Source: Halobacterium sp. DL1 (GTDB lineage Archaea; Halobacteriota; Halobacteria; Halobacteriales; Halobacteriaceae). Taken from it: a stretch of DNA of 64,000 nt. Both the position numbers and the translations under genes were made by a program. The notes under the pieces were generated by a model. The model worked only from the letters and a program-made list of their open reading frames with translations, searched no databases and had not been told where the DNA came from. The stretch lies in assembly GCA_000230955.3 (NCBI GenBank), contig CP007060.1:1054001-1118000 (forward strand), in the 5' to 3' direction. Every line of letters starts with the position of its first letter. The first letter of the stretch is position 1. Shown here in pieces: positions 1-64,000 of the stretch.

Positions 1-74
1 GCCGCGAACGGGAGACCCACGACCAGCAACACCTGGTAGAGGAGCCACCAGCGGACGACCACACCGTACTCCAT
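1..74 (-). CDS. DUF2298-like multi-pass membrane protein, N-terminus only
   Basis: Only the first 24-25 codons lie in the window; the gene runs off the left edge. The start is the ATG whose complement is at 72-74 and the peptide opens MEYGVVVRWWLLYQVLLVVG, a short polar N-tip followed at once by a hydrophobic helix. This opening resembles the large haloarchaeal DUF2298 (YYY-motif) membrane proteins, which often begin MEYG. The family is a multi-pass protein of unknown function, possibly glycosyltransferase-like. Assignment rests on recall of the N-terminal pattern and is tentative. Confidence 0.45.
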   Translation of the reverse strand, partial: MEYGVVVRWWLLYQVLLVVGLPFA

Positions 75-156
75 TGACCGGACGAAGTCGACGCTTCGGC
101 AAACGCTTTCGGGTTCGCGGCCGCAGTGGCCCGGACAACGCCGTTGTCGCAGGAGA

Positions 157-244
157 GTAGTGGTAGGTGGATTTGAACAGGTGAATAACGGTCCTCGCTC
201 CGCTCGGCTGCGTCACTCAGGATTCAAATCTACGCCCGCACTAC
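157..244. repeat. Large imperfect inverted repeat with tRNA T-arm-like arms
   Basis: Arms at 157-178 and 222-244 are inverted copies: both carry GTAGTG/CACTAC at the outer ends and GATTTGAA/TTCAAATC inside, the T-arm signature of tRNA genes. The interior (about 40 bp) holds a GC-rich mirror-like stretch CCTCGCTCCGCTCGG. The left arm also resembles the 3' end of the initiator tRNA gene at 296-320. No complete cloverleaf can be drawn, so it is not an intact tRNA. It may be a structured repeat or a remnant of an integration site. Confidence 0.6.
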
Positions 245-298
245 GTGGATGGAAACAACTGCGCAGACGAGACTGCGCAGTCGGTTTTGCAGGAGAAG

Positions 299-373
299 TA
301 GCGGGAGGTAGATTTGAACTACCGATCTCCGGGTTATGAGCCCGGCGGAATCTCCTGGCTATCCCATCCCGCT
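299..373 (-). tRNA. Initiator tRNA-Met (anticodon CAT)
   Basis: On the minus strand a complete 75-nt cloverleaf can be drawn: acceptor AGCGGGA pairing with TCCCGCT plus discriminator A, anticodon stem GCCGGG/CCCGGA-type around loop CTCATAA, and T-arm ending TTCAAATC. The anticodon is CAT. The AGCGGG acceptor and the run of G:C pairs in the anticodon stem are features of archaeal initiator tRNA rather than elongator Met. CCA is not encoded. It decodes the start codon in translation initiation. Confidence 0.95.
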
Positions 374-441
374 ACCTCTCCGTAACCCGGTCTTTCAGTT
401 AAGGGTTCTGTTTCGGACGCCGTGTGGGGATTCTCCGCCCG

Positions 442-1137
442 CTACGCGGCGAGTTCGTCGAGGAGGGTCTGGGCCGCCGCTGCCGACGATTCGGGCCCGC
501 GAGCCGTCACGAGGTCGCCGTCGACGGTGACACTCGTATCGCTGTCGAGTTCGGCGTCCCAGTCGCCGCCGGCAGCGACCACCTCCTCCTCGACCCAGTA
601 GGGGAGCTTCCGGCCGTCCGGCATCCGGCCGTCGTCGTCGACGATGTCGGCCTCCCAGGCGTTCGGGAAGCCAGTCACTTCCCGCCCGTCGACGACGAAA
701 CCGGCGTCCTCGTCGTGGGCTCTCGCCTCGCGGACCCACGCGAGGATGCCCACCGCGTGACAGACGACGAGGGCCTTCTCGCTGTCGCCACTGAGCGCGT
801 TTCGCAGGACGCGTCGCGCGTCGCGGTCCTGGTTCACGTCCCACACGGTTCCGTGGCCGCCGGGGAACACGACCGCGTCGTAGTCCACGGCTTCGACGCG
901 GGACGTCGGCCGCGGGGCGTTCAGTCGGTCGTCGGTCTCGTGGATTTCGCGCACGCGCTCGGCTGTCTCCTCGCCGACCTCCTCGGGGTCGACCGAGCGC
1001 TCGTCGAGGACCGGCGGGTCGCCGCTCGGCGTCGCGACGGTGATGTCGAAGCCCTCGCTGTCGAGGGTCGTCAGCGGCTCGATACACTCCTCGCCCCAGT
1101 AGCCGTGCTCGCTCACGACGAACAGTGCAGATGGCAT
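442..1137 (-). CDS. DJ-1/PfpI (Hsp31-like) class I glutamine amidotransferase-fold protein
   Basis: The 231-aa protein starts MPSALFVVSEHGYWGEECIE and has the DJ-1/PfpI flavodoxin-like fold signatures: VVFPGGHGTVWDV around residue 90 and the nucleophile elbow VVCHAVG with cysteine near residue 126 followed by histidine. A Glu near the N-terminus (EECIEP) is where Hsp31-type members place the acidic partner. Relatives act as glyoxalase III/deglycases, chaperones or amidases that deal with reactive carbonyls; the exact substrate is not visible. It stands alone, convergent to the tRNA gene. An antisense frame over the gene is a codon-bias shadow. Confidence 0.85.
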   Translation of the reverse strand: MPSALFVVSEHGYWGEECIEPLTTLDSEGFDITVATPSGDPPVLDERSVDPEEVGEETAERVREIHETDDRLNAPRPTSRVEAVDYDAVVFPGGHGTVWDVNQDRDARRVLRNALSGDSEKALVVCHAVGILAWVREARAHDEDAGFVVDGREVTGFPNAWEADIVDDDGRMPDGRKLPYWVEEEVVAAGGDWDAELDSDTSVTVDGDLVTARGPESSAAAAQTLLDELAA

Positions 1138-1209
1138 GGCTGCTCACTAGTAGCCCCGGCAGACGGAAAAGCAGCCGACCACCCGCGAAGCCGTCCGACT
1201 CTGTGGGGG

Positions 1210-1776
1210 TTATCCGTCGCCGTGTTCGTCGACGATGACGACGTCGCCGTCGTCGACATCCACGTTGATGAGGGTCTTCACGTCGATGCCGCCCTCGTCG
1301 AGTTCGTTCGGGCCCGCCTTCTTGATGACCGCGACGACGTCGGCGACGTCCGCGCCGATGTGGTCGAGGGCGTCCGTGATGGCGCGCAGCGTCCCGCCGG
1401 TCGAGAGCACGTCGTCGAGGACCAGCACGCGGTCGCCCTCCGTGACGTCGTTGATGTACATCTCGTTCTCCGAGTAGCCCGTCTGCTGGCTCAGCGCGAC
1501 CTCGCCCGGGAGGCCGTACTCGCGCTTGCGGATGACGACCAGCGGGATGTCCGTCATCAGCGAGACGGCCGTGGAGATGTGGATACCCATCGCTGCGGGC
1601 GTGACGATCTTGTCGACGTCCTCCAGTTCGGCCTTCCGGATGATGCGGATGACGATCTCACGGAGGAGACTGGGTTCCAGCATCGGCACCCCGTCGCTGA
1701 TGGGGTGGACGAAGTAGTGGTAGCCGTCCTTCTCGATGATAGGGGCGTCCAGCAGGGACTGCTTGAGCCTCTCCAT
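1210..1776 (-). CDS. HGPRTase-like purine/pyrimidine phosphoribosyltransferase
   Basis: This 188-aa protein has the type I phosphoribosyltransferase fold. The PRPP-binding loop is [13 protein letters not shown] near residues 113-125, with the two acidic residues that bind ribose and magnesium. It matches the archaeal HPRT subfamily in length and in the opening [20 protein letters not shown]. It probably salvages a purine base onto PRPP, though haloarchaeal members have uncertain substrates. An upstream extension of 67 codons is open, but the TATA-like CTTTTATT at 1798-1805 lies about 25 bp before the ATG at 1776, so this start with a leaderless transcript is preferred. Confidence 0.85.
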
Positions 1777-1797
1777 GCCGGGAATACTCTTGCCGGG

Positions 1798-1805
1798 AAT
1801 AAAAG
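1798..1805 (-). promoter_or_regulatory. TATA box of the HGPRTase-like gene
   Basis: Minus-strand CTTTTATT is an AT island in GC-rich sequence, centred about 25 bp upstream of the chosen ATG. It fits an archaeal TATA box for a leaderless mRNA. Confidence 0.6.
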
Positions 1806-1970
1806 GTGACGGAACGAGTCGGCTGCGCTCCACGCTCCCGCGACTCAGTCCACTCGCTCGACAGTCGTCGCGACGCTCGGAGCCCCGTTCCGCCACACGG
1901 GCGGCCCGGCCGGGGCTGCGTTCCAGCGGAGATTGAGAACTGTTAAGCGCCGCCCTCCGAAGGGTAATCT

Positions 1971-4331
1971 GTGACACCGAACCCGGATCCTGCGGCAGTG
2001 GTGACGCTCGTCGCCTTGCCGTTCGTCGCCGCCGCGTTCACCCCGGCGGTGTTCCGGTGGCTCGGCGAGCGCACGGCCTACTACGCTGCAGCCGTGGCGC
2101 TCGCGTGCTTCGGACTCGCGGCCAGCCAGTACGGCGCCCAGGGCACCGTGACGTTCGCGTGGGTCCCCGCACTCGACGTCTCGCTGCGGTTCTACGTCGA
2201 CGGCCTCGCGCTCCTGGTCGGCTTCCTGGCGAGCGGCATCGGCGTGCTGATCTTCACGTACTCCGCGGGCTACATGCACGGCGAACCTGGCCAGGCGAAG
2301 TACTACACCGCGCTCCTCGCGTTCATGGGGTCGATGCTCGGCGTCGCGTTCGCCGCCGACCTCCTCGCGCTGTTCGTCTTCTGGGAGCTGACGAGCATCG
2401 CGTCGTTCGTCCTCATCGGCCACTACACGGGCGAACGAGCCTCCCGGTACGGCGCCCGTAAGTCGATGCTAATCACCGTGGGCGGCGGCCTGTTCATGCT
2501 CGCGGGCTTCCTCCTCGTCTGGTCGGCGACCGGTACGTTCGACCTCGCGGCGCTCGTTACCGAACCCGAGCAGTACCGCACGATGCTCAGGGACGCCGGC
2601 CTGCTCGTGCCCGCCGTCGCGCTCATCGGCATCGGCGCGGCCGCGAAGTCCGCGCAGGTTCCTCTCCACATCTGGTTGCCGAACGCGATGGAGGCACCGA
2701 CGCCCGTCTCAGCGTTCCTCCACTCCGCGACGATGGTGAAGGCCGGCGTCTACCTCGTCGGCCGGTTCCGCCCGTACCTCATCACCGACGAGTGGACGCT
2801 GCTGTTCACGGTGATGGGGCTGCTCACGATGACCGTCGCCGCGATGCTCGCCGTCACCGCGACGGACATCAAGGAACTGCTCGCGTACTCGACGGCGAGC
2901 CACCTCGGCCTCATCGTCGCCGGCTTCGGCTTCGCGTCCATCTACGGCGCGGAGACTGGCGCCTTCCACATCCTCAACCACGCGCTGTTCAAGGCACCGC
3001 TGTTCCTCGTCGCGGGCATCGTCGCCCACGAGGCCGGCACGAGACGCATCGACGACCTCTCGGGGCTCGCCGACGACCTCCCCATCACGGCGGCCGTCGC
3101 CGTCGTCGCCAGCCTCGGGATGGCCGGCGTCCCGCCGTTCAACGGCTTCTACTCCAAGGAACTCCTCTTCGAGGCGGCCTACCACGCCGCGGAGGCCGCG
3201 GGCGGCCTCGCGTGGCTCTACCCCGTCGTCGCCGTCTTCGGGAGCGTCTTCACGTTCCTCTACTCCATCCGCTTCCTGATGCTGTTCTTCGGGGAGAAAC
3301 CCGACGCACTCGGACACGTCCACCGGCCGCCGGTCGCGATGTGGGCGCCCGCCGCGTTGCTCGGCACGCTCGCCGCTATCGTCGGACTCGGCGGCGTGCT
3401 CTCGACTGTCGGCGTCGCGCCGGCGCCCATCGACCACTTCGTCGAGGGTGTCGTGGCCAGTGTCGCCGCAGAGGAGGCCCACGGCTTCCACTACTACGTG
3501 CCGACGGAACTGACGCCGTACGCCGCGATGAGCGCGGTGACCATCGTCGTCGGTACCGCGGCCTACCCGTTCTACGACCGCATCCACGACGCGCTTAACG
3601 GCCTCATGACGGCGGTCCCGCCGATTCGCGCGAACTGGTGGTACGACGGCACCGTCTTCGGGCTGAACCGTGTCAGCGTGCAGGTCGCCGAGACCGTCCA
3701 GAACGGGCTGCTGCGGACGTACGCAACGTGGACATTCGCAGCCATCGTCGCGCTCGTGCTCGGCGGCTACGCGCTCGCCGAGGTGTCGCTGCCGACGTCC
3801 GTCGGGACGCTGGTGTCGCCGGCCATGATACTCGTGCTGCTGGTGGCCTTCGTCGCCGCCGTCGCAGTGACCATCGCGCCGTCGCACATCGCGGGCGTGC
3901 TCACCCTCTCCATTCTCGGCTTCATGGTCGCCATCTTCTACATCCTCGCGAGCGCGCCGGACCTCGCGCTCACGCAACTCACCGTCGAGACGCTCACGCT
4001 GGTCATCTTCGTGCTCGTCCTCGACAGACTCCCGGCGTACTACGGCGAAGCCAAGCGCTCCCGGGTAATCCGTGACGGTGCGCTGTCGCTGCTGGTCGGC
4101 GCGACGGTGACCGTCACCGTCCTCGTCACCACCAGCGCCACCCCGGACAAATCCATCATGGAGTTCTACGTCTCACAGGCGATTCCCCAGGGCGGCGGCG
4201 GGAACATCGTCAACGTCATCCTCGTCGACTTCCGGGGGCTGGACACGCTCGGGGAGATATCGGTCATCGCGATGGCCGCCCTCTCCGTGTTGACGCTCGT
4301 CGCCATGCGCGAGCGGGGTGAGACGTCGTGA
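1971..4331 (+). CDS. mrpA: Mrp-type Na+/H+ antiporter subunit A
   Basis: A 786-aa polytopic membrane protein, the largest subunit of the Mrp (Mnh) multi-subunit cation/proton antiporter. It has the proton-antiporter (NuoL/M-like) domain with [16 protein letters not shown] near residue 138 and the conserved lysine region [20 protein letters not shown] near 226, where Glu and Lys lie on the proton path. The C-terminal part after about residue 590 carries extra helices and an MbhE-like tail. It exports Na+ using the proton gradient. Start GTG at 1971. Its stop overlaps mrpB by 4 nt, and it heads a seven-gene operon in canonical A-G order. Confidence 0.95.
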
Positions 4332-4810
4332 CGACGGTCATCATGAAGACGGTCACGCGCGTGGTCGTCCCCATCATCCTCGTCGTCTCGTTCGCCCTGT
4401 TCCTGCAGGGACACAACCAGCCCGGCGGCGGGTTCATCGCGGGCGTACTCACGTCGAGCGCGTTCGCGCTCATCTACATCGCGTACAGCCTCGACTTCCT
4501 CGAGGACGACGTGCTCGGCCGCGACGTCGAGACGGCCATCGAGCACATCCGCCACGGCGTCGTCGCGGACTACCGGTTCCTCTTCGGACTCGGCCTGTTC
4601 GTCGCCGTCGCCAGCGGCCTCGCCGCAATCGTCTACGGCTACCTGTTCACCGAGAGCGGACTCGCGTTCATGACACAGAGCTTCACCTACCTGCACCTCC
4701 CGCTGTACGGCGAAGTGGAAGTAGCGAGCGCTGTCGCCTTCGACTTCGGCGTCTACGCCGTGGTCGTCGGCGCGCTGCTGACCATCCTCTCGGTGGTGGG
4801 TGCCGAATGA
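4328..4810 (+). CDS. mrpB: Mrp antiporter subunit B (MnhB domain)
   Basis: A 160-aa membrane protein with the MnhB pattern: helix one contains FLQGHNQPGGGFIAGVL, the signature of the family, followed by three further helices. It is a structural subunit that supports subunit A in the antiporter. The GTG start lies inside the mrpA stop (GTGA overlap) and the stop overlaps the mrpC start (ATGA), which implies translational coupling. Loop and C-terminal residues are acidic, as expected in a high-salt cytoplasm. Confidence 0.93.
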   Translation: MTTVIMKTVTRVVVPIILVVSFALFLQGHNQPGGGFIAGVLTSSAFALIYIAYSLDFLEDDVLGRDVETAIEHIRHGVVADYRFLFGLGLFVAVASGLAAIVYGYLFTESGLAFMTQSFTYLHLPLYGEVEVASAVAFDFGVYAVVVGALLTILSVVGAE

Positions 4811-5199
4811 CCGCCGAATCGACCGCCGCGACGGCCGGGCCGGAACTCGTCCTCGCCATCGGGCTGGGGCTGCTGTTCGCGCTCGGGACGTTCCTCGTCC
4901 TCCGGCGCGACGTCGTCCGCGTCGTCTGGGGCGTCGTCGTCATCAGCCAGGCGGCGAACGTCTACCTCATCACGATGGGTGGCATCCGGACCGGCGTCCC
5001 CGTCCTCGACAAGATCGGGCACGAGGCGGCGCCCCACGGCCCCGTGGCCGACCCGCTCCCGCAGGCGCTGGTGCTGACGGCCATCGTCATCGGCTTCGCG
5101 ACGACGGCGTTCGCGCTCGTCCTGACCTACCGGGTCTACGAGGAGCACGGCACCATCGACGCCGAGGAACTCGCCGACGTCGAGGAGGTGATTCGGTGA
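4807..5199 (+). CDS. mrpC: Mrp antiporter subunit C (NuoK-like)
   Basis: A 130-aa, three-helix protein homologous to NuoK of complex I. It has the VVWGVVVISQAANVYLITMG segment in helix two and ADPLPQALVLTAIVIGFAT in helix three; the latter is a hallmark of MnhC. It sits between MrpA and MrpD in the membrane and contributes to the proton path. ATG at 4807 overlaps the mrpB stop and the mrpC stop overlaps the mrpD GTG. Confidence 0.93.
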   Translation: MTAESTAATAGPELVLAIGLGLLFALGTFLVLRRDVVRVVWGVVVISQAANVYLITMGGIRTGVPVLDKIGHEAAPHGPVADPLPQALVLTAIVIGFATTAFALVLTYRVYEEHGTIDAEELADVEEVIR

Positions 5200-6797
5200 C
5201 CGAACAGCTGGTCGTCGCGCCCGTCCTCGTCGCGCTCGCGACTGCCGTGCTCTGCCTGACGGCTCGACGGAGCTTCCGCGTCCAGCGAGTGGTGAGCGTC
5301 GTCGGCATCGTCGCGTACGCCGGCGTCGTCGCCGCGCTCGTCTCACGGGTGCTGGAGGGCGGCGGCGTCGCCTACAACCTCGGGAGCTGGCCCGCGCCCG
5401 CAGCCATCGTCTTCGTCGCTGACGCGCTGTCGGCGTTCATGCTGTCGCTGGCCGCCGTGCTCGCCGTGCCCGCGCTGCTGTTCAGCGTGCTGTACGTCGA
5501 CGAGTTCGGCGAGAAGCTGACGTTCCACCCGCTGTTCCACTTCATGCTCGCGGGCGTCAGCGGCGCGTTCCTCACCGGCGACATCTTCAACCTCTTCGTC
5601 TGGTTCGAGGTGATGCTGATGGCGAGCTACGTCCTCGTCGTCTTCTACGGCGGGAGCAGTCACACCCGCGCCGGGCTCAACTACCTCGTGCTCAACCTCC
5701 TCGCCAGCGCCGTGATGCTGCTGGCCATCGGCGGCATCTACGCCACCACGGGGACGCTCAACATGGCCGACATCGCGATGCGCGTCGCCAACCCCGCGGA
5801 GTTCGGCGTCTCGCTGGCGCCCGTACTCGGCCTCTCGATGCTACTGTTCGTCGTGTTCGCGGTGAAGGCCGGCGTCGTCCCGTTCCAGTGGTGGGTGCCC
5901 GCCGCGTACGCCGCCGCCCCGGCCCCGGTGGCCGCGATGCTCGCGGGCGTCGTGAAGAAGGTCGGCATCTACGCGCTCATCCGGCTCTACTTCACGGTGT
6001 TCGCGGCAGCGCAGTTCGACGCCCTCGCCGGCCTCCCCTGGGGTGACGGGAGCGCGCTCGCCTACTTCGCGCCCGTCGTCCTCGTGATGGCGGCGCTGTC
6101 CATCCTCTTCGGCGGCCTCTCCGCTCTCGGCGCCGACCGCGTCGAGGGCCTGCTCGCGTACTCATCCATCGGCCAGGTCGGCTTCATCGTGTTGCCGCTG
6201 TCAGTGGCCGCCTTCGCGCCCGCCGACGCGACCGCCGTCCGGCGGCTCGGCATCGTCGCGGCGCTCGTCTACGCGCTCAACCACACGCTCTCGAAGGGGC
6301 TGTTGTTCCTCGTCGTGGGGACCATCCGGGACGCCTTCGGAACGACGCGGTTCCACGACCTGGACGGCATCGCGCGCAACCAGCCGGTCGTCGCGGGCGC
6401 GTTCCTGATCGGCGGCCTCGGCCTCGTGGGACTGCCGCCCCTGACCGGCTTCTTCGGCAAACTGCTCGTCTTCCAGAGCGCTGTCGTCGCGGAGTCGTGG
6501 CTCGCGCTCGGCGTGGCGCTCGGCGGCGCGCTGTTCACCATCGCCTACGTCTCCCGGGCGTGGAATCGCGGCTTCTGGGGTGTCCAGTCACCGGCCGTCG
6601 AGGGCGCGACCGCGGACCGCCGGCAGGTCGCCATCCTCGTGGCCGTCGCGTCGGCCGTCGTGCTCCTCGGCGTCGGCTTCCAGCCGGTGTACGAGTTCGC
6701 CGGCCACGCCGCCGACGCTGCCCTGGACCGCGCGCAGTACGTCGACACCGTGCTGCCGGACGGCGGCGCCCTTGAGACCGAGGGGGGTGGTCACTGA
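5196..6797 (+). CDS. mrpD: Mrp antiporter subunit D (NuoN/NuoM-like)
   Basis: A 533-aa polytopic protein of the proton-antiporter family. FVWFEVMLMASYVLVV near residue 130 carries the key glutamate, and KAGVVPFQWWVPAAYAAAP near 225 the conserved lysine and proline-rich helix break. A second lysine lies at AGVVKKVGIYALIR. It is one of the two large ion-translocating Mrp subunits. GTG start coupled to mrpC by a GTGA overlap; the stop overlaps the mrpE ATG (TGATG). Confidence 0.94.
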   Translation: MTEQLVVAPVLVALATAVLCLTARRSFRVQRVVSVVGIVAYAGVVAALVSRVLEGGGVAYNLGSWPAPAAIVFVADALSAFMLSLAAVLAVPALLFSVLYVDEFGEKLTFHPLFHFMLAGVSGAFLTGDIFNLFVWFEVMLMASYVLVVFYGGSSHTRAGLNYLVLNLLASAVMLLAIGGIYATTGTLNMADIAMRVANPAEFGVSLAPVLGLSMLLFVVFAVKAGVVPFQWWVPAAYAAAPAPVAAMLAGVVKKVGIYALIRLYFTVFAAAQFDALAGLPWGDGSALAYFAPVVLVMAALSILFGGLSALGADRVEGLLAYSSIGQVGFIVLPLSVAAFAPADATAVRRLGIVAALVYALNHTLSKGLLFLVVGTIRDAFGTTRFHDLDGIARNQPVVAGAFLIGGLGLVGLPPLTGFFGKLLVFQSAVVAESWLALGVALGGALFTIAYVSRAWNRGFWGVQSPAVEGATADRRQVAILVAVASAVVLLGVGFQPVYEFAGHAADAALDRAQYVDTVLPDGGALETEGGGH

Positions 6798-7378
6798 TGC
6801 GGGTCCGTCGCTGGATACTCGCCGGATTCACGCTCGCCGTGTTGTGGCTGTTCGTCCGCGGCGTCCACTTCACGCCGGCGCACATCGCACAGGAACTGCT
6901 CGTCGGCCTCGCGCTCGGGTTCCCGGTCGCCGTGGTCTTCCGGCGGCTCTACCCCGGTCGGACCGACCTGGTTCGGGTCGCGAAGGCGACCCCCTACGGA
7001 CTACTGTACGCCGCCGCGTTCCTCTACGACCTACTCACCGCGAACGTCGACGTCGCCCGCCGCGTGCTCGCGCCGAGCATGCCCATCGAACCTCGAGTCA
7101 TCGAGGTGCCGCTGCGTGTCGAGACGCCGTTCGCCATCACCACCATCGCCAACAGCATCACCCTGACGCCAGGCACGCTATCCATGGACTACGACGACGA
7201 GACCAACACGCTGTACGTGCACGCTATCGACGGCCGCGAGCCGGAGGCCGTGGTCGACCCCATTCGGCGCTGGGAGGACTACGCGCTCGTCATCTTCGAC
7301 GAGGAGCGGAAACCCGGCGACCCGGTGCCCAGTCCCGGGGTCTCCGACTCGGGCTACGGGGGTGACGCCGATGAGTAG
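6797..7378 (+). CDS. mrpE: Mrp antiporter subunit E (MnhE domain)
   Basis: A 193-aa protein. After a basic N-tip there are two closely spaced helices (residues about 8-25 and 35-55) and a soluble C-terminal domain with ANSITLTPGTLSMDYDDE near 117, the diagnostic MnhE sequence. The role is structural within the antiporter and, by family precedent, needed for its assembly. The acidic C-terminus is haloadapted. It overlaps mrpD by one base and mrpF by 8 nt. Confidence 0.93.
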   Translation: MRVRRWILAGFTLAVLWLFVRGVHFTPAHIAQELLVGLALGFPVAVVFRRLYPGRTDLVRVAKATPYGLLYAAAFLYDLLTANVDVARRVLAPSMPIEPRVIEVPLRVETPFAITTIANSITLTPGTLSMDYDDETNTLYVHAIDGREPEAVVDPIRRWEDYALVIFDEERKPGDPVPSPGVSDSGYGGDADE

Positions 7379-7649
7379 CGTCCTCGAACTCGTCGTGAGC
7401 GGCGCTCTGGTGCTGGTGAGCGTGCTGACGCTGCTCTGTGGCTACCGGGTCATCCAGGGACCGACGGTGCCCGACCGCGTGGTCGCCCTCGACACCATCG
7501 CCACGAACGTCGTCGCCATCGCGGTGCTGTTCGCCATCCAGACCGACCGCGGCCTGTTCGTCACAGTCGCGCTCGTGCTCGCAATCATCGGCTTCATCAG
7601 CACCGTCACCGTCGCCAAGTACGTCGTGGAGGGGGACATCATCCAATGA
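7371..7649 (+). CDS. mrpF: Mrp antiporter subunit F (MnhF)
   Basis: A 92-aa, three-helix protein. The cytoplasmic loop GYRVIQGPTVPDRVVALDTI (about residues 22-41) is the MnhF/PhaF signature. The ATG at 7371 gives an 8-nt overlap with mrpE (ATGAGTAG). A GTG three codons upstream is an alternative but adds nothing recognisable. It is a small structural Mrp subunit, coupled to mrpG by ATGA. Confidence 0.92.
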   Translation: MSSVLELVVSGALVLVSVLTLLCGYRVIQGPTVPDRVVALDTIATNVVAIAVLFAIQTDRGLFVTVALVLAIIGFISTVTVAKYVVEGDIIQ

Positions 7650-7969
7650 CGCCGACCGAACTGCTCACCGCGGTGCTCGTCGTCGTCGGGTCGTTCTTCC
7701 TGCTGGTCGGAACGGTCGGCCTGCTCCGGCTGCCCGACGTCTACAACCGGATGCACGCCACCTCGAAGGCGGCGACGCTGGGCGCGGCCTCCATTCTGCT
7801 AGCGGGCTACGTCCAGTTCGGCCCGGACTCGCTGGGTCTCCCGTCGCTGGTCGCCATCGTCTTCCTCTTCCTGACGGCGCCGACGGGGTCGCACATGATC
7901 TCGCGGTCCGCCCAGAAGATGGGCGTCCCGTTCTTCGGCGACGCCGACTGGCCCGAGGACGAGGACTAA
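7646..7969 (+). CDS. mrpG: Mrp antiporter subunit G (MnhG)
   Basis: A 107-aa protein with three helices and the MnhG signature GLLRLPDVYNRMHATSKAAT near residues 30-49. It is the last gene of the operon and completes the A-G set, so the window encodes a full Mrp antiporter. The acidic tail DADWPEDED is haloadapted. Confidence 0.93.
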   Translation: MTPTELLTAVLVVVGSFFLLVGTVGLLRLPDVYNRMHATSKAATLGAASILLAGYVQFGPDSLGLPSLVAIVFLFLTAPTGSHMISRSAQKMGVPFFGDADWPEDED

Positions 7970-8080
7970 CCGGCGGACAACGAACGGATTTCGCTGCTAG
8001 TCGTCGACCCGAGCGGGTAACAGTGTGGCATGTTACTCGTCCGCACGGTTATCGTGACGCTCGGCGTACAGTACCCGACC

Positions 8081-8377
8081 ATGTTGTTCCACGTACGGTT
8101 GACACACAGTCCCGAGAACTGCTGGGCACGCGACGAACAGGAGGGGAAGGCCCACGACCTTCTCGAACGAGTGGAGAATCCCCCCGACTCGGTCGAGGCA
8201 CGAATCCGGAACGCGTTCGTGGCGCCGAACGAGCACACGTTCTACTTCGTGGTCGAGTCGCCGACCTTCGAGGGACTGACGGCACTGCTCGGGCCGCCGC
8301 TCCTCGAAGACCACGAGGCCGACGTCGTCCCCGTCACAACGCTCAGCGGAGCGCTGGACACGCTCGAAATCGAGTGA
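8081..8377 (+). CDS. DUF3303-like small protein
   Basis: A 98-aa soluble protein beginning MLFHVRLTHSPENCWARDEQ. The HSPENC start and the FYFVVESPTFEGLTALLGP section resemble a ferredoxin-like alpha/beta domain of the DUF3303/muconolactone-isomerase-like type. The frame is open 17 codons further upstream (8030), but the shorter start aligns with the family N-terminus. Function is unknown. It stands alone between the Mrp operon and coaBC. Confidence 0.7.
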   Translation: MLFHVRLTHSPENCWARDEQEGKAHDLLERVENPPDSVEARIRNAFVAPNEHTFYFVVESPTFEGLTALLGPPLLEDHEADVVPVTTLSGALDTLEIE

Positions 8378-8431
8378 GCGGCGGTCCTCGGTGGTGGCAC
8401 TGGCCCGCAGAGACTCCGGTGTCGAGGGTAG

Positions 8432-9589
8432 CTACTTCCGGAGGGTGCTGGACAGTTCCGCCGCCACTCGCATCCCGAGACCCCGCTTGTCACCCTCGTA
8501 CGAAGTGACGTCGTCTGCGGTGACGAACAGCGCGCGCGTCTCGCCGCTACCCATGACGCTGGCGTCGTTAGCGACGACGAAGGAGAGGTCGACGCGCTCG
8601 AGAATCTCCCGGGCGGCCGCCACCATCGCGTCGTCGTCGCCCGACGTCTCTGCCTTGAAGCCGACGACCGGGAGGTCGGGGTGGGCCGCGCGCACCTCGT
8701 CGACGACCTTCGGCGTCTGTTCGAACTCGATGGTGAGTTCCTGCCCGGAGCGGATCTTCCTCGTGCTCGGTTCGACGGTGTAGTCGCTGACCGCGGCCGC
8801 CGAGACGAGCACGTCGGCGTCCGCGCAGGCCGCCAGCGTGGCGTCGAGCATCTCCGCGGCCGTCTCGACGTCCACGGTGTCCGCGTACGGCACGTCGTCG
8901 CCGTCGTGGACCAGCGTGACGTCGGCACCCCGGACGTAGCAGGCGGCCGCGACCGCTCGCCCGGTTCGGCCCGACGACCGGTTCGTCAGCAGGCGCACGG
9001 GGTCGATGGGTTCGCTCGTCGCACCGCTCGTCACCACGACGTGCTCGCCAGCGAGGGGGCTCTCGCCCGCGGCGCGCGCCGTCGCGAGGACGATGGCCTC
9101 CTCCGTGGCTATCTTCGCCTTCCCCTCCTCGACTCTGGGGTCGACGAAGTCCACGCCCCACGACTCGACGCGGTCGATGGCGTCGAGCACGCCGGGGTGG
9201 TCGTACATCGGTTCGTGCATCGCGGGCGCGACAACGACCGGAACGCCAGCGCCGAGTGCGGTCGTCGCGCACGTCGTCACGGGCGTGTCGTCGATTGCGG
9301 CCGCCACCTTCCCCACCGTGTTCGCCGTTGCGGGCGCGAGCAACAGCACGTCCGCCCAGCCGTCGGTCCCGCAGAGTTCGACGTGCTCGACGCTCCCCGT
9401 AATCTCGGTGACGACGGGGGCGTCCGTGGCGAACTCGACCGCCCACGGGTGGACGATGCCCTGCGCGCTGTCGGTCATCACGGCCCGTACGCTCGCGCCG
9501 CGGCGGCGGAGTTCGTGGGCGAGTTCCACGACCTTCACCGCCGCGATGCTGCCCGAGACGCCGAGCGCGACGTTCACTCCATCCAGCAT
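8432..9589 (-). CDS. coaBC: Bifunctional phosphopantothenoylcysteine decarboxylase / phosphopantothenate-cysteine ligase
   Basis: The 385-aa enzyme carries out two consecutive steps of coenzyme A synthesis. The N-terminal flavoprotein CoaC domain (residues 1-180) has GVSGSIAAVKV, LLLAPATANTVGKVA and PAMHEPMYDHP; the last region holds the active-site motif, with His where bacterial enzymes have Asn. The CoaB domain (185-385) has VVTSGATSEPIDPVRLLTNR and SGRTGRAVA for nucleotide and substrate binding. A TATA-like stretch at 9613-9622 lies about 25 bp upstream of the ATG, fitting a leaderless mRNA. Confidence 0.93.
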   Translation of the reverse strand: MLDGVNVALGVSGSIAAVKVVELAHELRRRGASVRAVMTDSAQGIVHPWAVEFATDAPVVTEITGSVEHVELCGTDGWADVLLLAPATANTVGKVAAAIDDTPVTTCATTALGAGVPVVVAPAMHEPMYDHPGVLDAIDRVESWGVDFVDPRVEEGKAKIATEEAIVLATARAAGESPLAGEHVVVTSGATSEPIDPVRLLTNRSSGRTGRAVAAACYVRGADVTLVHDGDDVPYADTVDVETAAEMLDATLAACADADVLVSAAAVSDYTVEPSTRKIRSGQELTIEFEQTPKVVDEVRAAHPDLPVVGFKAETSGDDDAMVAAAREILERVDLSFVVANDASVMGSGETRALFVTADDVTSYEGDKRGLGMRVAAELSSTLRK

Positions 9590-9637
9590 TCACCGGGCAT
9601 TCGTACCCCGGCGTATAAAAACAGTAGTGCCCTCCGC

Positions 9638-10351
9638 TCACTCCTCGTCGTCGACGCTCGGGTGCATCGTCGGCGGCGCCGCGGGCGACAGGTCCGCCAG
9701 CGCGGCCAGACTCTCGGCCTCCCGCTCCCGGCGCTCGTCCTCGTCTATCTCCACGCACCCCGGCGGGACGTCGCGGTCGCGGCCCGTGAAATAGCCCTCG
9801 GGCGCGACCCAGTCGTGGTAGATTGGTTCGTCGCTGTCCTCGACGACGGCCAGGCCGGCCGTCGCACCATGGCCGGCAGCGACGACCGCCTGGTGGTACT
9901 GCCGGGCGACGCGGCCCGCGGCGTAGAGCCCCTCCACCTCTGTGCGGGCGAACTCGTCGGTGGAGAGCATCGTCTTCGACCCGCGCTCGATGCGCTCCAG
10001 TTCGAACGCGTCGAGGTAGGAGACGTCGGGCCACGAGGCGGCGACGACGAACTCCGACTCGTAGCTCTCGTCGGCGTCCACGTGGAAGCTGTCCCCGTCG
10101 CGTTCGACGTGCTCGACGCGCGCGTCCACGAACTCGACGCCGGCGCGGCGGGCCTGCTCGCGACTGGCTTCGAGGAACGTCCGGGCGTTCACGCCGGCCG
10201 GGAACCCCGGCACGTTCTCGAGGTGGGCGTTCCGGGCGAGAATCGACTCCTCGGCGTCGAAGACGACGGTGTCGAGGCCGGCCCGCGCGGTGTAGATGGC
10301 CGCCGTCAGCCCCGCCGGACCGCCGCCGACCACTGCGACTCGTTGGCTCAT
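9638..10351 (-). CDS. FAD-dependent oxidoreductase, thioredoxin-reductase fold without CxxC
   Basis: The 237-aa protein starts MSQRVAVVGGGPAGLTAAIY, the dinucleotide-binding motif for FAD, and ends its FAD domain with VEGLYAAGRVARQYHQAVVA near residue 165. It resembles thioredoxin reductases but has no cysteine pair and almost no NADPH-binding half, so the dithiol chemistry of TrxR cannot apply. It could be a flavin-dependent reductase using a partner protein or another substrate. A longer start 21 codons upstream is open but reads as non-coding. Divergent from the SRPBCC gene. Confidence 0.8.
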   Translation of the reverse strand: MSQRVAVVGGGPAGLTAAIYTARAGLDTVVFDAEESILARNAHLENVPGFPAGVNARTFLEASREQARRAGVEFVDARVEHVERDGDSFHVDADESYESEFVVAASWPDVSYLDAFELERIERGSKTMLSTDEFARTEVEGLYAAGRVARQYHQAVVAAGHGATAGLAVVEDSDEPIYHDWVAPEGYFTGRDRDVPPGCVEIDEDERREREAESLAALADLSPAAPPTMHPSVDDEE

Positions 10352-10422
10352 GGACCTCCCTTCTCGGCGGTGGATTACAAGCGTCGCGGTACGCCTTTGC
10401 CCGCGGGGGCCCAAGCCAGCAC

Positions 10423-10914
10423 GTGGACACCATCGAGGTCAGCACCGACGTCCGGGTCCCGCCCGAGGAGGCGTACGCGTTCCTCCTCGACTTCCGGGGG
10501 TACGCGCGGTACTCCGAGCACATCGCGTCGGTCCGCCAGCACGGCGACGGCTCGCCGGGGACCGAGTACGACATCGAGTTCTCGTGGTGGCGGCTCTCCC
10601 ACACGGTGCGCTCGCGCGTCACGGGGGCCGAACAACCCCACGAGATACGCTGGGAGGTTGTCGACGGCCTGCGGGCCGAGGGTCGCTGGGAGGTCGGGGA
10701 GACGGAGTCCGGGTCGCGAGTGACGCTGGTCGTCACCTACGACCCCGACAGCGCCAGCGGCGTCGTCGACCTGCCCGCGCTCGTCTCGCTGGATTGGGTC
10801 GTCGACAGGGTCGTGGGCGTCGTCGAGAAGGAAGGGGAAAGGACCGTCGAGCGCGTCGTCGCGGACTTAGAGGGAGAACTGCGCCCGGTCGAACTCGTCG
10901 TCGAAACGCGGTAG
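10423..10914 (+). CDS. SRPBCC-family (START/PYP1-like) protein
   Basis: A 163-aa protein with the helix-grip pattern: VDTIEVSTDVRVPPEEAYAF at the start, DFRGYARYSEHIASV near residue 25, and a C-terminal amphipathic helix. Family members bind hydrophobic ligands such as lipids, hormones or quinones (Coq10-like members bind ubiquinone), and the ligand here is unknown. The GTG at 10423 is chosen because the conserved start aligns there; the sequence before it is GC-rich and non-coding. It converges on the halocyanin gene with only 6 nt between stops. Confidence 0.8.
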   Translation: MDTIEVSTDVRVPPEEAYAFLLDFRGYARYSEHIASVRQHGDGSPGTEYDIEFSWWRLSHTVRSRVTGAEQPHEIRWEVVDGLRAEGRWEVGETESGSRVTLVVTYDPDSASGVVDLPALVSLDWVVDRVVGVVEKEGERTVERVVADLEGELRPVELVVETR

Positions 10915-10920
10915 TCGTCG

Positions 10921-11472
10921 TTACTCTTCGTAGTCGCCGTAGTCTCCGCCATACCGCATGAAGAAGTAGGCCATGCCGAGGACGGAGACCAGCGACCCCA
11001 TGGCGGCGACGCCGATGGTCTTCGCGCTGTCCGGGAGGATGGACTGGTAGCCCTCGTTCTCGGGCGGATTCGGCGTGACCTCGACGACGCCCTCCATGCC
11101 GAGGCTGGCGTGGGGCACGCAGACGTACTCGTAGGTGCCCTCGGTCTCGAACGTGTGGGAGTACTCGAAGCCCGCGTCCTCGATGGGTTCGTGTCCTTCC
11201 CAGCTGGCGCCGGACGGCTGTGACTCTGGGACGACGTTGTGACCGCCGGAGTCCCAGACCCACGTGACGGTGCCGCCTGGCTTCACGTACGCCGTCTCGG
11301 GGTCGAAGACGTTGCTCCCGCCCGGACCCACGATGACTTCCGTACCACCGCCGCCTCCGCCTTCCTCCTGGGCGGCCGCGGTGCCGGTGACGGCCGCGCC
11401 GGCCGCCGCCGCGCCGAGACCCGTCCGGAGGAAACTGCGGCGAGACATCCCCTCGTCTGCTTCCGAGTTCAT
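10921..11472 (-). CDS. Halocyanin (type 1 blue copper protein) with C-terminal membrane anchor
   Basis: A 183-aa plastocyanin-fold electron carrier. Tat-type signal MSRRSFLRTGLGAAAAGAAV, then a Gly-rich linker and one copper domain. Ligands visible are His in SGGHNVVPES and Cys, His and Met in CVPHASLGMEG. A helix near residues 150-170 (TIGVAAMGSLVSVLGMAYFF) anchors it outside the membrane. It is a paralogue of the halocyanin at 19493-20161 and probably moves electrons from the cytochrome bc complex. TATA-like AAAGTATT at 11501-11508 precedes the start by about 30 bp. Confidence 0.9.
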   Translation of the reverse strand: MNSEADEGMSRRSFLRTGLGAAAAGAAVTGTAAAQEEGGGGGGTEVIVGPGGSNVFDPETAYVKPGGTVTWVWDSGGHNVVPESQPSGASWEGHEPIEDAGFEYSHTFETEGTYEYVCVPHASLGMEGVVEVTPNPPENEGYQSILPDSAKTIGVAAMGSLVSVLGMAYFFMRYGGDYGDYEE

Positions 11473-11549
11473 AGGCGAGGCTAGGGAACGACGGGTACTG
11501 AATACTTTGGTTTGGGCGCCCGCGGTGGCCGCCCACGGAACGGCCACCC

Positions 11550-12602
11550 TCAGAGCGTGTACTCCTCTGTTCCGTCCAGACTCGCGAGGAACGCCGTGGT
11601 CAGGTCGACGACGGCGCCGACGTCGTCGGTGTGGACGGCCTCGGTGGGCGAGTGGAGGTAGCGCGTCGGCGTGGAGATGGCGCCGACGGGCGTCGCGCCG
11701 TGGGCCATCTGGAGCGGTCCCGTGTCCGAGCCGCCTGCGGTCAGCACTTCCCGCTGGTGGGGGATGCCCTGTTCCACCGCCACGTCGAGGAGGTGGTCGA
11801 CGACCTTCGGGTTGGGGAGGACGACGCCGTCCTTGAACTTGACCGCGGCGCCCTCGCCGACTTCGGTGACGTAGTCCTCCTCGTAGATGAACTGCGGGAT
11901 GTCGTTTGCAGCCGTGGTGTCGAGATTCAACACGAGGTCCGGGTCGACGTCGAAGCCGACGGCCTGGGCGCCGCGGAGCCCGACCTCCTCCTGGGCAGTC
12001 GCGACGTAGTGGACCGTTACGTCCGGGTCGACCCGGTCGAGCGCCTTCAGCATCGCGTAGACGCTCACGCGGTTGTCGAGGGCTTTCCCGGTGACGAGAC
12101 TGCCGACCGGTTCGAGGCGCTGGGAGAGGGTCACGCGGTCGCCGACGTCGACACGCTCGCTGGCGGCCTCCGCCGAGAGCCCGAGGTCGATGAACACGTC
12201 CTTCACTATGTCGGCGTCGCGCACGTGCGGATTGTCGTCGGTGTGGGGTGGTGGCGCACCGATGACGCCGGGCAGGTCGCCGTTCTCCCCGTGGACGGTC
12301 ACACGCTCCGCGCGGAGGACGCGCGGGTCCCACCCGCCGAGCGCGTCGACCTGCACGAAGCCGTCGTCGCGGACGTGGCGCACGATGAACCCGACCTCGT
12401 CCATGTGGGCGGCCACCAGCACCTCGAACTCGGGATTCTCGGAGCCTTCTACCGTGGCGACGAGGTTCCCCATCGCGTCGGTGTTCACGTCGTCGACGCG
12501 GTCCGGGAGGTGGCTGCGGACGACGTCGCGGATGCGGCCCTCGTGGCCGGGCGGGCCGTCCGTCTCCGTCAGTTCTCGGAGCAGGTCAAGGTCGACTGCC
12601 AT
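11550..12602 (-). CDS. M42-family metalloaminopeptidase (TET/endoglucanase-type)
   Basis: A 350-aa cytoplasmic peptidase. Metal ligands lie in VLVAAHMDEVGFIV (His, Asp), TAQEEVGLRGA (Glu) and the late histidine in RYLHSPTEAVHTDD. M42 enzymes form large tetrahedral aminopeptidase complexes that trim peptides from the proteasome. An in-frame codon 24 nt upstream exists, but TATA-like ACATAAAG (12625-12632) about 25 bp before 12602 supports MAVDLDLLRE as the true N-terminus. Confidence 0.92.
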   Translation of the reverse strand: MAVDLDLLRELTETDGPPGHEGRIRDVVRSHLPDRVDDVNTDAMGNLVATVEGSENPEFEVLVAAHMDEVGFIVRHVRDDGFVQVDALGGWDPRVLRAERVTVHGENGDLPGVIGAPPPHTDDNPHVRDADIVKDVFIDLGLSAEAASERVDVGDRVTLSQRLEPVGSLVTGKALDNRVSVYAMLKALDRVDPDVTVHYVATAQEEVGLRGAQAVGFDVDPDLVLNLDTTAANDIPQFIYEEDYVTEVGEGAAVKFKDGVVLPNPKVVDHLLDVAVEQGIPHQREVLTAGGSDTGPLQMAHGATPVGAISTPTRYLHSPTEAVHTDDVGAVVDLTTAFLASLDGTEEYTL

Positions 12603-12751
12603 ACCCCGTTGGTCGACCCACCGCACATAAAGTCACGCTTCCCGGTGGTGTGGACGCCGCCTGCCGGGTATCGTGGCTCCCTCGAAGAAACTCCTCTCGT
12701 GGCGTCGAGGGTTCCAGAACCCTTTTGCCCGCCGCAGAACCATGCACATCC

Positions 12752-13009
12752 ATGGCAGACGTCGAAGCCGAACTCCGCGAGGAACTCACCGAAGCGTTCT
12801 CGGGCGCCGACTTCCCCGTGAAAAACCAGATGGGCCTCGTCCCCGCGCTCCCGAACGGGCCGGCGACGACGTTCGAGGCCGGCGACAAGTCGTTCACCGC
12901 GATGGAGCTCGCGACGAAGCTCTCCAGTCGCGCCGAGTTCCCCTACGACAACGTCGACTCGCTCGTCGACGACGTCATCGCGGGGCTGAAGGACGAAGGC
13001 GACCTCTGA
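12752..13009 (+). CDS. MTH865-family small protein
   Basis: An 85-aa all-helical protein, MADVEAELREELTEAFSGAD, with PVKNQMGLVPALPNGPATTF in the middle and a C-terminal helix DSLVDDVIAGLKDEGDL. This matches the MTH865 family, whose Methanothermobacter member has a known EF-hand-like helical structure without a known function. The protein is acidic and cytoplasmic. It stands alone between two peptidase genes. Confidence 0.82.
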   Translation: MADVEAELREELTEAFSGADFPVKNQMGLVPALPNGPATTFEAGDKSFTAMELATKLSSRAEFPYDNVDSLVDDVIAGLKDEGDL

Positions 13010-13085
13010 GCCGGCCGCGACGCCGAACCCCCGACGAGCTGCTTCTTTCGTAACGACTTACCGCGCCGTGAGCGTGGCTGCATCC

Positions 13086-14387
13086 ATGACCGAGTGGATC
13101 GGCGACACGTTCACGAGCGACACCGGCTGGAACCACCTCGAGCGCCTCGTGGACGTCCGCAACCGCATGGCGGGGTCGCTCGGCGAACGGGAGGCCGCCG
13201 AGGCGACCCGCGAGGCCCTCGACCGCTACTGCGAGGACAGCTGGCTCGACGAGTTCGACATCCAGGGGTGGACGCGCGGCGACAGCGCCGTCGAGACACC
13301 CCACGGCGACGAGGACTGCATCGCGCTCCCGCGCAGTCCCAGCGGGGACGGGACGGGCGAACTCGTCGACCTCGGCTACGGCCTGCCCTCGGACTTCGAG
13401 GAGACGGACGTCGAGGGGAAGGTCGTGCTCGTCTCCTCGGACGTCCCCGACTGGTACGACCGCTACCTCCACCGGCGCGAGAAGTACTACCACGCGGTCG
13501 AGGCGGGCGCAGTGGGCTTCGTCTACGCGAACCACGTCGAGGGCTGCCTGCCGCCGACGGGGAGCGTCGGCACGCCGGAGAACCCGCTCGGCGAGATTCC
13601 CGCCGTGGGCGTCTCCAGCGAGGTAGGCGCGCGGCTCTCTCGGCGCTCTGACGGTGAACAGGTCACCGTCTCCGTGACCGCCGACGTCCACGACGCGACC
13701 AGCCAGAACGTCCACGCGGTCCTCGGCCCCGACACCGAGGAGGAACTGCTCGTCACCAGCCACGTCGACGCCCACGACATCGCCGAAGGAGCGATGGACA
13801 ACGGGGCCGGCACCGCGATGGTCGTCGAAGCCGCCCGGGCGCTCGCCGACCGCGAGGCCGACCTCGACACCCGCGTCCACTTCGTCTGCTTCGGCGCGGA
13901 GGAGGTCGGCCTCGTCGGCTCCGCGTACGACGTGGAACGGCGGGACCGCGACGACGTCCGCGCAGTGCTGAACTTCGACGGCGTCGCCCGCGGCCGCACG
14001 CTGAAGTTTTACGCCCACGGCTTCGACGCGCTCGCCGACGCCGCCCACGAGGTGGCCGACCGATTCGGCCACCCCGTCTCCGTCACGCCGAAACTCGGCC
14101 CGCACTCCGACCACTGGGAGTACGTCAAGTACGGCGTCCCCGGCTACCACGTCGCCAGCGAAACCGGCGGCTCGGGGCGTGGCTGGGGGCACACGTTCGC
14201 GGACACCCTCGACAAACTCGAGGTCCGTGACTTCCGCGAGCAGGCCATCTTGCTGACGGCGCTCGCCGTGCACCTCGCCAGCGATGGATTCACTGTCGCC
14301 CACGCGAGCGAGGCCGACATCGCAGCTGCCCTCGAGGACGAGGACCTCGCGGAAGGGATGAAGGTGACCGGCGACTGGCCGTACTGA
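13086..14387 (+). CDS. M28-family zinc peptidase with PA domain
   Basis: A 433-aa peptidase. Residues about 100-220 form a protease-associated insert (VEGKVVLVSSDVPDWYDRYL, GAVGFVYANHVEG). The catalytic zinc domain has LLVTSHVDAHDIAEGAMDNG (His, Asp), CFGAEEVGLVGS (Glu, Glu) and HSDHWEYVKYGVPGYH (His). No signal peptide is seen, so it is probably cytoplasmic. It releases N-terminal amino acids from peptides. The ATG at 13086 is preferred over an in-frame start 6 codons upstream. Confidence 0.9.
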   Translation: MTEWIGDTFTSDTGWNHLERLVDVRNRMAGSLGEREAAEATREALDRYCEDSWLDEFDIQGWTRGDSAVETPHGDEDCIALPRSPSGDGTGELVDLGYGLPSDFEETDVEGKVVLVSSDVPDWYDRYLHRREKYYHAVEAGAVGFVYANHVEGCLPPTGSVGTPENPLGEIPAVGVSSEVGARLSRRSDGEQVTVSVTADVHDATSQNVHAVLGPDTEEELLVTSHVDAHDIAEGAMDNGAGTAMVVEAARALADREADLDTRVHFVCFGAEEVGLVGSAYDVERRDRDDVRAVLNFDGVARGRTLKFYAHGFDALADAAHEVADRFGHPVSVTPKLGPHSDHWEYVKYGVPGYHVASETGGSGRGWGHTFADTLDKLEVRDFREQAILLTALAVHLASDGFTVAHASEADIAAALEDEDLAEGMKVTGDWPY

Positions 14388-14465
14388 CGGTCCGAAGCCC
14401 GTAGCTTTTTGCGACTGCCGTCCCCCAGTTCCCACGATGAGCGAGACGGCTCCGTGGTCGTGGCC

Positions 14466-15191
14466 ATGACCCGCGTCGGCATGCTCGGGTCCGACGCCGC
14501 CTCGGCCGCCGAACGCGTCCGGGACGCGGGCGCCGAGGCAGTCCTGAGTCCCGACGCAGACGACGTGAGCGCGGACGTGCTCGTCGCGCTCGACGAGGAC
14601 GCCCTGCTCGACGCGCTCGCAGCCGGTCGCGACGTCCCGGTGTTGCCAATCGGAACTGGCCGCGAGTACGGTGGCGTTCCAGGTGCAGGACGGACGCGCG
14701 CGCTCGACGCGCTCGCCGCCGGTAACTACGACGTCGAGTCCCGCCAGACGCTCTCGGTCACCGCCGGCGACAGGGCACTGCGGGCGCTCGCGGACGTCAC
14801 GCTCGTGACCACCCAGGTCGCCCAGATATCGGAGTTCGCCATCCGCGCGGAGGGCCGGGACGTCGACACTGTGCGCGCCGACGGTGTCGTCGCCGCGACG
14901 CCCTCCGGGAGTCACGGCTACGCCGCGGACGCCGGCGGTCCACTGCTCGCCAGCGACACGAGCGCGGTGGCCGTCGTCCCCATCGCGCCGTTCCGCATCT
15001 CCCGGGACCGCTGGGTGCTCGCGCCACCGGTGTCGTTCACGGTGGTGCGAGACGGACCGACGGTCAACCTGTACGTGGACGGCCGCAGACTGGGCCCCGT
15101 CTCGGCCCACGAGCCCGTGGCACTCGACTGGGGGGACCCGTTCCCGGTCGCGACAGTCGCCGGGTCCCGCCCGGAACCGACGTTCGACTGA
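14466..15191 (+). CDS. NAD-kinase-like protein lacking the GGDG motif
   Basis: A protein of about 241 aa with the NAD-kinase fold. The second conserved block is present (ADGVVAATPSGSHGYAADAG, near residue 140, equivalent to the substrate-binding TPTGSTAY region), followed by PIAPFRISRDRWVLAP. The first block is degenerate: where kinases have GGDGT it reads VLVALDEDALLDALAA, so the ATP-binding catalytic motif is missing. It may be a regulatory or inactive paralogue of NAD kinase, or bind another nucleotide. Start at 14466 is the first residue of the fold; a GTG slightly upstream is also possible. Confidence 0.75.
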   Translation: MTRVGMLGSDAASAAERVRDAGAEAVLSPDADDVSADVLVALDEDALLDALAAGRDVPVLPIGTGREYGGVPGAGRTRALDALAAGNYDVESRQTLSVTAGDRALRALADVTLVTTQVAQISEFAIRAEGRDVDTVRADGVVAATPSGSHGYAADAGGPLLASDTSAVAVVPIAPFRISRDRWVLAPPVSFTVVRDGPTVNLYVDGRRLGPVSAHEPVALDWGDPFPVATVAGSRPEPTFD

Positions 15192-15236
15192 GCGCATTGG
15201 AAAAGACATAATACCGCGACACAACCACCAACGACT

Positions 15237-15677
15237 ATGGCAGACCTATCGGTCACGCTCTTCGGGCCGCTCGACACGCTGCTCGCCCCCTACATCGAGT
15301 GGGCGCTCCTGGTGATGATCCTGCTGAACTTCGTCAGCAGGCGCGTCGCCCACAGCGCTCACAAGCGACAGGCCGACGACGGTGCGGACGCCATCTCGTG
15401 GCACCCGTTCCACGCGTTCACGTCGTGGGGGCTCGTGCTGTTGAGTCTCTACTTCCTCACGCTCCACGCCCACGCCGGGATGGTGCTGGCCTCGCTCGTC
15501 CTTGGGACGTTCATCGCGGACTTCTTCGAGATCGAGGCCCGCAAGGTCGAGGTTCGGGAGGGGATGGCCCTCGAGATGCCGAAGGGCGCGACGGTGGCCG
15601 CGACGATCGCGTTCCTCTACATCGGCTACCTCAGCGTCTTCTTCATCATCGAGCCGTACTGGTCGCAGGTCATCTGA
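15237..15677 (+). CDS. Membrane protein linked to the bc complex (DUF7313-like)
   Basis: A 146-aa protein with four hydrophobic segments (near residues 8-30, 60-80, 85-100 and 118-138) and a charged loop with SRRVAHSAHKRQADDG. It resembles haloarchaeal DUF7313 proteins, which sit beside the cytochrome bc operon as here, but on the opposite strand. Function is unknown; an assembly or accessory role in the respiratory complex is inferred from position only. TATA-like ACATAATA at about 15206-15214 fits a short leader. Confidence 0.7.
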   Translation: MADLSVTLFGPLDTLLAPYIEWALLVMILLNFVSRRVAHSAHKRQADDGADAISWHPFHAFTSWGLVLLSLYFLTLHAHAGMVLASLVLGTFIADFFEIEARKVEVREGMALEMPKGATVAATIAFLYIGYLSVFFIIEPYWSQVI

Positions 15678-16107
15678 GGCGCCGACCCCCGTACCGGCGT
15701 GCCGCGCCGTCTCTGAACCGCGACCCCGCACACGGCTCGTTGCTCGGCAGCGAGTTTCTGCGTCCCCGAATCCACTTCGCAAACCTGATCTTCTCGTGGT
15801 ATCGAACTGCTCGCAGCCACCCGCCTGAGCGGAAGAGACCGCGTTCACTGCTGCTCCCACGTACAGTGACTCGTTGCTCTGGTCAGGTACGGTTTCCACG
15901 AGGTGTTCGAGCATTGCGGTGTCGACCTAGCGTCGTGCTCGGGTCCACGTACAGGCTCTCGACAGCCCCAGTAGCGGCATGAGTTTCGCGACGGCGTCGA
16001 CCCCGTCTGGGACGCCTCCCGTCGCCACTCGTGCAGAACGGTCCTGCGGTCGGATCCGCTACGGGTCGCCACTAGCTTCTCGGAAATTCGGCGGAGAAGG
16101 AGGTCGG
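15678..16107. other. Intergenic region, no supported gene; possible decayed coding
   Basis: About 430 bp between convergent genes. Base composition is less biased than in neighbouring genes. On the minus strand a 75-codon frame (15845-16072) and a second frame starting MLEHLVETVPDQSNESLYVG give protein-like fragments in different frames, as expected from a frameshifted remnant, but neither is recognisable. No RNA structure or transposon ends could be identified. Confidence 0.35.
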
Positions 16108-16368
16108 TTACTCGCCGTTCGCTCGCGCGTACAGTTCGCGCCCGAGGGGGACACCAACCCAGAACAGCAGCCCCCCGAAGATCGCCAGCCAGAACATCGA
16201 TTCGAGCAGCACGACGGCGAGCTGGTCGTACATCGTCAGCTCCGAGGGGATGCTGCCGGTGAGCTGTGCGCCCTCGAAGCTCGGCGTCCGGTACCAGCCC
16301 GCGAGCACCATCCAGATGAGGCCCGCGCCTGTCAACAGGCCGAGGCCCTTTGCGAACTCGTCAGCCAT
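16108..16368 (-). CDS. Small bc-complex-associated membrane protein (DUF7314-like)
   Basis: An 86-aa protein with two membrane helices (residues about 8-25 and 50-72), starting MADEFAKGLGLLTGAGLIWM. It is the last gene of the cytochrome bc operon and overlaps the preceding gene by 8 nt. It resembles the haloarchaeal DUF7314 family, found in this locus. It is probably a small structural subunit of the complex; this is inferred from conserved linkage, not from any motif. Confidence 0.72.
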   Translation of the reverse strand: MADEFAKGLGLLTGAGLIWMVLAGWYRTPSFEGAQLTGSIPSELTMYDQLAVVLLESMFWLAIFGGLLFWVGVPLGRELYARANGE

Positions 16369-16654
16369 TGTCGGAGCCTTCGTCGTCGCTGTCTTTATCC
16401 TTTGCCATTCCGTCAGCGCGGAACCGCGACGCGAACGCGTACACCAGTCCGCCCGCGGCGATGAGCGCGACGCCGACCACTGCCAGCGGGACGCTCACCT
16501 CGCTCGCGGACGCCCGGCCCGCGTTGGTCGCCACGTCGAGCGAGACGAACCCGAGGACGACTGTCACGATGGCGAACAGCGTCGAGAACACTGTCACCGA
16601 CTTGTAGAGGCGTTCGGGTACGACGACGTCGCGGCCGCGGGTGTCGTCTCCCAT
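16361..16654 (-). CDS. Small bc-complex-associated membrane protein (DUF7315-like)
   Basis: A 97-aa protein with two helices (about residues 22-38 and 55-75). The C-terminus is charged and acidic (FRADGMAKDKDSDDEGSDNG) and would face the cytoplasm. It lies between cytochrome b subunit IV and the DUF7314-like gene, 27 nt after the former. Function unknown; probably a small accessory subunit of the bc complex. Confidence 0.72.
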   Translation of the reverse strand: MGDDTRGRDVVVPERLYKSVTVFSTLFAIVTVVLGFVSLDVATNAGRASASEVSVPLAVVGVALIAAGGLVYAFASRFRADGMAKDKDSDDEGSDNG

Positions 16655-16681
16655 CGGGTGAGAAGAGGGGTGGACGCTACT

Positions 16682-17443
16682 TTACTTCGGCGGACGGAGC
16701 TTGTAGTAGCGGCGGTTGAGGTCGTACATGTACCCCTCCCGCATCGTCTTGAACACCGCGTACGCCATCGCACCGGCGAGCGGCGGGATGAGGAACGTCA
16801 GGTCGAACAGCAGGTGGGGGTCCATCGGTAGGAGGTTCTTGATGGAGAGCGCGCTGATGAACAGCGCGAACACGACGCCCATCACGCCGACGGCCGCCCA
16901 GAACGGCTGCTCGACGGGGCGCCGCGCGCTCCCCTTGTTGAGGAACGGGACGATGGCGATGAAGCCGACGACCACCACGTTCGCCAGCACGCCGTACGTG
17001 CGGTCGGCGAGCAGTTTCTCGCCGCCGATGATGGCGAGGTCGGGGTTCAGCGGACCGAGCTTTAGCAGGCCGAACGACCAGTAGAGGTACCAGTCCGGCA
17101 GGATGATCGGCGGCGTCTGGCTCGGGTTCGCCGGCGCCCCGAGGTGGGGCGGTAGCGTCGCCGAGAGGAAGAAGATCATCCCGACGAAGAAGCTCGTCAG
17201 CGCGAGGTTCCGGATGAGCTCGTGGGGCCACACCGGGAACGCGAGCACGTCGCGCTCGACGTAGTCGGACTCCTCGCGGAGGTCCTGGTCCTCGCGCCGG
17301 GAGCGCTCGAAGTACTCGTAGGTCAGCCGGGAGAGACCCGTCGTGCGCTCTTTGCGTTCGCGCCACGTTGGGGTCTCGTCGTCCGGCGGGACGATGCCCG
17401 TGCCGTCGGTGCGAGCCGCGTCGTCGTTGGTGTCTTCGGACAT
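16682..17443 (-). CDS. Cytochrome bc complex, C-terminal cytochrome b half (subunit IV/PetD-like)
   Basis: A 253-aa membrane protein equivalent to the C-terminal half of mitochondrial cytochrome b. After a 70-aa charged N-terminus come four helices. The quinol-oxidation (Qo) site motif is PDWYLYWSFGLLKL near residue 118; it reads PDWY rather than the more common PEWY. Together with the b6-like gene immediately upstream (4 nt away) it forms a split cytochrome b. It oxidises menaquinol and passes electrons to the Rieske protein. Confidence 0.92.
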   Translation of the reverse strand: MSEDTNDDAARTDGTGIVPPDDETPTWRERKERTTGLSRLTYEYFERSRREDQDLREESDYVERDVLAFPVWPHELIRNLALTSFFVGMIFFLSATLPPHLGAPANPSQTPPIILPDWYLYWSFGLLKLGPLNPDLAIIGGEKLLADRTYGVLANVVVVGFIAIVPFLNKGSARRPVEQPFWAAVGVMGVVFALFISALSIKNLLPMDPHLLFDLTFLIPPLAGAMAYAVFKTMREGYMYDLNRRYYKLRPPK

Positions 17444-17447
17444 GGTT

Positions 17448-18260
17448 CTAGTGGGGTTCCGCGATTCCCTGCATCCACACCAGCGCGAGGTGGAGGCCGA
17501 TGACGGCCGTCACCACGAACGGGAGGAGGAACACGTGCAGGATGTACATTCTCTGGAGCGTCGCCTGGCCGAGCGAGAAGCCGCCGAACATGAGCTGTGC
17601 CACCCACTCACCGATGAGCGGGATGGAGAGGCTCATCTCGACGCCGATCTGTCCGGCCCAGAACGCCAGCTGGTCCCACGGGAGCAGGTAGCCGGTGTAA
17701 CCGAACACCATCGTGAGGCTGAGCAGGATGATACCGATGAGCCAGTTGACCTCGCGTGGCTCCTTGTACGCGCCCGTGAAGTAGACGCGCAGCATGTGGA
17801 GGAACACCGCGGCGGTCATCACCTGCGCGGACCACCGGTGGAGGCTCCGGAGCATGAACCCGAAGTTCAGGTCGGTCATGATGCCGGCGACGGTACAGTA
17901 CGAGACGGTTGCGGCCTCGATGTCACAGGCACCGGCGGCCGCGGACGGCGAGTAGTAGAACCCGAGCAGCGCGCCGGAGATGGCGGCGACGACGTACGCG
18001 AGCGTCGAGAAGAACCCCAGCGAGTACAGCGGGTACCAGTACCAGAACTTGTTGTCGAGGTTGTACTGCTCCGTGTGGCTCTTCGGCATCTGGAGGTTGA
18101 CCCGGTAGTAGAGGGTCTCCAGTAGCTCGAGGTAGTCGACGATACGGAGCCGCTTGTCCAGCCACACCAGCACCGTGAGGAACGTCGTCTCCACTGGCGT
18201 CAGGTCCTTCTCCTCGATCCAGCCCTCGTGGTCGTGGTCGTCCTTGCGTTCGATGCTCAT
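17448..18260 (-). CDS. Cytochrome b N-terminal half (PetB/b6-like)
   Basis: A 270-aa protein with four core helices. The two b-type hemes are ligated by paired histidines: LHRWSAQVMTAAVFLHMLR (spacing 13) and YILHVFLLPFVVTAVIGLHL (spacing 14). FGYTGYLLPWDQLAFWA is the conserved loop near the Qo site. A long charged N-terminus precedes the first helix. It is cotranscribed with the Rieske gene (4 nt upstream) and subunit IV. Confidence 0.94.
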   Translation of the reverse strand: MSIERKDDHDHEGWIEEKDLTPVETTFLTVLVWLDKRLRIVDYLELLETLYYRVNLQMPKSHTEQYNLDNKFWYWYPLYSLGFFSTLAYVVAAISGALLGFYYSPSAAAGACDIEAATVSYCTVAGIMTDLNFGFMLRSLHRWSAQVMTAAVFLHMLRVYFTGAYKEPREVNWLIGIILLSLTMVFGYTGYLLPWDQLAFWAGQIGVEMSLSIPLIGEWVAQLMFGGFSLGQATLQRMYILHVFLLPFVVTAVIGLHLALVWMQGIAEPH

Positions 18261-18264
18261 GGTA

Positions 18265-19101
18265 TCAGTCCTCCGGCCGCGGGAACGCGACGAAGCGAGT
18301 CAACACGATGCTGAACGGGTTGTAGATCGACTGGTGGCACGGACAGTAGATGTAGTTGTCCGCGTTCTCGTACTTCGAGGAGCGGAAGCCGGGCACGCAG
18401 CAGAAGTGCGTACACTTGTTCAGGATGGCGATGAAGCCGTCCTGTGTCGCGGCCTCCAGGAACTGGATCGCTTCACCGTCCTCCTCGTCGATCTTCTCCA
18501 TGATGCGTTCGCTCCGGATGATCTGGATGGGGATCGCGTTGTCGACGTTCTGGGAGCGCCAGGAGGCGAGAGCGGGCTTCCCGAGGCCGGCTTCGCCGAT
18601 GCCGTTCGTCCACGTCTCGTAGTCCTCGAAGTCCTCGACGTTCACGACGCCGGAGGTGGGTTGCCAGTCGTAGGAGCTCGGGCCCCCAGTGTACCGGAAG
18701 TAGTTGTCGCCCTCGTAGCCCGGCTGGAGTCCCTGGTACTCCTGGACGCCGCAGTACTGGAACCAGTCCACCTCGTAGGTGATGCCGCCGAGTTCCATGC
18801 GTGCGACCTGCACCGTCTGCCCCTGCTGTTCGACCTCCTGGACGGTCGGGTAGACGCCGCGTAAGTCCCCCTGGTCGTCGATCTCGAGGGGGACGATGGG
18901 CATTGCCCGGGGAGCGGGACCGGAGATGTTCTCGACGCCGTAGTAGGTCGTCTGTCCACCGCCTGCGCCTGTTGGGTTCGTGATGGCGTTCAACGTCGCG
19001 ACGCCGCCGGCGCCGACGCCGGCCATCCCGGCGCTGCCGACGACGCCTTTGACGAACCGGCGACGCCCCGAACTCTCTGGGTATTTGTCGTCTTCAGCCA
19101 T
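18265..19101 (-). CDS. Rieske [2Fe-2S] iron-sulfur protein of the bc complex
   Basis: A 278-aa protein. The N-terminus (GRRRFVKGVVGSAGMAGVGA) looks like an uncleaved Tat signal-anchor. The cluster is bound by CTHFCC near residue 215 (box I, CTHxxC) and CPCHQS near 235 (box II). Between the anchor and cluster domain is a long insertion (about residues 70-190). An extra cysteine lies inside box I. It takes an electron from quinol at the Qo site and passes it on, here probably to halocyanin since no cytochrome c1 gene is seen. Confidence 0.93.
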   Translation of the reverse strand: MAEDDKYPESSGRRRFVKGVVGSAGMAGVGAGGVATLNAITNPTGAGGGQTTYYGVENISGPAPRAMPIVPLEIDDQGDLRGVYPTVQEVEQQGQTVQVARMELGGITYEVDWFQYCGVQEYQGLQPGYEGDNYFRYTGGPSSYDWQPTSGVVNVEDFEDYETWTNGIGEAGLGKPALASWRSQNVDNAIPIQIIRSERIMEKIDEEDGEAIQFLEAATQDGFIAILNKCTHFCCVPGFRSSKYENADNYIYCPCHQSIYNPFSIVLTRFVAFPRPED

Positions 19102-19104
19102 TGG

Positions 19105-19491
19105 TTATTTCTTGTAGAACGGGTAGACTGCCTGTTTGAACTGTTCGACGGTGTTGCCGACCGTGTCGACGCCGTCGGCCTGGTCCTCGCGCACGTAGAG
19201 GTCCTCCCACTTCCGGCGGCGCTTCTTCACGATCATCACGTCCGGGAGGAACTCCTTGCGGTACAGCAGGAGGACGAACGAGAGGTCGACGAAGATGGCC
19301 GCGAGCAGGAATCCGAGGTACATGTTTCCGACCGGGTCGTACCCCCAGCCCGCGACGAGACCGTACGTGAACAGCGCGACGAACACGATCTCGATGAGCG
19401 TGAGCAGGACGATGGTGATCGTGGCTGCCGTGCTCTCGCGAGCGGGCTCGTAGCGGTGGATGTCGCCGTAGTTGCTTCCTTTAGAGGACAT
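19105..19491 (-). CDS. bc-complex-associated membrane protein (DUF7318-like)
   Basis: A 128-aa protein with two helices (residues about 20-45 and 55-75) followed by a basic then acidic cytoplasmic tail (MIVKKRRRKWEDLYVREDQA). It lies between the halocyanin and Rieske genes with 1-3 nt gaps, so it is part of the operon. It resembles haloarchaeal DUF7318. A structural role at the cytoplasmic face of the complex is plausible but unproven. Confidence 0.75.
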   Translation of the reverse strand: MSSKGSNYGDIHRYEPARESTAATITIVLLTLIEIVFVALFTYGLVAGWGYDPVGNMYLGFLLAAIFVDLSFVLLLYRKEFLPDVMIVKKRRRKWEDLYVREDQADGVDTVGNTVEQFKQAVYPFYKK

Positions 19492-19492
19492 A

Positions 19493-20161
19493 TTATTCCT
19501 TGTTGGGTGCGCTCGCGTGCTGCGATTCGCCGTATTTCAGGACGAAGAACGTGTAGACGAGCGATATGATCATCATCAGGACGGTGGCGATGCCGACGAA
19601 GTGCGCCTGGAACGGAACGCCCATCTCTTCGGGGTGGAGTTCCGCCTCGCCTTCCTGGGCCGGGGCAGACCCGGACTCGTTGACGATGACGACACCCTCC
19701 ATGCCGAGGCTGGCGTGGGGGTCACAGACGTAGTTGTACTCGCCGGTCGGACCCTCGAACGTGTGAGAGTAGTCGAACGGTGGCCCGGTGACCTCCGTCT
19801 GGACGTCCCAGCCGCCCTCCTCGGGCACCTCCGTCGCGTGGACGTTGTGACCTGGTCCCTCCCAGACCCACTTGACGGTGTCGCCAGGCTTGACGTACAC
19901 CTCAGCGGGCTCGAACACGTTCTGGCCGTTGGGACCGACGGCGACCTCCTTCGTCTGGGCAGCACCGCCGCCGTCGCCACCCCCGTCGGTCTCGTTCCCG
20001 GCCGTGCCGTTTCCAGTCGTGCCGTTGCCGGAGGTGGTGGTGTTGTTCCCCTCCTCCTGCATGGCGACAGACGTAGGTGAGGACCGCGCACCGGCCGCTC
20101 CGATGGCCGCGACACCGCCGGCCGAACCGGTCGCGATTTTCAGAAAGTCCCGCCTCTTCAT
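19493..20161 (-). CDS. Halocyanin with Tat signal and C-terminal membrane anchor, first gene of bc operon
   Basis: A 222-aa blue copper protein. Tat signal MKRRDFLKIATGSAGGVAAI; a Thr/Gly/Asn-rich linker (about residues 35-70); a plastocyanin domain with copper ligands His in GPGHNVHATE and Cys, His, Met in CDPHASLGMEG; then a helix near 185-210. It is the probable electron acceptor from the Rieske protein, replacing cytochrome c1/c. A TATA box at 20188-20194 about 25 bp upstream indicates a leaderless operon start here. Confidence 0.92.
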   Translation of the reverse strand: MKRRDFLKIATGSAGGVAAIGAAGARSSPTSVAMQEEGNNTTTSGNGTTGNGTAGNETDGGGDGGGAAQTKEVAVGPNGQNVFEPAEVYVKPGDTVKWVWEGPGHNVHATEVPEEGGWDVQTEVTGPPFDYSHTFEGPTGEYNYVCDPHASLGMEGVVIVNESGSAPAQEGEAELHPEEMGVPFQAHFVGIATVLMMIISLVYTFFVLKYGESQHASAPNKE

Positions 20162-20187
20162 ACAGTTTGGAATCAGGAAGGCATCTG

Positions 20188-20194
20188 CATAAAC
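20188..20194 (-). promoter_or_regulatory. TATA box of the cytochrome bc operon
   Basis: Minus-strand GTTTATG centred about 28 bp upstream of the halocyanin ATG. It fits a promoter giving a leaderless transcript of the genes from 20161 down to 16108. Confidence 0.6.
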
Positions 20195-20264
20195 CCACCG
20201 ATGGCAGTCCGGCGGCGGACCTAACGTATTCGGGTTCTGGCGCCCGTATTCGGGGGACTAGCTC

Positions 20265-21101
20265 TCACTCCTCCCCGTCCGTCTCCGGCACGAACGCCGG
20301 TCGTTCGCCGCTCCCGAGACCCGCAGAGCGGAGCCGTTCGCGGAACTCCTCGGAGCGGAACCTGTCGGAGAGTCGCGCGTTCGCCACGATCAGGAGCATC
20401 AGCCCGCCGAACAGGACGAAGCCGATGCCCGCGATGACCGCGACGATGGCCGACTCTCCGAGCGGGTGGAGCTGCAGCGTCGTCCCCCCGATGCTGCAGT
20501 TCCGGGCGGTCGAGCCAGGGACCTGCGGGCACGTCCGGACGAGCGGGTCGTACGTGAACGGCGACACGAACAGCAGTAGCCCGGCGACGACCTGCGCCAG
20601 GCCGACGTACTGCAGCAGCGACGTGCCGATGCCGCCGCTCCCCTCGGGAATGTCCTGTGGGTCCGGCAGGCCTGCGTGCTCCGGCGGGTTCGGCACGTCG
20701 TAATCGTCCATCGAGCAGAGCGCGACCGTCGGTTTCACGTCCCGGAGCACCGTCCCGCGGCCCTCGACGGAGCCATCCCCGTATACGACCGCGTACCCCT
20801 CGTCGGAGTACGCGAGCACGACGGGCTGGCCGTCGATTCTGTCCCGTTCGACGACGGCGAACACGTCCCGCGTGGCGACCCGGTGGCGGAGGTCGTCCTC
20901 CACCCGGTCGAGCAACCGCTCGCCAGTAATCCACGTCTCGGGGTCGAAGGCGGCCTCCCACTCCTCGACGGACATCTCCGCCATCTCCCGCGGGCCGAAC
21001 TCCGCGAAGTCGTACTCCTCGTCGACTCGTTCGGCGAGGTCCGCGGCAGCTCCCTCGTCCGGCGGGGAGGCGTCGTCTCCGCCGCCGCTGGAGTCAGTCA
21101 T
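20265..21101 (-). CDS. bc-complex-associated protein with two membrane helices (DUF7319-like)
   Basis: A 278-aa protein. Residues 1-170 are soluble, very acidic, and contain EEWEAAFDPETWITGERLLD and a beta-rich section (FAVVERDRIDGQPVVLAYSD). Two helices follow (about 178-200 and 228-250), then a short acidic tail. It resembles haloarchaeal DUF7319, found next to the bc operon as here, about 100 bp upstream on the same strand. Function unknown. Confidence 0.72.
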   Translation of the reverse strand: MTDSSGGGDDASPPDEGAAADLAERVDEEYDFAEFGPREMAEMSVEEWEAAFDPETWITGERLLDRVEDDLRHRVATRDVFAVVERDRIDGQPVVLAYSDEGYAVVYGDGSVEGRGTVLRDVKPTVALCSMDDYDVPNPPEHAGLPDPQDIPEGSGGIGTSLLQYVGLAQVVAGLLLFVSPFTYDPLVRTCPQVPGSTARNCSIGGTTLQLHPLGESAIVAVIAGIGFVLFGGLMLLIVANARLSDRFRSEEFRERLRSAGLGSGERPAFVPETDGEE

Positions 21102-21141
21102 CGGTCGAGAGTTGCGGGCCGAGCGGGTAAATCCTTCCGAC

Positions 21142-21594
21142 CTACACGACCGTCTCGGTCACCCGCGTGTCGTTAGCGTCGACGGTGACCTCGTAGGACT
21201 GGTAGCCGTGGATTCTGGTCTCGAAGATGACCTCCGTCCCACACTCGACGACGACCCACACCCCGTGGTCCCGGTCGTGGATCTCCCGCGTGAGGTCGAG
21301 CTGGTCGCCCGCGTCGAGGCTGTACGTCTGCTCGCCGTCCCTGCCGGGTGCGAGCGTGACACTCACGTTGTCGACATCGTGGACCGCGAGCACGCTGAAG
21401 TGGTCGTTGATGTGGGAAGTCCCGACCGCAGTATGCGGTCCCGTCGAATCAGTGGTGGTCGTCGTTTCCGCCGTCGGGACCGTGGTCGCGTCCGTCGTCG
21501 ACGCTGTCGTCGAGATATCACCGATCGTACCAGCACCCGTACAGCCAGCCAGCACCACGAGGAGGGCGAGCGCGAGGACTCGGTTCGCGGACAT
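21142..21594 (-). CDS. Secreted lipoprotein of unknown function
   Basis: A 150-aa protein with a signal peptide and lipobox (VLALALLVVLAGC, cysteine near residue 18), a Thr-rich linker (about 25-50), and a small beta-rich domain (HFSVLAVHDVDNVSVTLAPG and HGYQSYEVTVDANDTRVTET). It would be anchored by lipid to the outer face of the membrane. No family is recognised. It follows the DUF7319-like gene in the opposite direction of decay, on the same strand but upstream. Confidence 0.75.
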   Translation of the reverse strand: MSANRVLALALLVVLAGCTGAGTIGDISTTASTTDATTVPTAETTTTTDSTGPHTAVGTSHINDHFSVLAVHDVDNVSVTLAPGRDGEQTYSLDAGDQLDLTREIHDRDHGVWVVVECGTEVIFETRIHGYQSYEVTVDANDTRVTETVV

Positions 21595-21678
21595 GTGCCG
21601 ACGCTCGCGGAGAACCAGTAAGTGTCTTCTGCTGGGACCGAACCGGGTCGTCTGGAGCGGCCCCGGGGCGGACCGCCC

Positions 21679-22224
21679 TCACTCCTCGAAAGCCAGTCCG
21701 ACTCGCTCGAGGTCGTTCTCCCTGATCTGGTCGGGGTTCGCCCGCAGGTCCGCCACCGGGTGGAATCTGGCCTCGAATCCCTCGAACTCCGGCGTCAGGT
21801 CGCCCTCGACGCGGTCGCGGTCGACGGCGTACGTCACGAAGTAGAACGCGACGTCCTCGAGTTCTGCGTGGACGACCGTCAGCAACCGCAGGTCTTCCGG
21901 GTCGGCGCGGAGTCCGGTCTCCTCCTCGAGTTCCCGAGCGGCGGTCTCGGAGGGGTGTTCGTCGTGCCTGGCGTAGCCGCCCGGCAGGCTCAACACGCCA
22001 TCGTGCTGCGGTATCGGTTCGTCGAGCACCAGTGCGTTCTCGTCGTCGTGGACGACCACGTGGGCGCCCGGTACCGGGCACCGCGATATCACCGCCTCGC
22101 AGTCCGGGCACCACTTCGCCTCGTAGCCGTCGAACTCGCCCATCTCGAGTGCTCGCCCGCAGCGCTGGCAGTAGTCCGGTTCCACCGCGACCGTCTGGAA
22201 GTCGGTGAACTCGTCTGAGCCCAT
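21679..22224 (-). CDS. NUDIX hydrolase with N-terminal zinc ribbon
   Basis: A protein of about 181 aa. An N-terminal zinc ribbon (YCQRCGRALE ... WCPDCEAVIS, two CxxC knuckles near residues 19 and 39) precedes a NUDIX domain whose box is intact: GYARHDEHPSETAARELEEE followed by TGL near residue 95. This layout resembles NudC-type NADH pyrophosphatases and many haloarchaeal ADP-ribose-type hydrolases. It cleaves a nucleoside diphosphate linked to another moiety. ATG at 22224 is chosen; a start five codons upstream is possible. Confidence 0.88.
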   Translation of the reverse strand: MGSDEFTDFQTVAVEPDYCQRCGRALEMGEFDGYEAKWCPDCEAVISRCPVPGAHVVVHDDENALVLDEPIPQHDGVLSLPGGYARHDEHPSETAARELEEETGLRADPEDLRLLTVVHAELEDVAFYFVTYAVDRDRVEGDLTPEFEGFEARFHPVADLRANPDQIRENDLERVGLAFEE

Positions 22225-22366
22225 GTGGTGGCGTACCACGGAAACTGTAGAAAACGTTACTACATCACGAACGTTGCGGAGAGTCGGTCTCTACGGGCGG
22301 CTCCGGGCGTTCCCGCGAGCAGAGCGAAGCCGAACCCGTTTAGTCGCCAGCGCCGAACGACCTGCC

Positions 22367-22849
22367 ATGGTCGAGGACGTGACGGTCGCGAGCGCCGCCG
22401 CGCTGCTGGTGACCGTGAGCTTCCCCTTCTACATCTACGGTGCGTGGATCATCATCGACTCCGAGACCGTCACCTGGGGCGTCCTCAGACACCACCTCTC
22501 GTACATCTTCGTCGGACTCACGCTGAACACTGTGCCCGTCGTCGTCTGGATGATTCCGCGCCTGTTCGACCAGCTCGGCGGCTTCGCCGCGGTCCACGCC
22601 TTCTTCGGCCTGCAAGCGTACGCCTTCCTCGCGTTCGCTCTGACGGGTATCGTCCCAATCCTGCGCGCGAAACGGCAGTACAACCTCTACCACGAACCCG
22701 ACCAGTCCATCGACATCGGCGAGATACACGAGAACATGGACGCCTGGCGGCTCCGTCTGCGGGCGGGCGTCGTCGGCTACGTCGTCTGCTGGCTCATCGC
22801 GTGGGTGCTCGGCGTCATTCGGTACGCGGTTCGGTACGGCTTCGCCTAG
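22367..22849 (+). CDS. Four-helix membrane protein (DUF7321-like)
   Basis: A 160-aa protein with four hydrophobic segments (about residues 5-25, 38-62, 70-98 and 130-155). Basic residues follow helix three (LRAKRQYNLYHEPDQS). It resembles haloarchaeal DUF7321, which is often found near bc-complex genes. The reading frame is open upstream, but codon use only becomes gene-like from this ATG. Its TAG stop interlocks with the stop of the convergent HTH gene in a single CTAG. Confidence 0.75.
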   Translation: MVEDVTVASAAALLVTVSFPFYIYGAWIIIDSETVTWGVLRHHLSYIFVGLTLNTVPVVVWMIPRLFDQLGGFAAVHAFFGLQAYAFLAFALTGIVPILRAKRQYNLYHEPDQSIDIGEIHENMDAWRLRLRAGVVGYVVCWLIAWVLGVIRYAVRYGFA

Positions 22850-23529
22850 CGGCGCTGGTACCAGACGTAGCCGAGCGCGAGTGTCAGCGCGAGCAGGCCG
22901 CCCGCGAAGAAAAGCACACCCGGAGGCACAGCCTGAGTTGCAGCGTCTACGGCCGACGTCGTAGTCGTCGTCGTCTCCGCTCCGCCGCTCATCACGCTCA
23001 TCGTCTCCTCGACGGTGGTCGCCGCGACGTCGACGTCCGCGTCGTCGCCCTCGTTCATGCTGTAGGTCGGCGACTCCGTACTCCCGGAGTTCTGCCCGAA
23101 CAGCCGCTGGACGACGAGACTCGACACGCCGAGCACGCCGACCGCGCCGAGTATCCGGAGGAGCCGGTCCTTCAGCGACGGCTCGGAGGCTTCGTCGGAC
23201 GCGAACACGACCAGCGACTCGGTCGCGGGTGCGTACACCTTCATCTCGCGGCCCTGCTCGGAGTACCAGGTGTCCGCGACCTCCACCAGGTCGGCGTCGA
23301 CGAGCTTCTCGATGTGGTAACTGGCGTTCTGCAACGACGTGTCTATCGTCTCGGCGACGCTGGAGGCGGTGTCCGGCTCCTCGTAGAGTGCGGCGAGGAT
23401 TTCCCTGGCCGTCCGCGAGGACAGCGCCTCGAACACCTCGTCGGCCGCGTCGTCGCGGATACCCACGACGTTCGACCCCTCCCCGCGCTCAACGGACGAG
23501 CGCCCCGGTATCAGGCGGTTCGCTGGCAT
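22846..23529 (-). CDS. Membrane-anchored winged-helix (ArsR/HTH-type) regulator
   Basis: A 227-aa protein. Residues 25-100 form a winged helix (VFEALSSRTAREILAALYEE, DTSLQNASYHIEKLVDADLV). Two hydrophobic segments follow: a short one near 128-140 (ILGAVGVLGVSSLVV) and a strong one near 203-222 close to the C-terminus, with a Thr/Ser linker between. This places the DNA-binding domain in the cytoplasm with a possible sensory loop outside. Target genes are unknown; it converges on the DUF7321-like gene. An AT-rich run at 23566-23576 could be its TATA box. Confidence 0.82.
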   Translation of the reverse strand: MPANRLIPGRSSVERGEGSNVVGIRDDAADEVFEALSSRTAREILAALYEEPDTASSVAETIDTSLQNASYHIEKLVDADLVEVADTWYSEQGREMKVYAPATESLVVFASDEASEPSLKDRLLRILGAVGVLGVSSLVVQRLFGQNSGSTESPTYSMNEGDDADVDVAATTVEETMSVMSGGAETTTTTTSAVDAATQAVPPGVLFFAGGLLALTLALGYVWYQRR

Positions 23530-23638
23530 CTACGGCGGTCTACACCGTCCACCCTCAAAGCCTCTCTCAAAACTAAAACCGGCATTTGACTCTCGGGGGC
23601 CGGGGACAAACGCCCGCTTACCCCTCGACGGCGTGGGC

Positions 23639-24322
23639 CTACCACTCGCTACCGTCGGCCAGGTCGACGTCGTGGTCGAGTTTCGACGACGGACAGATGT
23701 CCTCCACGATGCAGTCCCCGCAGTCAGGGTTCCGCGCCGTGCAGGTGTTGCGGCCGTGCGCGATGAGCCAGTGCGTGTAGTTCTTCCAGTGCTCGCGGGG
23801 CACGACCGGCATCAGGTCCTGTTCGATGGCCTCCGGGCGCTCCGCCTCGGTGATGCCGAGGCGCCGGGAGAGGCGCTGGACGTGCGTGTCCACGACGATG
23901 CCCTCCGTGATATCGTGGGCGTGCTGGAGGACGACGTTCGCCGTCTTCCGACCGACCCCCTTCAGGTCGGTCAACGCCTCCATCGTGTCCGGAACCTCAC
24001 CGTCGTGTTCCTCGATCAGGGTCTGGGCGGAGCTCTTGATGTAACCCGCCTTGCTGTTGTGGTAGGTGATGGAGTTGAGGTCCTCGGAGAGTTCGTCCTC
24101 GTCGGCGTTCGCGTAGTCCTCGACGGACTGGTACTTCTCGAAGAGATGTGCGGTCTCCTTGTTGACTCGCTCGTCCGTGCACTGCGCGGAGAGCATCACC
24201 GCGATAAGCAACTCGAGGCGGTTCGAGTAGTTCAGCGCCGTGTCCGGGTCCGGATACTCCTCGCTGAGTCGGTCGATGACCTCCGTCGCCTGCGCCGTCG
24301 GCGTCTCGAGCGGCGTTCCCAT
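23639..24322 (-). CDS. nth: Endonuclease III (DNA N-glycosylase/AP lyase)
   Basis: A 227-aa base-excision repair enzyme. The helix-hairpin-helix is LKGVGRKTANVVLQHAHD near residue 120, with the catalytic lysine, and the catalytic aspartate follows in VVDTHVQRLSRRLG. The [4Fe-4S] cluster is bound by CTARNPDCGDCIVEDIC (spacing 6-2-5) near the C-terminus. It removes oxidised pyrimidines and nicks at the abasic site. Divergent from the decarboxylase gene, with TATA-like sequence in the shared 200-bp gap. Confidence 0.95.
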   Translation of the reverse strand: MGTPLETPTAQATEVIDRLSEEYPDPDTALNYSNRLELLIAVMLSAQCTDERVNKETAHLFEKYQSVEDYANADEDELSEDLNSITYHNSKAGYIKSSAQTLIEEHDGEVPDTMEALTDLKGVGRKTANVVLQHAHDITEGIVVDTHVQRLSRRLGITEAERPEAIEQDLMPVVPREHWKNYTHWLIAHGRNTCTARNPDCGDCIVEDICPSSKLDHDVDLADGSEW

Positions 24323-24496
24323 GGGCGCACTTCACCGCTCCCGTCCTTCGCTGTACCGGAACCGGACGAAGGGTTATGTACGAGAGCGGGACCACCCACT
24401 CGCGTGACTTGAGCACCGCGGCGGGGTGCTCGCGGTAGCGCGGCACGCCACCCCGCCCGCCGACGGCAGTGCCGCCCGTCAGCCCACTTCCGGGAC

Positions 24497-24503
24497 GTTT
24501 ATG
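24497..24503 (+). promoter_or_regulatory. TATA box of the phosphomevalonate decarboxylase gene
   Basis: GTTTATG in a GC-rich context, about 28 bp upstream of the ATG at 24528, consistent with a leaderless transcript and with choosing that start over upstream in-frame codons. Confidence 0.6.
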
Positions 24504-24527
24504 CGCGCGACAGTTCCGCTTCGTGGT

Positions 24528-25499
24528 ATGAAGTCGACCGCGCGAGCCCACCCCATCCAGGGGCTCGTCAAGTACCACGGGATGCGCGACGAGGAGCTCC
24601 GCCTCCCGTACCACGACTCGATCAGCGTCTGCACCGCCCCGAGCAACACCACGACCACCGCCGAGTTCGACCCCGACCGCGAGGCGGACGTCTACCGCAT
24701 CGGCGGCGAGGTCGAGACTGGCCGCGGCGCCGAACGGATCGAGAAGGTCGTCGACGAGGTCCGTCGACGCGCGGGCTTCGACTACCGGGTCCGTCTGGAG
24801 AGCGAGAACAACTTCGCGTCGAACATCGGTCTCGGATCGTCTTCGTCCGGGTTCGCGGCGGCGGCCCTCGCGTGCGTCGAAGCAGCCGGTCTCGACCTCA
24901 CGCTCCCCGAAGTCTCCACCATCGCGCGCCGCGGCTCATCCTCGGCCGCCCGCGCCGTCACCGGTGGCTTCTCGGACCTCTACGCCGGCCTGAACGACGA
25001 GGACTGCCGCAGCGAGCGGCTCCCCGTCGCCGACGACCTGGCCGACGACCTGCGCATCGTCATCGGCGAGGTCCCCTCCTACAAGGAGACCGAGCAGGCC
25101 CACGCGGAGGCCGCGGACAGCCACATGTTCGAGGCGCGGCTCGCCCACATTCACGACCAGCTCGCCGAGATGAAGGACGCGCTCCGTGCGGGCGATTTCG
25201 ACCGCGCGTTCGAGACGGCCGAACACGACTCGCTGTCGCTGGCCGCCACGACGATGACCGGGCCAGCCGGCTGGGTCTACTGGCAGCCGGAGACCCTCGA
25301 GATCTTCAACACAGTGCGTGCGCTCCGGGACGACGGCGTCCCGGCGTACTTCTCGACTGACACCGGTGCGACCGTCTACGTGAACACGCGCGCCGACCAC
25401 GTGGACGACGTCGAGGACGCCATCGCCGACTGCGGCGTCGACACCCACGTCTGGGAGGTCGGTGGCCCCGCACACGTCGTCGACGAACCGCTGTTCTAG
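24528..25499 (+). CDS. mvaD: Phosphomevalonate (diphosphomevalonate-type) decarboxylase
   Basis: A 323-aa GHMP-fold enzyme. The start MKSTARAHPIQGLVKYHGM matches the family, and the glycine/serine-rich phosphate loop is ASNIGLGSSSSGFAAAA near residue 105. RRGSSSAARAVTGGFSDLY follows near 142. In Haloferax the homologue decarboxylates mevalonate 5-phosphate to isopentenyl phosphate, the haloarchaeal variant of the mevalonate pathway for membrane lipids; I infer the same here. The sequence alone does not separate mono- from diphosphate use. Confidence 0.9.
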   Translation: MKSTARAHPIQGLVKYHGMRDEELRLPYHDSISVCTAPSNTTTTAEFDPDREADVYRIGGEVETGRGAERIEKVVDEVRRRAGFDYRVRLESENNFASNIGLGSSSSGFAAAALACVEAAGLDLTLPEVSTIARRGSSSAARAVTGGFSDLYAGLNDEDCRSERLPVADDLADDLRIVIGEVPSYKETEQAHAEAADSHMFEARLAHIHDQLAEMKDALRAGDFDRAFETAEHDSLSLAATTMTGPAGWVYWQPETLEIFNTVRALRDDGVPAYFSTDTGATVYVNTRADHVDDVEDAIADCGVDTHVWEVGGPAHVVDEPLF

Positions 25500-25547
25500 C
25501 CCGCCGAGACGCGTACGGTTTTCACGCTCGCACCCCAAGGCCCGACC

Positions 25548-26705
25548 ATGCGAGTCGTGGTCCTCGGAGCGGGATACGCTGGCGTCGTCCTGGTCGACCG
25601 ACTGGAACGCCGCCTCCCGTCCGACGTCGAACTCGTCGTCGTCGACGACACAGGTGAGCACCTCGTCCAGCACGAACTCCACCGTGCCATCCGCCGCCCC
25701 GAATTCGCCGACGACATCACGGTGTCGCTGCGGGACATCTTCGACCACGCGCGAATCGAGGTGGCGACCGTCGGGAGCGTCGACACCGACGCGCGAACCG
25801 TCCACCTCGCCGACGGCACCAGCGTCGACTACGACGTGGCCGCGGTCTGTCTCGGCGCGGAGACGGCGTACTACGGACTGCCGGGCGTCGAGGAGCAGTC
25901 GATTCCGCTGAAGCGCCTCCCGGACGCCGCGCGGATCCGCCGCCGGTTCCTCGATATCGTCGACGCCGGTGGCGGGACTGTCGTCGTCGGAGGCGCCGGG
26001 CTCTCGGGCGTCCAGACCGCCGGGGAGGTCGCGGCGTTTGCCAGGGGGGAGGGCGTCGCGGACGACGTTGACGTCCACCTGCTCGAGCAGTACGACGACG
26101 TCGCGCCGTCGTTCCCCCCAGCCTTCCAGGCGGCAGTCCGCGAGGAACTCAACCGGGAGGGCGTCGAGGTACGGACGGGCGTCACCGTCGAACAGGCGAC
26201 CGAGAGCGCCGTCGAGGCCGCGGACCTGGTTGTCCCCTACGACCTGTTCGTCTGGACCGGCGGTATCCGCGGGAGCGACGCTCTCGGTGGCGAACGCGTC
26301 GACGTCCGTGCAGACCTCACCCTGGACGACCACACGCTCGCGGTGGGTGACGCCGCCAGAGTGGTCGATGCGGAGGGCAGGGCGGTACCCGCGAGCGCAC
26401 AGGCGGCCGTCAGGGAGGCGAAAGTCGCGGCCCGGAACGTCGAGCGACTGGTCGCCGACCGGCGAGAGGCCTCGGACGGCTTCCGGCCGCGGCTGGCACG
26501 TTACACGTTCGACTCGCCCGGCTGGCTGGTGAGCATCGGCGACGGGGCCGTCGCTCAGGTCGGGCCTAGCGTGTTCCGCGGGACGGCCGCGAAAGTCGTC
26601 AAGACGGGCGTGGGTGCGAGCTATCTCGCGTCGGCGAGCGGTGTCCGGAGCGCCGTCGACCTGCTCCGCGAGGAGTTCGAAGTTGGTCAGTCCGACCGGT
26701 CGTAG
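25548..26705 (+). CDS. Type II NADH dehydrogenase-like FAD oxidoreductase
   Basis: A 385-aa flavoprotein. FAD-binding start MRVVVLGAGYAGVVLVDRLE; second dinucleotide motif TVVVGGAGLSGVQTAGEVAA near residue 145 for NAD(P)H; TLAVGDAARVVDAEG near 265 is the FAD GD-motif. A C-terminal amphipathic part could bind the membrane. NDH-2 enzymes pass electrons from NADH to quinone without pumping; sulfide:quinone reductases are related, but their redox cysteines are absent. It follows the decarboxylase by 48 bp. Confidence 0.87.
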   Translation: MRVVVLGAGYAGVVLVDRLERRLPSDVELVVVDDTGEHLVQHELHRAIRRPEFADDITVSLRDIFDHARIEVATVGSVDTDARTVHLADGTSVDYDVAAVCLGAETAYYGLPGVEEQSIPLKRLPDAARIRRRFLDIVDAGGGTVVVGGAGLSGVQTAGEVAAFARGEGVADDVDVHLLEQYDDVAPSFPPAFQAAVREELNREGVEVRTGVTVEQATESAVEAADLVVPYDLFVWTGGIRGSDALGGERVDVRADLTLDDHTLAVGDAARVVDAEGRAVPASAQAAVREAKVAARNVERLVADRREASDGFRPRLARYTFDSPGWLVSIGDGAVAQVGPSVFRGTAAKVVKTGVGASYLASASGVRSAVDLLREEFEVGQSDRS

Positions 26706-26813
26706 GCTGTCCGACACGCTGAGTCGGCCTTCGCCCGCTCACCCCTGGGAAACCGCTGTTCGTCCGGTTCGAGCGGGTCTCGCCCTCTGTCGGAGCTGTC
26801 ATAGTCGGAACTC

Positions 26814-26821
26814 ATTTATAC
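26814..26821 (+). promoter_or_regulatory. TATA box of the amino-acid binding protein gene
   Basis: TTTATACG within an AT-rich island (about 26810-26836), centred about 26 bp before the ATG at 26843. A second AT run (TATATG) follows at about 26830. Confidence 0.65.
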
Positions 26822-26842
26822 GATTCGAGTATATGCGTTGGT

Positions 26843-28156
26843 ATGTCACAACGAATCAACAGACGTGACGTCATTCGCGGTGTGGGCGCAGCAGGTATCG
26901 CGGGTCTCGCTGGCTGTACCGGCGGAGACGGTGGCGATGGTGAGGACACCACGACCACAACCGAGTCGGGCGGCGGCGGCGACACCACGACGACGACCAC
27001 GCAGTCCGGCGGCGGGAGCATGGACCGCACCATCAAGCAGGGGGTTCTCCTCCCGACGACCGGTGGTCTGGCGGACCTCGGCGTCCCGATCAAGAACGGC
27101 GCCATCCTGCCACAGCGAGTGCTCGAGGGGGAGACCGACTTCGAACTCGACTTCTCCGTGCAGGACACGCAGACCGACGCGAACGCCGCGCAGTCCGCGG
27201 CACAGTCGCTCCGGAACGGCAACTACCCCGCGGTGACGGGGGCAGCGAGTTCCGAAGTGACCATCGCCGTCGCGGAGAACGTCTTCATCCCGTCCGGGAT
27301 GGTTGGCTGCTCGCCCGCGAGCACGTCGCCGGCCATCACCGACATGCAGGACAACGGCCTCATCTACCGGACGCCGCCGACGGACGCGCTGCAGGGCGAA
27401 GTGCTCGCGCAGGTCGCCTCCGAGCGACTCGGCGCGTCGTCGGCCGCCACGATGTACGTGAACAACTCCTACGGTCAGTTGCTCTCCGAGAGCTTCGCGA
27501 GCGCGTTCCAGGCCATCGACGGGAGCATCACGAACCAGGTGTCCTTCCAGAAGGCCCAGTCGACGTACACGTCCCGGCTCCAGTCCGCGCTGTCGGACGA
27601 CCCGGACGCGCTCCTCGTCATCGGCTACCCGGAGAGCGGCAAGCAGCTGTTCTCTGACTTCTACTCCGACTTCGACTCGGACATCCCGATTATGGTCACG
27701 GACGGCCTGCGCTCGGCGAGCCTCCCGTCCGACGTCGGCAACCCGATGGACAACGTCACCGGCACCGCGCCGCTGGCGGCCGGGCCCGGCAAGGAGTACT
27801 TCACGGAGCAGTTCAAGAGCGAGTTCGGAAGCGAACCCGGCGTGTTCACGTCGCAGGCGTTCGACGCCACCGCGGTCTGCCTGCTCGCGAACGCTGCGGC
27901 GGGCGAGAACAACGGTGCGGCCATCGCCGAGCAGATGCAGAACGTGGCCAACCCCGGCGGCGAAGAGGTCACGCCGAGTACGCTCGCCGACGGCCTGCAG
28001 ATGGCCGCCGAGGGAACCGAAATTCAGTACAAGGGTGCCTCCAGCGCCGTCGACTTCGACGAGAACGGCGACCTGAAGGCCGCGACCTACGAGTACTTCG
28101 GCTTCCAGGAGGGCGGCGGCATCGAGACCATCGACGAGATCCAGTTCACCGCGTAG
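26843..28156 (+). CDS. livK: Branched-chain amino-acid ABC transporter substrate-binding protein
   Basis: A 437-aa lipoprotein. The N-terminus INRRDVIRGVGAAGIAGLAGC combines a Tat-like twin arginine with a lipobox cysteine near residue 25. A Thr/Gly-rich linker follows, then a periplasmic-binding type I fold (IKQGVLLPTTGGLADLGVPI near 67, and KAQSTYTSRLQSALSDDPDA near 235). It captures leucine/isoleucine/valine or a related ligand outside the cell. Its partner permeases and ATPases are the minus-strand liv genes at 31334-35553, three kilobases away. A T-run after the stop (about 28175) may end transcription. Confidence 0.9.
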   Translation: MSQRINRRDVIRGVGAAGIAGLAGCTGGDGGDGEDTTTTTESGGGGDTTTTTTQSGGGSMDRTIKQGVLLPTTGGLADLGVPIKNGAILPQRVLEGETDFELDFSVQDTQTDANAAQSAAQSLRNGNYPAVTGAASSEVTIAVAENVFIPSGMVGCSPASTSPAITDMQDNGLIYRTPPTDALQGEVLAQVASERLGASSAATMYVNNSYGQLLSESFASAFQAIDGSITNQVSFQKAQSTYTSRLQSALSDDPDALLVIGYPESGKQLFSDFYSDFDSDIPIMVTDGLRSASLPSDVGNPMDNVTGTAPLAAGPGKEYFTEQFKSEFGSEPGVFTSQAFDATAVCLLANAAAGENNGAAIAEQMQNVANPGGEEVTPSTLADGLQMAAEGTEIQYKGASSAVDFDENGDLKAATYEYFGFQEGGGIETIDEIQFTA

Positions 28157-28328
28157 AACTCCGACCCACCACGGTTTTTTCGCCCGCCACGTCCGGCAGC
28201 GACGCGTCTCTCGGCCGGGCTGTAATCGCCTGACTCCGTTCGGTCGCCCTGCTCCGGGCGGATTTTCTCGTCGTGCGAACGCCACCCCCGAGTTTTGGGT
28301 GCCGTTCGAGTAGGGCCGCCCGGAAGCC

Positions 28329-28973
28329 ATGGATACGACACGAAGGCGAGTGGCGGCGATGGCCGCGCTCGTCGTCACGGCGCTGACAGCCGGCTGTATC
28401 GGCGGGCTACCGGTCGGTAGCTCGGTCGACACAGCCGTCGTCGAGGAACAGGTAGAACAGCGATACGCGGCCCTCGATGGGTACACCGCGTCCGTCACGC
28501 GGACCGTCGAGGTCGGCGAGGCGACCAGCGAGTCGCGCGCCAGAGTGACCGTCGAACGCGACGGGCGCCGAACGGTTGCGTACACTGCGGGACCGCGTGC
28601 CGGCGAAACCGCCGTCGAGTCGGCAGACGCAGGGCCGGTGTTCGACGCCGGCCTCGGCGCGAGTACACCCGCGACACCAGCGGCGTTCGGGGCGCTCGCG
28701 GAGTCGCTCTTCGAAGCGAACAACGTCACCGTCGAGCGCGTGACGACCACGGACGGCCGTCGGACAGCAGTGCTCGAACTGACACCGAGGGACGGTGGTC
28801 CTCGGGCGAACCTCACGCGGACGGTCTGGGTTGACCTCGACCGTCACATTCCGCTACGGGTCGTCACCTCGTGGACGACCGTCGACGGCGAGAGAGCATC
28901 GGTGACCGTCGAGTACGACGACGTCACGCTATACGAACCGAACAACTCGGGCGACAGCGAGGTGACGGCCTGA
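28329..28973 (+). CDS. LolA-like lipoprotein
   Basis: A 214-aa protein with a signal peptide and lipobox (ALVVTALTAGC, cysteine near residue 22). The mature part is beta-rich, starting with a helix (VVEEQVEQRYAALDGYTASV) and ending in strands such as HIPLRVVTSWTTVDGERASV, a pattern like LolA/LppX-type hydrophobic-cargo proteins that are common in haloarchaea. It probably binds a lipid at the cell surface. It is first of three coupled genes, its stop overlapping the SppA-like ATG (TGATG). Confidence 0.75.
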   Translation: MDTTRRRVAAMAALVVTALTAGCIGGLPVGSSVDTAVVEEQVEQRYAALDGYTASVTRTVEVGEATSESRARVTVERDGRRTVAYTAGPRAGETAVESADAGPVFDAGLGASTPATPAAFGALAESLFEANNVTVERVTTTDGRRTAVLELTPRDGGPRANLTRTVWVDLDRHIPLRVVTSWTTVDGERASVTVEYDDVTLYEPNNSGDSEVTA

Positions 28974-29920
28974 TGGTCGGGTCCTCCAGCGGTGGTCCGG
29001 GCGAGGCCGAAGGCCGCACGGCTGCTCGCGGCGTGGTCAGTGCGACGGTGCTCGTGCTGGTCGTCGTGGGCGTCGTCGTCGGCGCGGCGCTCGCGCCGTA
29101 CGCGTGGAACTACGCGACCCAGGCGGACGGCAACGTCGCCGTCGTCGAGGTGCACGGCACCATCACGGGCGAGACGGCGACCGGCGTCGTGGACAACCTC
29201 CGCGAAGCTCGCCAGAACGACTCCATCGACGCCGTCGTCCTGGACGTCGACAGTCCGGGCGGGACGGCCTCGGCCAGCGAGCAACTGTACCTCGCGGTGA
29301 AACGCACGGCCGCGGAGATGCCGGTGGTGACGAGTGTCACCGGCACCGCCGCCTCCGGGTCGTACTACGCGGCGGCGCCGAGCGACGACATCTACGTCAC
29401 GCCCGCGTCCGTCGTCGGGAGCGTCGGCGTGCGTGCGACGCTACCGTCGAGCGACGTGCCGTCGGGGCAGGTCGTCACGGGACCGGACAAGAACGGCGGT
29501 TCGACCCACGACGAGGTCCGCCAACGCGTGGAGACGCTCCGCCGGGCGTTCGTCGGGTCCGTCTTCGCCGAGCGCGGCGACCGAATCGACCTCACCCGCG
29601 AGGAACTCTCTCACGCGAAGGTGTACTCCGGTGCGAGCGGCGTGAACCTCGGGCTCGCCGACGACGTCGGCGGTATCGACACGGCCATCGCAGCGGCCGC
29701 CGACGAGGCGGGTCTCGCGGACTACGGGGTGACGCGGATGGACGCCCCGCAGCCGTCGGTCCTCTCCCAACTCGGCCTCTCCACAGGCGACGGAGCGTCC
29801 GCGGAGCCGACGACGGAGCGGGTCTTCGACTACCGCGGCGTCGACACGGTCCAGTACCTCATGCTACACGGCGCGATTCGAACCCCGGACACGGAGGTGA
29901 CGACGAATGCGAGCGCGTGA
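28973..29920 (+). CDS. sppA: S49-family signal peptide peptidase (SppA-like)
   Basis: A 315-aa membrane serine protease. One helix near residues 22-45, then the crotonase-like S49 fold. The nucleophile serine is in TGTAASGSYYAAA near residue 125 and the general-base lysine in ELSHAKVYSGASGVNLGLAD near 215. It cuts remnant signal peptides or membrane peptides. The active site would face outside given the single N-terminal helix. It is coupled to the lipoprotein before it and overlaps the gene after it by 14 nt. Confidence 0.88.
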   Translation: MVGSSSGGPGEAEGRTAARGVVSATVLVLVVVGVVVGAALAPYAWNYATQADGNVAVVEVHGTITGETATGVVDNLREARQNDSIDAVVLDVDSPGGTASASEQLYLAVKRTAAEMPVVTSVTGTAASGSYYAAAPSDDIYVTPASVVGSVGVRATLPSSDVPSGQVVTGPDKNGGSTHDEVRQRVETLRRAFVGSVFAERGDRIDLTREELSHAKVYSGASGVNLGLADDVGGIDTAIAAAADEAGLADYGVTRMDAPQPSVLSQLGLSTGDGASAEPTTERVFDYRGVDTVQYLMLHGAIRTPDTEVTTNASA

Positions 29921-30962
29921 CGTAGCGCGCGGCGTCGGCGTCGTCGCTGTCGTCGTGGCCGTCGTCCTCGCGGCGACGTTCGCGGGCGGCCTGTTGCTGT
30001 CCTCGTCGACCGACGCGTCGACGGCGCCGGAGGCTCCGGCGTACGACACGAACGAACTGCGGGCGACCCCCATTGCGGACGATGGGAGCGTGACCGCGCC
30101 CAGTGACGGCGAGGCGAAGACCGTCGTCGTCGACGTGAGCCACGGCAACGCGCTCGGCGAGAACGACCTCCAGCCGTTCGTGGACGCGCTCGTGGCGGCT
30201 GGCCACGAGGTCCGGTTCTACGCCGGCGGCCAGTCGGGCGTCGTTCGACCGACGCAGGGCGGGTCGCCGTTCAACGAGACGCTCCGGAGCGCCGACGCGC
30301 TCGTCGTCGCGAGTCCGGGCACGGCCTACACCGACGACCAGATAGCCGGTGTGGCGGCGTTCGCCGACGCCGGCGGTCGTGTGCTGCTGGCCGCGGACCC
30401 GCCGACCACCGGTGGGGCCCAGCAGACCGTCTCGATACCCGGCCTGACCGGCGGGTCGTCGGCGTCGGCGGCGGGCCAGCCCGCGACTCTCGCCGCCCGC
30501 TTCGACGTGACGTTCGGCGCGGGCTACCTCTACGACATGGCCGAGAACGCGAACAACTTCCAGCGCGTCTACGCCGGCGGCGACGTCGGTGTGGCCGAGG
30601 GCGTCGAGGCAGCGGTCCTGCTGGAAGCGACGCCGCTCCGGACGGGACCGGACGCGACGCCGGTGTTGACCGCCGAGTCGGTGTCACTCTCCACGACCCG
30701 GGAGTCGGGCACGTTTGCGGTCGCCGCGCGGAACGGCAACGTGCTCGCGGTCGGTGACACCGACGTGCTCACGGCGGGCGTCGTCACCGACGGCGACAAC
30801 GACGTACTCGTGAGCAACGTCGCCGCGTTCCTCGTCGGCGGTGAGAAGGAACCCGGCGAACCGTCGACCGGCAACAGTAGTGGCCCGCAGCCATCGACGT
30901 TCGGAGACCGCTCCGTCGCAGCGGGTGCACCGTCCCTTGAATCGGCTCCGGTGACCCAGTAG
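29907..30962 (+). CDS. DUF4350-like membrane-anchored protein
   Basis: A 351-aa protein with an N-terminal anchor (residues about 8-32), then a class I amidotransferase-like alpha/beta domain: KTVVVDVSHGNALGENDLQP near 72, SADALVVASPGTAYTDDQIA near 129 and DAGGRVLLAADPPTTGG near 152. This resembles DUF4350 and extracytoplasmic GldG-like modules that bind unknown ligands. No amidotransferase catalytic cysteine is seen. It ends in a low-complexity tail. It is cotranscribed with the SppA-like gene. Confidence 0.7.
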   Translation: MRARDVARGVGVVAVVVAVVLAATFAGGLLLSSSTDASTAPEAPAYDTNELRATPIADDGSVTAPSDGEAKTVVVDVSHGNALGENDLQPFVDALVAAGHEVRFYAGGQSGVVRPTQGGSPFNETLRSADALVVASPGTAYTDDQIAGVAAFADAGGRVLLAADPPTTGGAQQTVSIPGLTGGSSASAAGQPATLAARFDVTFGAGYLYDMAENANNFQRVYAGGDVGVAEGVEAAVLLEATPLRTGPDATPVLTAESVSLSTTRESGTFAVAARNGNVLAVGDTDVLTAGVVTDGDNDVLVSNVAAFLVGGEKEPGEPSTGNSSGPQPSTFGDRSVAAGAPSLESAPVTQ

Positions 30963-31063
30963 TCCGTCGGCGCTCGGCGGGGCAGCCGTCGCCATTCGAA
31001 CGGGCGCTGCTGTCTGCAGGATGATACGAAAAGTGGTTTGTCCCTGTGGTCGTACCTGCGACC

Positions 31064-31321
31064 ATGAGCAGCGCATACTCCGACTCCCTGGACTGGACCA
31101 CGCTGGTTGGCTCTGCGCTCGGCTTCGCGTTCGGCGCGCTCGTCACCGGGTTCGCGACGCTGACGGCGTGGTCGACCGCCTACATGAACGCCAACCCCGC
31201 TGTCGGGGCCGTCTCCGGCGGGTCGTCGCTGGCCGTCGCCGGGATGTTCGTCGCCGGAACGGTTCTCATGTTCCTCTCCGCGGCTACGGGTCTCGACAGA
31301 ATACTCCGCGAGGCCGACTGA
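31064..31321 (+). CDS. Small two-helix membrane protein
   Basis: An 85-aa protein starting MSSAYSDSLDWTTLVGSALG, with two hydrophobic segments (about residues 11-35 and 52-75). Nothing identifies a family. It stands alone and converges on the livF gene with 12 bp between stops. Confidence 0.65.
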   Translation: MSSAYSDSLDWTTLVGSALGFAFGALVTGFATLTAWSTAYMNANPAVGAVSGGSSLAVAGMFVAGTVLMFLSAATGLDRILREAD

Positions 31322-31333
31322 CGGCGGCCGGCG

Positions 31334-32083
31334 TCAGCCGCCGAGGAACTCCTGTCGGACCTCGTCGTCCTCGAGGAGCGCGTCGCCGGCGTCCATGTAG
31401 CTGTTCTCCCCCTGGACGAGCACGTAGCCGCGGTCACAGCGCCGGAGTGCTTCCTTGGCGTTCTGCTCGACCATCAGGATGGAGGTGCCGTCGTCGTTGA
31501 TCCGGTCGATGCGGTCGAACATCTCCTCGACCAGGTCGGGCGCGAGCCCCGCCGAGGGCTCGTCGAGCATCAGGAGGTCCGGTTCCAGCATCAGCGCGCG
31601 CCCCATCGCGAGCATCTGCTGCTGGCCGCCGGAGAGCGACCCCGCCTTCTGGTCGGTGCGCTCTTCGAGGATGGGGAACCGGTCGTACACCGCCTGGAGG
31701 CGGCTCTCGGGCACCTCGTCGAGGATGTACGCGCCCATCTCGAGGTTCTCCTCGACGGAGAGCCCGGCGAAGACGTTCTCGTTCTGGGGGACGTAGCCGA
31801 TGCCCTCGTGGATGATGCTCTCCGGTTCGCGGTTCTGAATCTCCGTGTCGTCGAAGGTGACGGAGCCGCCCATGTACGTCGTCAGCCCGAAGACGGACTT
31901 CATGACGGTGGACTTCCCGGCGCCGTTCGGCCCGACGATGGTGACGTACTCGCCGTCGCGGACGTCGAGGTCGACGTTCGACAGCACCTGCAGGTCGCCG
32001 TAACCCGCGTCGAGGTTCCGCACCGCGAGGAGGCCGGCCTCGTTGTCCGGGAGCCGCGCCTCGCGGGAGGCCTGCTGGCTCAT
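31334..32083 (-). CDS. livF: Branched-chain amino-acid ABC transporter ATPase (LivF)
   Basis: A 249-aa ATPase. Walker A GPNGAGKSTVMK near residue 52, Q-loop YVPQNENVF near 97, signature LSGGQQQMLAMGRAL near 152 and Walker B LLMLDEPSAGLAP near 172. It energises uptake together with LivG. It is the last gene of the operon, and its ATG overlaps the livG stop (ATGA). Confidence 0.94.
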   Translation of the reverse strand: MSQQASREARLPDNEAGLLAVRNLDAGYGDLQVLSNVDLDVRDGEYVTIVGPNGAGKSTVMKSVFGLTTYMGGSVTFDDTEIQNREPESIIHEGIGYVPQNENVFAGLSVEENLEMGAYILDEVPESRLQAVYDRFPILEERTDQKAGSLSGGQQQMLAMGRALMLEPDLLMLDEPSAGLAPDLVEEMFDRIDRINDDGTSILMVEQNAKEALRRCDRGYVLVQGENSYMDAGDALLEDDEVRQEFLGG

Positions 32084-32970
32084 ACCTCACCCCCGAGGTA
32101 GGCCTCGATGACCTCCTCGTTGTTGCGGATGCGTTCCGGCGACCCCTCGTCGAGGACGCGGCCCTGGTGCATGACGATGATGTGTTCGCAGTGCTCCATG
32201 ATGAGGTCCATGTCGTGTTCCACGAGCAGGAAGGTCAGTCCCTCCTCGCGCAGCTCGTGGATGCGGTCGAGTAGCTTATCCTCGAGTGTCGGGTTGACGC
32301 CCGCGAACGGCTCGTCGAGCAACATCACGTCGGGGTCGGTCATCAGCGCCCGCGCGAGTTCGAGCAGTTTGCGCTGGCCGCCCGAGAGGTTGCCCGCGTA
32401 CTCGTCGGCGAGGTGGTCGATTTCGAAGAACTCCAGGGTCTCCCAGGCGTCCTCGCGGAGCGCCATCTCCTGGTCGACGACGTCGCTGCGGAGCCCCGGG
32501 AGCACCGACCGCGTGATGGACTCGCCGCGCTGGAGGCCCGGTGCGAGCATCATGTTCTCGAGGACGGTCATCTCGTCCAGTTCGCGGGCGATCTGGAACG
32601 TGCGGACGAGGCCGCTCTGGGCGATGGCGTGCGGGCGCACGCCCGTTATCTCGTCGCCCCGGAAGTAGACGTCCCCGCTGTCGGGCCGGTGGACGCCCGT
32701 GATGCAGTTGAACGTCGTCGACTTCCCGGCGCCGTTCGGCCCGATGAGTCCGGTGAGCGAGCCCTCCTCGACGGAGAACGTCGCGCCGTCGACGGCGGTG
32801 ATCCCGCCGAAGGACTTCTGCAGTCCCTCGACGCGGAGCGGGAGGCCCCGCGGAATCTCCTTGGCCCCCTCCTCGATGGCGGAGTCGGCGGCCTCGGGTT
32901 CGACTTCCTCGGGGTCCGGTGCGTCCTCTGGCAGGTCGACGTCGACGTCCTCGTCGTTTGTGTCACTCAC
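32080..32970 (-). CDS. livG: Branched-chain amino-acid ABC transporter ATPase (LivG)
   Basis: A 296-aa ATPase with Walker A GPNGAGKSTTFN, signature LSGGQRKLLELARAL and Walker B VMLLDEPFAGVNP. An acidic extension of about 50 residues (VSDTNDEDVDVDLPEDAPDP onward) precedes the fold, which is unusual for LivG. The GTG at 32970 overlaps the livM stop by 8 nt. An ATG at 33018 is also open but would overlap livM by 56 nt, so the GTG is preferred. Confidence 0.9.
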   Translation of the reverse strand: MSDTNDEDVDVDLPEDAPDPEEVEPEAADSAIEEGAKEIPRGLPLRVEGLQKSFGGITAVDGATFSVEEGSLTGLIGPNGAGKSTTFNCITGVHRPDSGDVYFRGDEITGVRPHAIAQSGLVRTFQIARELDEMTVLENMMLAPGLQRGESITRSVLPGLRSDVVDQEMALREDAWETLEFFEIDHLADEYAGNLSGGQRKLLELARALMTDPDVMLLDEPFAGVNPTLEDKLLDRIHELREEGLTFLLVEHDMDLIMEHCEHIIVMHQGRVLDEGSPERIRNNEEVIEAYLGGEV

Positions 32971-34291
32971 TGGTCTCACCTCCACCGTCGGCGGCGACGT
33001 CACTGCTTCGCCGGCCACCCGGCCGGGTGTCCTCGGTCAGGTCCACGGCGGCAGCGGTCTCCTTGCGCGCCCCGAGCAGCCCCTCGGGCCGGCGCTGGAC
33101 CAGTATCACGAGCAACACGCCGATGCCGATGAACCGCAGCGTGTCGATGTTCGCGAGCAGGAAGCCCGCGAGCGGGTCGAAGTTCCCGCTCGCCAGCGGG
33201 ACGAGCGCCTCGATCATGTTCGCGGGGTTCGCGGAGACGTTGAACCACTCACGCACGAGGTTGCGGACGACGGGCGGTGCCTCGAAGAGGATACTGGCGA
33301 ACAGCGCGCCGCCGAGGATGCTCCCCGTGTTCGAGCCCGCGCCGCCGATGATGAGCGCGATGAAGATGTAGAACGTCAGCTCCGGCCGGAAGTTCGTCGG
33401 CACGACGGAGGCCCGCGGTCCCATCGCGTACCAGAGGATGCCGGCCAGACCCATCAGGCCACAGCCGAGCGCGAACGCCCGGACCTTGAAGTTCTGGGTG
33501 TCCTTTCCGAGCGAGCGCGCGGCCACCTCGTCCTCGCGGATGGCCTTGAGCACGCGGCCGAACGGGGCCTTACCGGCCCGTTCGAGCAGCAGGTAGACGA
33601 GTAGCAACACGAGCAGCGTCCCGAACGTGTAGACGCCGTTCAGGACGGTAAGTCGACCGATGTTGTACCCCTCGGCGAAAGAGAACAGCACCTGGCCGAC
33701 CGCCGTCGGTTCGGAGATGACGCTCCCGGGTTCCGTCAGCAGCAGCGTGCGGACGGGGTTCGTCGGGAGGTTGTCGAATCCGCTCGCCCCGCCGGTGATG
33801 TCCGAGAACGCCGGGGCGTTGTACGTGATGCGGATGATCTCGGAGATGGCGACGGTGACGATGGCGAGATAGTCGGCCTTCAGGCGGAGCGCGGGCAGCG
33901 CGGTGACGAGCCCGATGATGGTCGCCGCGAGGATGCCGCCGATGATGCCGACGGGCAGCGGGAGGCCGAGGCCGCTGGGCGTCCCGGAGGCGGGACTGGA
34001 CAGCATCGCGACGGTGTACGCGCCCACCGCCATGAAGCCCGCGACGCCGATGTTGAACAGGCCCGCGTACCCCCACTGGATGTTCAGCGCGAGCACCGCG
34101 ATGGCGTACACCGCGGCGAGGAACGTCACGCGCCGGATCAGCGAGATGGAGCCGGCGAGGTCGAAGCCCCGGAGGTCGCCGAGGGCGTAGAACAGCACCC
34201 AGATGCCGAGGAACATCAACGCGACCTTCGCGGCGTCGAAGGCGAGCAGTTTCCGGAGCGGTTCGAGCAGGTCGTCGCTGGTTCCACTCAT
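32963..34291 (-). CDS. livM: Branched-chain amino-acid ABC transporter permease (LivM)
   Basis: A 442-aa polytopic permease with about ten helices. The LivM region GYAGLFNIGVAGFMAVGAYT is near residue 72 and the cytoplasmic coupling segment FGRVLKAIREDEVAARSLGK near 252. It pairs with LivH to form the membrane channel. C-terminal tail is hydrophilic. Its ATG overlaps the livH stop (ATGA). Confidence 0.93.
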   Translation of the reverse strand: MSGTSDDLLEPLRKLLAFDAAKVALMFLGIWVLFYALGDLRGFDLAGSISLIRRVTFLAAVYAIAVLALNIQWGYAGLFNIGVAGFMAVGAYTVAMLSSPASGTPSGLGLPLPVGIIGGILAATIIGLVTALPALRLKADYLAIVTVAISEIIRITYNAPAFSDITGGASGFDNLPTNPVRTLLLTEPGSVISEPTAVGQVLFSFAEGYNIGRLTVLNGVYTFGTLLVLLLVYLLLERAGKAPFGRVLKAIREDEVAARSLGKDTQNFKVRAFALGCGLMGLAGILWYAMGPRASVVPTNFRPELTFYIFIALIIGGAGSNTGSILGGALFASILFEAPPVVRNLVREWFNVSANPANMIEALVPLASGNFDPLAGFLLANIDTLRFIGIGVLLVILVQRRPEGLLGARKETAAAVDLTEDTRPGGRRSSDVAADGGGETSE

Positions 34292-35553
34292 GCGGTCTTC
34301 ACCCCCCCGAAGATGCCGGACGGACGGAACAGCAGGATGAGAATCATCAGCGCGAACGCAGTCGGCTGGGCGAACGCGGAGAGGTCACCCTGCAGCCAGA
34401 TGAGCGAAACACGGCTCGCGAGGCCGATGATGAGGCCGCCGGCGATGGCGCCGTAGATGGAGCCGATGCCGCCCATGATGACCGCGGCGAAGATGAGCAG
34501 GAGGAGCCGCCAGCCGGTGGTGAATCCGAGCCCACCCTGCGAGAGCACGAGCAGGAAGCCGGCGGCGCCGGTGAGACCCGCACCGATGATCCACGTCGTG
34601 CGGATGACGTGTTCGGTCGGGATGCCGGTCACCTGGGCGAGCGCGCGGTTGTCGGCCATCGCGCGCATCGCCTTCCCAAGTTTCGTCTGTTGGAGGAGCA
34701 CGTGCAGACCGAGCATGAGTACGACGGCGACCGCGACGAGGGTGACCTCGTGGAGGTCGACGATGATCGGCGCGCGCGGCGTGGAGAGGATGGCGTCCGG
34801 CAGGATGTCCGCGAGCACCTGCGCGACGTTGACGGACGGCAGCCCCTCGGGGGACGTGACGATGCGGCGGCGGTTGCCGAACACGAGCGCGATGAGGTAC
34901 CGCAGCCCGAACGCCACACCGATGGAGGCGATGAGCAGCGAGATGCCGTCGGCGTTCCGGATCGGCCGGTAGACGACGCGGTCGAGCGCGAGCGAGATGA
35001 GGATCGTGAGCGCGACTGCGAACACGAGCCCGATCACGACAGCAGCCGGGGAGAGCCAGATGTTCGCCCCGGCGTCCAGCGGCGGCGTGCGCAACAGGAC
35101 GAGCTGGACGAGGTCGGCGTTCTGGAGGCTGTCACGGCCTAGGCCGGTGAGCAGGTAGACGGCCGTCTCGCCGATCTTGTACGCGCCGCCGATGCCGGCG
35201 ATGATGTAGGCGACGGCCCACCCGGAGAAGGCACCTGCAGTGAGGTAATCGCCGTGCGCGAAGTTCGCGAAGTTGAGGATGCTGTACGTGAGCGAGAGGC
35301 CGATGCTCGCGAGGCCGATGACGAGGCCGATGACGACGCCGTTCCAGATGAAGCCGAGAACCCGCTCGAAGGGAACGTCACCGCCGAACGGACCGAGAGA
35401 CATCAGGGACAGGTCGAATGGGCCGACAGTCACGCCCGCGAGTTTAGCGAGCAGGTCCACGAAGAGGAAGAGACCGAACGCGACCACCACGGTCGCGCCG
35501 GGGCTCCCTCGGAGAAACTGGACCCCCCGATCGACTGCGTGTTCTGTGTCCAT
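34288..35553 (-). CDS. livH: Branched-chain amino-acid ABC transporter permease (LivH)
   Basis: A permease of about 421 aa. The family region NFAHGDYLTAGAFSGWAVAY is near residue 115 and the coupling loop LGKAMRAMADNRALAQVTGI near 300. The frame is open to an ATG at 35583, but the TATA box at 35590-35598 would place transcription start near 35568, downstream of that ATG, so the ATG at 35553 (MDTEHAVDRGVQFLRG) is chosen. It leads the livHMGF operon. Confidence 0.9.
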   Translation of the reverse strand: MDTEHAVDRGVQFLRGSPGATVVVAFGLFLFVDLLAKLAGVTVGPFDLSLMSLGPFGGDVPFERVLGFIWNGVVIGLVIGLASIGLSLTYSILNFANFAHGDYLTAGAFSGWAVAYIIAGIGGAYKIGETAVYLLTGLGRDSLQNADLVQLVLLRTPPLDAGANIWLSPAAVVIGLVFAVALTILISLALDRVVYRPIRNADGISLLIASIGVAFGLRYLIALVFGNRRRIVTSPEGLPSVNVAQVLADILPDAILSTPRAPIIVDLHEVTLVAVAVVLMLGLHVLLQQTKLGKAMRAMADNRALAQVTGIPTEHVIRTTWIIGAGLTGAAGFLLVLSQGGLGFTTGWRLLLLIFAAVIMGGIGSIYGAIAGGLIIGLASRVSLIWLQGDLSAFAQPTAFALMILILLFRPSGIFGGVKTA

Positions 35554-35589
35554 GGGTTCGTATCTCGTGGTAGCCTGAGACACGGAGGG

Positions 35590-35598
35590 ATAAATAAA
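35590..35598 (-). promoter_or_regulatory. TATA box of the livHMGF operon
   Basis: Minus-strand TTTATTTAT, the most AT-rich stretch in this gap. Archaeal spacing puts the transcript start near 35568, which decides the livH start codon. Confidence 0.65.
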
Positions 35599-35679
35599 CC
35601 CCGTTCGTCGGGCAGGACTGAGGGGTTCTGAAGCGTCGGGGGCGGCGCGTTCCGAATTCCGAACTCGGGAACCTGTCAG

Positions 35680-36096
35680 TCAGGCGAGCGTGACGCCGAG
35701 GCTGTACGCCCACTCGCTGGTCGCGATGGCCGCGAATCCGACGGCGCCGCCCGCGAGCGCGACGTTCTTCAGGAACTGCGTCATCTCGTCCTGCTGCTGG
35801 TCCTCCGGGACCGCCCAGAAGTCGTGCATCAGCACGGCCGAGGCGAGCAGGAATCCCGCGACGGCAAGCGCACCGACGACTGGGAACGCGCCGAGGACGA
35901 CGGCGAACCCACCGAGTACGAGCACGGCACCGGACGCGAGCACGGAGAATTTCGGCGCCGGCAGTCCCTTGTGCTGGGCGTAGCCGGTCAGCTGGTCGAT
36001 TTGCATGAAGTGGTTCAATCCCATGAACGCGACGACGCCGCCGAACAGCACGCGCGCGACGAGCAGGCCGACGCCTTCGAGGCCGGTCGCGACCAT
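35680..36096 (-). CDS. DoxX-family membrane protein
   Basis: A 138-aa, four-helix protein: VGLLVARVLFGGVVAFMGLN at residues about 9-28, then helices near 52-72, 75-92 and 112-132. DoxX-family proteins act in quinone/thiol redox or in association with oxidoreductases; in Bacillus the DoxX-type CatD works with dioxygenase CatE in quinone resistance. Here it lies downstream of an esterase and two VOC dioxygenase genes. Its ATG overlaps the stop of a 23-codon leader ORF (TGATG). Confidence 0.85.
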   Translation of the reverse strand: MVATGLEGVGLLVARVLFGGVVAFMGLNHFMQIDQLTGYAQHKGLPAPKFSVLASGAVLVLGGFAVVLGAFPVVGALAVAGFLLASAVLMHDFWAVPEDQQQDEMTQFLKNVALAGGAVGFAAIATSEWAYSLGVTLA

Positions 36097-36167
36097 CAGG
36101 CGCTCACCCCTGTGGGCTGCGCTGGCTGACCGTTCGACTGTGCGCCGGATCGGACTGTGGTTTGCAT
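36096..36167 (-). CDS. Short leader ORF coupled to the DoxX gene
   Basis: A 23-codon frame, MQTTVRSGAQSNGQPAQPTG then VSA, whose TGA overlaps the DoxX ATG by one base. It contains Gln/Thr/Pro residues and no helix. The exact TGATG junction suggests translational coupling or a leader peptide. It could instead be untranslated leader; conservation in relatives would decide. Confidence 0.4.
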   Translation of the reverse strand: MQTTVRSGAQSNGQPAQPTGVSA

Positions 36168-36184
36168 AGTGGGTTTCACGACGT

Positions 36185-36210
36185 AAGGTAGTTCGGTAGG
36201 GAACCTACTT
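36185..36210. promoter_or_regulatory. Candidate operator upstream of the DoxX leader
   Basis: Imperfect inverted repeat: GTAGTTC and GAACCTAC flank GGTAGG, within AAGGTAGTTC ... GAACCTACTT. It lies 18-43 bp upstream of the leader ORF start, where the TATA/BRE should be and no clear TATA box is seen. A MarR/HxlR-type dimer could bind here; no regulator gene is adjacent. Confidence 0.4.
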
Positions 36211-36240
36211 GTACGCTTGGCGGCACCGCCGCCACCGGGT

Positions 36241-36252
36241 GACACGCGTGTC
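36241..36252. promoter_or_regulatory. Perfect 12-bp palindrome GACACGCGTGTC
   Basis: Located in the gap between the esterase stop and the DoxX promoter, followed by a C-run. It may be a protein-binding site for the DoxX promoter or part of a terminator for the upstream genes. Confidence 0.35.
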
Positions 36253-36290
36253 CCCCCCGCCCGTTGGGGCACATCCAGCCTGTCGAGGCG

Positions 36291-36968
36291 CTACGCGTCG
36301 TCCGCGAGGACCCGTTCGAGCAGCCCCCCAGCGACCGCGAACTCGTCGTCGGTGACGGCGTGGCCGACCCCCTCGTAGATGCGCTCGGTGACGTCGGCGT
36401 CGATGGCCCGGAACGCGGCAGCCGTCTCGCGAACGCGCTCGACCGGCACGTGCTCGTCGCTGTCGCCGCAGCCGAGGAAGACTGGCGTGCCGGCGAGGCT
36501 GCCGTCGTCGTCCGCTGAGGCGACCGACGAACCCAGCAGGCCCCCGCTCAGCGCGACGACCCCACCGTAGCGCCGCGGGTTCCGCACCGCGTACTCGCTG
36601 GCGAGGCAGGCGCCCTGCGAGAACCCGAACAGCACCACTCGCTCGGTCGGCACGCCCCACGTCGCGACGTCGTCGAACACCCTGTCAACTGCCGCGAGCG
36701 CCGACGAGACGTGGGGCTCGTTGCGCGACAGCGGGCCGAACGCGTCGTGGGGGAACCACCGACTACGCTCTGCCTCCGGCGCGACGAACGTCACGCCGTG
36801 GCGGTAGAGCGGCTCCGCGAGATTGACGATTCCCTGCGCCGTCGCGCCACGCCCGTGGAGAGCCACGACGACGGCCTCCGCGACCGATGCCGGCGCGCCC
36901 GCCGTGACGACCGGCTGGTCGGCATGGGGGTCCGGGGTTCCGCTTCGCTCGTCCGACTCCTCAGCCAC
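36291..36968 (-). CDS. Alpha/beta hydrolase (phospholipase/carboxylesterase, MhqD-like)
   Basis: A 225-aa serine hydrolase of the phospholipase/carboxylesterase family. The oxyanion region is VVALHGRGATAQGIVNLAEP near residue 34, nucleophile VLFGFSQGACLASEY near 118, aspartate in FLGCGDSDEHVP near 170 and histidine in VGHAVTDDE near 205. B. subtilis MhqD, of this family, belongs to the hydroquinone-resistance regulon. GTG start overlaps the dioxygenase stop by 8 nt, so the two are cotranslated. Confidence 0.88.
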   Translation of the reverse strand: MAEESDERSGTPDPHADQPVVTAGAPASVAEAVVVALHGRGATAQGIVNLAEPLYRHGVTFVAPEAERSRWFPHDAFGPLSRNEPHVSSALAAVDRVFDDVATWGVPTERVVLFGFSQGACLASEYAVRNPRRYGGVVALSGGLLGSSVASADDDGSLAGTPVFLGCGDSDEHVPVERVRETAAAFRAIDADVTERIYEGVGHAVTDDEFAVAGGLLERVLADDA

Positions 36969-37917
36969 TGGCGCCCTCCTCCGGCCGTTCGAGGGGCGGC
37001 AACTGGCTCTCGATCAGCTCGCGGTCCTCCGCGAACCGGTCGGGGAGCGCGAGTGACTCGCCCAGTTCGCTGACGTCCTCGTCGACAGTCAGTCCGGGCG
37101 ATTCGGTCGCGAGTTCGAAGAGGATGCCGCCGTCCTCCCGGACGTACAGGGAGTGGAAGAAGTAGCGGTCGCGGACGCGCGAGACGTCGTCCCCTCGCTC
37201 CCGGAAGAGGGCGTGCCACTCGTACAGTTCCTCGACGCTCGCGACGCGCACAGCGACGTGCTGGATGGAGCCCGTGCCCTCGCGGCCGAACCCCGCCGGT
37301 TCGTCGAGGACGTCCACCACGGTCGCGTGGTCGCCGCCCGCCTCGTAGCGGATGCGGGTCCCGCTGTCGGTCGCTTCCTCGCCGACGAGGTCGAACCCCA
37401 GCGTCTCCAGGAGCGCGCCTGTGGTGTACGGGTTCGTCGGGAGCGCGGTGACGCTGTGGACGCAGCGTATCGCGTACGCCGCCGGGACGTCGCTCTGGTG
37501 CCACGGTTCGACTGGGGCGTCACCCTCGACGAGTTCAACGTTCGTGCCGTCCGGGTCCTGGAAGCGGAGCAGTCGGTCTCCGAACCGCCGACTTGGTCCC
37601 TCGACGTCCACGCCGTTCGCTTCGAGGCGGTCCCGCCAGAACGACAGCGACCCCTCCGGGACGACGAACGCCACGGCGGCAATCTGGGGTTTGCCGACGC
37701 GGCCCGGCACCTCGTTCGGATACGGGAAGCAGGTCAGCACGGTCCCCGGGTCGGCTGTGCCGTTGCCGTAGAACAGGTGGTGGCGGAGCATGTCCTCCTG
37801 GTTGACCGTGCGCTTGACCAGGCGGAGGCCGAGCACGCCCACGTAGAAGTCGACGTTCCGCTGGGCCTGCTCGACGAGACCGGTGACGTGGTGGATGCCG
37901 GGCGTGTCGGTGAGCAT
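36961..37917 (-). CDS. Ring-cleaving dioxygenase, MhqA/MhqO-like (VOC superfamily)
   Basis: A 318-aa protein made of two glyoxalase/extradiol dioxygenase units. Metal ligands include His in GIHHVTGLVE near residue 9 and His in SIQHVAVRVASVEE near 217, with Glu in DGGILFELATES near 268. Relatives in the MhqA/MhqO family cleave hydroquinones. The ATG at 37917 begins with MLTDTPGIHHVTG, typical of the family. It lies 23 bp after the second VOC gene and overlaps the esterase. Confidence 0.88.
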   Translation of the reverse strand: MLTDTPGIHHVTGLVEQAQRNVDFYVGVLGLRLVKRTVNQEDMLRHHLFYGNGTADPGTVLTCFPYPNEVPGRVGKPQIAAVAFVVPEGSLSFWRDRLEANGVDVEGPSRRFGDRLLRFQDPDGTNVELVEGDAPVEPWHQSDVPAAYAIRCVHSVTALPTNPYTTGALLETLGFDLVGEEATDSGTRIRYEAGGDHATVVDVLDEPAGFGREGTGSIQHVAVRVASVEELYEWHALFRERGDDVSRVRDRYFFHSLYVREDGGILFELATESPGLTVDEDVSELGESLALPDRFAEDRELIESQLPPLERPEEGASG

Positions 37918-37940
37918 CGAGTCGGTGGAGGTCGGTGGCC

Positions 37941-38555
37941 TCAGTAGCCGACGCCGGTCGAGGCGTCCGGGAGGTCGTTCGGCTCGGCGTCGAGGCCGAG
38001 TTCCTCGAGCGCCGCCTTCATGTGCTCGTCCTCGGCGAAGTCGGAGCCGTCCTCCTCGCGGATGCGCTGGGCAGTCGCCAGCACTTCGCCCCGCCGGTCG
38101 TCGGGGATGTCGTACTTGTCTGCGGAGAGTTCGATGATGAGGCCGTTGTTGTCCTGGGTGTACAGCGAGAAGAAGATGCCCCGGTCGAAGACGTTGTAGC
38201 CGTGGCCGGCGTCGTCGAGGGCCGCCATGACGTCCTCGAAGTCCTCTGCCGCGATGGAGAAGGAGAGGTGGTGGACGCCGCCGACCTGGGTGCGGAGGCG
38301 CCCGCGGTTCGAGTCCCGGTCGTCGCTGACGAAGACGGTGAGGATGCGGCCGTCGCCGGTGTCGAAGAACAGGTGGGTCTGGGAGGGGTCGTCGAGGTTC
38401 GGCTGGCGGAGCACGAGGGGCATCCCCAGCAGGTCGCGGTAGAACGCGATGGTCTCCTCGGCGTTGCTCCCCCAGACGGTGATGTGGTCGGTGCCGGTCG
38501 TCCGGAACGGGCTGTCTGGCGGGTCTGCGCTGACGGAAATCGAGTCGTCTGCCAT
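37941..38555 (-). CDS. VOC-family (glyoxalase-fold) protein, probable dioxygenase
   Basis: A 204-aa protein. FRTTGTDHITVWGSNAEETI starts the domain (His near residue 24), followed by VHHLSFSIAAEDFEDVMAAL near 96 and GIFFSLYTQDNNGLIIELSA near 128, where the last Glu completes a 2-His-1-carboxylate metal site. The tail is acidic and helical. It is first of the three-gene set leading to the esterase. TATA-like GCTTATCC at about 38579-38587 gives a leaderless start. Confidence 0.85.
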   Translation of the reverse strand: MADDSISVSADPPDSPFRTTGTDHITVWGSNAEETIAFYRDLLGMPLVLRQPNLDDPSQTHLFFDTGDGRILTVFVSDDRDSNRGRLRTQVGGVHHLSFSIAAEDFEDVMAALDDAGHGYNVFDRGIFFSLYTQDNNGLIIELSADKYDIPDDRRGEVLATAQRIREEDGSDFAEDEHMKAALEELGLDAEPNDLPDASTGVGY

Positions 38556-38706
38556 ACGCGTCGGTACGCCACCCGCGCGGATAAGCGCTCGCGGATGGCG
38601 GCGTCACCCGGTGGCACGCGCGTAACCGCCCACGACGAGACCGCGTCTCGCGGTGGGCGAGGGTCCAAGCGCCACCGCTTTATCCGGGTGGGGCGTAGCC
38701 GGGGGC

Positions 38707-39462
38707 GTGCAAATCGTCGGGTACGAGACGACGCCGGGCGACGGCCCGGCCGCCCTCCGCGTCGCCGCCGCCGGCCACGTCGAACGCGTCCCCCTCACCG
38801 CTGGCACCGAACTCGCCTACACGCTGAGCGAGCGCCACTGTGCGGGCGTGACCAGCGACGGCAGCCACGAGTGCTGCGACGACCCCGACGCCCCGTACTG
38901 CTCGGACCACAGCTCGCGGTGGCCCTGTGGCCGCTGCATCGGGAACTGCGCGATGCCCATCGACGCCTGCCACGAGGAACACGCCATTTACCTCGCTGCC
39001 TTCGCCCCGGACACGTTCAAGGTCGGCGTGACGCGCTCCTGGCGCCTCGACGAGCGCCTCCGCGAGCAAGGCGCCGACCGCGCCGCCCACGTCAGGACTG
39101 TCGAGGACGGTCGCCGGGCGCGACAGGTCGAGTACGGAATCGCCGACGAGATTCCTGACCGCGTGCGCGTCCCGATCAAGGTCGAAGGCCTCGACGAGCG
39201 CGTGGACGAAGCGGCGTGGCGCGCGCTCGTCGACCAGTACGACCCCATCGAGGAGTTCGACTTCGACTACGGGTTCAGCCTCGACAGCCGTCCCGTCGCG
39301 GAGACGATGGCCACCGGAACCGTCGTCGGGACGAAGGGACGGGTCCTCGTCCTCGACCGGGGCGGGACGACGTACGCTGTGGACCTCCGCGACTTCGTCG
39401 GCTACGACGTCCGCGAGGAGGCGAGCGAGCGCGAGGTGCAGTCGAGTCTGGGCGCGTTCTGA
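38707..39462 (+). CDS. DUF2797 zinc-binding protein
   Basis: A 251-aa archaeal DUF2797 protein. It has a cysteine/histidine-rich cluster (HCAGVTSDGSHECCDDPDAP, CSDH, CGRCIGNCAMP) near residues 45-95, likely binding zinc, then HAIYLAAFAPDTFKVGVTRS near 98, which resembles a GIY-YIG-like beta sheet. Function is unknown; nuclease or RNA-related roles are speculation. The GTG at 38707 is supported by CTTTATCC about 28 bp upstream. Confidence 0.82.
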   Translation: MQIVGYETTPGDGPAALRVAAAGHVERVPLTAGTELAYTLSERHCAGVTSDGSHECCDDPDAPYCSDHSSRWPCGRCIGNCAMPIDACHEEHAIYLAAFAPDTFKVGVTRSWRLDERLREQGADRAAHVRTVEDGRRARQVEYGIADEIPDRVRVPIKVEGLDERVDEAAWRALVDQYDPIEEFDFDYGFSLDSRPVAETMATGTVVGTKGRVLVLDRGGTTYAVDLRDFVGYDVREEASEREVQSSLGAF

Positions 39463-39537
39463 ACCGCCGGGAACGACGGCCCCGCCGTGCGAGCCAGGAA
39501 GCCGGCTTTTTTCAGTACGGGCAGCGAACTCGGGGGT

Positions 39538-39966
39538 ATGGCAGACGACGAACCCGACAACGAGCCGGCCGCGGAGTCCCAGGAGACGGACAGCCAGGAG
39601 ACCGAGGGCGAGGAGAAGTCCTTCCGGGAGCGCGTGAAGGAGATCCGGGAGGAGCGAGCCCAGGAGCGCGAGGAGGGCGACGGCCCCGACGACCCCCGCG
39701 AGCGCATGGGAGAGGCCATGGGTGGCGGTGGCGGCCCCGGCGGCATGGGCGGCGGTGGCGGCAACCCGTTCGCGCAGATGATGGGCGGCATGATGGGCGG
39801 TGGCGGCGGCGGTCCCGGTGGCCCCGGCGGCATGGGCGGCCCCGGCCGCGAGGAGAGCGGCGGCGGCACCAGCGAGAAGGCCGAGCGCGAACTGGAGATG
39901 CTCCGCAAGGAACTGGAGCGCACGAACAACAAGCTCGATCGCATCGCGAACGCGCTGGAAGACTGA
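39538..39966 (+). CDS. Low-complexity Gly/Met-rich acidic protein with coiled-coil ends
   Basis: A 142-aa protein in three parts. Residues 1-55 are Glu-rich and helical (SFRERVKEIREERAQEREEG); 58-105 consist of Gly-Gly-Met-Pro repeats (MGGGGGPGGMGGGGG, QMMGGMMGGGGGG); 110-142 form a heptad-like helix (AERELEMLRKELERTNNKLD). No family with known function is recognised. The C-terminal coil probably oligomerises. T-rich run at about 39507 may act as its TATA element. Confidence 0.72.
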   Translation: MADDEPDNEPAAESQETDSQETEGEEKSFRERVKEIREERAQEREEGDGPDDPRERMGEAMGGGGGPGGMGGGGGNPFAQMMGGMMGGGGGGPGGPGGMGGPGREESGGGTSEKAERELEMLRKELERTNNKLDRIANALED

Positions 39967-40082
39967 ACGTACCGCGCTGATTTTCGGTTTCTCGTTTATA
40001 ATCCCAGGGGCGTTCTGGCTGTGCCCTCGGAGCTACTCGTCACCCACGTGGGCAGGAGAACGAACGACGCCTGGGCAGAAAC

Positions 40083-41186
40083 TCACCACAGCGACCGGTA
40101 CCGGTCCTCGAGTTTGTCGATGGCGCGTTCGACGCTGACGTCCTCGCGGCGCGCGAGGCAGTTCTCCGAGAGGCGGTCGCGCTCGTCGAGCGTGCGCCGA
40201 ATAGCGCGCCGGAACCCGTCGACGTCGCCCGGTTCGTAGTGGAACCCGGTCTCTCCGTCGACGACGGTTTCAGAGAGCGCGCCGGCGTTCACGCCCGCTA
40301 CGGGCGTCCCGCAGGCGTTTGCCTCCAGGGCGACCAGTCCCTCCGTCTCGACTGGACTGGGGAACGCGAAGGCGTCGAGCACGGAGTAGAACGCGGGCAG
40401 TTCCTCGCGGTCGAGGAAGCCCAGGAAGCAGGCGTCGACGTCCCGTCCGGCGGCTTCGCGTTCGAGGTCCTCGCGCGCCGGACCGTCGCCGCCGAAGACG
40501 AGCGTGGCGTCGATGCCCTCGGCGGCCGCGAGCAGGTCAGAGAGCCGCTTCTCGTAGCCGTGTCGTCCGGTGTAGCCGACGAGCGGGCCGTCCGGGAGGC
40601 CGTGGCGCTCGCGGAAGCCGTCGCCGTCGGTCGGCCTGAAGCGCTCGGTGTCGACGCCGTTCGGGAGTGACTCGATTCGGGTGTCGACGCCCAGGTCCCG
40701 GACGTGGCTGCAGGTGCGCTCGCTCGGGCAGAGCACGAGGTCCGCGCGCTCGAGGAACCACTTCTCCCAGCGCTCGCTCGCGCGTCGCACGAGTCCGGTG
40801 ACGGCGTCCGGGCCTACGTACTCGGCGTACTCCGCGGTCGGCGTGTGGTAGGTAGTGACAAGCGGGACGTCGCGGTCGGCGGCGAGGCGCCACGCAGCCA
40901 CGCCGAGGCCGAACGGCGTGTGCGCGTGGACGACGTCGACGTTCCGGACGCTCGACGGCGCCCTGGGGAACGCGATTCGGTAGCCGTCGTAGAACGGGAA
41001 CGGGAGACTCGACACCGGGTACTCCCCGTTCTCTGGCTGGTGGCTGGAGCGCGGGTAGACGATCGGCATCTCGCCGCCGCGGGCGTGCCAGTGGTCGCGC
41101 CACGTCGAGACGGTGTACGTGACGCCGTTGACCGTCGGCAGGTACGAATCCGTGAACGCAGCGACGTTCGGCAGGTTGCCCGCCAC
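40083..41186 (-). CDS. Glycosyltransferase, GT4 family
   Basis: A 367-aa GT-B enzyme. The N-terminal half has FTDSYLPTVNGVTYTVSTWR; the C-terminal half has PLVGYTGRHGYEKRLSDLL near residue 195 and the nucleotide-sugar motif FPSPVETEGLVALEANACG near 280, with the EX7E glutamates. The GT4 family includes glucosyl/mannosyl diacylglycerol synthases. It follows the second GT4 gene with 1 nt between them. Acceptor unknown; archaeal glycolipid or glycan synthesis is likely. Confidence 0.9.
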   Translation of the reverse strand: MAGNLPNVAAFTDSYLPTVNGVTYTVSTWRDHWHARGGEMPIVYPRSSHQPENGEYPVSSLPFPFYDGYRIAFPRAPSSVRNVDVVHAHTPFGLGVAAWRLAADRDVPLVTTYHTPTAEYAEYVGPDAVTGLVRRASERWEKWFLERADLVLCPSERTCSHVRDLGVDTRIESLPNGVDTERFRPTDGDGFRERHGLPDGPLVGYTGRHGYEKRLSDLLAAAEGIDATLVFGGDGPAREDLEREAAGRDVDACFLGFLDREELPAFYSVLDAFAFPSPVETEGLVALEANACGTPVAGVNAGALSETVVDGETGFHYEPGDVDGFRRAIRRTLDERDRLSENCLARREDVSVERAIDKLEDRYRSLW

Positions 41187-41187
41187 G

Positions 41188-42237
41188 CTACCCCTCCACG
41201 AGCTCTCGGTAGGTCGTTTCGAGTTCGTCGCCGACTCGCTCGAGACTGTGCTCCTCGGCCGTCTCCCGGGCGTTCTCGCCGAGGCGCTCGCGGAGGTCCG
41301 GGTCCGCGGCGAGGCGTTCGAGCGCTTCCTCGAACTCCTCGAACGTCGAGCACATCAGACAGTCCTCGCCGTCGGTGTAGAACTCCCGGAAGACGTCGAT
41401 GTCCCTGAGGACGACCGGCTTGCCGCAGGCCATCGCTTCCAGCACCGCGATGCCCTGGTTCTCGACCTTCGCAGGGAACAGGTAGACGTCGCCCGCGCCG
41501 AACGCCGCGCGCTTGTCCTCCATGAACCCCGTGAACGTGACATTCTCGGGCGGGTCGTTCACCCAGCGTCTCGTGGCCGCCCCAGCCTGGGGCCCCTCGT
41601 CGTAGGGACCGAACCACGCGAAGTCGTACGCCGTCTCCTGGGCGAGTTCGCAGAACGTCGTCAGTCCCTTCCGCTCGAACACCTCGCCGACGGCGTAGAC
41701 GACCATCCCGTCCAGGTCGAAGCGCTCGCGGGTCTCCTCGCGGAACTGCTCGTAGCCAGCCATGCTCTCCAGGTCCACGCCGTTGGACATCGGGCGGATG
41801 GGCGCCTCGACCGGGTAGGACTCGAGGACGCCCTTCGTGTACTCGCTCGGGCAGAGCACGAGGTCTGCCTGCGAGTAGAACCACCGGAGGTACGGTTCGA
41901 GCAGCGGGGCGACTCTCGTCGACCCGCGGAACGACTCGGCGAAGTCCTCTTTCGTGACGTGGGCGTGGAGCACCAGCGGGATGTCGTTGCGCTTCGCGTG
42001 CCGGGCGACAGCGACGCTTCCCGGCCCCACGAGGTTGCAGTGGGCCACGTCGTACTTCGCGAAGTAGCCCTCGCCGGCGAACGCGGTACCGAGGGACTGC
42101 ACTGGGTTGCCGGCGCGCCACGGCGATTCGACTACCTCGACGTCCGTCGTCGCGAGGGCCGTCCGCTGCTGGCGGGTCGCCGTGACCATCCCGCCGCGGA
42201 CGTGGTCCTCGAACTCGAGGTAGTTCAACGCGCGCAT
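41188..42237 (-). CDS. Glycosyltransferase, GT4 family
   Basis: A 349-aa GT-B enzyme beginning MRALNYLEFEDHVRGGMVTA. Key pieces are VVYAVGEVFERKGLTTFCEL near residue 182 and YLFPAKVENQGIAVLEAMAC near 257 (EX7E). An EEHSLERVGDELETTYREL helix ends the protein. It is paired with the downstream glycosyltransferase on one transcript, and the two may add successive sugars to one lipid. Upstream in-frame codons exist, but the protein fold begins at this ATG. Confidence 0.9.
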   Translation of the reverse strand: MRALNYLEFEDHVRGGMVTATRQQRTALATTDVEVVESPWRAGNPVQSLGTAFAGEGYFAKYDVAHCNLVGPGSVAVARHAKRNDIPLVLHAHVTKEDFAESFRGSTRVAPLLEPYLRWFYSQADLVLCPSEYTKGVLESYPVEAPIRPMSNGVDLESMAGYEQFREETRERFDLDGMVVYAVGEVFERKGLTTFCELAQETAYDFAWFGPYDEGPQAGAATRRWVNDPPENVTFTGFMEDKRAAFGAGDVYLFPAKVENQGIAVLEAMACGKPVVLRDIDVFREFYTDGEDCLMCSTFEEFEEALERLAADPDLRERLGENARETAEEHSLERVGDELETTYRELVEG

Positions 42238-42309
42238 CGTCGGAGGCAAACCGACCGCGGCCGATAATCCTACCGGAACCGTCTTGTGCGCGACGCGACG
42301 AGCGCGAAC

Positions 42310-42585
42310 ATGGGAATCGCGGCGGAACGCATCGACAGACTCCGGGTGCTCGCCCGGGAGGCCGCCCGGGAGGGCGACGCCGAGCGCGCCCGCGAGTACG
42401 TCCGCCTCGCCCGCCGCCTCGCCGAGCGCAACCGCCTCACGCTCCCCCGTGAGTTCCGCCGGTTCACCTGCGACGCCTGCGACGCCTACCTGATCCCCGG
42501 TCGGAACGCCCGCGTCCGCACGCAGTCGGGCCACGTCGTCGTCACCTGCGACTGCGGCCACCAGTCCAGGTACCCCTACGAGTAG
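42310..42585 (+). CDS. rnp4: Ribonuclease P protein component 4 (Rpp21)
   Basis: A 91-aa protein. An N-terminal helical bundle (ERIDRLRVLAREAAREGDAE, YVRLARRLAERNRLTLP) precedes a zinc ribbon with CDACDAYLIP near residue 55 and TCDCGHQSRYPYE at the end. This is the Rpp21/Rnp4 subunit of archaeal RNase P, which matures tRNA 5' ends. It is followed by the YhbY-family RNA-binding gene 74 bp downstream, as in other haloarchaea. Confidence 0.9.
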   Translation: MGIAAERIDRLRVLAREAAREGDAERAREYVRLARRLAERNRLTLPREFRRFTCDACDAYLIPGRNARVRTQSGHVVVTCDCGHQSRYPYE

Positions 42586-42659
42586 CGCTCCGGGCCGCGG
42601 AGTGCCACGACGCCGAGGTAACAACTTTCAATGCGTCTGCCCCGCAAGACCGGGTAGGA

Positions 42660-42902
42660 ATGTCCGAGGACCTAGCAAAGAAAGCACACGAGGCCGACGT
42701 CACCGTTTGGGTGGGGAAGGCGGGCGTCGACTCCGTCACCGAGGAACTCGCCGACCAGCTACAGGACCGCGACGTGGTGAAGGTGAAGTTCCTCCGGTCG
42801 GCCCGCGGGAGCGAGGAGACGGCGGACCTGGCCGACAGGCTCGCCGAGCAGACCGGCAGCGAAATCGTCGACGTCCGCGGTAACACGGCGGTCTACAAGT
42901 AA
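42660..42902 (+). CDS. YhbY/CRM-domain RNA-binding protein
   Basis: An 80-aa single CRM domain. DVTVWVGKAGVDSVTEELAD at residue 14, KVKFLRSARGSEETADLADR near 42, and the end QTGSEIVDVRGNTAVYK. YhbY-type proteins bind pre-50S ribosome RNA. It lies between Rpp21 and MscS; the TAA overlaps the next ATG (TAATG), so MscS is probably translated from the same mRNA. Confidence 0.92.
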   Translation: MSEDLAKKAHEADVTVWVGKAGVDSVTEELADQLQDRDVVKVKFLRSARGSEETADLADRLAEQTGSEIVDVRGNTAVYK

Positions 42903-43801
42903 TGCCGGTGGACCCACTGCCGTTCGTCGAGGACGTCGTCCCGCAGTACGCAGTGGCAATCACGCAACTCGTCTACTTCGTCGCGTCGTTCGTCGCGGTC
43001 TACCTGCTCGGTCGCGTGTTCGTCCGACCGCTGTTCGACCGCGTGCTCCGAAACCGCGATTTAGACGCACACGCGCGCCGCCCTCTCAAGAAGATCGTGT
43101 CGCTCGCGATCGTCTTCGCCGCCATCTCGATGGCGTTCAGTTTCGCCGGGTACGGCAACCTCCTGACCAGCCTGGCCACCATCGCCGCGGCCGCCACGCT
43201 CGCCATCGGCTTCGCGATGCAGGACGTTCTCTCGAACTTCGTCGCCGGCATCTTCATCTACGCTGACGAGCCGTTCCGCATCGACGACTGGATCGAGTGG
43301 GACGACCACTCCGGCATCGTCGAGGACATCAGTCTCCGCGTCACGCGCGTCCGCACGTTCGACAACGAACTGCTGACGGTGCCGAACTCCCAGCTCACGG
43401 ACGGCGTCATCAAGAACCCAGTCGCCAAGGAGCAGTTGCGCCAGCAGTTCCTCTTCGGCATCGGCTACGGTGACGACATCGACGAGGCCACCGAGATAAT
43501 CGTCGAGGAGGCGGAGACCCACGACGACATCCTCGACGACCCGCCCGTCTCCGTCCGCCTGACCGAACTCGGTGACTCCTACGTCGGCCTGAAGAGCCGG
43601 TTCTGGATCGCCAACCCCTCGCGTTCGGACTTCGTGAAGACCCGCAGCACGTACGTCCAGCGCGTCAAGGAGCGTTTCGACGAGGCCGGCATCGACATCC
43701 CGTACCCCATCCGGACCCTCGACGGCGAGGTCGAACTCTCCGGGTCGACGGGGGCCGGGCAGCTCGGCGGGTCCTCGGGCGTCGAACAGCTAGACGGGTA
43801 G
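42902..43801 (+). CDS. mscS: MscS-family mechanosensitive channel
   Basis: A 299-aa protein with three N-terminal helices (about residues 17-40, 60-80, 85-110). The pore-lining region is AAAATLAIGFAMQDVLSNFV, followed by the beta domain GIFIYADEPFRIDDWIEWDD and FDNELLTVPNSQLTDGVIKN. It opens under membrane tension to release solutes upon hypo-osmotic shock, a relevant threat to halophiles. The C-terminal tail is short and low-complexity. Confidence 0.93.
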   Translation: MPVDPLPFVEDVVPQYAVAITQLVYFVASFVAVYLLGRVFVRPLFDRVLRNRDLDAHARRPLKKIVSLAIVFAAISMAFSFAGYGNLLTSLATIAAAATLAIGFAMQDVLSNFVAGIFIYADEPFRIDDWIEWDDHSGIVEDISLRVTRVRTFDNELLTVPNSQLTDGVIKNPVAKEQLRQQFLFGIGYGDDIDEATEIIVEEAETHDDILDDPPVSVRLTELGDSYVGLKSRFWIANPSRSDFVKTRSTYVQRVKERFDEAGIDIPYPIRTLDGEVELSGSTGAGQLGGSSGVEQLDG

Positions 43802-43827
43802 CGCGGGTCTCCGCGGCCCGCCGCCGG

Positions 43828-44277
43828 TCACTCCACTGACTTCTCCATGCAGGTCGCGGACTGTGGACAGTGCTCGGCGAACAGCGTCGACTCCTGGACA
43901 CGCGGCGGAACGGCGTCCCGGTCGGTCGTCTCGAAGCTCCGCGCCCGGAAGAATTCCGGTGCGGTCGTCGTCAGGAGGTAGAGCGCGCTCGCCCCCTCCT
44001 CGATTGCGAACGCCTCCAGTTCGTCGCACAGCACCGTCCCGTAGCCCGCCGATCGGTGGGCCTCGGCGACGACGACGGACCGCACGACGGCGTCCGTGCC
44101 GTACAGTTCGACGCCGCCGGCAGCGACGACAGTGCCGTCCGCGCGCCCGACGAAGAACTGCCCCGGACTCGACTCGAGGCCGTCGTGCGGGAGGTCGCTG
44201 GCCGCCAGTAGCGCCGCGACCCGGTCCAGTTCCGCCGGATTGGCGGCCCGGACGGTCAGGGGCTGCGAATCAGGCAC
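43828..44277 (-). CDS. arsN2: ArsN2-type GNAT N-acetyltransferase
   Basis: A protein of about 149 aa with the GNAT fold: acetyl-CoA loop VVAEAHRSAGYGTVLCDELE near residue 75. The tail PEFFRARSFETTDRDAVPPR and HCPQSATCMEKSVE matches the ArsN2 subgroup, whose conserved C-terminal cysteines are seen here. ArsN-type enzymes are linked to detoxifying organoarsenicals such as arsinothricin. The GTG at 44277 overlaps the preceding small gene by 8 nt, the spacing used elsewhere in this window; an ATG at 44310 is also open. Confidence 0.85.
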   Translation of the reverse strand: MPDSQPLTVRAANPAELDRVAALLAASDLPHDGLESSPGQFFVGRADGTVVAAGGVELYGTDAVVRSVVVAEAHRSAGYGTVLCDELEAFAIEEGASALYLLTTTAPEFFRARSFETTDRDAVPPRVQESTLFAEHCPQSATCMEKSVE

Positions 44278-44557
44278 TGTTGCAGGTGGGCCCCCAGGCG
44301 ACGGTGACACTGACGTTGCCGGGCAGGTCGAGGACCAGACCCTTGCAACGCTGGACGCACCGGGCTAGCTTGCGGGCGCGTCGCGCGGTGACGGCGACGA
44401 ACGCCGCCGTGGCGGCGACGACGCCGGCGGCCACCGGACCGCTCGCGGCCCAGAGCAACACCGGTATCGCCGCCGCCATCGCGTAGCTCGCGAGTACCTT
44501 CTGCCAGGTCAGTCGGTCGTACCTCGTCCGTTCGTGTGGGTCGGGTGAGTCGTGCAT
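44270..44557 (-). CDS. Small cysteine-containing membrane protein in the ars operon
   Basis: A 95-aa protein. A charged N-terminus (MHDSPDPHERTRYDRLTWQK) is followed by two closely spaced helices (about residues 22-40 and 42-58), a basic turn and the tail KLARCVQRCKGLVLDLPGNV with a CxxxC pair and a last cysteine near 92. No family is recognised. It lies between arsM (41 bp) and arsN2 (8-nt overlap), so it shares their mRNA. Metalloid binding through the cysteines is a guess. Confidence 0.7.
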   Translation of the reverse strand: MHDSPDPHERTRYDRLTWQKVLASYAMAAAIPVLLWAASGPVAAGVVAATAAFVAVTARRARKLARCVQRCKGLVLDLPGNVSVTVAWGPTCNSA

Positions 44558-44598
44558 CGTGGGTGAGTGCGTGGTGGGTGTTCGTCTGTCGGTCGTCG

Positions 44599-45396
44599 CT
44601 ACTCGTCTGGTTTCTCGGCTTCGATGGTCGCGGAGACGACGTAGTCGCGCGGGTCGCGGTCGGCGTCGAACGTCCGGTCGACCTCGCCGTCTGCGTCTGG
44701 TTCGACGGAGACGTCGACGAACCCGGCGTCCGCGAGCATCGCCTCGACAGCTGCTATCGTCGACGCGCCGCCGACGCAACCAGCGATGGTGTCGAGGTCG
44801 GTGCGGTACTCCGCCGGGAGGTCAGCCGTCAGCACCAGGTCGGAGATGGCGAGGCGGCCGCCGGGCCGGAGGACGCGGAAGGCCTCCCGGAACACCTGGG
44901 GTTTGTCCGGCGAGAGGTTGACGACGCAGTTCGAGATGACGACGTCGACGGTCTCGTCCCCGACTGGGAGGTGTTCGATCTCGCCGAGTCGGAACTCGAC
45001 GTTCTCCGCGTCGTTCTTCTCGGCGTTCTCGCGCGCCCGCTCGACCATCTCGGGGGTCATGTCGACGCCGACGACGCGGCCCGCGGCGCCGACCGCCCGG
45101 CCCGCGAGGAAGCAGTCGAAGCCGCCGCCCGAGCCCAGGTCGAGGACGCTGTCGCCGGTCTCCAGGCTCGCGATGGCAGTGGGGTTTCCGCAGCCGAGTC
45201 CGAGGTTCGCGCCCGGTTCGACGGCCGCCAGGTCGTCGTCGGAGTAGCCGATGCCGCGGGCGTCGTCGGCTGGCTCACCGGCCGTGTCGCCACAGCAGCC
45301 AGACGATTCGGTCGCGGCCTCGGCGTACCGCTCCCGCACAGCGGTCCGCTGTGTCGCGGCGTCGACGCCGTCGCTGGCTCGTGTGTCCTCAGTCAT
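44599..45396 (-). CDS. arsM: Arsenite S-adenosylmethionine methyltransferase
   Basis: A 265-aa class I methyltransferase. SAM motif GDSVLDLGSGGGFDCFLAGR near residue 87. Conserved cysteines are in SSGCCGDTAG near 34, in NLGLGCGNPT, in VVISNCVVNLSPDKPQ and in DTIAGCVGGAS, the set that binds As(III) in ArsM. It converts arsenite to methylated arsenicals. ATG overlaps the arsR stop by 8 nt. Confidence 0.93.
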   Translation of the reverse strand: MTEDTRASDGVDAATQRTAVRERYAEAATESSGCCGDTAGEPADDARGIGYSDDDLAAVEPGANLGLGCGNPTAIASLETGDSVLDLGSGGGFDCFLAGRAVGAAGRVVGVDMTPEMVERARENAEKNDAENVEFRLGEIEHLPVGDETVDVVISNCVVNLSPDKPQVFREAFRVLRPGGRLAISDLVLTADLPAEYRTDLDTIAGCVGGASTIAAVEAMLADAGFVDVSVEPDADGEVDRTFDADRDPRDYVVSATIEAEKPDE

Positions 45397-45760
45397 CGTC
45401 GGGCCCCCTCGTCTCGTCGAGCACGTCGAGGATGCGGTCCGCGCGGGGCGTCGCGGTGTAGTACCGCCACCGCCCCTCCTTGCGTCGGTCGACGAGACCG
45501 GCGCTGAACAGCCGGGAGAGCGCCTGGCTCACCGCGCTCTGGCTCACGCCGAGCGCGGGTTCGATTTCACAGACGCAGACCGCGTTGTCCGCGTCGGCGA
45601 TGAGGCGGAGCGCCTCGTAGCGCGTGTCGTTGCCGAGCGTCGCCAGCGTGTCGACGTCGGCTGCGAGCGCCTGCTCGGAGAGCTCGTGGCTGACCGAGCA
45701 ACAGCCGGGCTCGGGTCGGTCCATCTCGTCAGCGTCGGTGGTGGACTGGTGCTCTGCCAT
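45389..45760 (-). CDS. arsR: ArsR-family metalloregulator
   Basis: A 123-aa winged-helix repressor. The recognition helices are CEIEPALGVSQSAVSQALSR near residue 64; metal-site cysteines are in NAVCVCEIE, the position used by ArsR/SmtB proteins (ELCVCDL type), with a further CC near residue 20. As(III) binding should release it from DNA. It is first in the ars operon and faces a tandem-repeat operator directly upstream. Confidence 0.92.
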   Translation of the reverse strand: MAEHQSTTDADEMDRPEPGCCSVSHELSEQALAADVDTLATLGNDTRYEALRLIADADNAVCVCEIEPALGVSQSAVSQALSRLFSAGLVDRRKEGRWRYYTATPRADRILDVLDETRGPDDD

Positions 45761-45761
45761 C

Positions 45762-45793
45762 TTAGCGTATTCTAATATTAGCGCATTCTAATA
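45762..45793. promoter_or_regulatory. Tandem-repeat operator and promoter of the ars operon
   Basis: Two adjacent 16-bp repeats, TTAGCGTATTCTAATA (45762-45777) and TTAGCGCATTCTAATA (45778-45793), differ at one base. The repeats begin 1 bp before the arsR ATG and run through the AT-rich TATA region (about 45786-45796), so a repressor bound here would block the promoter. Each half contains the AGAATnCG-type core on the minus strand. Confidence 0.75.
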
Positions 45794-45967
45794 TAATTGT
45801 TTGGGTCGGTGGCTCACGGTCCGAGACAGCGAGGCGAACGACAGAAGCTGGCGCAAAATGGCCGGGAAGCGATACGATGGCTCGCTCGACCTGTGTTCTC
45901 GCGTCTGGCGACTGCGCAACGGTATGACCGCGAGCCCGCGGCTCCTCTCCAGTAAAACGGCAGTATG

Positions 45968-46272
45968 AGTGCGGACAATCGGGGTCGCCCGGTGTTCCCA
46001 CCCGGGTAGTCCCGGTCGCCTCCTCCACCCCGCGACCCTTCGAGCGACGGACGTTCGGTGCTCCGCTGCTCACTTCCGTGCCTGACGGAGTGGCACCGAC
46101 GAACCGCGACGACGACGCCCTTGCAGGCGCGCGCCGCGGACCGCCGTCCCCGAAGGACGAGGCTTCCACGTTGGCTCCCGGGGCCCGAACGGGTCTACGG
46201 GACTCCCCCGGTCTTCGGCCCCCGCTGATGACTATCTCGCGGGCAAGGGCGGGGCCAAACCGCCCGGCCTAG
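45968..46272 (-). ncRNA. ffs: Signal recognition particle (7S) RNA
   Basis: The minus strand carries the SRP54-binding helix 8 at 46066-46086 (GTCAGGCACGGAAGTGAGCAG), with the symmetric-loop core and GGAAG tetraloop region, flanked by long GC-rich complementary strands as in archaeal 7S RNA. The 5' domain starts near CTAGGCCGGGCGG, and an upstream TATA-like CTTATGAG (46296-46303) fits a start at about 46272. The expected length of about 305 nt sets the 3' end; both ends are approximate. Open frames across it are not genes. Confidence 0.88.
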
Positions 46273-46381
46273 TCCAGTTCGTCATTACCCACACCCTCAT
46301 AAGGGCCTTTCGGGTTGGACGACGCGCGATGCTAACGTGTAACAGATTAACACTTTGGTCTCGTGGCAAGAACTGCCGCCC

Positions 46382-47404
46382 ATGGCCGAACTGGCCGACC
46401 ACTACGCGGCGATCCGCGAGGAGTTCGACTACGACCGGCCGGACGTCGACGTCGGGTCGCTCCCTGCCGGCGTCGTGGACCGCGCGTTCTCCGCGACGAC
46501 GGACGTCGAGGCGCTGCGGGACGCCGGCGACGAGACGAAGTTCATCGCCAGCGCGGGGCTGACGGGGACGCCCCACGTCGGCACCGTGGCGCAGATGTTC
46601 GCGGTGAAGCGCCTCGACGAGGCCGGCTTCGACACGGAGTTCCTCGTCGCGGACTACGAGAAGTACGCGGGCAGCGGCCGCGACCTAGACGTCGTCCGGA
46701 ACCTCGCAGCGGACTACGAGACCTTCCTCGACCGCATCGGCTACGAGGGGGAGGTGCGGACGCAGTACGACGCCGAGGACGTGATGCACACCGCGTTCCG
46801 TCTGGCGCCGTACTGGGAGACAGAGCCCGACTTCGAGATGGACGTCGACCCGACGCCCTGGGAGCAGGAACTGAAGGCGGCCTACGAGCGCGACCAGGTG
46901 GAACTCGCCGACGCCTCCGGGGGGACGGAGTTCGGCCGGAATCTCACCGGCCTGCTCTGTCTCGCGGACTTCATGCACCCTTCGCTCGCGGAGGGGTACG
47001 AGCGCGCGGTGTTCGTCCTCGGCGTCGACGAACACGCGCTCTACGAGTACAACCACTACCTCGTGGACGGGTCGCCGTTCGACCCCGCGTTCGAGGGCCT
47101 GTTCACGCGCATGGTCCGGGGACTGAACGGCTATCCGAAGATGTCGAAGACAATCCCCGGGTCCGGCATCAAGATGGACATGGCGCCCGAGCGAGTGCGG
47201 GAACTCGTCAGGGAGGCCGACGAGGACTGCCCGCCCGTGGAATCCCCGCTCTACCAGATGATGTGTCTCGTCTCGGAGTACGACGCCGACCGACTCGCAG
47301 ACCTGGAGGCGGCGTGCCGCGACGGCGGTGAGGCGTGGGACGCCGCCGTCGAGGCGTACGCGGCGTACCTCGGGAATCTCGCCGCGAACTGGCCCGAGGA
47401 ATAG
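46382..47404 (+). CDS. TrpRS/TyrRS-type class I aminoacyl-tRNA synthetase
   Basis: A 340-aa Rossmann-fold synthetase. The HIGH-type motif reads SAGLTGTPHVGTVAQMF near residue 57 (PHVG), and the KMSKS loop YPKMSKTIPGSGIKMDM near 260. Length and a short C-terminal helical part match the TrpRS/TyrRS class Ic. The amino acid cannot be told from motifs alone, and the N-terminus lacks the extra domain of the larger archaeal TrpRS. It could be a second TrpRS or TyrRS paralogue. The ATG at 46382 is the first good start. Confidence 0.8.
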   Translation: MAELADHYAAIREEFDYDRPDVDVGSLPAGVVDRAFSATTDVEALRDAGDETKFIASAGLTGTPHVGTVAQMFAVKRLDEAGFDTEFLVADYEKYAGSGRDLDVVRNLAADYETFLDRIGYEGEVRTQYDAEDVMHTAFRLAPYWETEPDFEMDVDPTPWEQELKAAYERDQVELADASGGTEFGRNLTGLLCLADFMHPSLAEGYERAVFVLGVDEHALYEYNHYLVDGSPFDPAFEGLFTRMVRGLNGYPKMSKTIPGSGIKMDMAPERVRELVREADEDCPPVESPLYQMMCLVSEYDADRLADLEAACRDGGEAWDAAVEAYAAYLGNLAANWPEE

Positions 47405-47441
47405 GGAAACTGTCATCCCGTCTGCCGCGCTAGGGCCGCCC

Positions 47442-47753
47442 ATGGGATTCGGTTCGACTGCGAAGAAACTCCAGCGAGTCACCGAACTGGCGGACAAGCT
47501 CTACGAGCGCTTCGAGAAGCTCCGCGAGCAGGTCAACGAACTCACCGGCACCGTCGAGGAGACGAACGACCGGGTGGCCACCCTCGAATCGGAACTCTCC
47601 GAGCAGCGGGCGCTCCTCGAGGCGCTCGCCGAGGAGCAGGGGGTCGACGCGGAGGAGGTCACCGCGGACGTTTCGGTGTCGGAAGGCGGGGACAGTGCAG
47701 CGGAGACGGCCGCGGGAAGAACGGCCGACGGCGCCGCGGATGGCAACGACTAA
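47442..47753 (+). CDS. DUF5798-like coiled-coil protein
   Basis: A 103-aa protein opening MGFGSTAKKLQRVTELADKL. Residues 8-66 form a continuous heptad-rich helix (YERFEKLREQVNELTGTVEE, RVATLESELSEQRALLEALA), followed by an acidic disordered tail. It resembles haloarchaeal DUF5798, which has no known function. It probably oligomerises. Located 37 bp after the synthetase gene. Confidence 0.75.
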   Translation: MGFGSTAKKLQRVTELADKLYERFEKLREQVNELTGTVEETNDRVATLESELSEQRALLEALAEEQGVDAEEVTADVSVSEGGDSAAETAAGRTADGAADGND

Positions 47754-47780
47754 AGAACGCCGGCAAGAATTACGCCGACA

Positions 47781-48761
47781 ATGACCACCCACCGGAGGCC
47801 GCTGGACTCGGTGCTCGAAACCGTCGGGGAGACGCCGCTCGTGCGGGTGCAGGCCGCCCCGGACGCGGTGCCGGTGTACGCGAAACTGGAGTCGTTCAAC
47901 CCCGGGGCGAGCGTGAAAGACCGCATCGGCCTCTACATGCTCGAGGCGATGCTCGACTCCGGGGAGCTCCCCGAGGGCGGCACCGTCATCGAGCCCACCG
48001 CGGGCAACACCGGCATCGGGTTCGCCGTCGCCGCCGGACAGCTCGGCATCGACGCCGTCTTCGTCGTCCCCGAGCGCTTCAGCGTCGAGAAGCAGACGCT
48101 GATGGACGCGCTGGGAGCCGAGGTGATCAACACGCCCACCGAGGACGGGATGGGCGGCGCCATCCAGCGCGCCCACGAACTCGCCGAGGAACTCGACGAC
48201 GCGGTCGTCCCACAGCAGTTCTCCAACCCACTGAACGCGGAGGCCCACTACGAACTCACCGGGCCGGAGATCCACGACGCCCTCGACGGCGAGGTCGGTG
48301 CGCTCGTCGCGGGCTGTGGCACCGCCGGCACCCTGATGGGGACCGGACGCTGCCTCCGCGACGACGTCCCGGACCTCTACGTCACGGCCGTCGAACCCTC
48401 GGGGTCGCTGTACGCACGGATGGTTGGCCGGGACGTCGAGGCCGCCGAGTACAAGACGGAGGGCATCGGCACCCACGACCCCGCGACGAACGAACTGTTC
48501 GACCCGGAGTTCGTCGACGACGTGGTCCAGATTCCCGACCGCGACACGCACGCGGAGATGCAACGGCTCGCCCGCGAGGAGGGGCAGCTCGTCGCGTCGA
48601 GTTCCGCCGCGAACAGCCTCGCTGCCCTCGACGTCGCAGAGCGCGCCGCCGCGGGGGATCTCGACCTCCCCCACGACTGCGTCGTGACGGTGTTCCCGGA
48701 CTCTAGCGAGCGCTACCTCTCGAAGGGCGTTTACGGCGACTACGAGTCCTGGGAGGGCTGA
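47781..48761 (+). CDS. PLP-dependent cysteine synthase-family protein
   Basis: A 326-aa beta-family PLP enzyme. The PLP lysine is in NPGASVKDRIGLYML near residue 45, the substrate loop is EPTAGNTGIGFAVAA near 77, and the phosphate-binding glycines are GCGTAGTLMGTG near 180. The fold is shared by cysteine synthase and cystathionine beta-synthase. It probably makes cysteine or cystathionine from a serine derivative. Start ATG 27 bp after the coiled-coil gene. Confidence 0.9.
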   Translation: MTTHRRPLDSVLETVGETPLVRVQAAPDAVPVYAKLESFNPGASVKDRIGLYMLEAMLDSGELPEGGTVIEPTAGNTGIGFAVAAGQLGIDAVFVVPERFSVEKQTLMDALGAEVINTPTEDGMGGAIQRAHELAEELDDAVVPQQFSNPLNAEAHYELTGPEIHDALDGEVGALVAGCGTAGTLMGTGRCLRDDVPDLYVTAVEPSGSLYARMVGRDVEAAEYKTEGIGTHDPATNELFDPEFVDDVVQIPDRDTHAEMQRLAREEGQLVASSSAANSLAALDVAERAAAGDLDLPHDCVVTVFPDSSERYLSKGVYGDYESWEG

Positions 48762-48762
48762 G

Positions 48763-49173
48763 TCAGACCACCAGTCGCTGGTGTTCGACCTTGGCACACT
48801 TGTCCTGGACGACGCGTAGCCCCGCGTCCTCGGCGCGCTCGGCGGCCTTGTCGTCGCGGATGCCGAGTTGCGTCCACACTACCTCGACGTCGCTGCGTTC
48901 GATGGCCTCGTCGACGATGCCCGCGACCTCATCGCTCGGGCGGAAGACGTCCACGACGTCGACATCCTCCTCGACGTCGGTCAGCGAGTCGTAGGCCTCC
49001 CGGCCGAATATCTCGTCAGCGAACGGGTTGACGGGAATCACGTCGTAGCCGTGGCGTCGGAGGTAGGCCGGAATCTCGTGGGCGTCCTTCCCCGGCGTGC
49101 TCGAACAGCCGACGACGGCGACGCTGTCGTACTCGAGAATCTCGGTCAGTTCGTCGTCTGTTTCGACGGGCAT
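48763..49173 (-). CDS. CoA-binding (YccU-like) protein
   Basis: A 136-aa Rossmann protein of the CoA-binding domain family: YDSVAVVGCSSTPGKDAHEI near residue 15, GYDVIPVNPFADEIFGREAY near 42, and VEVVWTQLGIRDDKAAERAE near 97. These single-domain proteins bind CoA or NAD-like ligands, with unknown role. It converges on the cysteine-synthase-like gene with 1 bp between stops. Confidence 0.87.
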   Translation of the reverse strand: MPVETDDELTEILEYDSVAVVGCSSTPGKDAHEIPAYLRRHGYDVIPVNPFADEIFGREAYDSLTDVEEDVDVVDVFRPSDEVAGIVDEAIERSDVEVVWTQLGIRDDKAAERAEDAGLRVVQDKCAKVEHQRLVV

Positions 49174-49204
49174 GTGGGACGCTACGTAGCGTGGGGCGAA
49201 AAAT

Positions 49205-49852
49205 CTACAGGGAGCGCCACTCCGTACCGCCGTCGACGCCCATCAGGCGCCCCTCGAAGTCGCCGTCGTCGTCCTCCCGGACCGTGACGATGCCGTCGAA
49301 CAGTTGCTTGAGCGGGCTGACGGTCTGCTCGTCGTGGGCCGAGGAGTCGATGATGAAGACGCCGAGGGCGTCGGCGCTCTGGACCCGGCCCGTGAACACG
49401 TGGAGGAACCGGAAGACGGTCTGGAGGTCCGAGTACATCAGCAGCGTCGACAGCGAGTGGAGGAGGATGCGGTTGCGGGTGAGACCGCGCTTCTGGTAGA
49501 GCGCGCGCAGCAGCTCGGAGAGCTCGATACCGATGCCGGTGAGGTCGACAGGCGAGGAGGCGTAGCGGACGAGTTCGGACTCGGTGGTGCTGCCCATCCC
49601 CTGTTGCTTCGTGACGCAGTCGACGATGCCCACCGTCGGGTCGACGTCGCCGGCGAGTTCCGCGAAGTCCTCGGCGACGCGGTCGGCGTTGTCCTTCGTC
49701 GTGACGAAGATGGAGCCTTCCCCGTTGCGCGCGCCGGTCTCCAGAATCTGGAAACCCAGCTCGCGCTTGCCGCTCATCGGCGGCCCCTCGATCAGGACGT
49801 TCGTCCCGGGGTCGACCTCGACGTCTGAGAAGGCCGCACCAAGTTCGTACAT
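49205..49852 (-). CDS. RAD55/KaiC-like RecA-superfamily ATPase
   Basis: A 215-aa protein with one RecA-like domain. Walker A is LIEGPPMSGKRELGFQIL near residue 22, and the Walker B-like strand is GVFIIDSSAHDEQTV near 170. It lacks KaiC's second domain and the catalytic glutamates typical of recombinases. Haloarchaeal members may act in signalling, with KaiC-like regulation. A 20-codon ORF ends 4 nt before its start, and TATA-like AATATAAG at about 49945 drives both. Confidence 0.8.
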   Translation of the reverse strand: MYELGAAFSDVEVDPGTNVLIEGPPMSGKRELGFQILETGARNGEGSIFVTTKDNADRVAEDFAELAGDVDPTVGIVDCVTKQQGMGSTTESELVRYASSPVDLTGIGIELSELLRALYQKRGLTRNRILLHSLSTLLMYSDLQTVFRFLHVFTGRVQSADALGVFIIDSSAHDEQTVSPLKQLFDGIVTVREDDDGDFEGRLMGVDGGTEWRSL

Positions 49853-49856
49853 GTCG

Positions 49857-49919
49857 CTACCCCTCGCCTCCGGACAGCAGGGGGTGGCGGACTCCGGAGT
49901 GTTGCTCCCCCTCGCTCAT
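49857..49919 (-). CDS. Short ORF preceding the RAD55/KaiC-like gene
   Basis: A 20-codon frame, MSEGEQHSGVRHPLLSGGEG, ending with TAG 4 nt before the RAD55-like ATG. The promoter TATA at about 49945-49952 would start the mRNA close to its ATG, so the ribosome would meet this frame first. It could be a real micropeptide, a translational-coupling leader, or chance. Confidence 0.35.
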   Translation of the reverse strand: MSEGEQHSGVRHPLLSGGEG

Positions 49920-49968
49920 CTGCCATGAAGATACGCCGATTCGCTTATATTCCTTTTGATTATCCGGG

Positions 49969-50808
49969 TCAGGCTGGCGCGACCCGGCCGACCACGAACG
50001 CCACGGCCGCCACGAACGTCCCCGCCTTCAGCAGCTTCTGGCCCCGTTCTGGGTCAGTGAAGCTCTGGTAGGCGGCCAGGAGCATCACGGCGTCCGCGGG
50101 CGCGACGGCGACGAGATACCAGACGCCGAACGTGCCGAGCAGGTACGGCAGCGGACTGGCGGCGACGGCGACGACGAGCAACACCGCGCCGAGCAGGAGC
50201 GCCCGGCGCTCGCCAACGGCGATGGGGAGTGTGTTCAGGCCCTCCTCGCGGTCGCCCTCGAGGTCCTCGACGTCCTTGATGACCTCTCGAGTGAACGTCG
50301 ACAGCGCCGCGAGTACCGCCAACACGCCCCCAGCGAGCGGTTCGCCGACCGCGGCGGCGCCGAACAGGAACGTGCTGCCGACGAGGTACGCCACGAGCGC
50401 GTTACCCGCTCCCGGAAGCCCCTTGAAGTACTCCGTGTAGGTGACGAGGCCGGCGAGGTTGACCGCGGCGATGCCGAGCGCGAGCGGCGGCAGCAGGACG
50501 GAGAGCGCGATAGCGCCGACGAACAGCAGGGCGCTGAACGCGAGGGCACCCCGCGCCGAGACGGCGCCGCGCGGAATCGCCCGCTCCGGGTTGTTGATGC
50601 GGTCGATGTCGCGGTCGAAGTAGTCGTTGACCGCCATCCCGGCGGCTGTCGCGAACCACGTCGCGCCGACGGCGGCCGCCGTCGCCATCGGCTGGTCGAA
50701 CGCGCCGCCGGCGACGAACGCGCCGATGAACGTGAGCGCGCCCGCCGCGACGGTGTTCGTCGGGCGCGTGAGTTCGAGGAGGCCCCGCGCCGTGGCCGCG
50801 ACTGTCAT
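49969..50808 (-). CDS. Digeranylgeranylglyceryl phosphate synthase (UbiA family)
   Basis: A 279-aa membrane prenyltransferase with eight or nine helices. The first Asp-rich motif is NDYFDRDIDRINNPERAIPR near residue 66, the second DVEDLEGDREEGLNTLPIAV near 184, both binding Mg-diphosphate. It transfers the second geranylgeranyl chain to geranylgeranylglyceryl phosphate in ether-lipid synthesis. Length and motifs match archaeal DGGGP synthase. CTTTATG at about 50831-50839 supports the ATG at 50808 over one seven codons upstream. Confidence 0.9.
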   Translation of the reverse strand: MTVAATARGLLELTRPTNTVAAGALTFIGAFVAGGAFDQPMATAAAVGATWFATAAGMAVNDYFDRDIDRINNPERAIPRGAVSARGALAFSALLFVGAIALSVLLPPLALGIAAVNLAGLVTYTEYFKGLPGAGNALVAYLVGSTFLFGAAAVGEPLAGGVLAVLAALSTFTREVIKDVEDLEGDREEGLNTLPIAVGERRALLLGAVLLVVAVAASPLPYLLGTFGVWYLVAVAPADAVMLLAAYQSFTDPERGQKLLKAGTFVAAVAFVVGRVAPA

Positions 50809-50898
50809 GGACTCGCCTTGGTCGACCACCCGGCATAAAGGAGGCGATACGCTGGAACGAGCGAAACCGACTTCCCGGTCCGCGCCAACGTAGGGACG

Positions 50899-52650
50899 AT
50901 GCCCTCCGGAACGCGGAGCGCGCTTCTCGCGTCCGCCGCCGCCCTCGCACTCCTCACGACTGCGGCCCTCGGTGGAGTGGGTGTCGCCGGGGCCGATGAC
51001 ACCCGCCCTGGCGACCCGAACGTGGCCACTACGTCCGGCGCAGACCTCTCCTCGAACGGCACCGCTTCGTCAGCCGCGAACACGGCTCAGCAGACCAACG
51101 AGTCGGTCTGCTCGTTCGACCACCCGTCCTGGCGTGCGCCCCAGTTGCTCGCCGGCGTCCGCATCCAGGGCGAACAGGCGTGCCGGCCCGACGACCCGAA
51201 CGTCGTCGCGGCGAGCGTCCTCGGCACGAACAACGTCCCGGACACCGTTCTGAAGCGCTCGGGCCTCTCGGAGGACGCCGTCGTCAAGCGCAACGACACC
51301 GACGGCGACGGCGACCCCGACGAGATCCACGTCACGCTGGAGGTGATGGGAATCAACGAGCACGACGCCGCCCTCTCCCGCGATATCGCCCCAGGAATCT
51401 CCCCTTCCTTCTGGGTGTTCGCGCCGAAGACACAGGGGATGGTCACCGACGGCTCGGCGGCCGCCCGACTCGTCCGGATGCCGAGTCCGCCCATCCGCGT
51501 CGAGGCCGGGGACCGCGTGGAGGTCACCCTCGAGAACACCCACTACGTCCCGCACACCATCCACTTCCACGGCGTCAGCCACCCCTTCGAGGTGAACGGG
51601 AGCGGCAACGACGGCGTCCCCCAGACGAGCGAGGACCCGGTGCTCCCGGGGAGCGAGCGGACCTACGAGTTCACGCCCGAGCGCCCCGGGACGAACTTCT
51701 ACCACTGCCACGTCGTCCCGTCCGTCCACGTCAGGATGGGGCTCTCGGGGATGTTCGTCGTCACCGAGAACCGCTCGGACAACCACGTCCAGACGTTCAA
51801 TATCGGTGGCGGGAAGGTCCGCCACCCCGGCGCGGCGATGGCCGAGCAACACGACGCGGTGTACGACCTCCAGTACCAGGGCGTCGACAGGGAACTCCAC
51901 GAGATACCGAAGCGCTACGACGACGTCCGGAAGATCGCGAAGGCGACCAACCGCGAGTACGACTCGACGGAGGCCACGATGGACTACTTCCTCCTGAATG
52001 GCCGGTCGTTCCCGTACACGCTCCGCGAGTCCGTCGTCGCCGTCGAGGAGAACGCCTCCTACCGCCTCCGCGTGCTGAACGCCGGGAGCCGCACACTCTC
52101 GCTGCACACGCACGGCCACAAGTTCGATATCGCCGCCCTCGACGGCGTGCGCGTCCCCGAGGACCAGCAGCGCACCCGCGACGTCGTCGGCCTGACCGCG
52201 GCCCAGCGCGCGGACCTCGTGCTCAACACGACCACCGACGGCCGCAACTCCTTCGGGTCGGGCGTCTGGTTCGCACACGACCACCGCGAACCGGCCGTCA
52301 CGAACGACGGCATCGGCCCGGGTGGTACCATCACCACCATCGCGTACGACGCCTACCTCGGCCCCGACGGCATCCCGGAGACGAACGGGAACCTCTCGCG
52401 GTACTTCGACGCCGCGTTCTACGACGGCGAGGTGCCGGTCTGGCAACACCTCGACGCCGAACGCTTCGGCGAACCTCCCGGCAACCTCCACCCGAACGAC
52501 ACCAGGACCACGACGACTGCGCCGACCGACCCGGCGAACCCACCAGCCCAGTCGGGCGGCCTGCCCGACGCCGTCCTCCTGCTCGGCGGACTGCTGGCGG
52601 GCGGCCTCCTCGTCGCACTCGGCGTCGTCCTCGGACGGTGGTCGGGATGA
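50899..52650 (+). CDS. Secreted multicopper oxidase
   Basis: A 583-aa exported oxidase. Signal peptide about residues 8-32; Thr/Ser-rich spacer; copper motifs HTIHFHGVSH near 217, FYHCHVVPSVHVRMG near 271, LHTHGHKFD near 400 and WFAHDHREP near 456; a C-terminal helix near 555-578 anchors it. The motif order places the HCH/type-1-like copper site before the HxHG/HxH pair, unlike three-domain laccases. Likely substrate is a phenolic or a metal ion such as Cu(I), outside the cell. It is coupled to the cupredoxin gene by ATGA. Confidence 0.9.
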   Translation: MPSGTRSALLASAAALALLTTAALGGVGVAGADDTRPGDPNVATTSGADLSSNGTASSAANTAQQTNESVCSFDHPSWRAPQLLAGVRIQGEQACRPDDPNVVAASVLGTNNVPDTVLKRSGLSEDAVVKRNDTDGDGDPDEIHVTLEVMGINEHDAALSRDIAPGISPSFWVFAPKTQGMVTDGSAAARLVRMPSPPIRVEAGDRVEVTLENTHYVPHTIHFHGVSHPFEVNGSGNDGVPQTSEDPVLPGSERTYEFTPERPGTNFYHCHVVPSVHVRMGLSGMFVVTENRSDNHVQTFNIGGGKVRHPGAAMAEQHDAVYDLQYQGVDRELHEIPKRYDDVRKIAKATNREYDSTEATMDYFLLNGRSFPYTLRESVVAVEENASYRLRVLNAGSRTLSLHTHGHKFDIAALDGVRVPEDQQRTRDVVGLTAAQRADLVLNTTTDGRNSFGSGVWFAHDHREPAVTNDGIGPGGTITTIAYDAYLGPDGIPETNGNLSRYFDAAFYDGEVPVWQHLDAERFGEPPGNLHPNDTRTTTTAPTDPANPPAQSGGLPDAVLLLGGLLAGGLLVALGVVLGRWSG

Positions 52651-53330
52651 CCCGGCGCGCGCTCACCGTCGCTGCCGTCGCCGCGCTCGTCGTCAGCGGC
52701 TCCCTCGTCGCGAGCGCACTCCCCCCCGCGACGGCCGCGAGCACCGGAGACGGTGGTAGGTACGCCCACCACCCGACACCGGACGGCGACGCCACGCTGG
52801 AGACCACGCTCGTCGAGAACGGCAGCGTCGTCAACGCGAACAGCGACACCGCCCCCGGCGCCTGCGAGACCATTCGCGGCGAGCGCCGCGTCACCATCGA
52901 GGCGGGCCGCCAGTACGCCGACGCCGGCGAAGCGTTCGGCTACGACCTCGACCGCATCACCGCGCCGCCGTGCACGCGCCTCGTCGTCACCGTCGTCAAC
53001 CACGACGACGTCCGCCACCAGTGGATGGTCCACGACCTCCCCACCAGCACCTACCCGATGGGGATGTTCACCATCGAGGTCGCCGACGCGGGCAGCGTCA
53101 CCGCCGCCTTCGTCACCCCCGCGGCGGGCGGCGAGTACGCCGGTCACTGCTCGCTCCCCCAGCACGAACAGAAGGGAATGCGCCTCCCGCTGGTCGTCAC
53201 CGCCGACTCCGGAACCGAGACGACGCGGCCACCCGGGGACGGTAGCTCGTCCGGGGACGTCCCTGGGTTCGGACTCCTCCCCTCCGTCGCCGCGGCGGCC
53301 GTCGCCGCACTGCTCGTGGCCAGGCGGTGA
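52647..53330 (+). CDS. Secreted cupredoxin with PGF-CTERM-like tail
   Basis: A 227-aa exported blue copper protein. Signal peptide about residues 5-30; copper ligands in VRHQWMVHDLP near 128 (His) and AGHCSLPQHEQKGM near 170 (Cys, His, Met). The end GDVPGFGLLPSVAAAAVAAL plus LVARR matches a PGF-CTERM sorting signal, recognised by archaeosortase A. It is the likely redox partner or copper donor for the multicopper oxidase it overlaps. Confidence 0.88.
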   Translation: MTRRALTVAAVAALVVSGSLVASALPPATAASTGDGGRYAHHPTPDGDATLETTLVENGSVVNANSDTAPGACETIRGERRVTIEAGRQYADAGEAFGYDLDRITAPPCTRLVVTVVNHDDVRHQWMVHDLPTSTYPMGMFTIEVADAGSVTAAFVTPAAGGEYAGHCSLPQHEQKGMRLPLVVTADSGTETTRPPGDGSSSGDVPGFGLLPSVAAAAVAALLVARR

Positions 53331-53348
53331 CGGGTCCGAATCACGAGG

Positions 53349-53355
53349 TTTAAAA
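53349..53355 (+). promoter_or_regulatory. TATA box of the tRNA-Arg gene
   Basis: TTTAAAA about 30 bp upstream of the mature tRNA 5' end, the usual archaeal spacing. Confidence 0.65.
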
Positions 53356-53381
53356 CTGCCCTCCGTCTACAAACTGCTGTC

Positions 53382-53456
53382 GGGCGCTTAGCTCAGCTTG
53401 GACAGAGTACCTGGCTTCGGACCAGGCTGTCGCGGGTTCAAATCCTGCAGCGCCCA
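53382..53456 (+). tRNA. tRNA-Arg (anticodon TCG)
   Basis: A 75-nt cloverleaf: acceptor GGGCGCT/AGCGCCC with discriminator A, anticodon stem CCTGG/CCAGG around loop CTTCGGA giving anticodon TCG, and T-arm GCGGGTTCAAATCCTGC. CCA is not encoded. It reads CGA arginine codons. It borders the methyltransferase operon and could be the integration site of that element. Confidence 0.95.
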
Positions 53457-53630
53457 TACAGTTCTCCCCCGATTCGGGGCTAATCTCAGACGGGCAGTAG
53501 CGGCGCGTCCATCCGGCAAAACGGCAGAATCCGGATTCCGAAAACGCCCCTCAAAATCTCATCCCATCCCGTCACGTGACGCGGCCCCTCGCCGTCTGCG
53601 AGTCTTCCGCGCCAACACCCTGGGATCGAG

Positions 53631-55226
53631 GTGGTCGGCGTGACGCTCGAGCGCACCGCCTACGCAGGCCAGGGCCTCGTCCGCGTCACGCTCACCGCGT
53701 GCCCCGCACAGAACTGCACGCACGAGTTCAGCTCCCACGAGCCCCGCTGGAAGCACTTCCTCGACGATCACACGCCCGAGGATTTCGGCCTCTCTCCCCA
53801 GCTCGTCGCTGACGGTGGCCAGCCTGCGGAGTCCGACCAATCAATCTCCCAGTGGACGCACGACATCCACCAGGGCGACGCTGTCGACACGCTCCAGGAG
53901 ATGCCGGAGTCCTCGGTGCACTGCGTAGTCACGTCGCCCCCGTACTTCGGCCTGCGGGACTACGGCGTGGACGGCCAGATCGGCCTGGAGGAGTCTCTCG
54001 ATGAGTACATCCAGCAGCTCCTCGACGTCGCGAGCGAACTCCGACGCGTCCTTCGAGACGACGGGAGTTGGTGGCTGAACCTCGGCGACTCGTTCGCCGG
54101 GAGCAACCGCGGCCAGTGGGACTCTGAGGATACCGCGCAGAAAGAGGCGTATACGCCCGATTCGGGCGATCTGCCCGAGCAGGACGCGTCACTGCGTCGG
54201 AAGTCGAAGATGCTCGTCCCGCATCGCGTCGCCATCGCCCTCGAGGACCAGGGGTGGCTCGTCCGCTCGGATGCGGTGTGGGCGAAGCCGAACCCGATGC
54301 CCCATCCCGTGAAGGATCGGCTCCACGAGCACAAGGAGTTCCTCTTCCACCTCACGCCCGAGCCCGACTACTGGTTCGACCTCGATTCGATTCGAGAGCC
54401 ACACAAGGAATCATCTCTCCGGCGCCGCGAGCGCCACGACTTCAACGATTCCGGGACCAACGCCGACGCTTACCCAGGCGAAGAGAACGACGAGTACATC
54501 GGCACTGAGCCGGAGGACGCACTCCACCCGAACGGGAAGAATCCCGGCGACATCCTCGAAATCTCCGTGAAGGCGTTCCCCGAGGCGCACTTCGCGGTCT
54601 ATCCGCCTGAACTCTGCGAGACCCCCATCAAGTCGACTTGTCCGCCGAGGGTCTGCGCGGAGTGCGGGACGCCCTACGAGCGAATCGTCGAGGACGTGCC
54701 GGTTTGGGAACGCGACCCCGATAGCGTAGAGCGCGAGCAGCTCCAGCGCGCCCTCGAGCGCTATGAGAACTCGGACCTAACTGAGGAGCACCTGCAAGCA
54801 GTTCGCGCAAAGGGGTTCTCGGACGCGGCTGCCGGGAAAGAGCAGACCGGTGCCGGCCGAAACACCGCGGACGTCGAGGCACTCGCCGAGGAGGCGAAGG
54901 ACGTCCTCGGCGGCTACTTCCGCGAGTTCACGATGACCGCCCACGAGACTGACGGCTGGCAGCAAGCCTGTCACTGCCCGACCGTTGGTGGCTACACGGA
55001 GCCGGGCATCGTGCTCGATCCGTTCGCGGGCGCCGGCACCACCGCACTCGTCGCGAAGCAGTTCGGCCGCCGGTTCGTCGGTATCGACCTGAACCCGGAC
55101 TACGTCGCGATGGCGCAGAAGCGCGTTGGCGTCACTATTGACGAGCCCGAACGCCTCGATCTCCTCGAGGACGAGGAAACGAGCCTCGCGGCCTACGCCG
55201 ACGGGGGTGGTCTCAGTGGCGAGTGA
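53631..55226 (+). CDS. Beta-class DNA methyltransferase with N-terminal C2H2 zinc finger
   Basis: A 531-aa enzyme. Motif IV (catalytic) is TSPPYFGLRDYG near residue 102, and the SAM-binding motif I is LDPFAGAGTTALVA near 465, so the order is beta-class; SPPY suggests N4-cytosine specificity. A target-recognition part lies between, and VCAECGTPYERI plus CHCP form a zinc knuckle-like insert. Residues 24-47 read C-x4-C-x12-H-x4-H, a canonical C2H2 finger. No restriction enzyme is adjacent, so it is an orphan, as in many haloviruses. Start GTG 53631; GTG 53640 possible. Confidence 0.87.
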   Translation: MVGVTLERTAYAGQGLVRVTLTACPAQNCTHEFSSHEPRWKHFLDDHTPEDFGLSPQLVADGGQPAESDQSISQWTHDIHQGDAVDTLQEMPESSVHCVVTSPPYFGLRDYGVDGQIGLEESLDEYIQQLLDVASELRRVLRDDGSWWLNLGDSFAGSNRGQWDSEDTAQKEAYTPDSGDLPEQDASLRRKSKMLVPHRVAIALEDQGWLVRSDAVWAKPNPMPHPVKDRLHEHKEFLFHLTPEPDYWFDLDSIREPHKESSLRRRERHDFNDSGTNADAYPGEENDEYIGTEPEDALHPNGKNPGDILEISVKAFPEAHFAVYPPELCETPIKSTCPPRVCAECGTPYERIVEDVPVWERDPDSVEREQLQRALERYENSDLTEEHLQAVRAKGFSDAAAGKEQTGAGRNTADVEALAEEAKDVLGGYFREFTMTAHETDGWQQACHCPTVGGYTEPGIVLDPFAGAGTTALVAKQFGRRFVGIDLNPDYVAMAQKRVGVTIDEPERLDLLEDEETSLAAYADGGGLSGE

Positions 55227-55359
55227 CAGTCGTGATGGATACGACTGTGGAAACCTGCGCTCGGACTACGCGGTGGCCTTCCTCACCGGTCGGGAACTCC
55301 AGAACCTCGACGCCGACCCCGTGCTCGACCGCGCCGACTACTGGCGGGGTGACGCCTGA
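55216..55359 (+). CDS. Small unknown protein in the methyltransferase operon
   Basis: A 47-aa frame beginning VASDSRDGYDCGNLRSDYAV and ending RELQNLDADPVLDRADYWRG. The GTG lies 11 nt inside the methyltransferase end and the TGA overlaps the next ATG (TGATG). Coupling on both sides and acidic content make it a real gene rather than spacer. No family is recognised. Confidence 0.6.
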   Translation: MASDSRDGYDCGNLRSDYAVAFLTGRELQNLDADPVLDRADYWRGDA

Positions 55360-55646
55360 TGCTCGACGAGCCGCGGCCGCTGTCCGTCAGCGTCTCCGAG
55401 CACGCCCGAGAGCGATTCCTCCACCGCGCCGACTCGCTCCACATCACTCCCACCATCGAGGCCGCCTGGCGGCAAGCCCACCCCATCAGCGGCGACGGGT
55501 GGCTCGACGGTGAGGCCGCGCGCTACGACCCGACGAACCGCCTCGTCTTCCCCGTCCGCGACGGCATCATCCGGACCGCGATCTACGCGCCGTCAGCGAA
55601 GCAAGCAATCCGAGAGGCCGTCCGAGCCGCGGGGTGGCGGCCGTGA
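55359..55646 (+). CDS. Small alpha/beta protein, RelE/DUF4258-like pattern
   Basis: A 95-aa protein. VSVSEHARERFLHRADSLHI near residue 10 has the S-x-HA-x2-R pattern of DUF4258, a RelE-like fold. Then ARYDPTNRLVFPVRDGIIRT forms a beta hairpin. This resembles small toxins or phage accessory proteins but no catalytic set is clear. Stop overlaps the following GTG (GTGA). Confidence 0.6.
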   Translation: MLDEPRPLSVSVSEHARERFLHRADSLHITPTIEAAWRQAHPISGDGWLDGEAARYDPTNRLVFPVRDGIIRTAIYAPSAKQAIREAVRAAGWRP

Positions 55647-57265
55647 AGCGGATTCGAACCGCCCCCCACGAGTTCGACGCCAACCTGCTGTTCAACGAGG
55701 ACGGCCTCGACCCGTTCTTCGCCCTCGACAGTCAGCGCAAAGCCGGCGGTGGGAGCAAGACCGGGCGCTTCGAACACGACGGCGAGAAGTGGCTCGCCCG
55801 CCTCTCCTACCAAGATTCGAACATCGTCGACCCGGGCGAGAAGACGCCCCAGGGGACGTGCTTCGCGATCGAGGAGATCAAAGAGATGCGCCTGAAGGTC
55901 TCTCGCTGCGGCAAGGAGGATACCGTCGGCCAGCAACAGTTCGTCGCCCACGTCACTCCGCGCTGGCACGGGATGCAGGGCGAGAAGGCGAACGGCGAAC
56001 GCGTCGAGATACCCGTTCCCGACGGCTTCCACGAGGGCGTGAACGTCCGCGTCCAGGGCGCGAACATCGAGTTCGAGCGCTACCTCGTTCTCCTCCAGCT
56101 GGCCGCCGACGCCGTCGACGTCAACAGCTACTACTTCGACGACGTCCACCCCTATTCGAACATTCAGGACGCCGAGCGCTACGTCCGCCTCCACAAGGAT
56201 TCCAGCGGCCCGGTACACGCCCGCGATGGCCCGCTCGTCGGCCTCGCGCACGTCCTCGAGTCCGACCGGGACGGCTACCGGAAGCTCGTGCAGAACGACA
56301 CCGACGGCCACGGCAACACGCTCCCCGGCTACTACCACACGGTCACGCTCGACGCGCACCGCGTCGGCGAAGCCTGGCCCGCGCACGATCTCCCGAAAGA
56401 GATCAAGCACTACTACGCGCGGGAAGCCTACCAGGCCGACCCCGACGACCCGCTCGCGCACCCGAAACTGGGGGCGTCCTATCAGGTCTCCCGGTGGAAC
56501 GATACCCTCCGCTGGAGCGACCTCGAGCGCCTGAACCGCGAACTCGAGGAAGCCATCCACTCCGTGCTCGCGAACGCCGGCCTCGACACCAGCCCCCAGC
56601 ACGGTAACGGTGGGTTCGTCGAGGACGCCTACTTCGACGCCAGCCTCCACGAGCCCGCGACCGAGCCGACCACGCTCGAACTCGCGAGCATCAAACAGGA
56701 GCAGAAGAACGTCGTGATCGAGTACCTGAGCGACGGGCTGTCCGACGTCCAACTCGAGAGCCTCGAGACGCTCGCCACCGACGGCGGGCAGATCTCCCCG
56801 CAGCGCATCGCCGACGACCACGATCGCCACGTGGGGAGCGTCCGTCGCGCCCTTCGCGGCATCGAGGACCTCGTGGACCGCGGCTACGGGGAGGTCGGCC
56901 TCCGCTCGGACTTCATCGGTGAGATGGTCTATCAGGCGATCGCCGACGCTCGCGACGCTGTGAAGAACGCCGCGAAGACCGTCGTCGACGCCAGCCGCGC
57001 CGACCGCGTGAGCAAAGCGTGGGCGAAGTTCGAAGCCTTCTGCGACCGCTACGGCATCGACTTCCGGCGCCGCGACGACGACTCGACGCTCGATCTCGGG
57101 ACGATCGACCCCGACGATGACCCCGATCCGCAGTACCTCGTTCGTCGCGCCTACCAGCTCTGGCAGGATGCCGACCAGGACCCCGCGCGGTTCCGCTCGG
57201 CCACCGTCGCCTACCGGCGCCCGTACGGCGCCGCCAGCAACGCCGTCGCCTTCCGCTTCCTGTAG
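55643..57265 (+). CDS. DUF7845-like protein with helix-turn-helix, virus-associated
   Basis: A 540-aa protein starting VKRIRTAPHEFDANLLFNED. The first 300 residues are mixed alpha/beta without recognised motif (TGRFEHDGEKWLARLSYQDS, HTVTLDAHRVGEAWPAHDLP). Residues 365-430 look like a winged helix (LESLETLATDGGQISPQRIA, HVGSVRRALRGIEDLVDRGY). It resembles proteins (DUF7845) common in haloarchaeal proviruses and plasmids. A role in element replication or control is suggested by context only. GTG coupled to the small gene by GTGA. Confidence 0.7.
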   Translation: MKRIRTAPHEFDANLLFNEDGLDPFFALDSQRKAGGGSKTGRFEHDGEKWLARLSYQDSNIVDPGEKTPQGTCFAIEEIKEMRLKVSRCGKEDTVGQQQFVAHVTPRWHGMQGEKANGERVEIPVPDGFHEGVNVRVQGANIEFERYLVLLQLAADAVDVNSYYFDDVHPYSNIQDAERYVRLHKDSSGPVHARDGPLVGLAHVLESDRDGYRKLVQNDTDGHGNTLPGYYHTVTLDAHRVGEAWPAHDLPKEIKHYYAREAYQADPDDPLAHPKLGASYQVSRWNDTLRWSDLERLNRELEEAIHSVLANAGLDTSPQHGNGGFVEDAYFDASLHEPATEPTTLELASIKQEQKNVVIEYLSDGLSDVQLESLETLATDGGQISPQRIADDHDRHVGSVRRALRGIEDLVDRGYGEVGLRSDFIGEMVYQAIADARDAVKNAAKTVVDASRADRVSKAWAKFEAFCDRYGIDFRRRDDDSTLDLGTIDPDDDPDPQYLVRRAYQLWQDADQDPARFRSATVAYRRPYGAASNAVAFRFL

Positions 57266-57641
57266 CGGGCGACGGCCGAGTGGCGACACTATCCTCACCA
57301 CCTCGTTACGCAACCCTACTTTCACAGCGAACCGCGTAGTGCAAACAGGGTTGTTCTCCCGTGCGTGCCCACTGCGTAGCGGCAGCGCCGCTGGTCGAGC
57401 CTCGAGCGCGAATCCAACCCGGGGGGTTAGATTCTGCGTTAGGGGTGTGGCTAAGGCCACCAATCCAAAACACTCCCCACCGCACACTCAACCTCCACCG
57501 GAAGCAACCGCAGGGCGCAGGGTGTTGATTTCGAACGTCCCACCCACGAATTAGGCGGTGAGCAGATTTGCATATTGAGTACCGGCGAACGAGCCCTTGG
57601 TATCTTGAGACGCCACCAATGAGCGACACCTCCCATAGCTG
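57266..57641. other. Intergenic region with a hairpin; no supported gene
   Basis: A 376-bp gap between the DUF7845-like gene and the convergent phosphate permease gene. An inverted repeat at about 57412-57434 pairs AATCCAACCC with GGGTTAGATT (one mismatch). A second imperfect hairpin (AGGGGTGTGG ... AACACTCCCC) follows at 57441-57480. Base composition falls and the codon pattern is lost. No tRNA-Arg 3'-end duplicate was found that would mark the far end of an integrated element. Confidence 0.4.
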
Positions 57642-58817
57642 TCAGGCGGTTCCTGCAATCGGGAGCACCAGGAACGCCAGGTAGGAGAGCGCCGTCGCGA
57701 TAGAGGGGCCGATAATCCAGAACGCGACGAACCGAACGACTGACGAGGGATCGAACAACTGCTGGGCGTCCTGGACGTTCCGGGGGTCTTCTTCGCCAAC
57801 CGGATCGACTTCGTCACCCGTCTCGGCGGTGATTGCATCCACCGAAATATCGGTTTTGACGTCCCCACGAGCGAGGTCGACAGCCCCTGTCGGACGGGTC
57901 GCTCGCCCCCAGCCCAAACCGACGATGCACATGACTGTCGAGAGGGCGAGGCTCATCGGGATGCCGAGGGCCGAGGCCACTGTCGTAATGCTCGCAGCAA
58001 CAACCATCACGATAGTCGCGGCCAGTAATGGCAGATCGGTGAGGTCGTTTCCGACAGACTCCATCGTCCGCCGTGCGATGGTAAATGCACCAACCCCGAT
58101 TGCGACAGTCGCGAGGATGACGGCGTTCCCCGTGCCGATCAATCCACCACCGACGAGTGGTGCAACCGCATTTGCGACGTTACTCGCACCAGCACTGAAC
58201 GACATGTAACAGGCGATGGCGAGCACCACGACGGTGCTGACTGCTTCACGAGGGGTGGTTCCAGGCCCCAGTTCCGGCGTCGGGAGGATTCCCGACCGGT
58301 CGAGCGTGAAGAGTGGGCCACTGGATTGCTCAAGGGCGAACTTTTGATCGAGATAGGAGTAGAGATACCGACCGATGATCACACCGAACCAGAATCCGAG
58401 GACTGGTGCGATGGCCCACCAGACCATGATCGAGCCGAGGACGCCATAATCGAGTTCTCCAGTTGCGAGTCCGAGACCGGCAATCGCCCCGACCGCTGTC
58501 ATCGAGGTCGAAACGGGAACACCGTAGAGGTTGGCGAGCAGCATTCCGAGTCCGATGAACCCCAGGACGACGATGCTCGCTTCCGTAGAGAAAATCGTCT
58601 GTGGGACGAGGTCGCCACCGAGTGTCGCGATGACGTTGCGTCCGACTGTCCAGCCACCGAGGAAGACGAACACCGTCATCAGGGCGGCTGCGCCGGTCTT
58701 GCTCGTGATGCGTGCGCCAACGGGCGGCCCCCACGCGACGCCCGTCGATGAGCCTCCGATATTGAACCCGACGAAGACCGCAGCGACAAGTGCGACCAGT
58801 AATAGGAGCGAAACCAT
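57642..58817 (-). CDS. PiT-family inorganic phosphate transporter
   Basis: A 391-aa polytopic permease with about ten helices. Two PiT repeats are visible: VFVGFNIGGSSTGVAWGPPV at residue 15 and YMSFSAGASNVANAVAPLVG near 208 (GANDVANA-type). A hydrophilic acidic loop (about 315-350) separates the last helices. It imports phosphate with a cation. Its codons use more A/T in third position than neighbouring genes. It is divergent from a UspA gene, a pairing often seen for haloarchaeal PiT. Confidence 0.92.
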   Translation of the reverse strand: MVSLLLLVALVAAVFVGFNIGGSSTGVAWGPPVGARITSKTGAAALMTVFVFLGGWTVGRNVIATLGGDLVPQTIFSTEASIVVLGFIGLGMLLANLYGVPVSTSMTAVGAIAGLGLATGELDYGVLGSIMVWWAIAPVLGFWFGVIIGRYLYSYLDQKFALEQSSGPLFTLDRSGILPTPELGPGTTPREAVSTVVVLAIACYMSFSAGASNVANAVAPLVGGGLIGTGNAVILATVAIGVGAFTIARRTMESVGNDLTDLPLLAATIVMVVAASITTVASALGIPMSLALSTVMCIVGLGWGRATRPTGAVDLARGDVKTDISVDAITAETGDEVDPVGEEDPRNVQDAQQLFDPSSVVRFVAFWIIGPSIATALSYLAFLVLPIAGTA

Positions 58818-58870
58818 GTGATAACTTTGTGGTGACGTGCGCGTATCTGTTACGGTTCCACGGAGCGGGT

Positions 58871-58887
58871 CACCCTCAATGATCGAG
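58871..58887. promoter_or_regulatory. Near-palindrome in the divergent pit/uspA promoter region
   Basis: CCCTCAATGATCGAGGG has complementary 5-bp arms around a 7-bp centre, placed immediately upstream of the uspA TATA (GTTTATG, about 58893-58899) and about 55 bp from the permease start. It may be a site shared by both promoters. Confidence 0.45.
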
Positions 58888-58922
58888 GGGTGGTTTATGC
58901 TTCTGACTGCTGTAGAACACGT

Positions 58923-59342
58923 ATGATTTCCCGCGTTCTCGTTCCGATGGACGATTCGGAGATGGCTGAACACGCGCTTGAATACGCGCTGAAAGCGCAT
59001 CCCGATGCGGAGATTACGGTCTTACACATTGTCGGTGAACCCTCACCGATGATGGGGAAAGCGATGGGGCTTGCACTCGAAGACGATCTTGAGGAGGCAG
59101 CGGATGAGCATGCATCACAAGTACTTGAGCGAGCGCGTGAGATCGCACAAACGCATGAAAGAGAGATTAAGACGGACGTAGCGTGGGGGAGTCCAGCGAA
59201 AGCGATTATCAATCGAGCAGCCGAATTCGAGACCGTTGTGGTTGGGAGCCACGGTGGATCGCTTGCGGAACGATTAATCGTTGGGAACGTTGCTCAGAAG
59301 GTGTTCCGTCGCTCACCGGTGCCCGTAACTGTTGTTCGATGA
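58923..59342 (+). CDS. Universal stress protein (UspA family)
   Basis: A 139-aa protein starting MISRVLVPMDDSEMAEHALE. The ATP-binding motif in UspA proteins, G-x2-G-x9-G-S/T, is represented by VVVGSHGGSLAERLIVGNVA near residue 110. It binds nucleotide and helps stress survival; partners are unknown. TATA GTTTATG lies about 27 bp upstream, giving a leaderless start. AT-rich codons match the divergent phosphate permease, and an earlier in-frame start is disfavoured by the promoter. Confidence 0.92.
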   Translation: MISRVLVPMDDSEMAEHALEYALKAHPDAEITVLHIVGEPSPMMGKAMGLALEDDLEEAADEHASQVLERAREIAQTHEREIKTDVAWGSPAKAIINRAAEFETVVVGSHGGSLAERLIVGNVAQKVFRRSPVPVTVVR

Positions 59343-59471
59343 AGTGCCTGTACTTAGCAGCAGTTTTCCACAGAATCACGGGGAACCGCGTCATGGCTTC
59401 CTCGCTCATGGGTAGACCGGCGGGGCCTGCCCCCTTAGCCGTTGGGCCGATGCGCGCGAAGTACGCAGTGG

Positions 59472-59488
59472 CTTACCGAAACGGTAAG
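59472..59488. repeat. Perfect hairpin CTTACCG-AAA-CGGTAAG in a gene-free stretch
   Basis: Seven-base perfect arms with a 3-nt loop, the clearest feature in the gene-free 59343-59592 (250 bp) between uspA and the lipoprotein gene. It could be an operator, an RNA hairpin or a transcription end. The rest of the gap shows no gene. Confidence 0.5.
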
Positions 59489-59592
59489 TACCGATTATAG
59501 ACTGCTCGGGGCGTAAAACGTACGAAACCGACTCGGCCCCTTATCCTCGCAGAGCCAGTAGGCCCTGGTACCCCACGCGGGGTAGATTCCAG

Positions 59593-59928
59593 ATGGTACA
59601 AACGAAAACACTCGCGGTAATCGGCGTCGTCCTGCTCGTCGGCTTCGCAGGCTGCGGCGGGACAGACACGGAAGCACCGGGCAACGAGACAGACGGCGTG
59701 GAAGGCGGCGACACCGGCGGCGTTGCCGACGAGGACACGACCGCTATGGAAGACACAACGACTGAGGAGGAGACGACGACAACGATGGAGGAGACGACAA
59801 CGTCGGAGGAGACCACGACGACGACGGCGATGAATGAGACGACCACGACGACGACCGCGGGCAACGCGACCACGACGACGACCGCGGGCAACGCGACCAC
59901 GACCACGACTACGACCACCGCGTCGTAG
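59593..59928 (+). CDS. Thr/Glu-rich secreted lipoprotein
   Basis: A 111-aa protein. Signal peptide with lipobox (VVLLVGFAGC, cysteine near residue 21) followed by low-complexity sequence: acidic Gly-rich (25-50), then Thr/Glu repeats (TTTEEETTTTMEETTTSEET) and Thr-Ala-Gly-Asn repeats to the end. There is no folded domain. It probably forms a glycosylated surface stalk; the long Thr runs would be O-glycosylation sites. Confidence 0.75.
   Translation: MVQTKTLAVIGVVLLVGFAGCGGTDTEAPGNETDGVEGGDTGGVADEDTTAMEDTTTEEETTTTMEETTTSEETTTTTAMNETTTTTTAGNATTTTTAGNATTTTTTTTAS
59841..59894 (+). repeat. Tandem duplication of 27 bp inside the lipoprotein gene
   Basis: Bases 59841-59867 are repeated exactly at 59868-59894, coding the nine-residue unit TTTTTAGNA twice. 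In-frame exact tandem repeats in a surface protein can vary in copy number by slippage. Confidence 0.8.
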
Positions 59929-60051
59929 TCCGCTATTCGACCGCTCCGATTCCGTACCGACTGCGGTTTTTTCGCGTAGACGCCTGTAGGTCGCTCTCAC
60001 AGCCCGGGCGAAAGGGAAAGTTGTTTGCAACCGCCCGGTGGATGCCGAACC

Positions 60052-61833
60052 ATGAAGGTACGCATCGGTGGCGGCGCGACCGAGTCCGAGGCGGAAGCGG
60101 TCGCCGCGGCGCTCGCCGAGCACGTCCGCGACGACGTCGAGGTGTACCTCGGCGACGCCGACGAGCCGGCAGCAGTCCACGAGGCGCCCGAGGTCCCCGA
60201 CGACGAACCCGAGCCCGAACTCGGCCCGACGGAGCGCGAGGCGCAACTCCGCGAGGAGATCGCGGACATCCTCGAGGGCGGTCCGAAGAAGTACCGCGAC
60301 CGCCTCCCGGACCAGGACAAACTCTTCGTGCGCGACAGGCTCGACCTCTGGTTCGGAGCAGAGGACGGCGAGAGCGGAGGCGAGGGGGAGGACACGCTCC
60401 TCTTCGAGGACGGGAAGTTCGCGAACTTCGACGCGTGGCACCCCGACAGCCCCGAGGTCGAGGAGAGCGACGAGAACAACCGCCTCCCCGCGGACGGCCT
60501 CATCACCGCCGCCGCGGAGTTCGACGGCCGCGACGTCCACTTCATGGCCAACGACTTCACCGTGAAGGCGGGGTCGATGGCCGAGCGCGGCGTCGAGAAG
60601 TTCCTCCGGATGCAGCAGCGCGCGCTCAAGACCGGCAAGCCGGTGTTCTACCTGATGGACTCCTCCGGGGGTCGCATCGACCAGCAGAGCGGCTTCTTCG
60701 CGAACCGCGAGGGCATCGGGAAGTACTACTTCAACCACTCGCGGCTCTCCGGGCGCGTCCCCCAGATCTGCGTGCTCTACGGGCCCTGTATCGCCGGCGC
60801 CGCGTACACGCCGGTGTTCGCGGACTTCACCGTGATGGTCGAGGGGATGTCCGCGATGGCCATCGCCAGCCCCCGGATGGTGAAGATGGTGACCGGCGAG
60901 GAGATCGAGATGCAGGACCTCGGCGGCCCCGACGTCCACGCCCGCGAGTCCGGGAGCGCGGACCTCGTGGCGCGCGACGAGGAGCACGCCCGAGAACTCG
61001 TCTCGAACCTCGTCCAGTACCTCCCGGACAACAGCGACGAGAAGCCGCCGAGCCAGCCCGCGCAACCCCCGGCGAAGTCGCCCGAGGGCATCGACGGCCT
61101 GATTCCCGAGTCCCCGAACCGCGCCTACGACATGCACGACCTCATCGACCGCGTGGTCGACCGGGACTCCTTCTTCGAACTCAAACCCGAGTACGGCAAG
61201 GAGATTCTCACAGGCTACGGGCGCATCGACGGCCGGACAGTCGGCATCGTCGCCAACCAGCCGACCCAGCGCGCGGGCGCCATCTTCCCGGACGCCGCCG
61301 AGAAGGCCGCGGAGTTCGTCTGGAAGTCCGACGCCTACAACATCCCGATGCTCTACCTCTGTGACACGCCCGGGTTCATGGCGGGCAGCCAGGTCGAGAA
61401 GGACGCCATCCTCGAGAAGGGCAAGAAGATGATCTACGCCACCAGCGAGGCCACCGTCCCGAAGCAGTCAGTCGTCGTCCGGAAGGCGTACGGCGCGGGC
61501 ATCTACGCCATGTCGGGCCCGGCATACGACCCCGAGTCCGTCCTCGCACTCCCTTCGGGCGAGATTGGTATCATGGGTCCCGAGGCGGCCATCAACGCCG
61601 TCTACGCGAACAAGCTGAACGCCATCGACGACCCCGAAGAGCGCGCGGAGCGCGAGAAGGAACTCCGCGAGGAGTACCGCGAGGACATCGACGTCCACCG
61701 GATGGCCAGCGAGACGGTCATCGACGAGATCGTCCCGCCCTCCGAGCTCCGCACGGAACTGGCCAGACGCTTCGAGTTCTACGAGGACGTCGAGAAGGAC
61801 CGGCCCTCGAAGAAGCACGGTACCATCCTCTGA
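60052..61833 (+). CDS. Acyl-CoA carboxylase carboxyltransferase subunit
   Basis: A 593-aa biotin-dependent carboxyltransferase (propionyl-CoA/acetyl-CoA type). Two crotonase halves: FMANDFTVKAGSMAERGVEK near residue 165 and MDSSGGRIDQQSGFF near 200 with the oxyanion glycines; second half GRIDGRTVGIVANQPTQRAG near 390, DTPGFMAGSQVEKDAI near 440, and YGAGIYAMSGPAYDPES near 480. The first 120 residues are an unusual acidic extension. It adds CO2 from carboxybiotin to an acyl-CoA. Biotin carboxylase and BCCP genes are not in view. Confidence 0.88.
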   Translation: MKVRIGGGATESEAEAVAAALAEHVRDDVEVYLGDADEPAAVHEAPEVPDDEPEPELGPTEREAQLREEIADILEGGPKKYRDRLPDQDKLFVRDRLDLWFGAEDGESGGEGEDTLLFEDGKFANFDAWHPDSPEVEESDENNRLPADGLITAAAEFDGRDVHFMANDFTVKAGSMAERGVEKFLRMQQRALKTGKPVFYLMDSSGGRIDQQSGFFANREGIGKYYFNHSRLSGRVPQICVLYGPCIAGAAYTPVFADFTVMVEGMSAMAIASPRMVKMVTGEEIEMQDLGGPDVHARESGSADLVARDEEHARELVSNLVQYLPDNSDEKPPSQPAQPPAKSPEGIDGLIPESPNRAYDMHDLIDRVVDRDSFFELKPEYGKEILTGYGRIDGRTVGIVANQPTQRAGAIFPDAAEKAAEFVWKSDAYNIPMLYLCDTPGFMAGSQVEKDAILEKGKKMIYATSEATVPKQSVVVRKAYGAGIYAMSGPAYDPESVLALPSGEIGIMGPEAAINAVYANKLNAIDDPEERAEREKELREEYREDIDVHRMASETVIDEIVPPSELRTELARRFEFYEDVEKDRPSKKHGTIL

Positions 61834-61948
61834 GGCGGCCCGCTCCGGGCCTCAGACTGTTGTCGACTTCGCTCGAGTCTCCGCGTAGGAGCCGCTTACG
61901 GCCGATAGCTGGCTGGTAACAATCCACCGCGTCGGCGTCTTCGACGGT

Positions 61949-62293
61949 GTGGCTTCCAGCAACAGGACTGCCCATCGACCGTCGTTCGACCTCTCCTCGA
62001 CGGAGTCCCGGCTCTGGCTCCTGGCCCTCGGCGCGCTCCTCGGCGACCTCGTCCTCACCTACTACGGCATCGCTCACGCCGGCCTGAACGAGGGTAATCC
62101 GCTGGCCGCGACCGTGCTCGCGGGCCACGGCTACGCCGGCCTCGCCGCGATGAAGGTCGCCGCCTTCTCCATCGCCGCCGCCGGAAGACACGTCGTCCCG
62201 CCCGCCTACCGCTGGATTGCGCCGGTCTGCCTCGCCGCGCCGTGGCTGCTCGCCGTCGCCGTGAACACCGCGCTCATTCTCGGGACGCTGTAG
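61949..62293 (+). CDS. DUF5658-like four-helix membrane protein
   Basis: A 114-aa protein. After a polar N-terminus there are three to four helices (about 22-42, 52-72 and 88-112) with GLNEGNPLAATVLAGHGYAG between the first two. The NEGNPL pattern is typical of haloarchaeal DUF5658 proteins. Function unknown. Start GTG at 61949. Its 3' end overlaps the convergent DoxX-like gene by 20 bp. Confidence 0.72.
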   Translation: MASSNRTAHRPSFDLSSTESRLWLLALGALLGDLVLTYYGIAHAGLNEGNPLAATVLAGHGYAGLAAMKVAAFSIAAAGRHVVPPAYRWIAPVCLAAPWLLAVAVNTALILGTL

Positions 62294-62726
62294 AGCGCTC
62301 CGGCCGCATCGCCGCCACGAACACCGCCCACGCGAGGCCCGCAAGACCCACGTCCCGGGCGACGATGTCTCCGAACTGGCCGGTGGTCACCCAGACGACG
62401 GCCAGGTAGCCCAGCGTCGCGGTGAGCGAGACGGCCGCGACCAGCGACGCGAACGCGGTCGCACGGTCGTCGAGCAGGAGGGCGCCGAACAGCAGCTCGA
62501 GGTAGCCGTTGACCACCATGAACGTGACCGGCGAGACGACGAGCCAGGCCGCGAGCCAGTCGGTGACGTACACCGCCCACGCGCCGGGGTCGAGCAGTTT
62601 GTGCGCGCCCGCCGCCACCAGCATCGCGCCGAGTGCCCAGCGCGCGAGCGTCGCGGGGTCCGGCGAACGCACCGCGAGCGACACGACTCGGCCGTGAAGC
62701 CGTCCCGCACTCCGCAATGGATTCAT
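62274..62726 (-). CDS. DoxX-like membrane protein
   Basis: A 150-aa protein with four helices (about residues 24-42, 58-78, 85-105 and 118-140). LARWALGAMLVAAGAHKLLD near 28 has the DoxX/MauE-type helix and loop with His and Lys. Possible role is with quinones or redox enzymes, but no partner is adjacent. The ATG at 62726 (MNPLRSAGRL) is chosen over a GTG 9 nt upstream. Confidence 0.75.
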   Translation of the reverse strand: MNPLRSAGRLHGRVVSLAVRSPDPATLARWALGAMLVAAGAHKLLDPGAWAVYVTDWLAAWLVVSPVTFMVVNGYLELLFGALLLDDRATAFASLVAAVSLTATLGYLAVVWVTTGQFGDIVARDVGLAGLAWAVFVAAMRPERSTASRE

Positions 62727-62766
62727 ACCTGTCACGAGGGCCTCTCGGGGGAAAGGTCTGGTTGCG

Positions 62767-63231
62767 CTACGCCGCGTTCTCGCGCTTCAGGGAGAGCACC
62801 GTGCGTTCGAACTCGCAGACGAGCGGTTCGTCCTCGCGGTTCACTGCGAACACCTCGACGCGCATCGTGACGACGCCGCGCTCGCCGTCGCTGGTCTCGC
62901 GCTTGTCCGTGACCGTCGACTGCACGCGGACGGTGTCGCCGTGGAAGACGGGGTTCGGGTGTTCGACGTCGTCGTAGGAGAGGTTGGCGACGATGGTGCC
63001 GTCCGTCGTCTCGGGGATGGTGATGCCGACGGCGAGGCTCATCGTGTAGAGGCCGTTGACGAGGCGCTCGCCGAACTGGGTGTCTTCGGCGAACGCGGCG
63101 TCGAGGTGCAGCGGCTGCTGGTTCATCGTCGTGTCGCAGAACTGCTGGTTGTCGGCCTCCGAGATGGTGCGCCGCCTGTCGTGTTCGATGGTCTCGCCCA
63201 CCTCGAACTCCTCGTAGTACAGCCCGGGCAT
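62767..63231 (-). CDS. MaoC-family (R)-hydratase/dehydratase
   Basis: A 154-aa single hotdog-fold protein starting MPGLYYEEFEVGETIEHDRR. The catalytic Asp/His pair region is DNQQFCDTTMNQQPLHLDAA near residue 27 (hydratase motif with Asn/His), and FGERLVNGLYTMSLAVGITI follows. It hydrates or dehydrates a 2-enoyl-CoA. It lies 607 bp from, and divergent to, a CitE-like lyase gene, a pairing seen in CoA-ester pathways such as methylaspartate-cycle or propionate routes; the pathway is not proven here. Confidence 0.85.
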   Translation of the reverse strand: MPGLYYEEFEVGETIEHDRRRTISEADNQQFCDTTMNQQPLHLDAAFAEDTQFGERLVNGLYTMSLAVGITIPETTDGTIVANLSYDDVEHPNPVFHGDTVRVQSTVTDKRETSDGERGVVTMRVEVFAVNREDEPLVCEFERTVLSLKRENAA

Positions 63232-63377
63232 ACGGGAGGCGTCGTAACGGCAGGCCAAAACGACTCCGGTACTCGAGCCCGCAGACCGACAGCTCCGGGC
63301 TGACCGACCAGACGGACGGAAGATTGAGTGAGTGCGAGGCGAGTGCTTATCACGCAGCTAGGGCGAACCACAGTCCG

Positions 63378-63722
63378 ATGACCGACTGGGAGCGCGTGAG
63401 AGCGGAGCTCCGCGAGGTGGGCTACCAGGGATTCGAGTACGACACCGGGCGAACGGCTGTGCCGGGGTTGAACGGGGAGTGGGTGGTCGGTGAGGTCCCC
63501 CGCGAGCGTGGCCAGAAGCGGGAGAACCAGTCACTCCTGTTGCGGATTCTCGACGCCCTCCCGGGCAGCGGCGGCGCCGTGACCACCGACTCGGAAGCCG
63601 CCCCGCACCCCCTCCGGCAGATCGCGTAAAGTGAGGGGCTGGACGTCGTGGTCGTCAGCGTGGACGAGGAGACGGTGCAGATCGCGCTCTGCGACCCACG
63701 CGAGCAGGATTCCCGCCCGTAG
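63378..63722 (+). pseudogene. Small hypothetical gene interrupted by an in-frame TAA
   Basis: Translation from the ATG at 63378 gives 83 residues (MTDWERVRAELREVGYQGFE ... HPLRQIA) and stops at TAA 63627-63629. The same frame stays open afterwards and reads SEGLDVVVVSVDEETVQIAL then CDPREQDSRP to TAG 63720-63722, with gene-like codon use. The whole looks like one 114-codon gene with a nonsense change. A sequencing error or a short natural protein (63378-63629) are the alternatives. Family unknown. Confidence 0.55.
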
Positions 63723-63837
63723 GTCACGTTCCACACTCGATGGCTATCGTGCGCTCCTGTGCCGAGCCGGGACCGAGTGCTGATAGCGGCGGCAGCGACT
63801 GGTAAAGCTACAAGGGCGCGGGAAGCGGGCTTCGAGT

Positions 63838-64000
63838 ATGGTCAGACGAAGCGTGCTGTTCTCGCCGGGGGACCGTCCGGAGATGCTGCGGAAGGCGCCC
63901 GGGACTGGCGCCGACGTGGTGGTGTTCGACCTCGAGGACGCAGTCGCGCCGGGGCGCAAGGACGAGGCCCGCGAGGCCGTCCGCGCGGTGCTCGTCGACC
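63838..64000 (+). CDS. HpcH/HpaI aldolase (CitE-like CoA-ester lyase), N-terminus
   Basis: The first 54 codons are in the window and the gene continues off the right edge. MVRRSVLFSPGDRPEMLRKA and VVVFDLEDAVAPGRKDEARE are the family signatures; the DLEDAV motif supplies Mg-binding acids. Members cleave malyl-CoA, beta-methylmalyl-CoA or citryl-CoA. Divergence from a MaoC hydratase fits a CoA-ester cycle. Confidence 0.88.
   Translation, partial: MVRRSVLFSPGDRPEMLRKAPGTGADVVVFDLEDAVAPGRKDEAREAVRAVLVD

Follow-up and report, generated by a model that had tools for sequence, protein, structure and literature searches.

On a balance slightly in its favor, the locus analysed here, which lies in a 64-kb stretch of Halobacterium sp. 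DL1 DNA (the window), consists of two co-regulated transcription units, one comprising a vicinal-oxygen-chelate (VOC) protein, a ring-cleaving dioxygenase (RCD) and an esterase, the other a short leader ORF and a DoxX membrane protein. The same joint estimate, which covers our best explanation as a whole, holds that these units make up an archaeal electrophile response, probably to quinones or hydroquinones, that is under trans control and extends across Halobacteria. Under this model, a trans-encoded HxlR/DUF24 regulator would occupy GTCACC-N-GGTGAC, immediately upstream of the BRE/TATA region, and modification of its invariant N-terminal Cys by an electrophile would act as the switch. VOC and RCD would then open p-hydroquinone or catechol rings, their presumed substrates, via a His-His-Glu iron, the esterase, a serine hydrolase, would cleave the ring-opened product, and DoxX would presumably have a membrane role in quinone or redox handling. 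The evidence comprises protein families, active-site residues, synteny, the operator motif and its co-distribution with the regulator, all directly computed.

A broader proposal, to which we give somewhat less than even weight, is that of a near-core HxlR/DUF24 regulon of Halobacteria with one invariant sensor Cys and one palindromic operator. This regulon would combine, interchangeably, a so far undescribed small VOC hydroquinone dioxygenase, a dioxygenase of the MhqO/PcpA type and a PF02230 hydrolase partnering either, together with DoxX, which would be preceded by a conserved leaderless leader ORF; it would be the first archaeal quinone- or electrophile-sensing regulon. If the model is correct, archaea possess their own equivalent of the YodB/CatR/MhqR quinone response, and its named regulator gene, 13-bp operator and few target genes could be tested in haloarchaea amenable to genetics. 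With the regulator found in 276 of the 292 sampled Halobacteria genomes (E<=1e-36), such a response would be a general one for the class. The literature searched, mostly outside subscription papers, yielded no description of this regulator-operator-enzyme set and nothing direct on haloarchaeal HxlR, MhqO, DoxX or VOC-type homogentisate dioxygenase.

Gene order and protein families

As the original prediction stated, the four genes are all on the minus strand in the same direction, and the 8-nt overlap that it noted is confined to the RCD/esterase pair. VOC and RCD are separated by 23 nt, and because a 194-nt gap lies between the esterase and DoxX, the latter probably has its own promoter. The arrangement is not due to chance: all seven loci retrieved from the genus for the window-type RCD (76-88% identity) keep the order VOC-RCD-esterase, and in other genera 54 of 60 A-type RCDs (those at least 52% identical to the window RCD; B-type RCDs are under 52%) have the esterase next to them. 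DoxX is also present in six of the seven same-genus loci. The constant element across Halobacteria is the RCD-esterase pair, usually translationally coupled, to which VOC and DoxX are added repeatedly although they mostly lie elsewhere. Within 400 bp of the 101 non-genus RCDs, a count that includes RCDs in loci fetched for VOC (L150), VOC was found in 6 cases and DoxX in 4, and we accordingly rejected the idea that VOC is inseparable from RCD. Scattering of the genes in relatives had been named in advance as evidence against a common system, and it is seen for VOC and DoxX and not for the RCD-esterase pair. More generally, dioxygenase-esterase linkages recur among the loci, and DoxX-dioxygenase linkages recur less often.

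VOC, the first gene of the operon (37941..38555, minus strand; Pfam Glyoxalase), encodes a 204-aa putative Fe(II) dioxygenase in which H24, H96 and E142 are invariant in 43 of 43 aligned sequences. The window protein is included in this and the following alignments, from which length limits excluded 0 of 42 VOC, 1 of 116 RCD and 3 of 100 esterase sequences. The fold nearest to the predicted VOC structure, a model of moderate quality (pLDDT 77.8; TM about 0.5), is that of 9u42, a VOC-type homogentisate 1,2-dioxygenase, followed by 3oaj (MhqO), which supports a predicted resemblance to a small hydroquinone-type dioxygenase. Under our model, this role would extend to a protein present in 224 of the 292 class genomes (E<=1e-20). 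An equivalence to CatE is doubtful because CatE is larger than the 204-aa VOC.

RCD (318 aa; 36961..37917, minus strand; Pfam Glyoxalase) is of the MhqO/PcpA kind, in line with its predicted MhqO likeness: it matches the structures of MhqO (3oaj, E=1.3e-66) and PcpA (4huz, E=1.5e-40), with a full-length relation and His-His-Glu metal ligands. The residues H10, H220, E268, R251 and Y258 are invariant in 116 of 116 aligned sequences, and R251 and Y258 align with an Arg and a Tyr of PcpA; the ligands reported for 3OAJ are His-11, His-218 and Glu-266 (PMC12673573). RCD is present in 233 of the 292 class genomes (E<=1e-40). The esterase (225 aa, GTG start; 36291..36968, minus strand) is an alpha/beta hydrolase of PF02230 (Abhydrolase_2), scoring 83.5 bits against a gathering score of 23, with 4h0c as the nearest PDB entry (E=1.7e-48) and a Ser-Asp-His triad (S117, D171, H203) invariant in 98 of 98 aligned sequences. 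Its original designation as MhqD-like did not hold, with 19.9 bits for the NCBIfam model NF047577 against a cut-off of 325.

DoxX (138 aa; 35680..36096, minus strand; PF07681, E=5.3e-11) has no other match at E<=1e-3 in its own genome. By our reading of the sequence, it is preceded by a leader ORF of 27 codons (36096..36179, minus strand) that starts with GTG and whose TGA overlaps the DoxX ATG (TGATG); in L111, as in seven loci of the genus, its length is 24-27 codons. A TATA-like element, TACAAGTAGG (36204..36213, minus strand), lies 25-34 nt upstream of its GTG and is identical or nearly so across the seven same-genus DoxX loci. The corresponding element of VOC, CGCTTATCC (38579..38587, minus strand), lies 24-32 nt upstream of the ATG, and judging from the sequence the VOC transcript is likely to be leaderless.

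A candidate operator and a proposed regulator encoded in trans

The palindrome GTCACC-N-GGTGAC is found at −60 of VOC and −64 of the leader ORF before DoxX. The former copy, GTCACCCGGTGGC (38603..38615), has its first base 60 nt upstream of the VOC ATG and is also located 38-50 nt upstream of the start of a divergent DUF2797 gene; the latter reads GCCACCGGGTGAC on the plus strand (36231..36243). In a scan with a matrix built from 13 HxlR-linked promoters, all from other genera, these are the two best 13-mers of the window, at 13.3 bits each, the next reaching 9.7. The sequence GTCACCSGGTGGC occurs at three places in the genome, namely both window promoters and the intergenic region that separates an HxlR gene from a second, divergently oriented RCD-esterase pair. 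The spacing between palindrome and TATA at VOC recurs in the HxlR-linked promoters of L113 and L114.

The case for an operator is one of place and conservation, because genome-wide enrichment of the loose palindrome is weak (28 matches versus 15 for a reversed control) and four other places in the genome outscore the window sites (18.0, 16.0, 15.6 and 15.6 versus 13.3 bits). Nine of the ten best other places are inside ORFs of at least 70 aa, some perhaps spurious, and the tenth precedes a 495-aa ORF by 14 nt, so that the palindrome is uninformative for finding further regulon members in this genome.

For operon-leading genes, we counted upstream sites scoring more than 9.6 bits, a level exceeded in 1.1% of 4104 control stretches (background), with the 13 training loci removed from the other-genera counts. 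As the loci are related, these counts are not independent of one another. Among same-genus loci, a site precedes leading VOC in 9/9 cases, B-type RCD in 6/7 and DoxX in 5/7, the palindrome being recognisable by eye in the two DoxX loci below threshold (L017 and L021); for other genera, the respective counts are 9/32, 11/20 and 2/3. The site falls at −55 to −66 for VOC in 9 same-genus and 7 other-genera cases and for B-type RCD in 6 and 6. In other genera, a site is mostly missing upstream of leading A-type RCDs (present in 4/58), and divergent DUF2797 genes have one in 4 of 11 cases.

The original prediction of a stand-alone system does not fit these observations. A Pfam scan found no regulator among seven genes at the locus, including none of the MarR (MhqR) type, and a likely regulator is encoded in trans, at C1:1857009-1857371, divergent from the second RCD-esterase pair. 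This HxlR/DUF24 protein scores 79 bits against 20.8 for PF01638, and its best PDB match is YodB (E=1.7e-14). The phmmer alignment to YodB starts after the N-terminal Cys; in the HxlR and YybR chains, this residue has an aligned Cys. Cys-x12-Trp is present in 58 of the 58 homologues read. A later Cys, in the motif CxV(F/M/L), occurs in 37 of the 58. The window genome's own regulator has a single Cys, without the second, C-terminal one of YodB, so the YodB-type intersubunit disulfide is unavailable to it. We infer its DNA binding, the sign of regulation and the inducer. Of 13 genomes from the genus, 12 carry the regulator at 85% identity or more.

We sampled 40 HxlR loci (39 genera, with two loci from the window's genus). 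In 28 of them, the regulator gene diverges from DoxX, RCD, esterase or VOC, and a site is present in 23 of these 28 compared to 3 of the 12 other loci (Fisher p=0.001, for related loci with counts that are not independent). The loci were taken from the listed, better-scoring matches, usually the first of each genus not yet fetched, and several share a genus with matrix-training loci; the sample is neither random nor blind because DoxX neighbors had already been noticed for some loci at the time of choosing. Three further HxlR-family matches exist in the genome, one of them 36% identical to the proposed regulator (P0005), and these proteins could bind the operator instead.

Alternative readings

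An aldehyde-detoxification system, which we consider unlikely, would have VOC and RCD acting like glyoxalases, the PF02230 hydrolase cleaving the resulting thioester, and HxlR sensing formaldehyde or methylglyoxal. The HxlR of B. subtilis is described as sensing formaldehyde via its N-terminal Cys11 (PMC7835342), glyoxalase activity is reported for haloarchaea, in Haloferax volcanii with GSH or gamma-glutamylcysteine (PMC7278568), and both the acyl-protein thioesterases among the esterase matches and the FosA and glyoxalase folds among those of the VOC model would fit. However, the best solved relatives of RCD are ring-cleaving enzymes, down to the alignment of R251/Y258 with the Arg/Tyr of PcpA, and the first fold match of VOC is homogentisate 1,2-dioxygenase. 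Moreover, the regulator reads Cys12-His13-Val14 instead of the Cys11 and Lys13 of HxlR and thus has no Lys partner for formaldehyde cross-linking, which argues against sensing by the HxlR mechanism.

We also assign a low probability to a catabolic unit for imported aromatics, with RCD cleaving a catechol or biaryl, the esterase acting as a C-C hydrolase, and supply coming through the Liv-type ABC transporter encoded next to the unit. In Paenibacillus, the lignin fragment DDVA reportedly induces mhqPOD 400-1000-fold, and a neighboring alpha/beta hydrolase has been proposed as a C-C hydrolase (PMC12673573). In the window, livHMGF follows DoxX, and some genera have a pirin/quercetinase-like gene upstream of RCD (from our ORF cluster comparison, only the HxlR and pirin clusters were used, given GC-rich shadow ORFs). 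Against this reading, the transporter is excluded as a member of the unit by its spacing, with about 2.2 kb separating DoxX from LivH in L017-L021, and by a matrix scan that found the operator upstream of 0/8 LivH and 0/8 LivM genes. The wide distribution of RCD better suits a general stress function, and one would not usually expect DoxX and a regulator of the cysteine type in catabolism.

Very improbable, finally, is that RCD-esterase is the sole functional unit, with VOC and DoxX unrelated and adjacent by chance in the genus: the rarity of the widespread VOC near non-genus RCDs fits, as do genomes G012 and G013, where VOC adjoins DUF2797 with neither RCD nor esterase at that place, but an esterase of the same family directly follows VOC in 8 of 28 non-genus loci fetched as VOC loci, the operator is common to the VOC, DoxX and second RCD promoters, and HxlR is divergent from one of the genes in most sampled loci.

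Comparison with known systems

The proposed electrophile response unit resembles several bacterial systems. In B. subtilis, the operons in question are mhqNOP and mhqED, whereas the 'mhqNOD' of the original prediction is not an operon; the 9-9 bp MhqR operator, as published, differs by eye from GTCACC-N-GGTGAC (PMC6798810). In the same bacterium, CatR (DUF24) and YodB are described as repressing catDE, with both catD and catE important for catechol resistance (PMC6212828). The mhqPOD system of Paenibacillus sp. B2 is likewise a cluster of dioxygenase and hydrolase, strongly aromatic-induced there; it differs in the MarR regulator and MFS transporter within its operon and in that its MhqP is an azoreductase, and it is described as catabolic (PMC12673573).

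RCD is related over its length to PcpA, a 2,6-dichlorohydroquinone 1,2-dioxygenase, with the metal ligands and the Arg/Tyr pair aligned. PcpA belongs to pentachlorophenol catabolism; MhqP and CatD are members of the DoxX family. The MhqR regulon of B. subtilis and S. aureus (mhqNOP, mhqED and mhqA; mhqRED) resembles the locus in placing an MhqO-type dioxygenase beside an alpha/beta hydrolase and in the DoxX partner, MhqP. It is controlled by the MarR-type MhqR, in contrast to the DUF24/HxlR regulator proposed here, and the locus further differs in an esterase outside the MhqD model, an extra small VOC protein, and a four-gene unit without azoreductase or nitroreductase. The CatR/YodB-catDE system shares with our model a DUF24 regulator with an N-terminal Cys that controls a dioxygenase and a DoxX-family protein, CatD. 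The locus differs from it in the MhqO/PcpA type of its dioxygenase, the added esterase and VOC, the archaeal promoter with a palindrome upstream of the BRE/TATA, and the regulator in trans. The suggestion that both regulons are combined at this locus is therefore partly retained: MhqO-type enzymes that share an operator under a YodB/CatR-type (DUF24) regulator come close to it, but two regulons are not needed to account for the gene set because a dioxygenase with an esterase is already found in mhqED, and a dioxygenase with DoxX in mhqOP or catDE.

Gene organization and enzyme families

Four genes lie on the minus strand of the window and encode a 204-aa vicinal-oxygen-chelate (VOC) protein (37941-38555), an MhqO/PcpA-type ring-cleaving dioxygenase (RCD; 36961-37917), an esterase (36291-36968) and a DoxX membrane protein (35680-36096). 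A gap of 23 nt separates VOC from RCD, the RCD and esterase genes share 8 nt, and the stretch between esterase and DoxX measures 194 nt; a divergent DUF2797 gene lies upstream of VOC, and livH, livM, livG and livF follow DoxX in the same direction as the set. Pfam confirmed the Glyoxalase, Abhydrolase_2 and DoxX families. MhqP and CatD are DoxX proteins as well. The top solved relative of the RCD is Bacillus subtilis MhqO (3oaj, 1.3e-66), followed by 1zsw and PcpA (4huz, 1.5e-40), a protein of pentachlorophenol catabolism in which an Arg/Tyr pair has a role. The esterase is a PF02230 hydrolase whose nearest solved structure is 4h0c; its score against the NCBIfam MhqD model falls far under the cut-off. 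Active-site positions are invariant in all aligned proteins, window copies included: H10, H220 and E268 of the RCD (116/116), H24, H96 and E142 of the VOC protein (43/43), and S117, D171 and H203 of the esterase (98/98).

The VOC protein, which is smaller than CatE, aligns with MhqO residues 5-61 and 207-283 in sequence searches, the second stretch being weak by itself, and a profile search with it matched 1zsw, 9u42 and 3oaj. In the PDB, the AlphaFold model of the VOC protein (12 sequences, pLDDT 77.8) came closest to 9u42 (a homogentisate 1,2-dioxygenase with the VOC fold) and 3oaj; the folds of FosA, L-DOPA dioxygenase and glyoxalases ranked lower. Because homogentisate is a p-hydroquinone, these matches point to hydroquinone-type ring cleavage by VOC and RCD alike, a lead rather than proof given TM scores of about 0.5.

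Conservation of the gene set

RCD relatives were found in 233 of the 292 sampled genomes of the class Halobacteria (63/77 genera; E<=1e-40), VOC in 224 (66/77; E<=1e-20) and DoxX-like proteins, paralogues counted, in 275 (69/77; E<=1e-6). Within the genus, VOC-RCD-esterase is kept in 7/7 window-type loci and DoxX in 6/7, related genomes making neither these synteny counts nor the site counts below independent. In the closest same-genus relative (G018, locus L016), the three genes are present and DoxX is absent from the locus, with no genome-wide DoxX match (E<=1e-6). In two further same-genus species, VOC adjoins DUF2797, without RCD or esterase there.

Among 116 RCD matches within fetched loci, an esterase is adjacent to A-type RCDs (at least 52% identical to the window RCD) in 8/8 cases in the genus and 54/60 in other genera, and to B-type RCDs (below 52%) in 2/7 and 28/41, respectively; 57 of 87 gaps downstream of RCD are -1, -4 or -8. 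Outside the genus, VOC lies within 400 bp of 6/101 RCDs, and DoxX of 4/101. The 28 VOC loci fetched there have the esterase directly downstream in eight and RCD adjacent in one. The esterase, which also adjoins RCD, is therefore a partner common to both. Of 80 named loci, 71 are bacterial judging by their titles, and in 31 of those 71 an esterase match lies no more than 160 nt from RCD. Seven Bacillaceae loci (L237, L245, L246, L258, L266, L286, L289) carry two or three RCD copies near each other, with no window-type esterase match in the fetched flanks (E<=1e-4). Seven loci in other genomes have a pirin/quercetinase-like gene on the upstream side of RCD or VOC: L056 (6150-6896, minus strand), the one for which the family was verified, L023, L046, L054, L077, L145 and L148.

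A candidate regulator and its proposed operator

The genome of strain DL1 carries a second RCD-esterase pair (C1:1857535-1859087), whose RCD and esterase share 51% and 55% identity, respectively, with their window counterparts, together with a divergent HxlR/DUF24 regulator, P0005, the whole spanning C1:1857009-1859087. P0005 belongs to PF01638, with YodB as top PDB match (1.7e-14) and HxlR, HypR/YybR and QsrR lower; Cys-x12-Trp is present in all 58 homologues read. Orthologues occur in 12/13 same-genus and 276/292 class genomes, and none of the four HxlR-family matches in the DL1 genome lies inside the window. HxlR-type genes formed the biggest neighbour cluster (16 loci), divergent from a B-type RCD in 12/16, own second copy included, from VOC in L040 and from DoxX in L111; the L023 and L154 members are not divergent, that of L023 being a different, more distant protein.

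A palindrome, GTCACC-N-GGTGAC or a variant, is common to divergent HxlR intergenic regions. By a matrix from 13 HxlR-linked promoters in other genera, the top two 13-mers of the window lie in the VOC (38603) and DoxX (36231) promoters. GTNACCNGGTNNC has 28 matches in the DL1 genome, all enumerated (reversed control, 15). GTCACC[C/G]GGTGGC occurs in this genome only at the VOC, DoxX and second RCD promoters. Weighing against the assignment, four other places among the 28 outscore both window sites by the matrix. Nine of ten other matches inspected fall within ORFs; the tenth, a 15.6-bit site outside the window (L167, C1:1270289), precedes a 495-aa ORF by 14 nt, possibly a further target. Among 40 HxlR loci (39 genera), chosen neither randomly nor blind, 28 have a nearest divergent neighbour among the four families (DoxX 19, esterase 4, RCD 3, VOC 2), and a site was found at 23 of these compared to 3 of the remaining 12. 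In L185, L193, L194, L211 and L220, HxlR is divergent from DoxX, followed by a distant RCD type (36-39% to the window RCD), a catDE-like order.

In all 9/9 VOC loci of the genus, among them the two lacking RCD-esterase, the element is placed 59-60 nt upstream of VOC. Upstream of DoxX it exceeds the 9.6-bit threshold in 5/7 loci, and the remaining two retain recognisable, degenerate copies. DoxX is preceded by a 27-codon leader ORF with a GTG start (36096-36179, minus strand), whose TGA overlaps the DoxX ATG (TGATG); the operator lies 64 nt upstream of this GTG, near the 60 nt for VOC. L111 and seven same-genus loci keep the leader frame at a length of 24-27 codons, with EVSA or a similar sequence at its end, which may be kept solely for the ribosome-binding GGAGGTG inside it.

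For operon-leading genes outside the genus, training loci excluded, sites above this threshold were found at 9/32 VOC (7 at -55 to -66), 11/20 B-type RCD (6 at -55 to -66), 2/3 DoxX and 4/58 A-type RCD genes (control, 1.1% of 4104 stretches). LivH (0/8), LivM (0/8), GT1 (0/9) and GT2 (0/15) showed no site. Since VOC heads the operon and A-type RCD leaders elsewhere mostly lack a site, the window RCD-esterase appears to be under control of the putative operator via the VOC promoter. The VOC operator sits in 38556-38652, an intergenic region that VOC shares in this genus with the divergent DUF2797, which could be an additional target (sites at 4/11 DUF2797 genes and 1/9 genes following them).

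Taken together, these computations predict that, most likely, a redox/electrophile-type regulator acting in trans controls VOC-RCD-esterase, leader-DoxX and the second RCD-esterase pair. From its position upstream of TATA, the site could mediate either repression or activation, and the inducer could be an electrophile other than a quinone.

Comparison with the B. subtilis systems

According to an excerpt of PMC6212828, B. subtilis catDE is controlled by CatR (MarR/DUF24) and YodB, and catD and catE both contribute to catechol resistance; an excerpt of PMC6798810 places mhqNOP and mhqED under MhqR. Compared with these CatR/YodB and MhqR systems, the haloarchaeal set combines MhqO-type enzymes with a YodB/CatR-type regulator.
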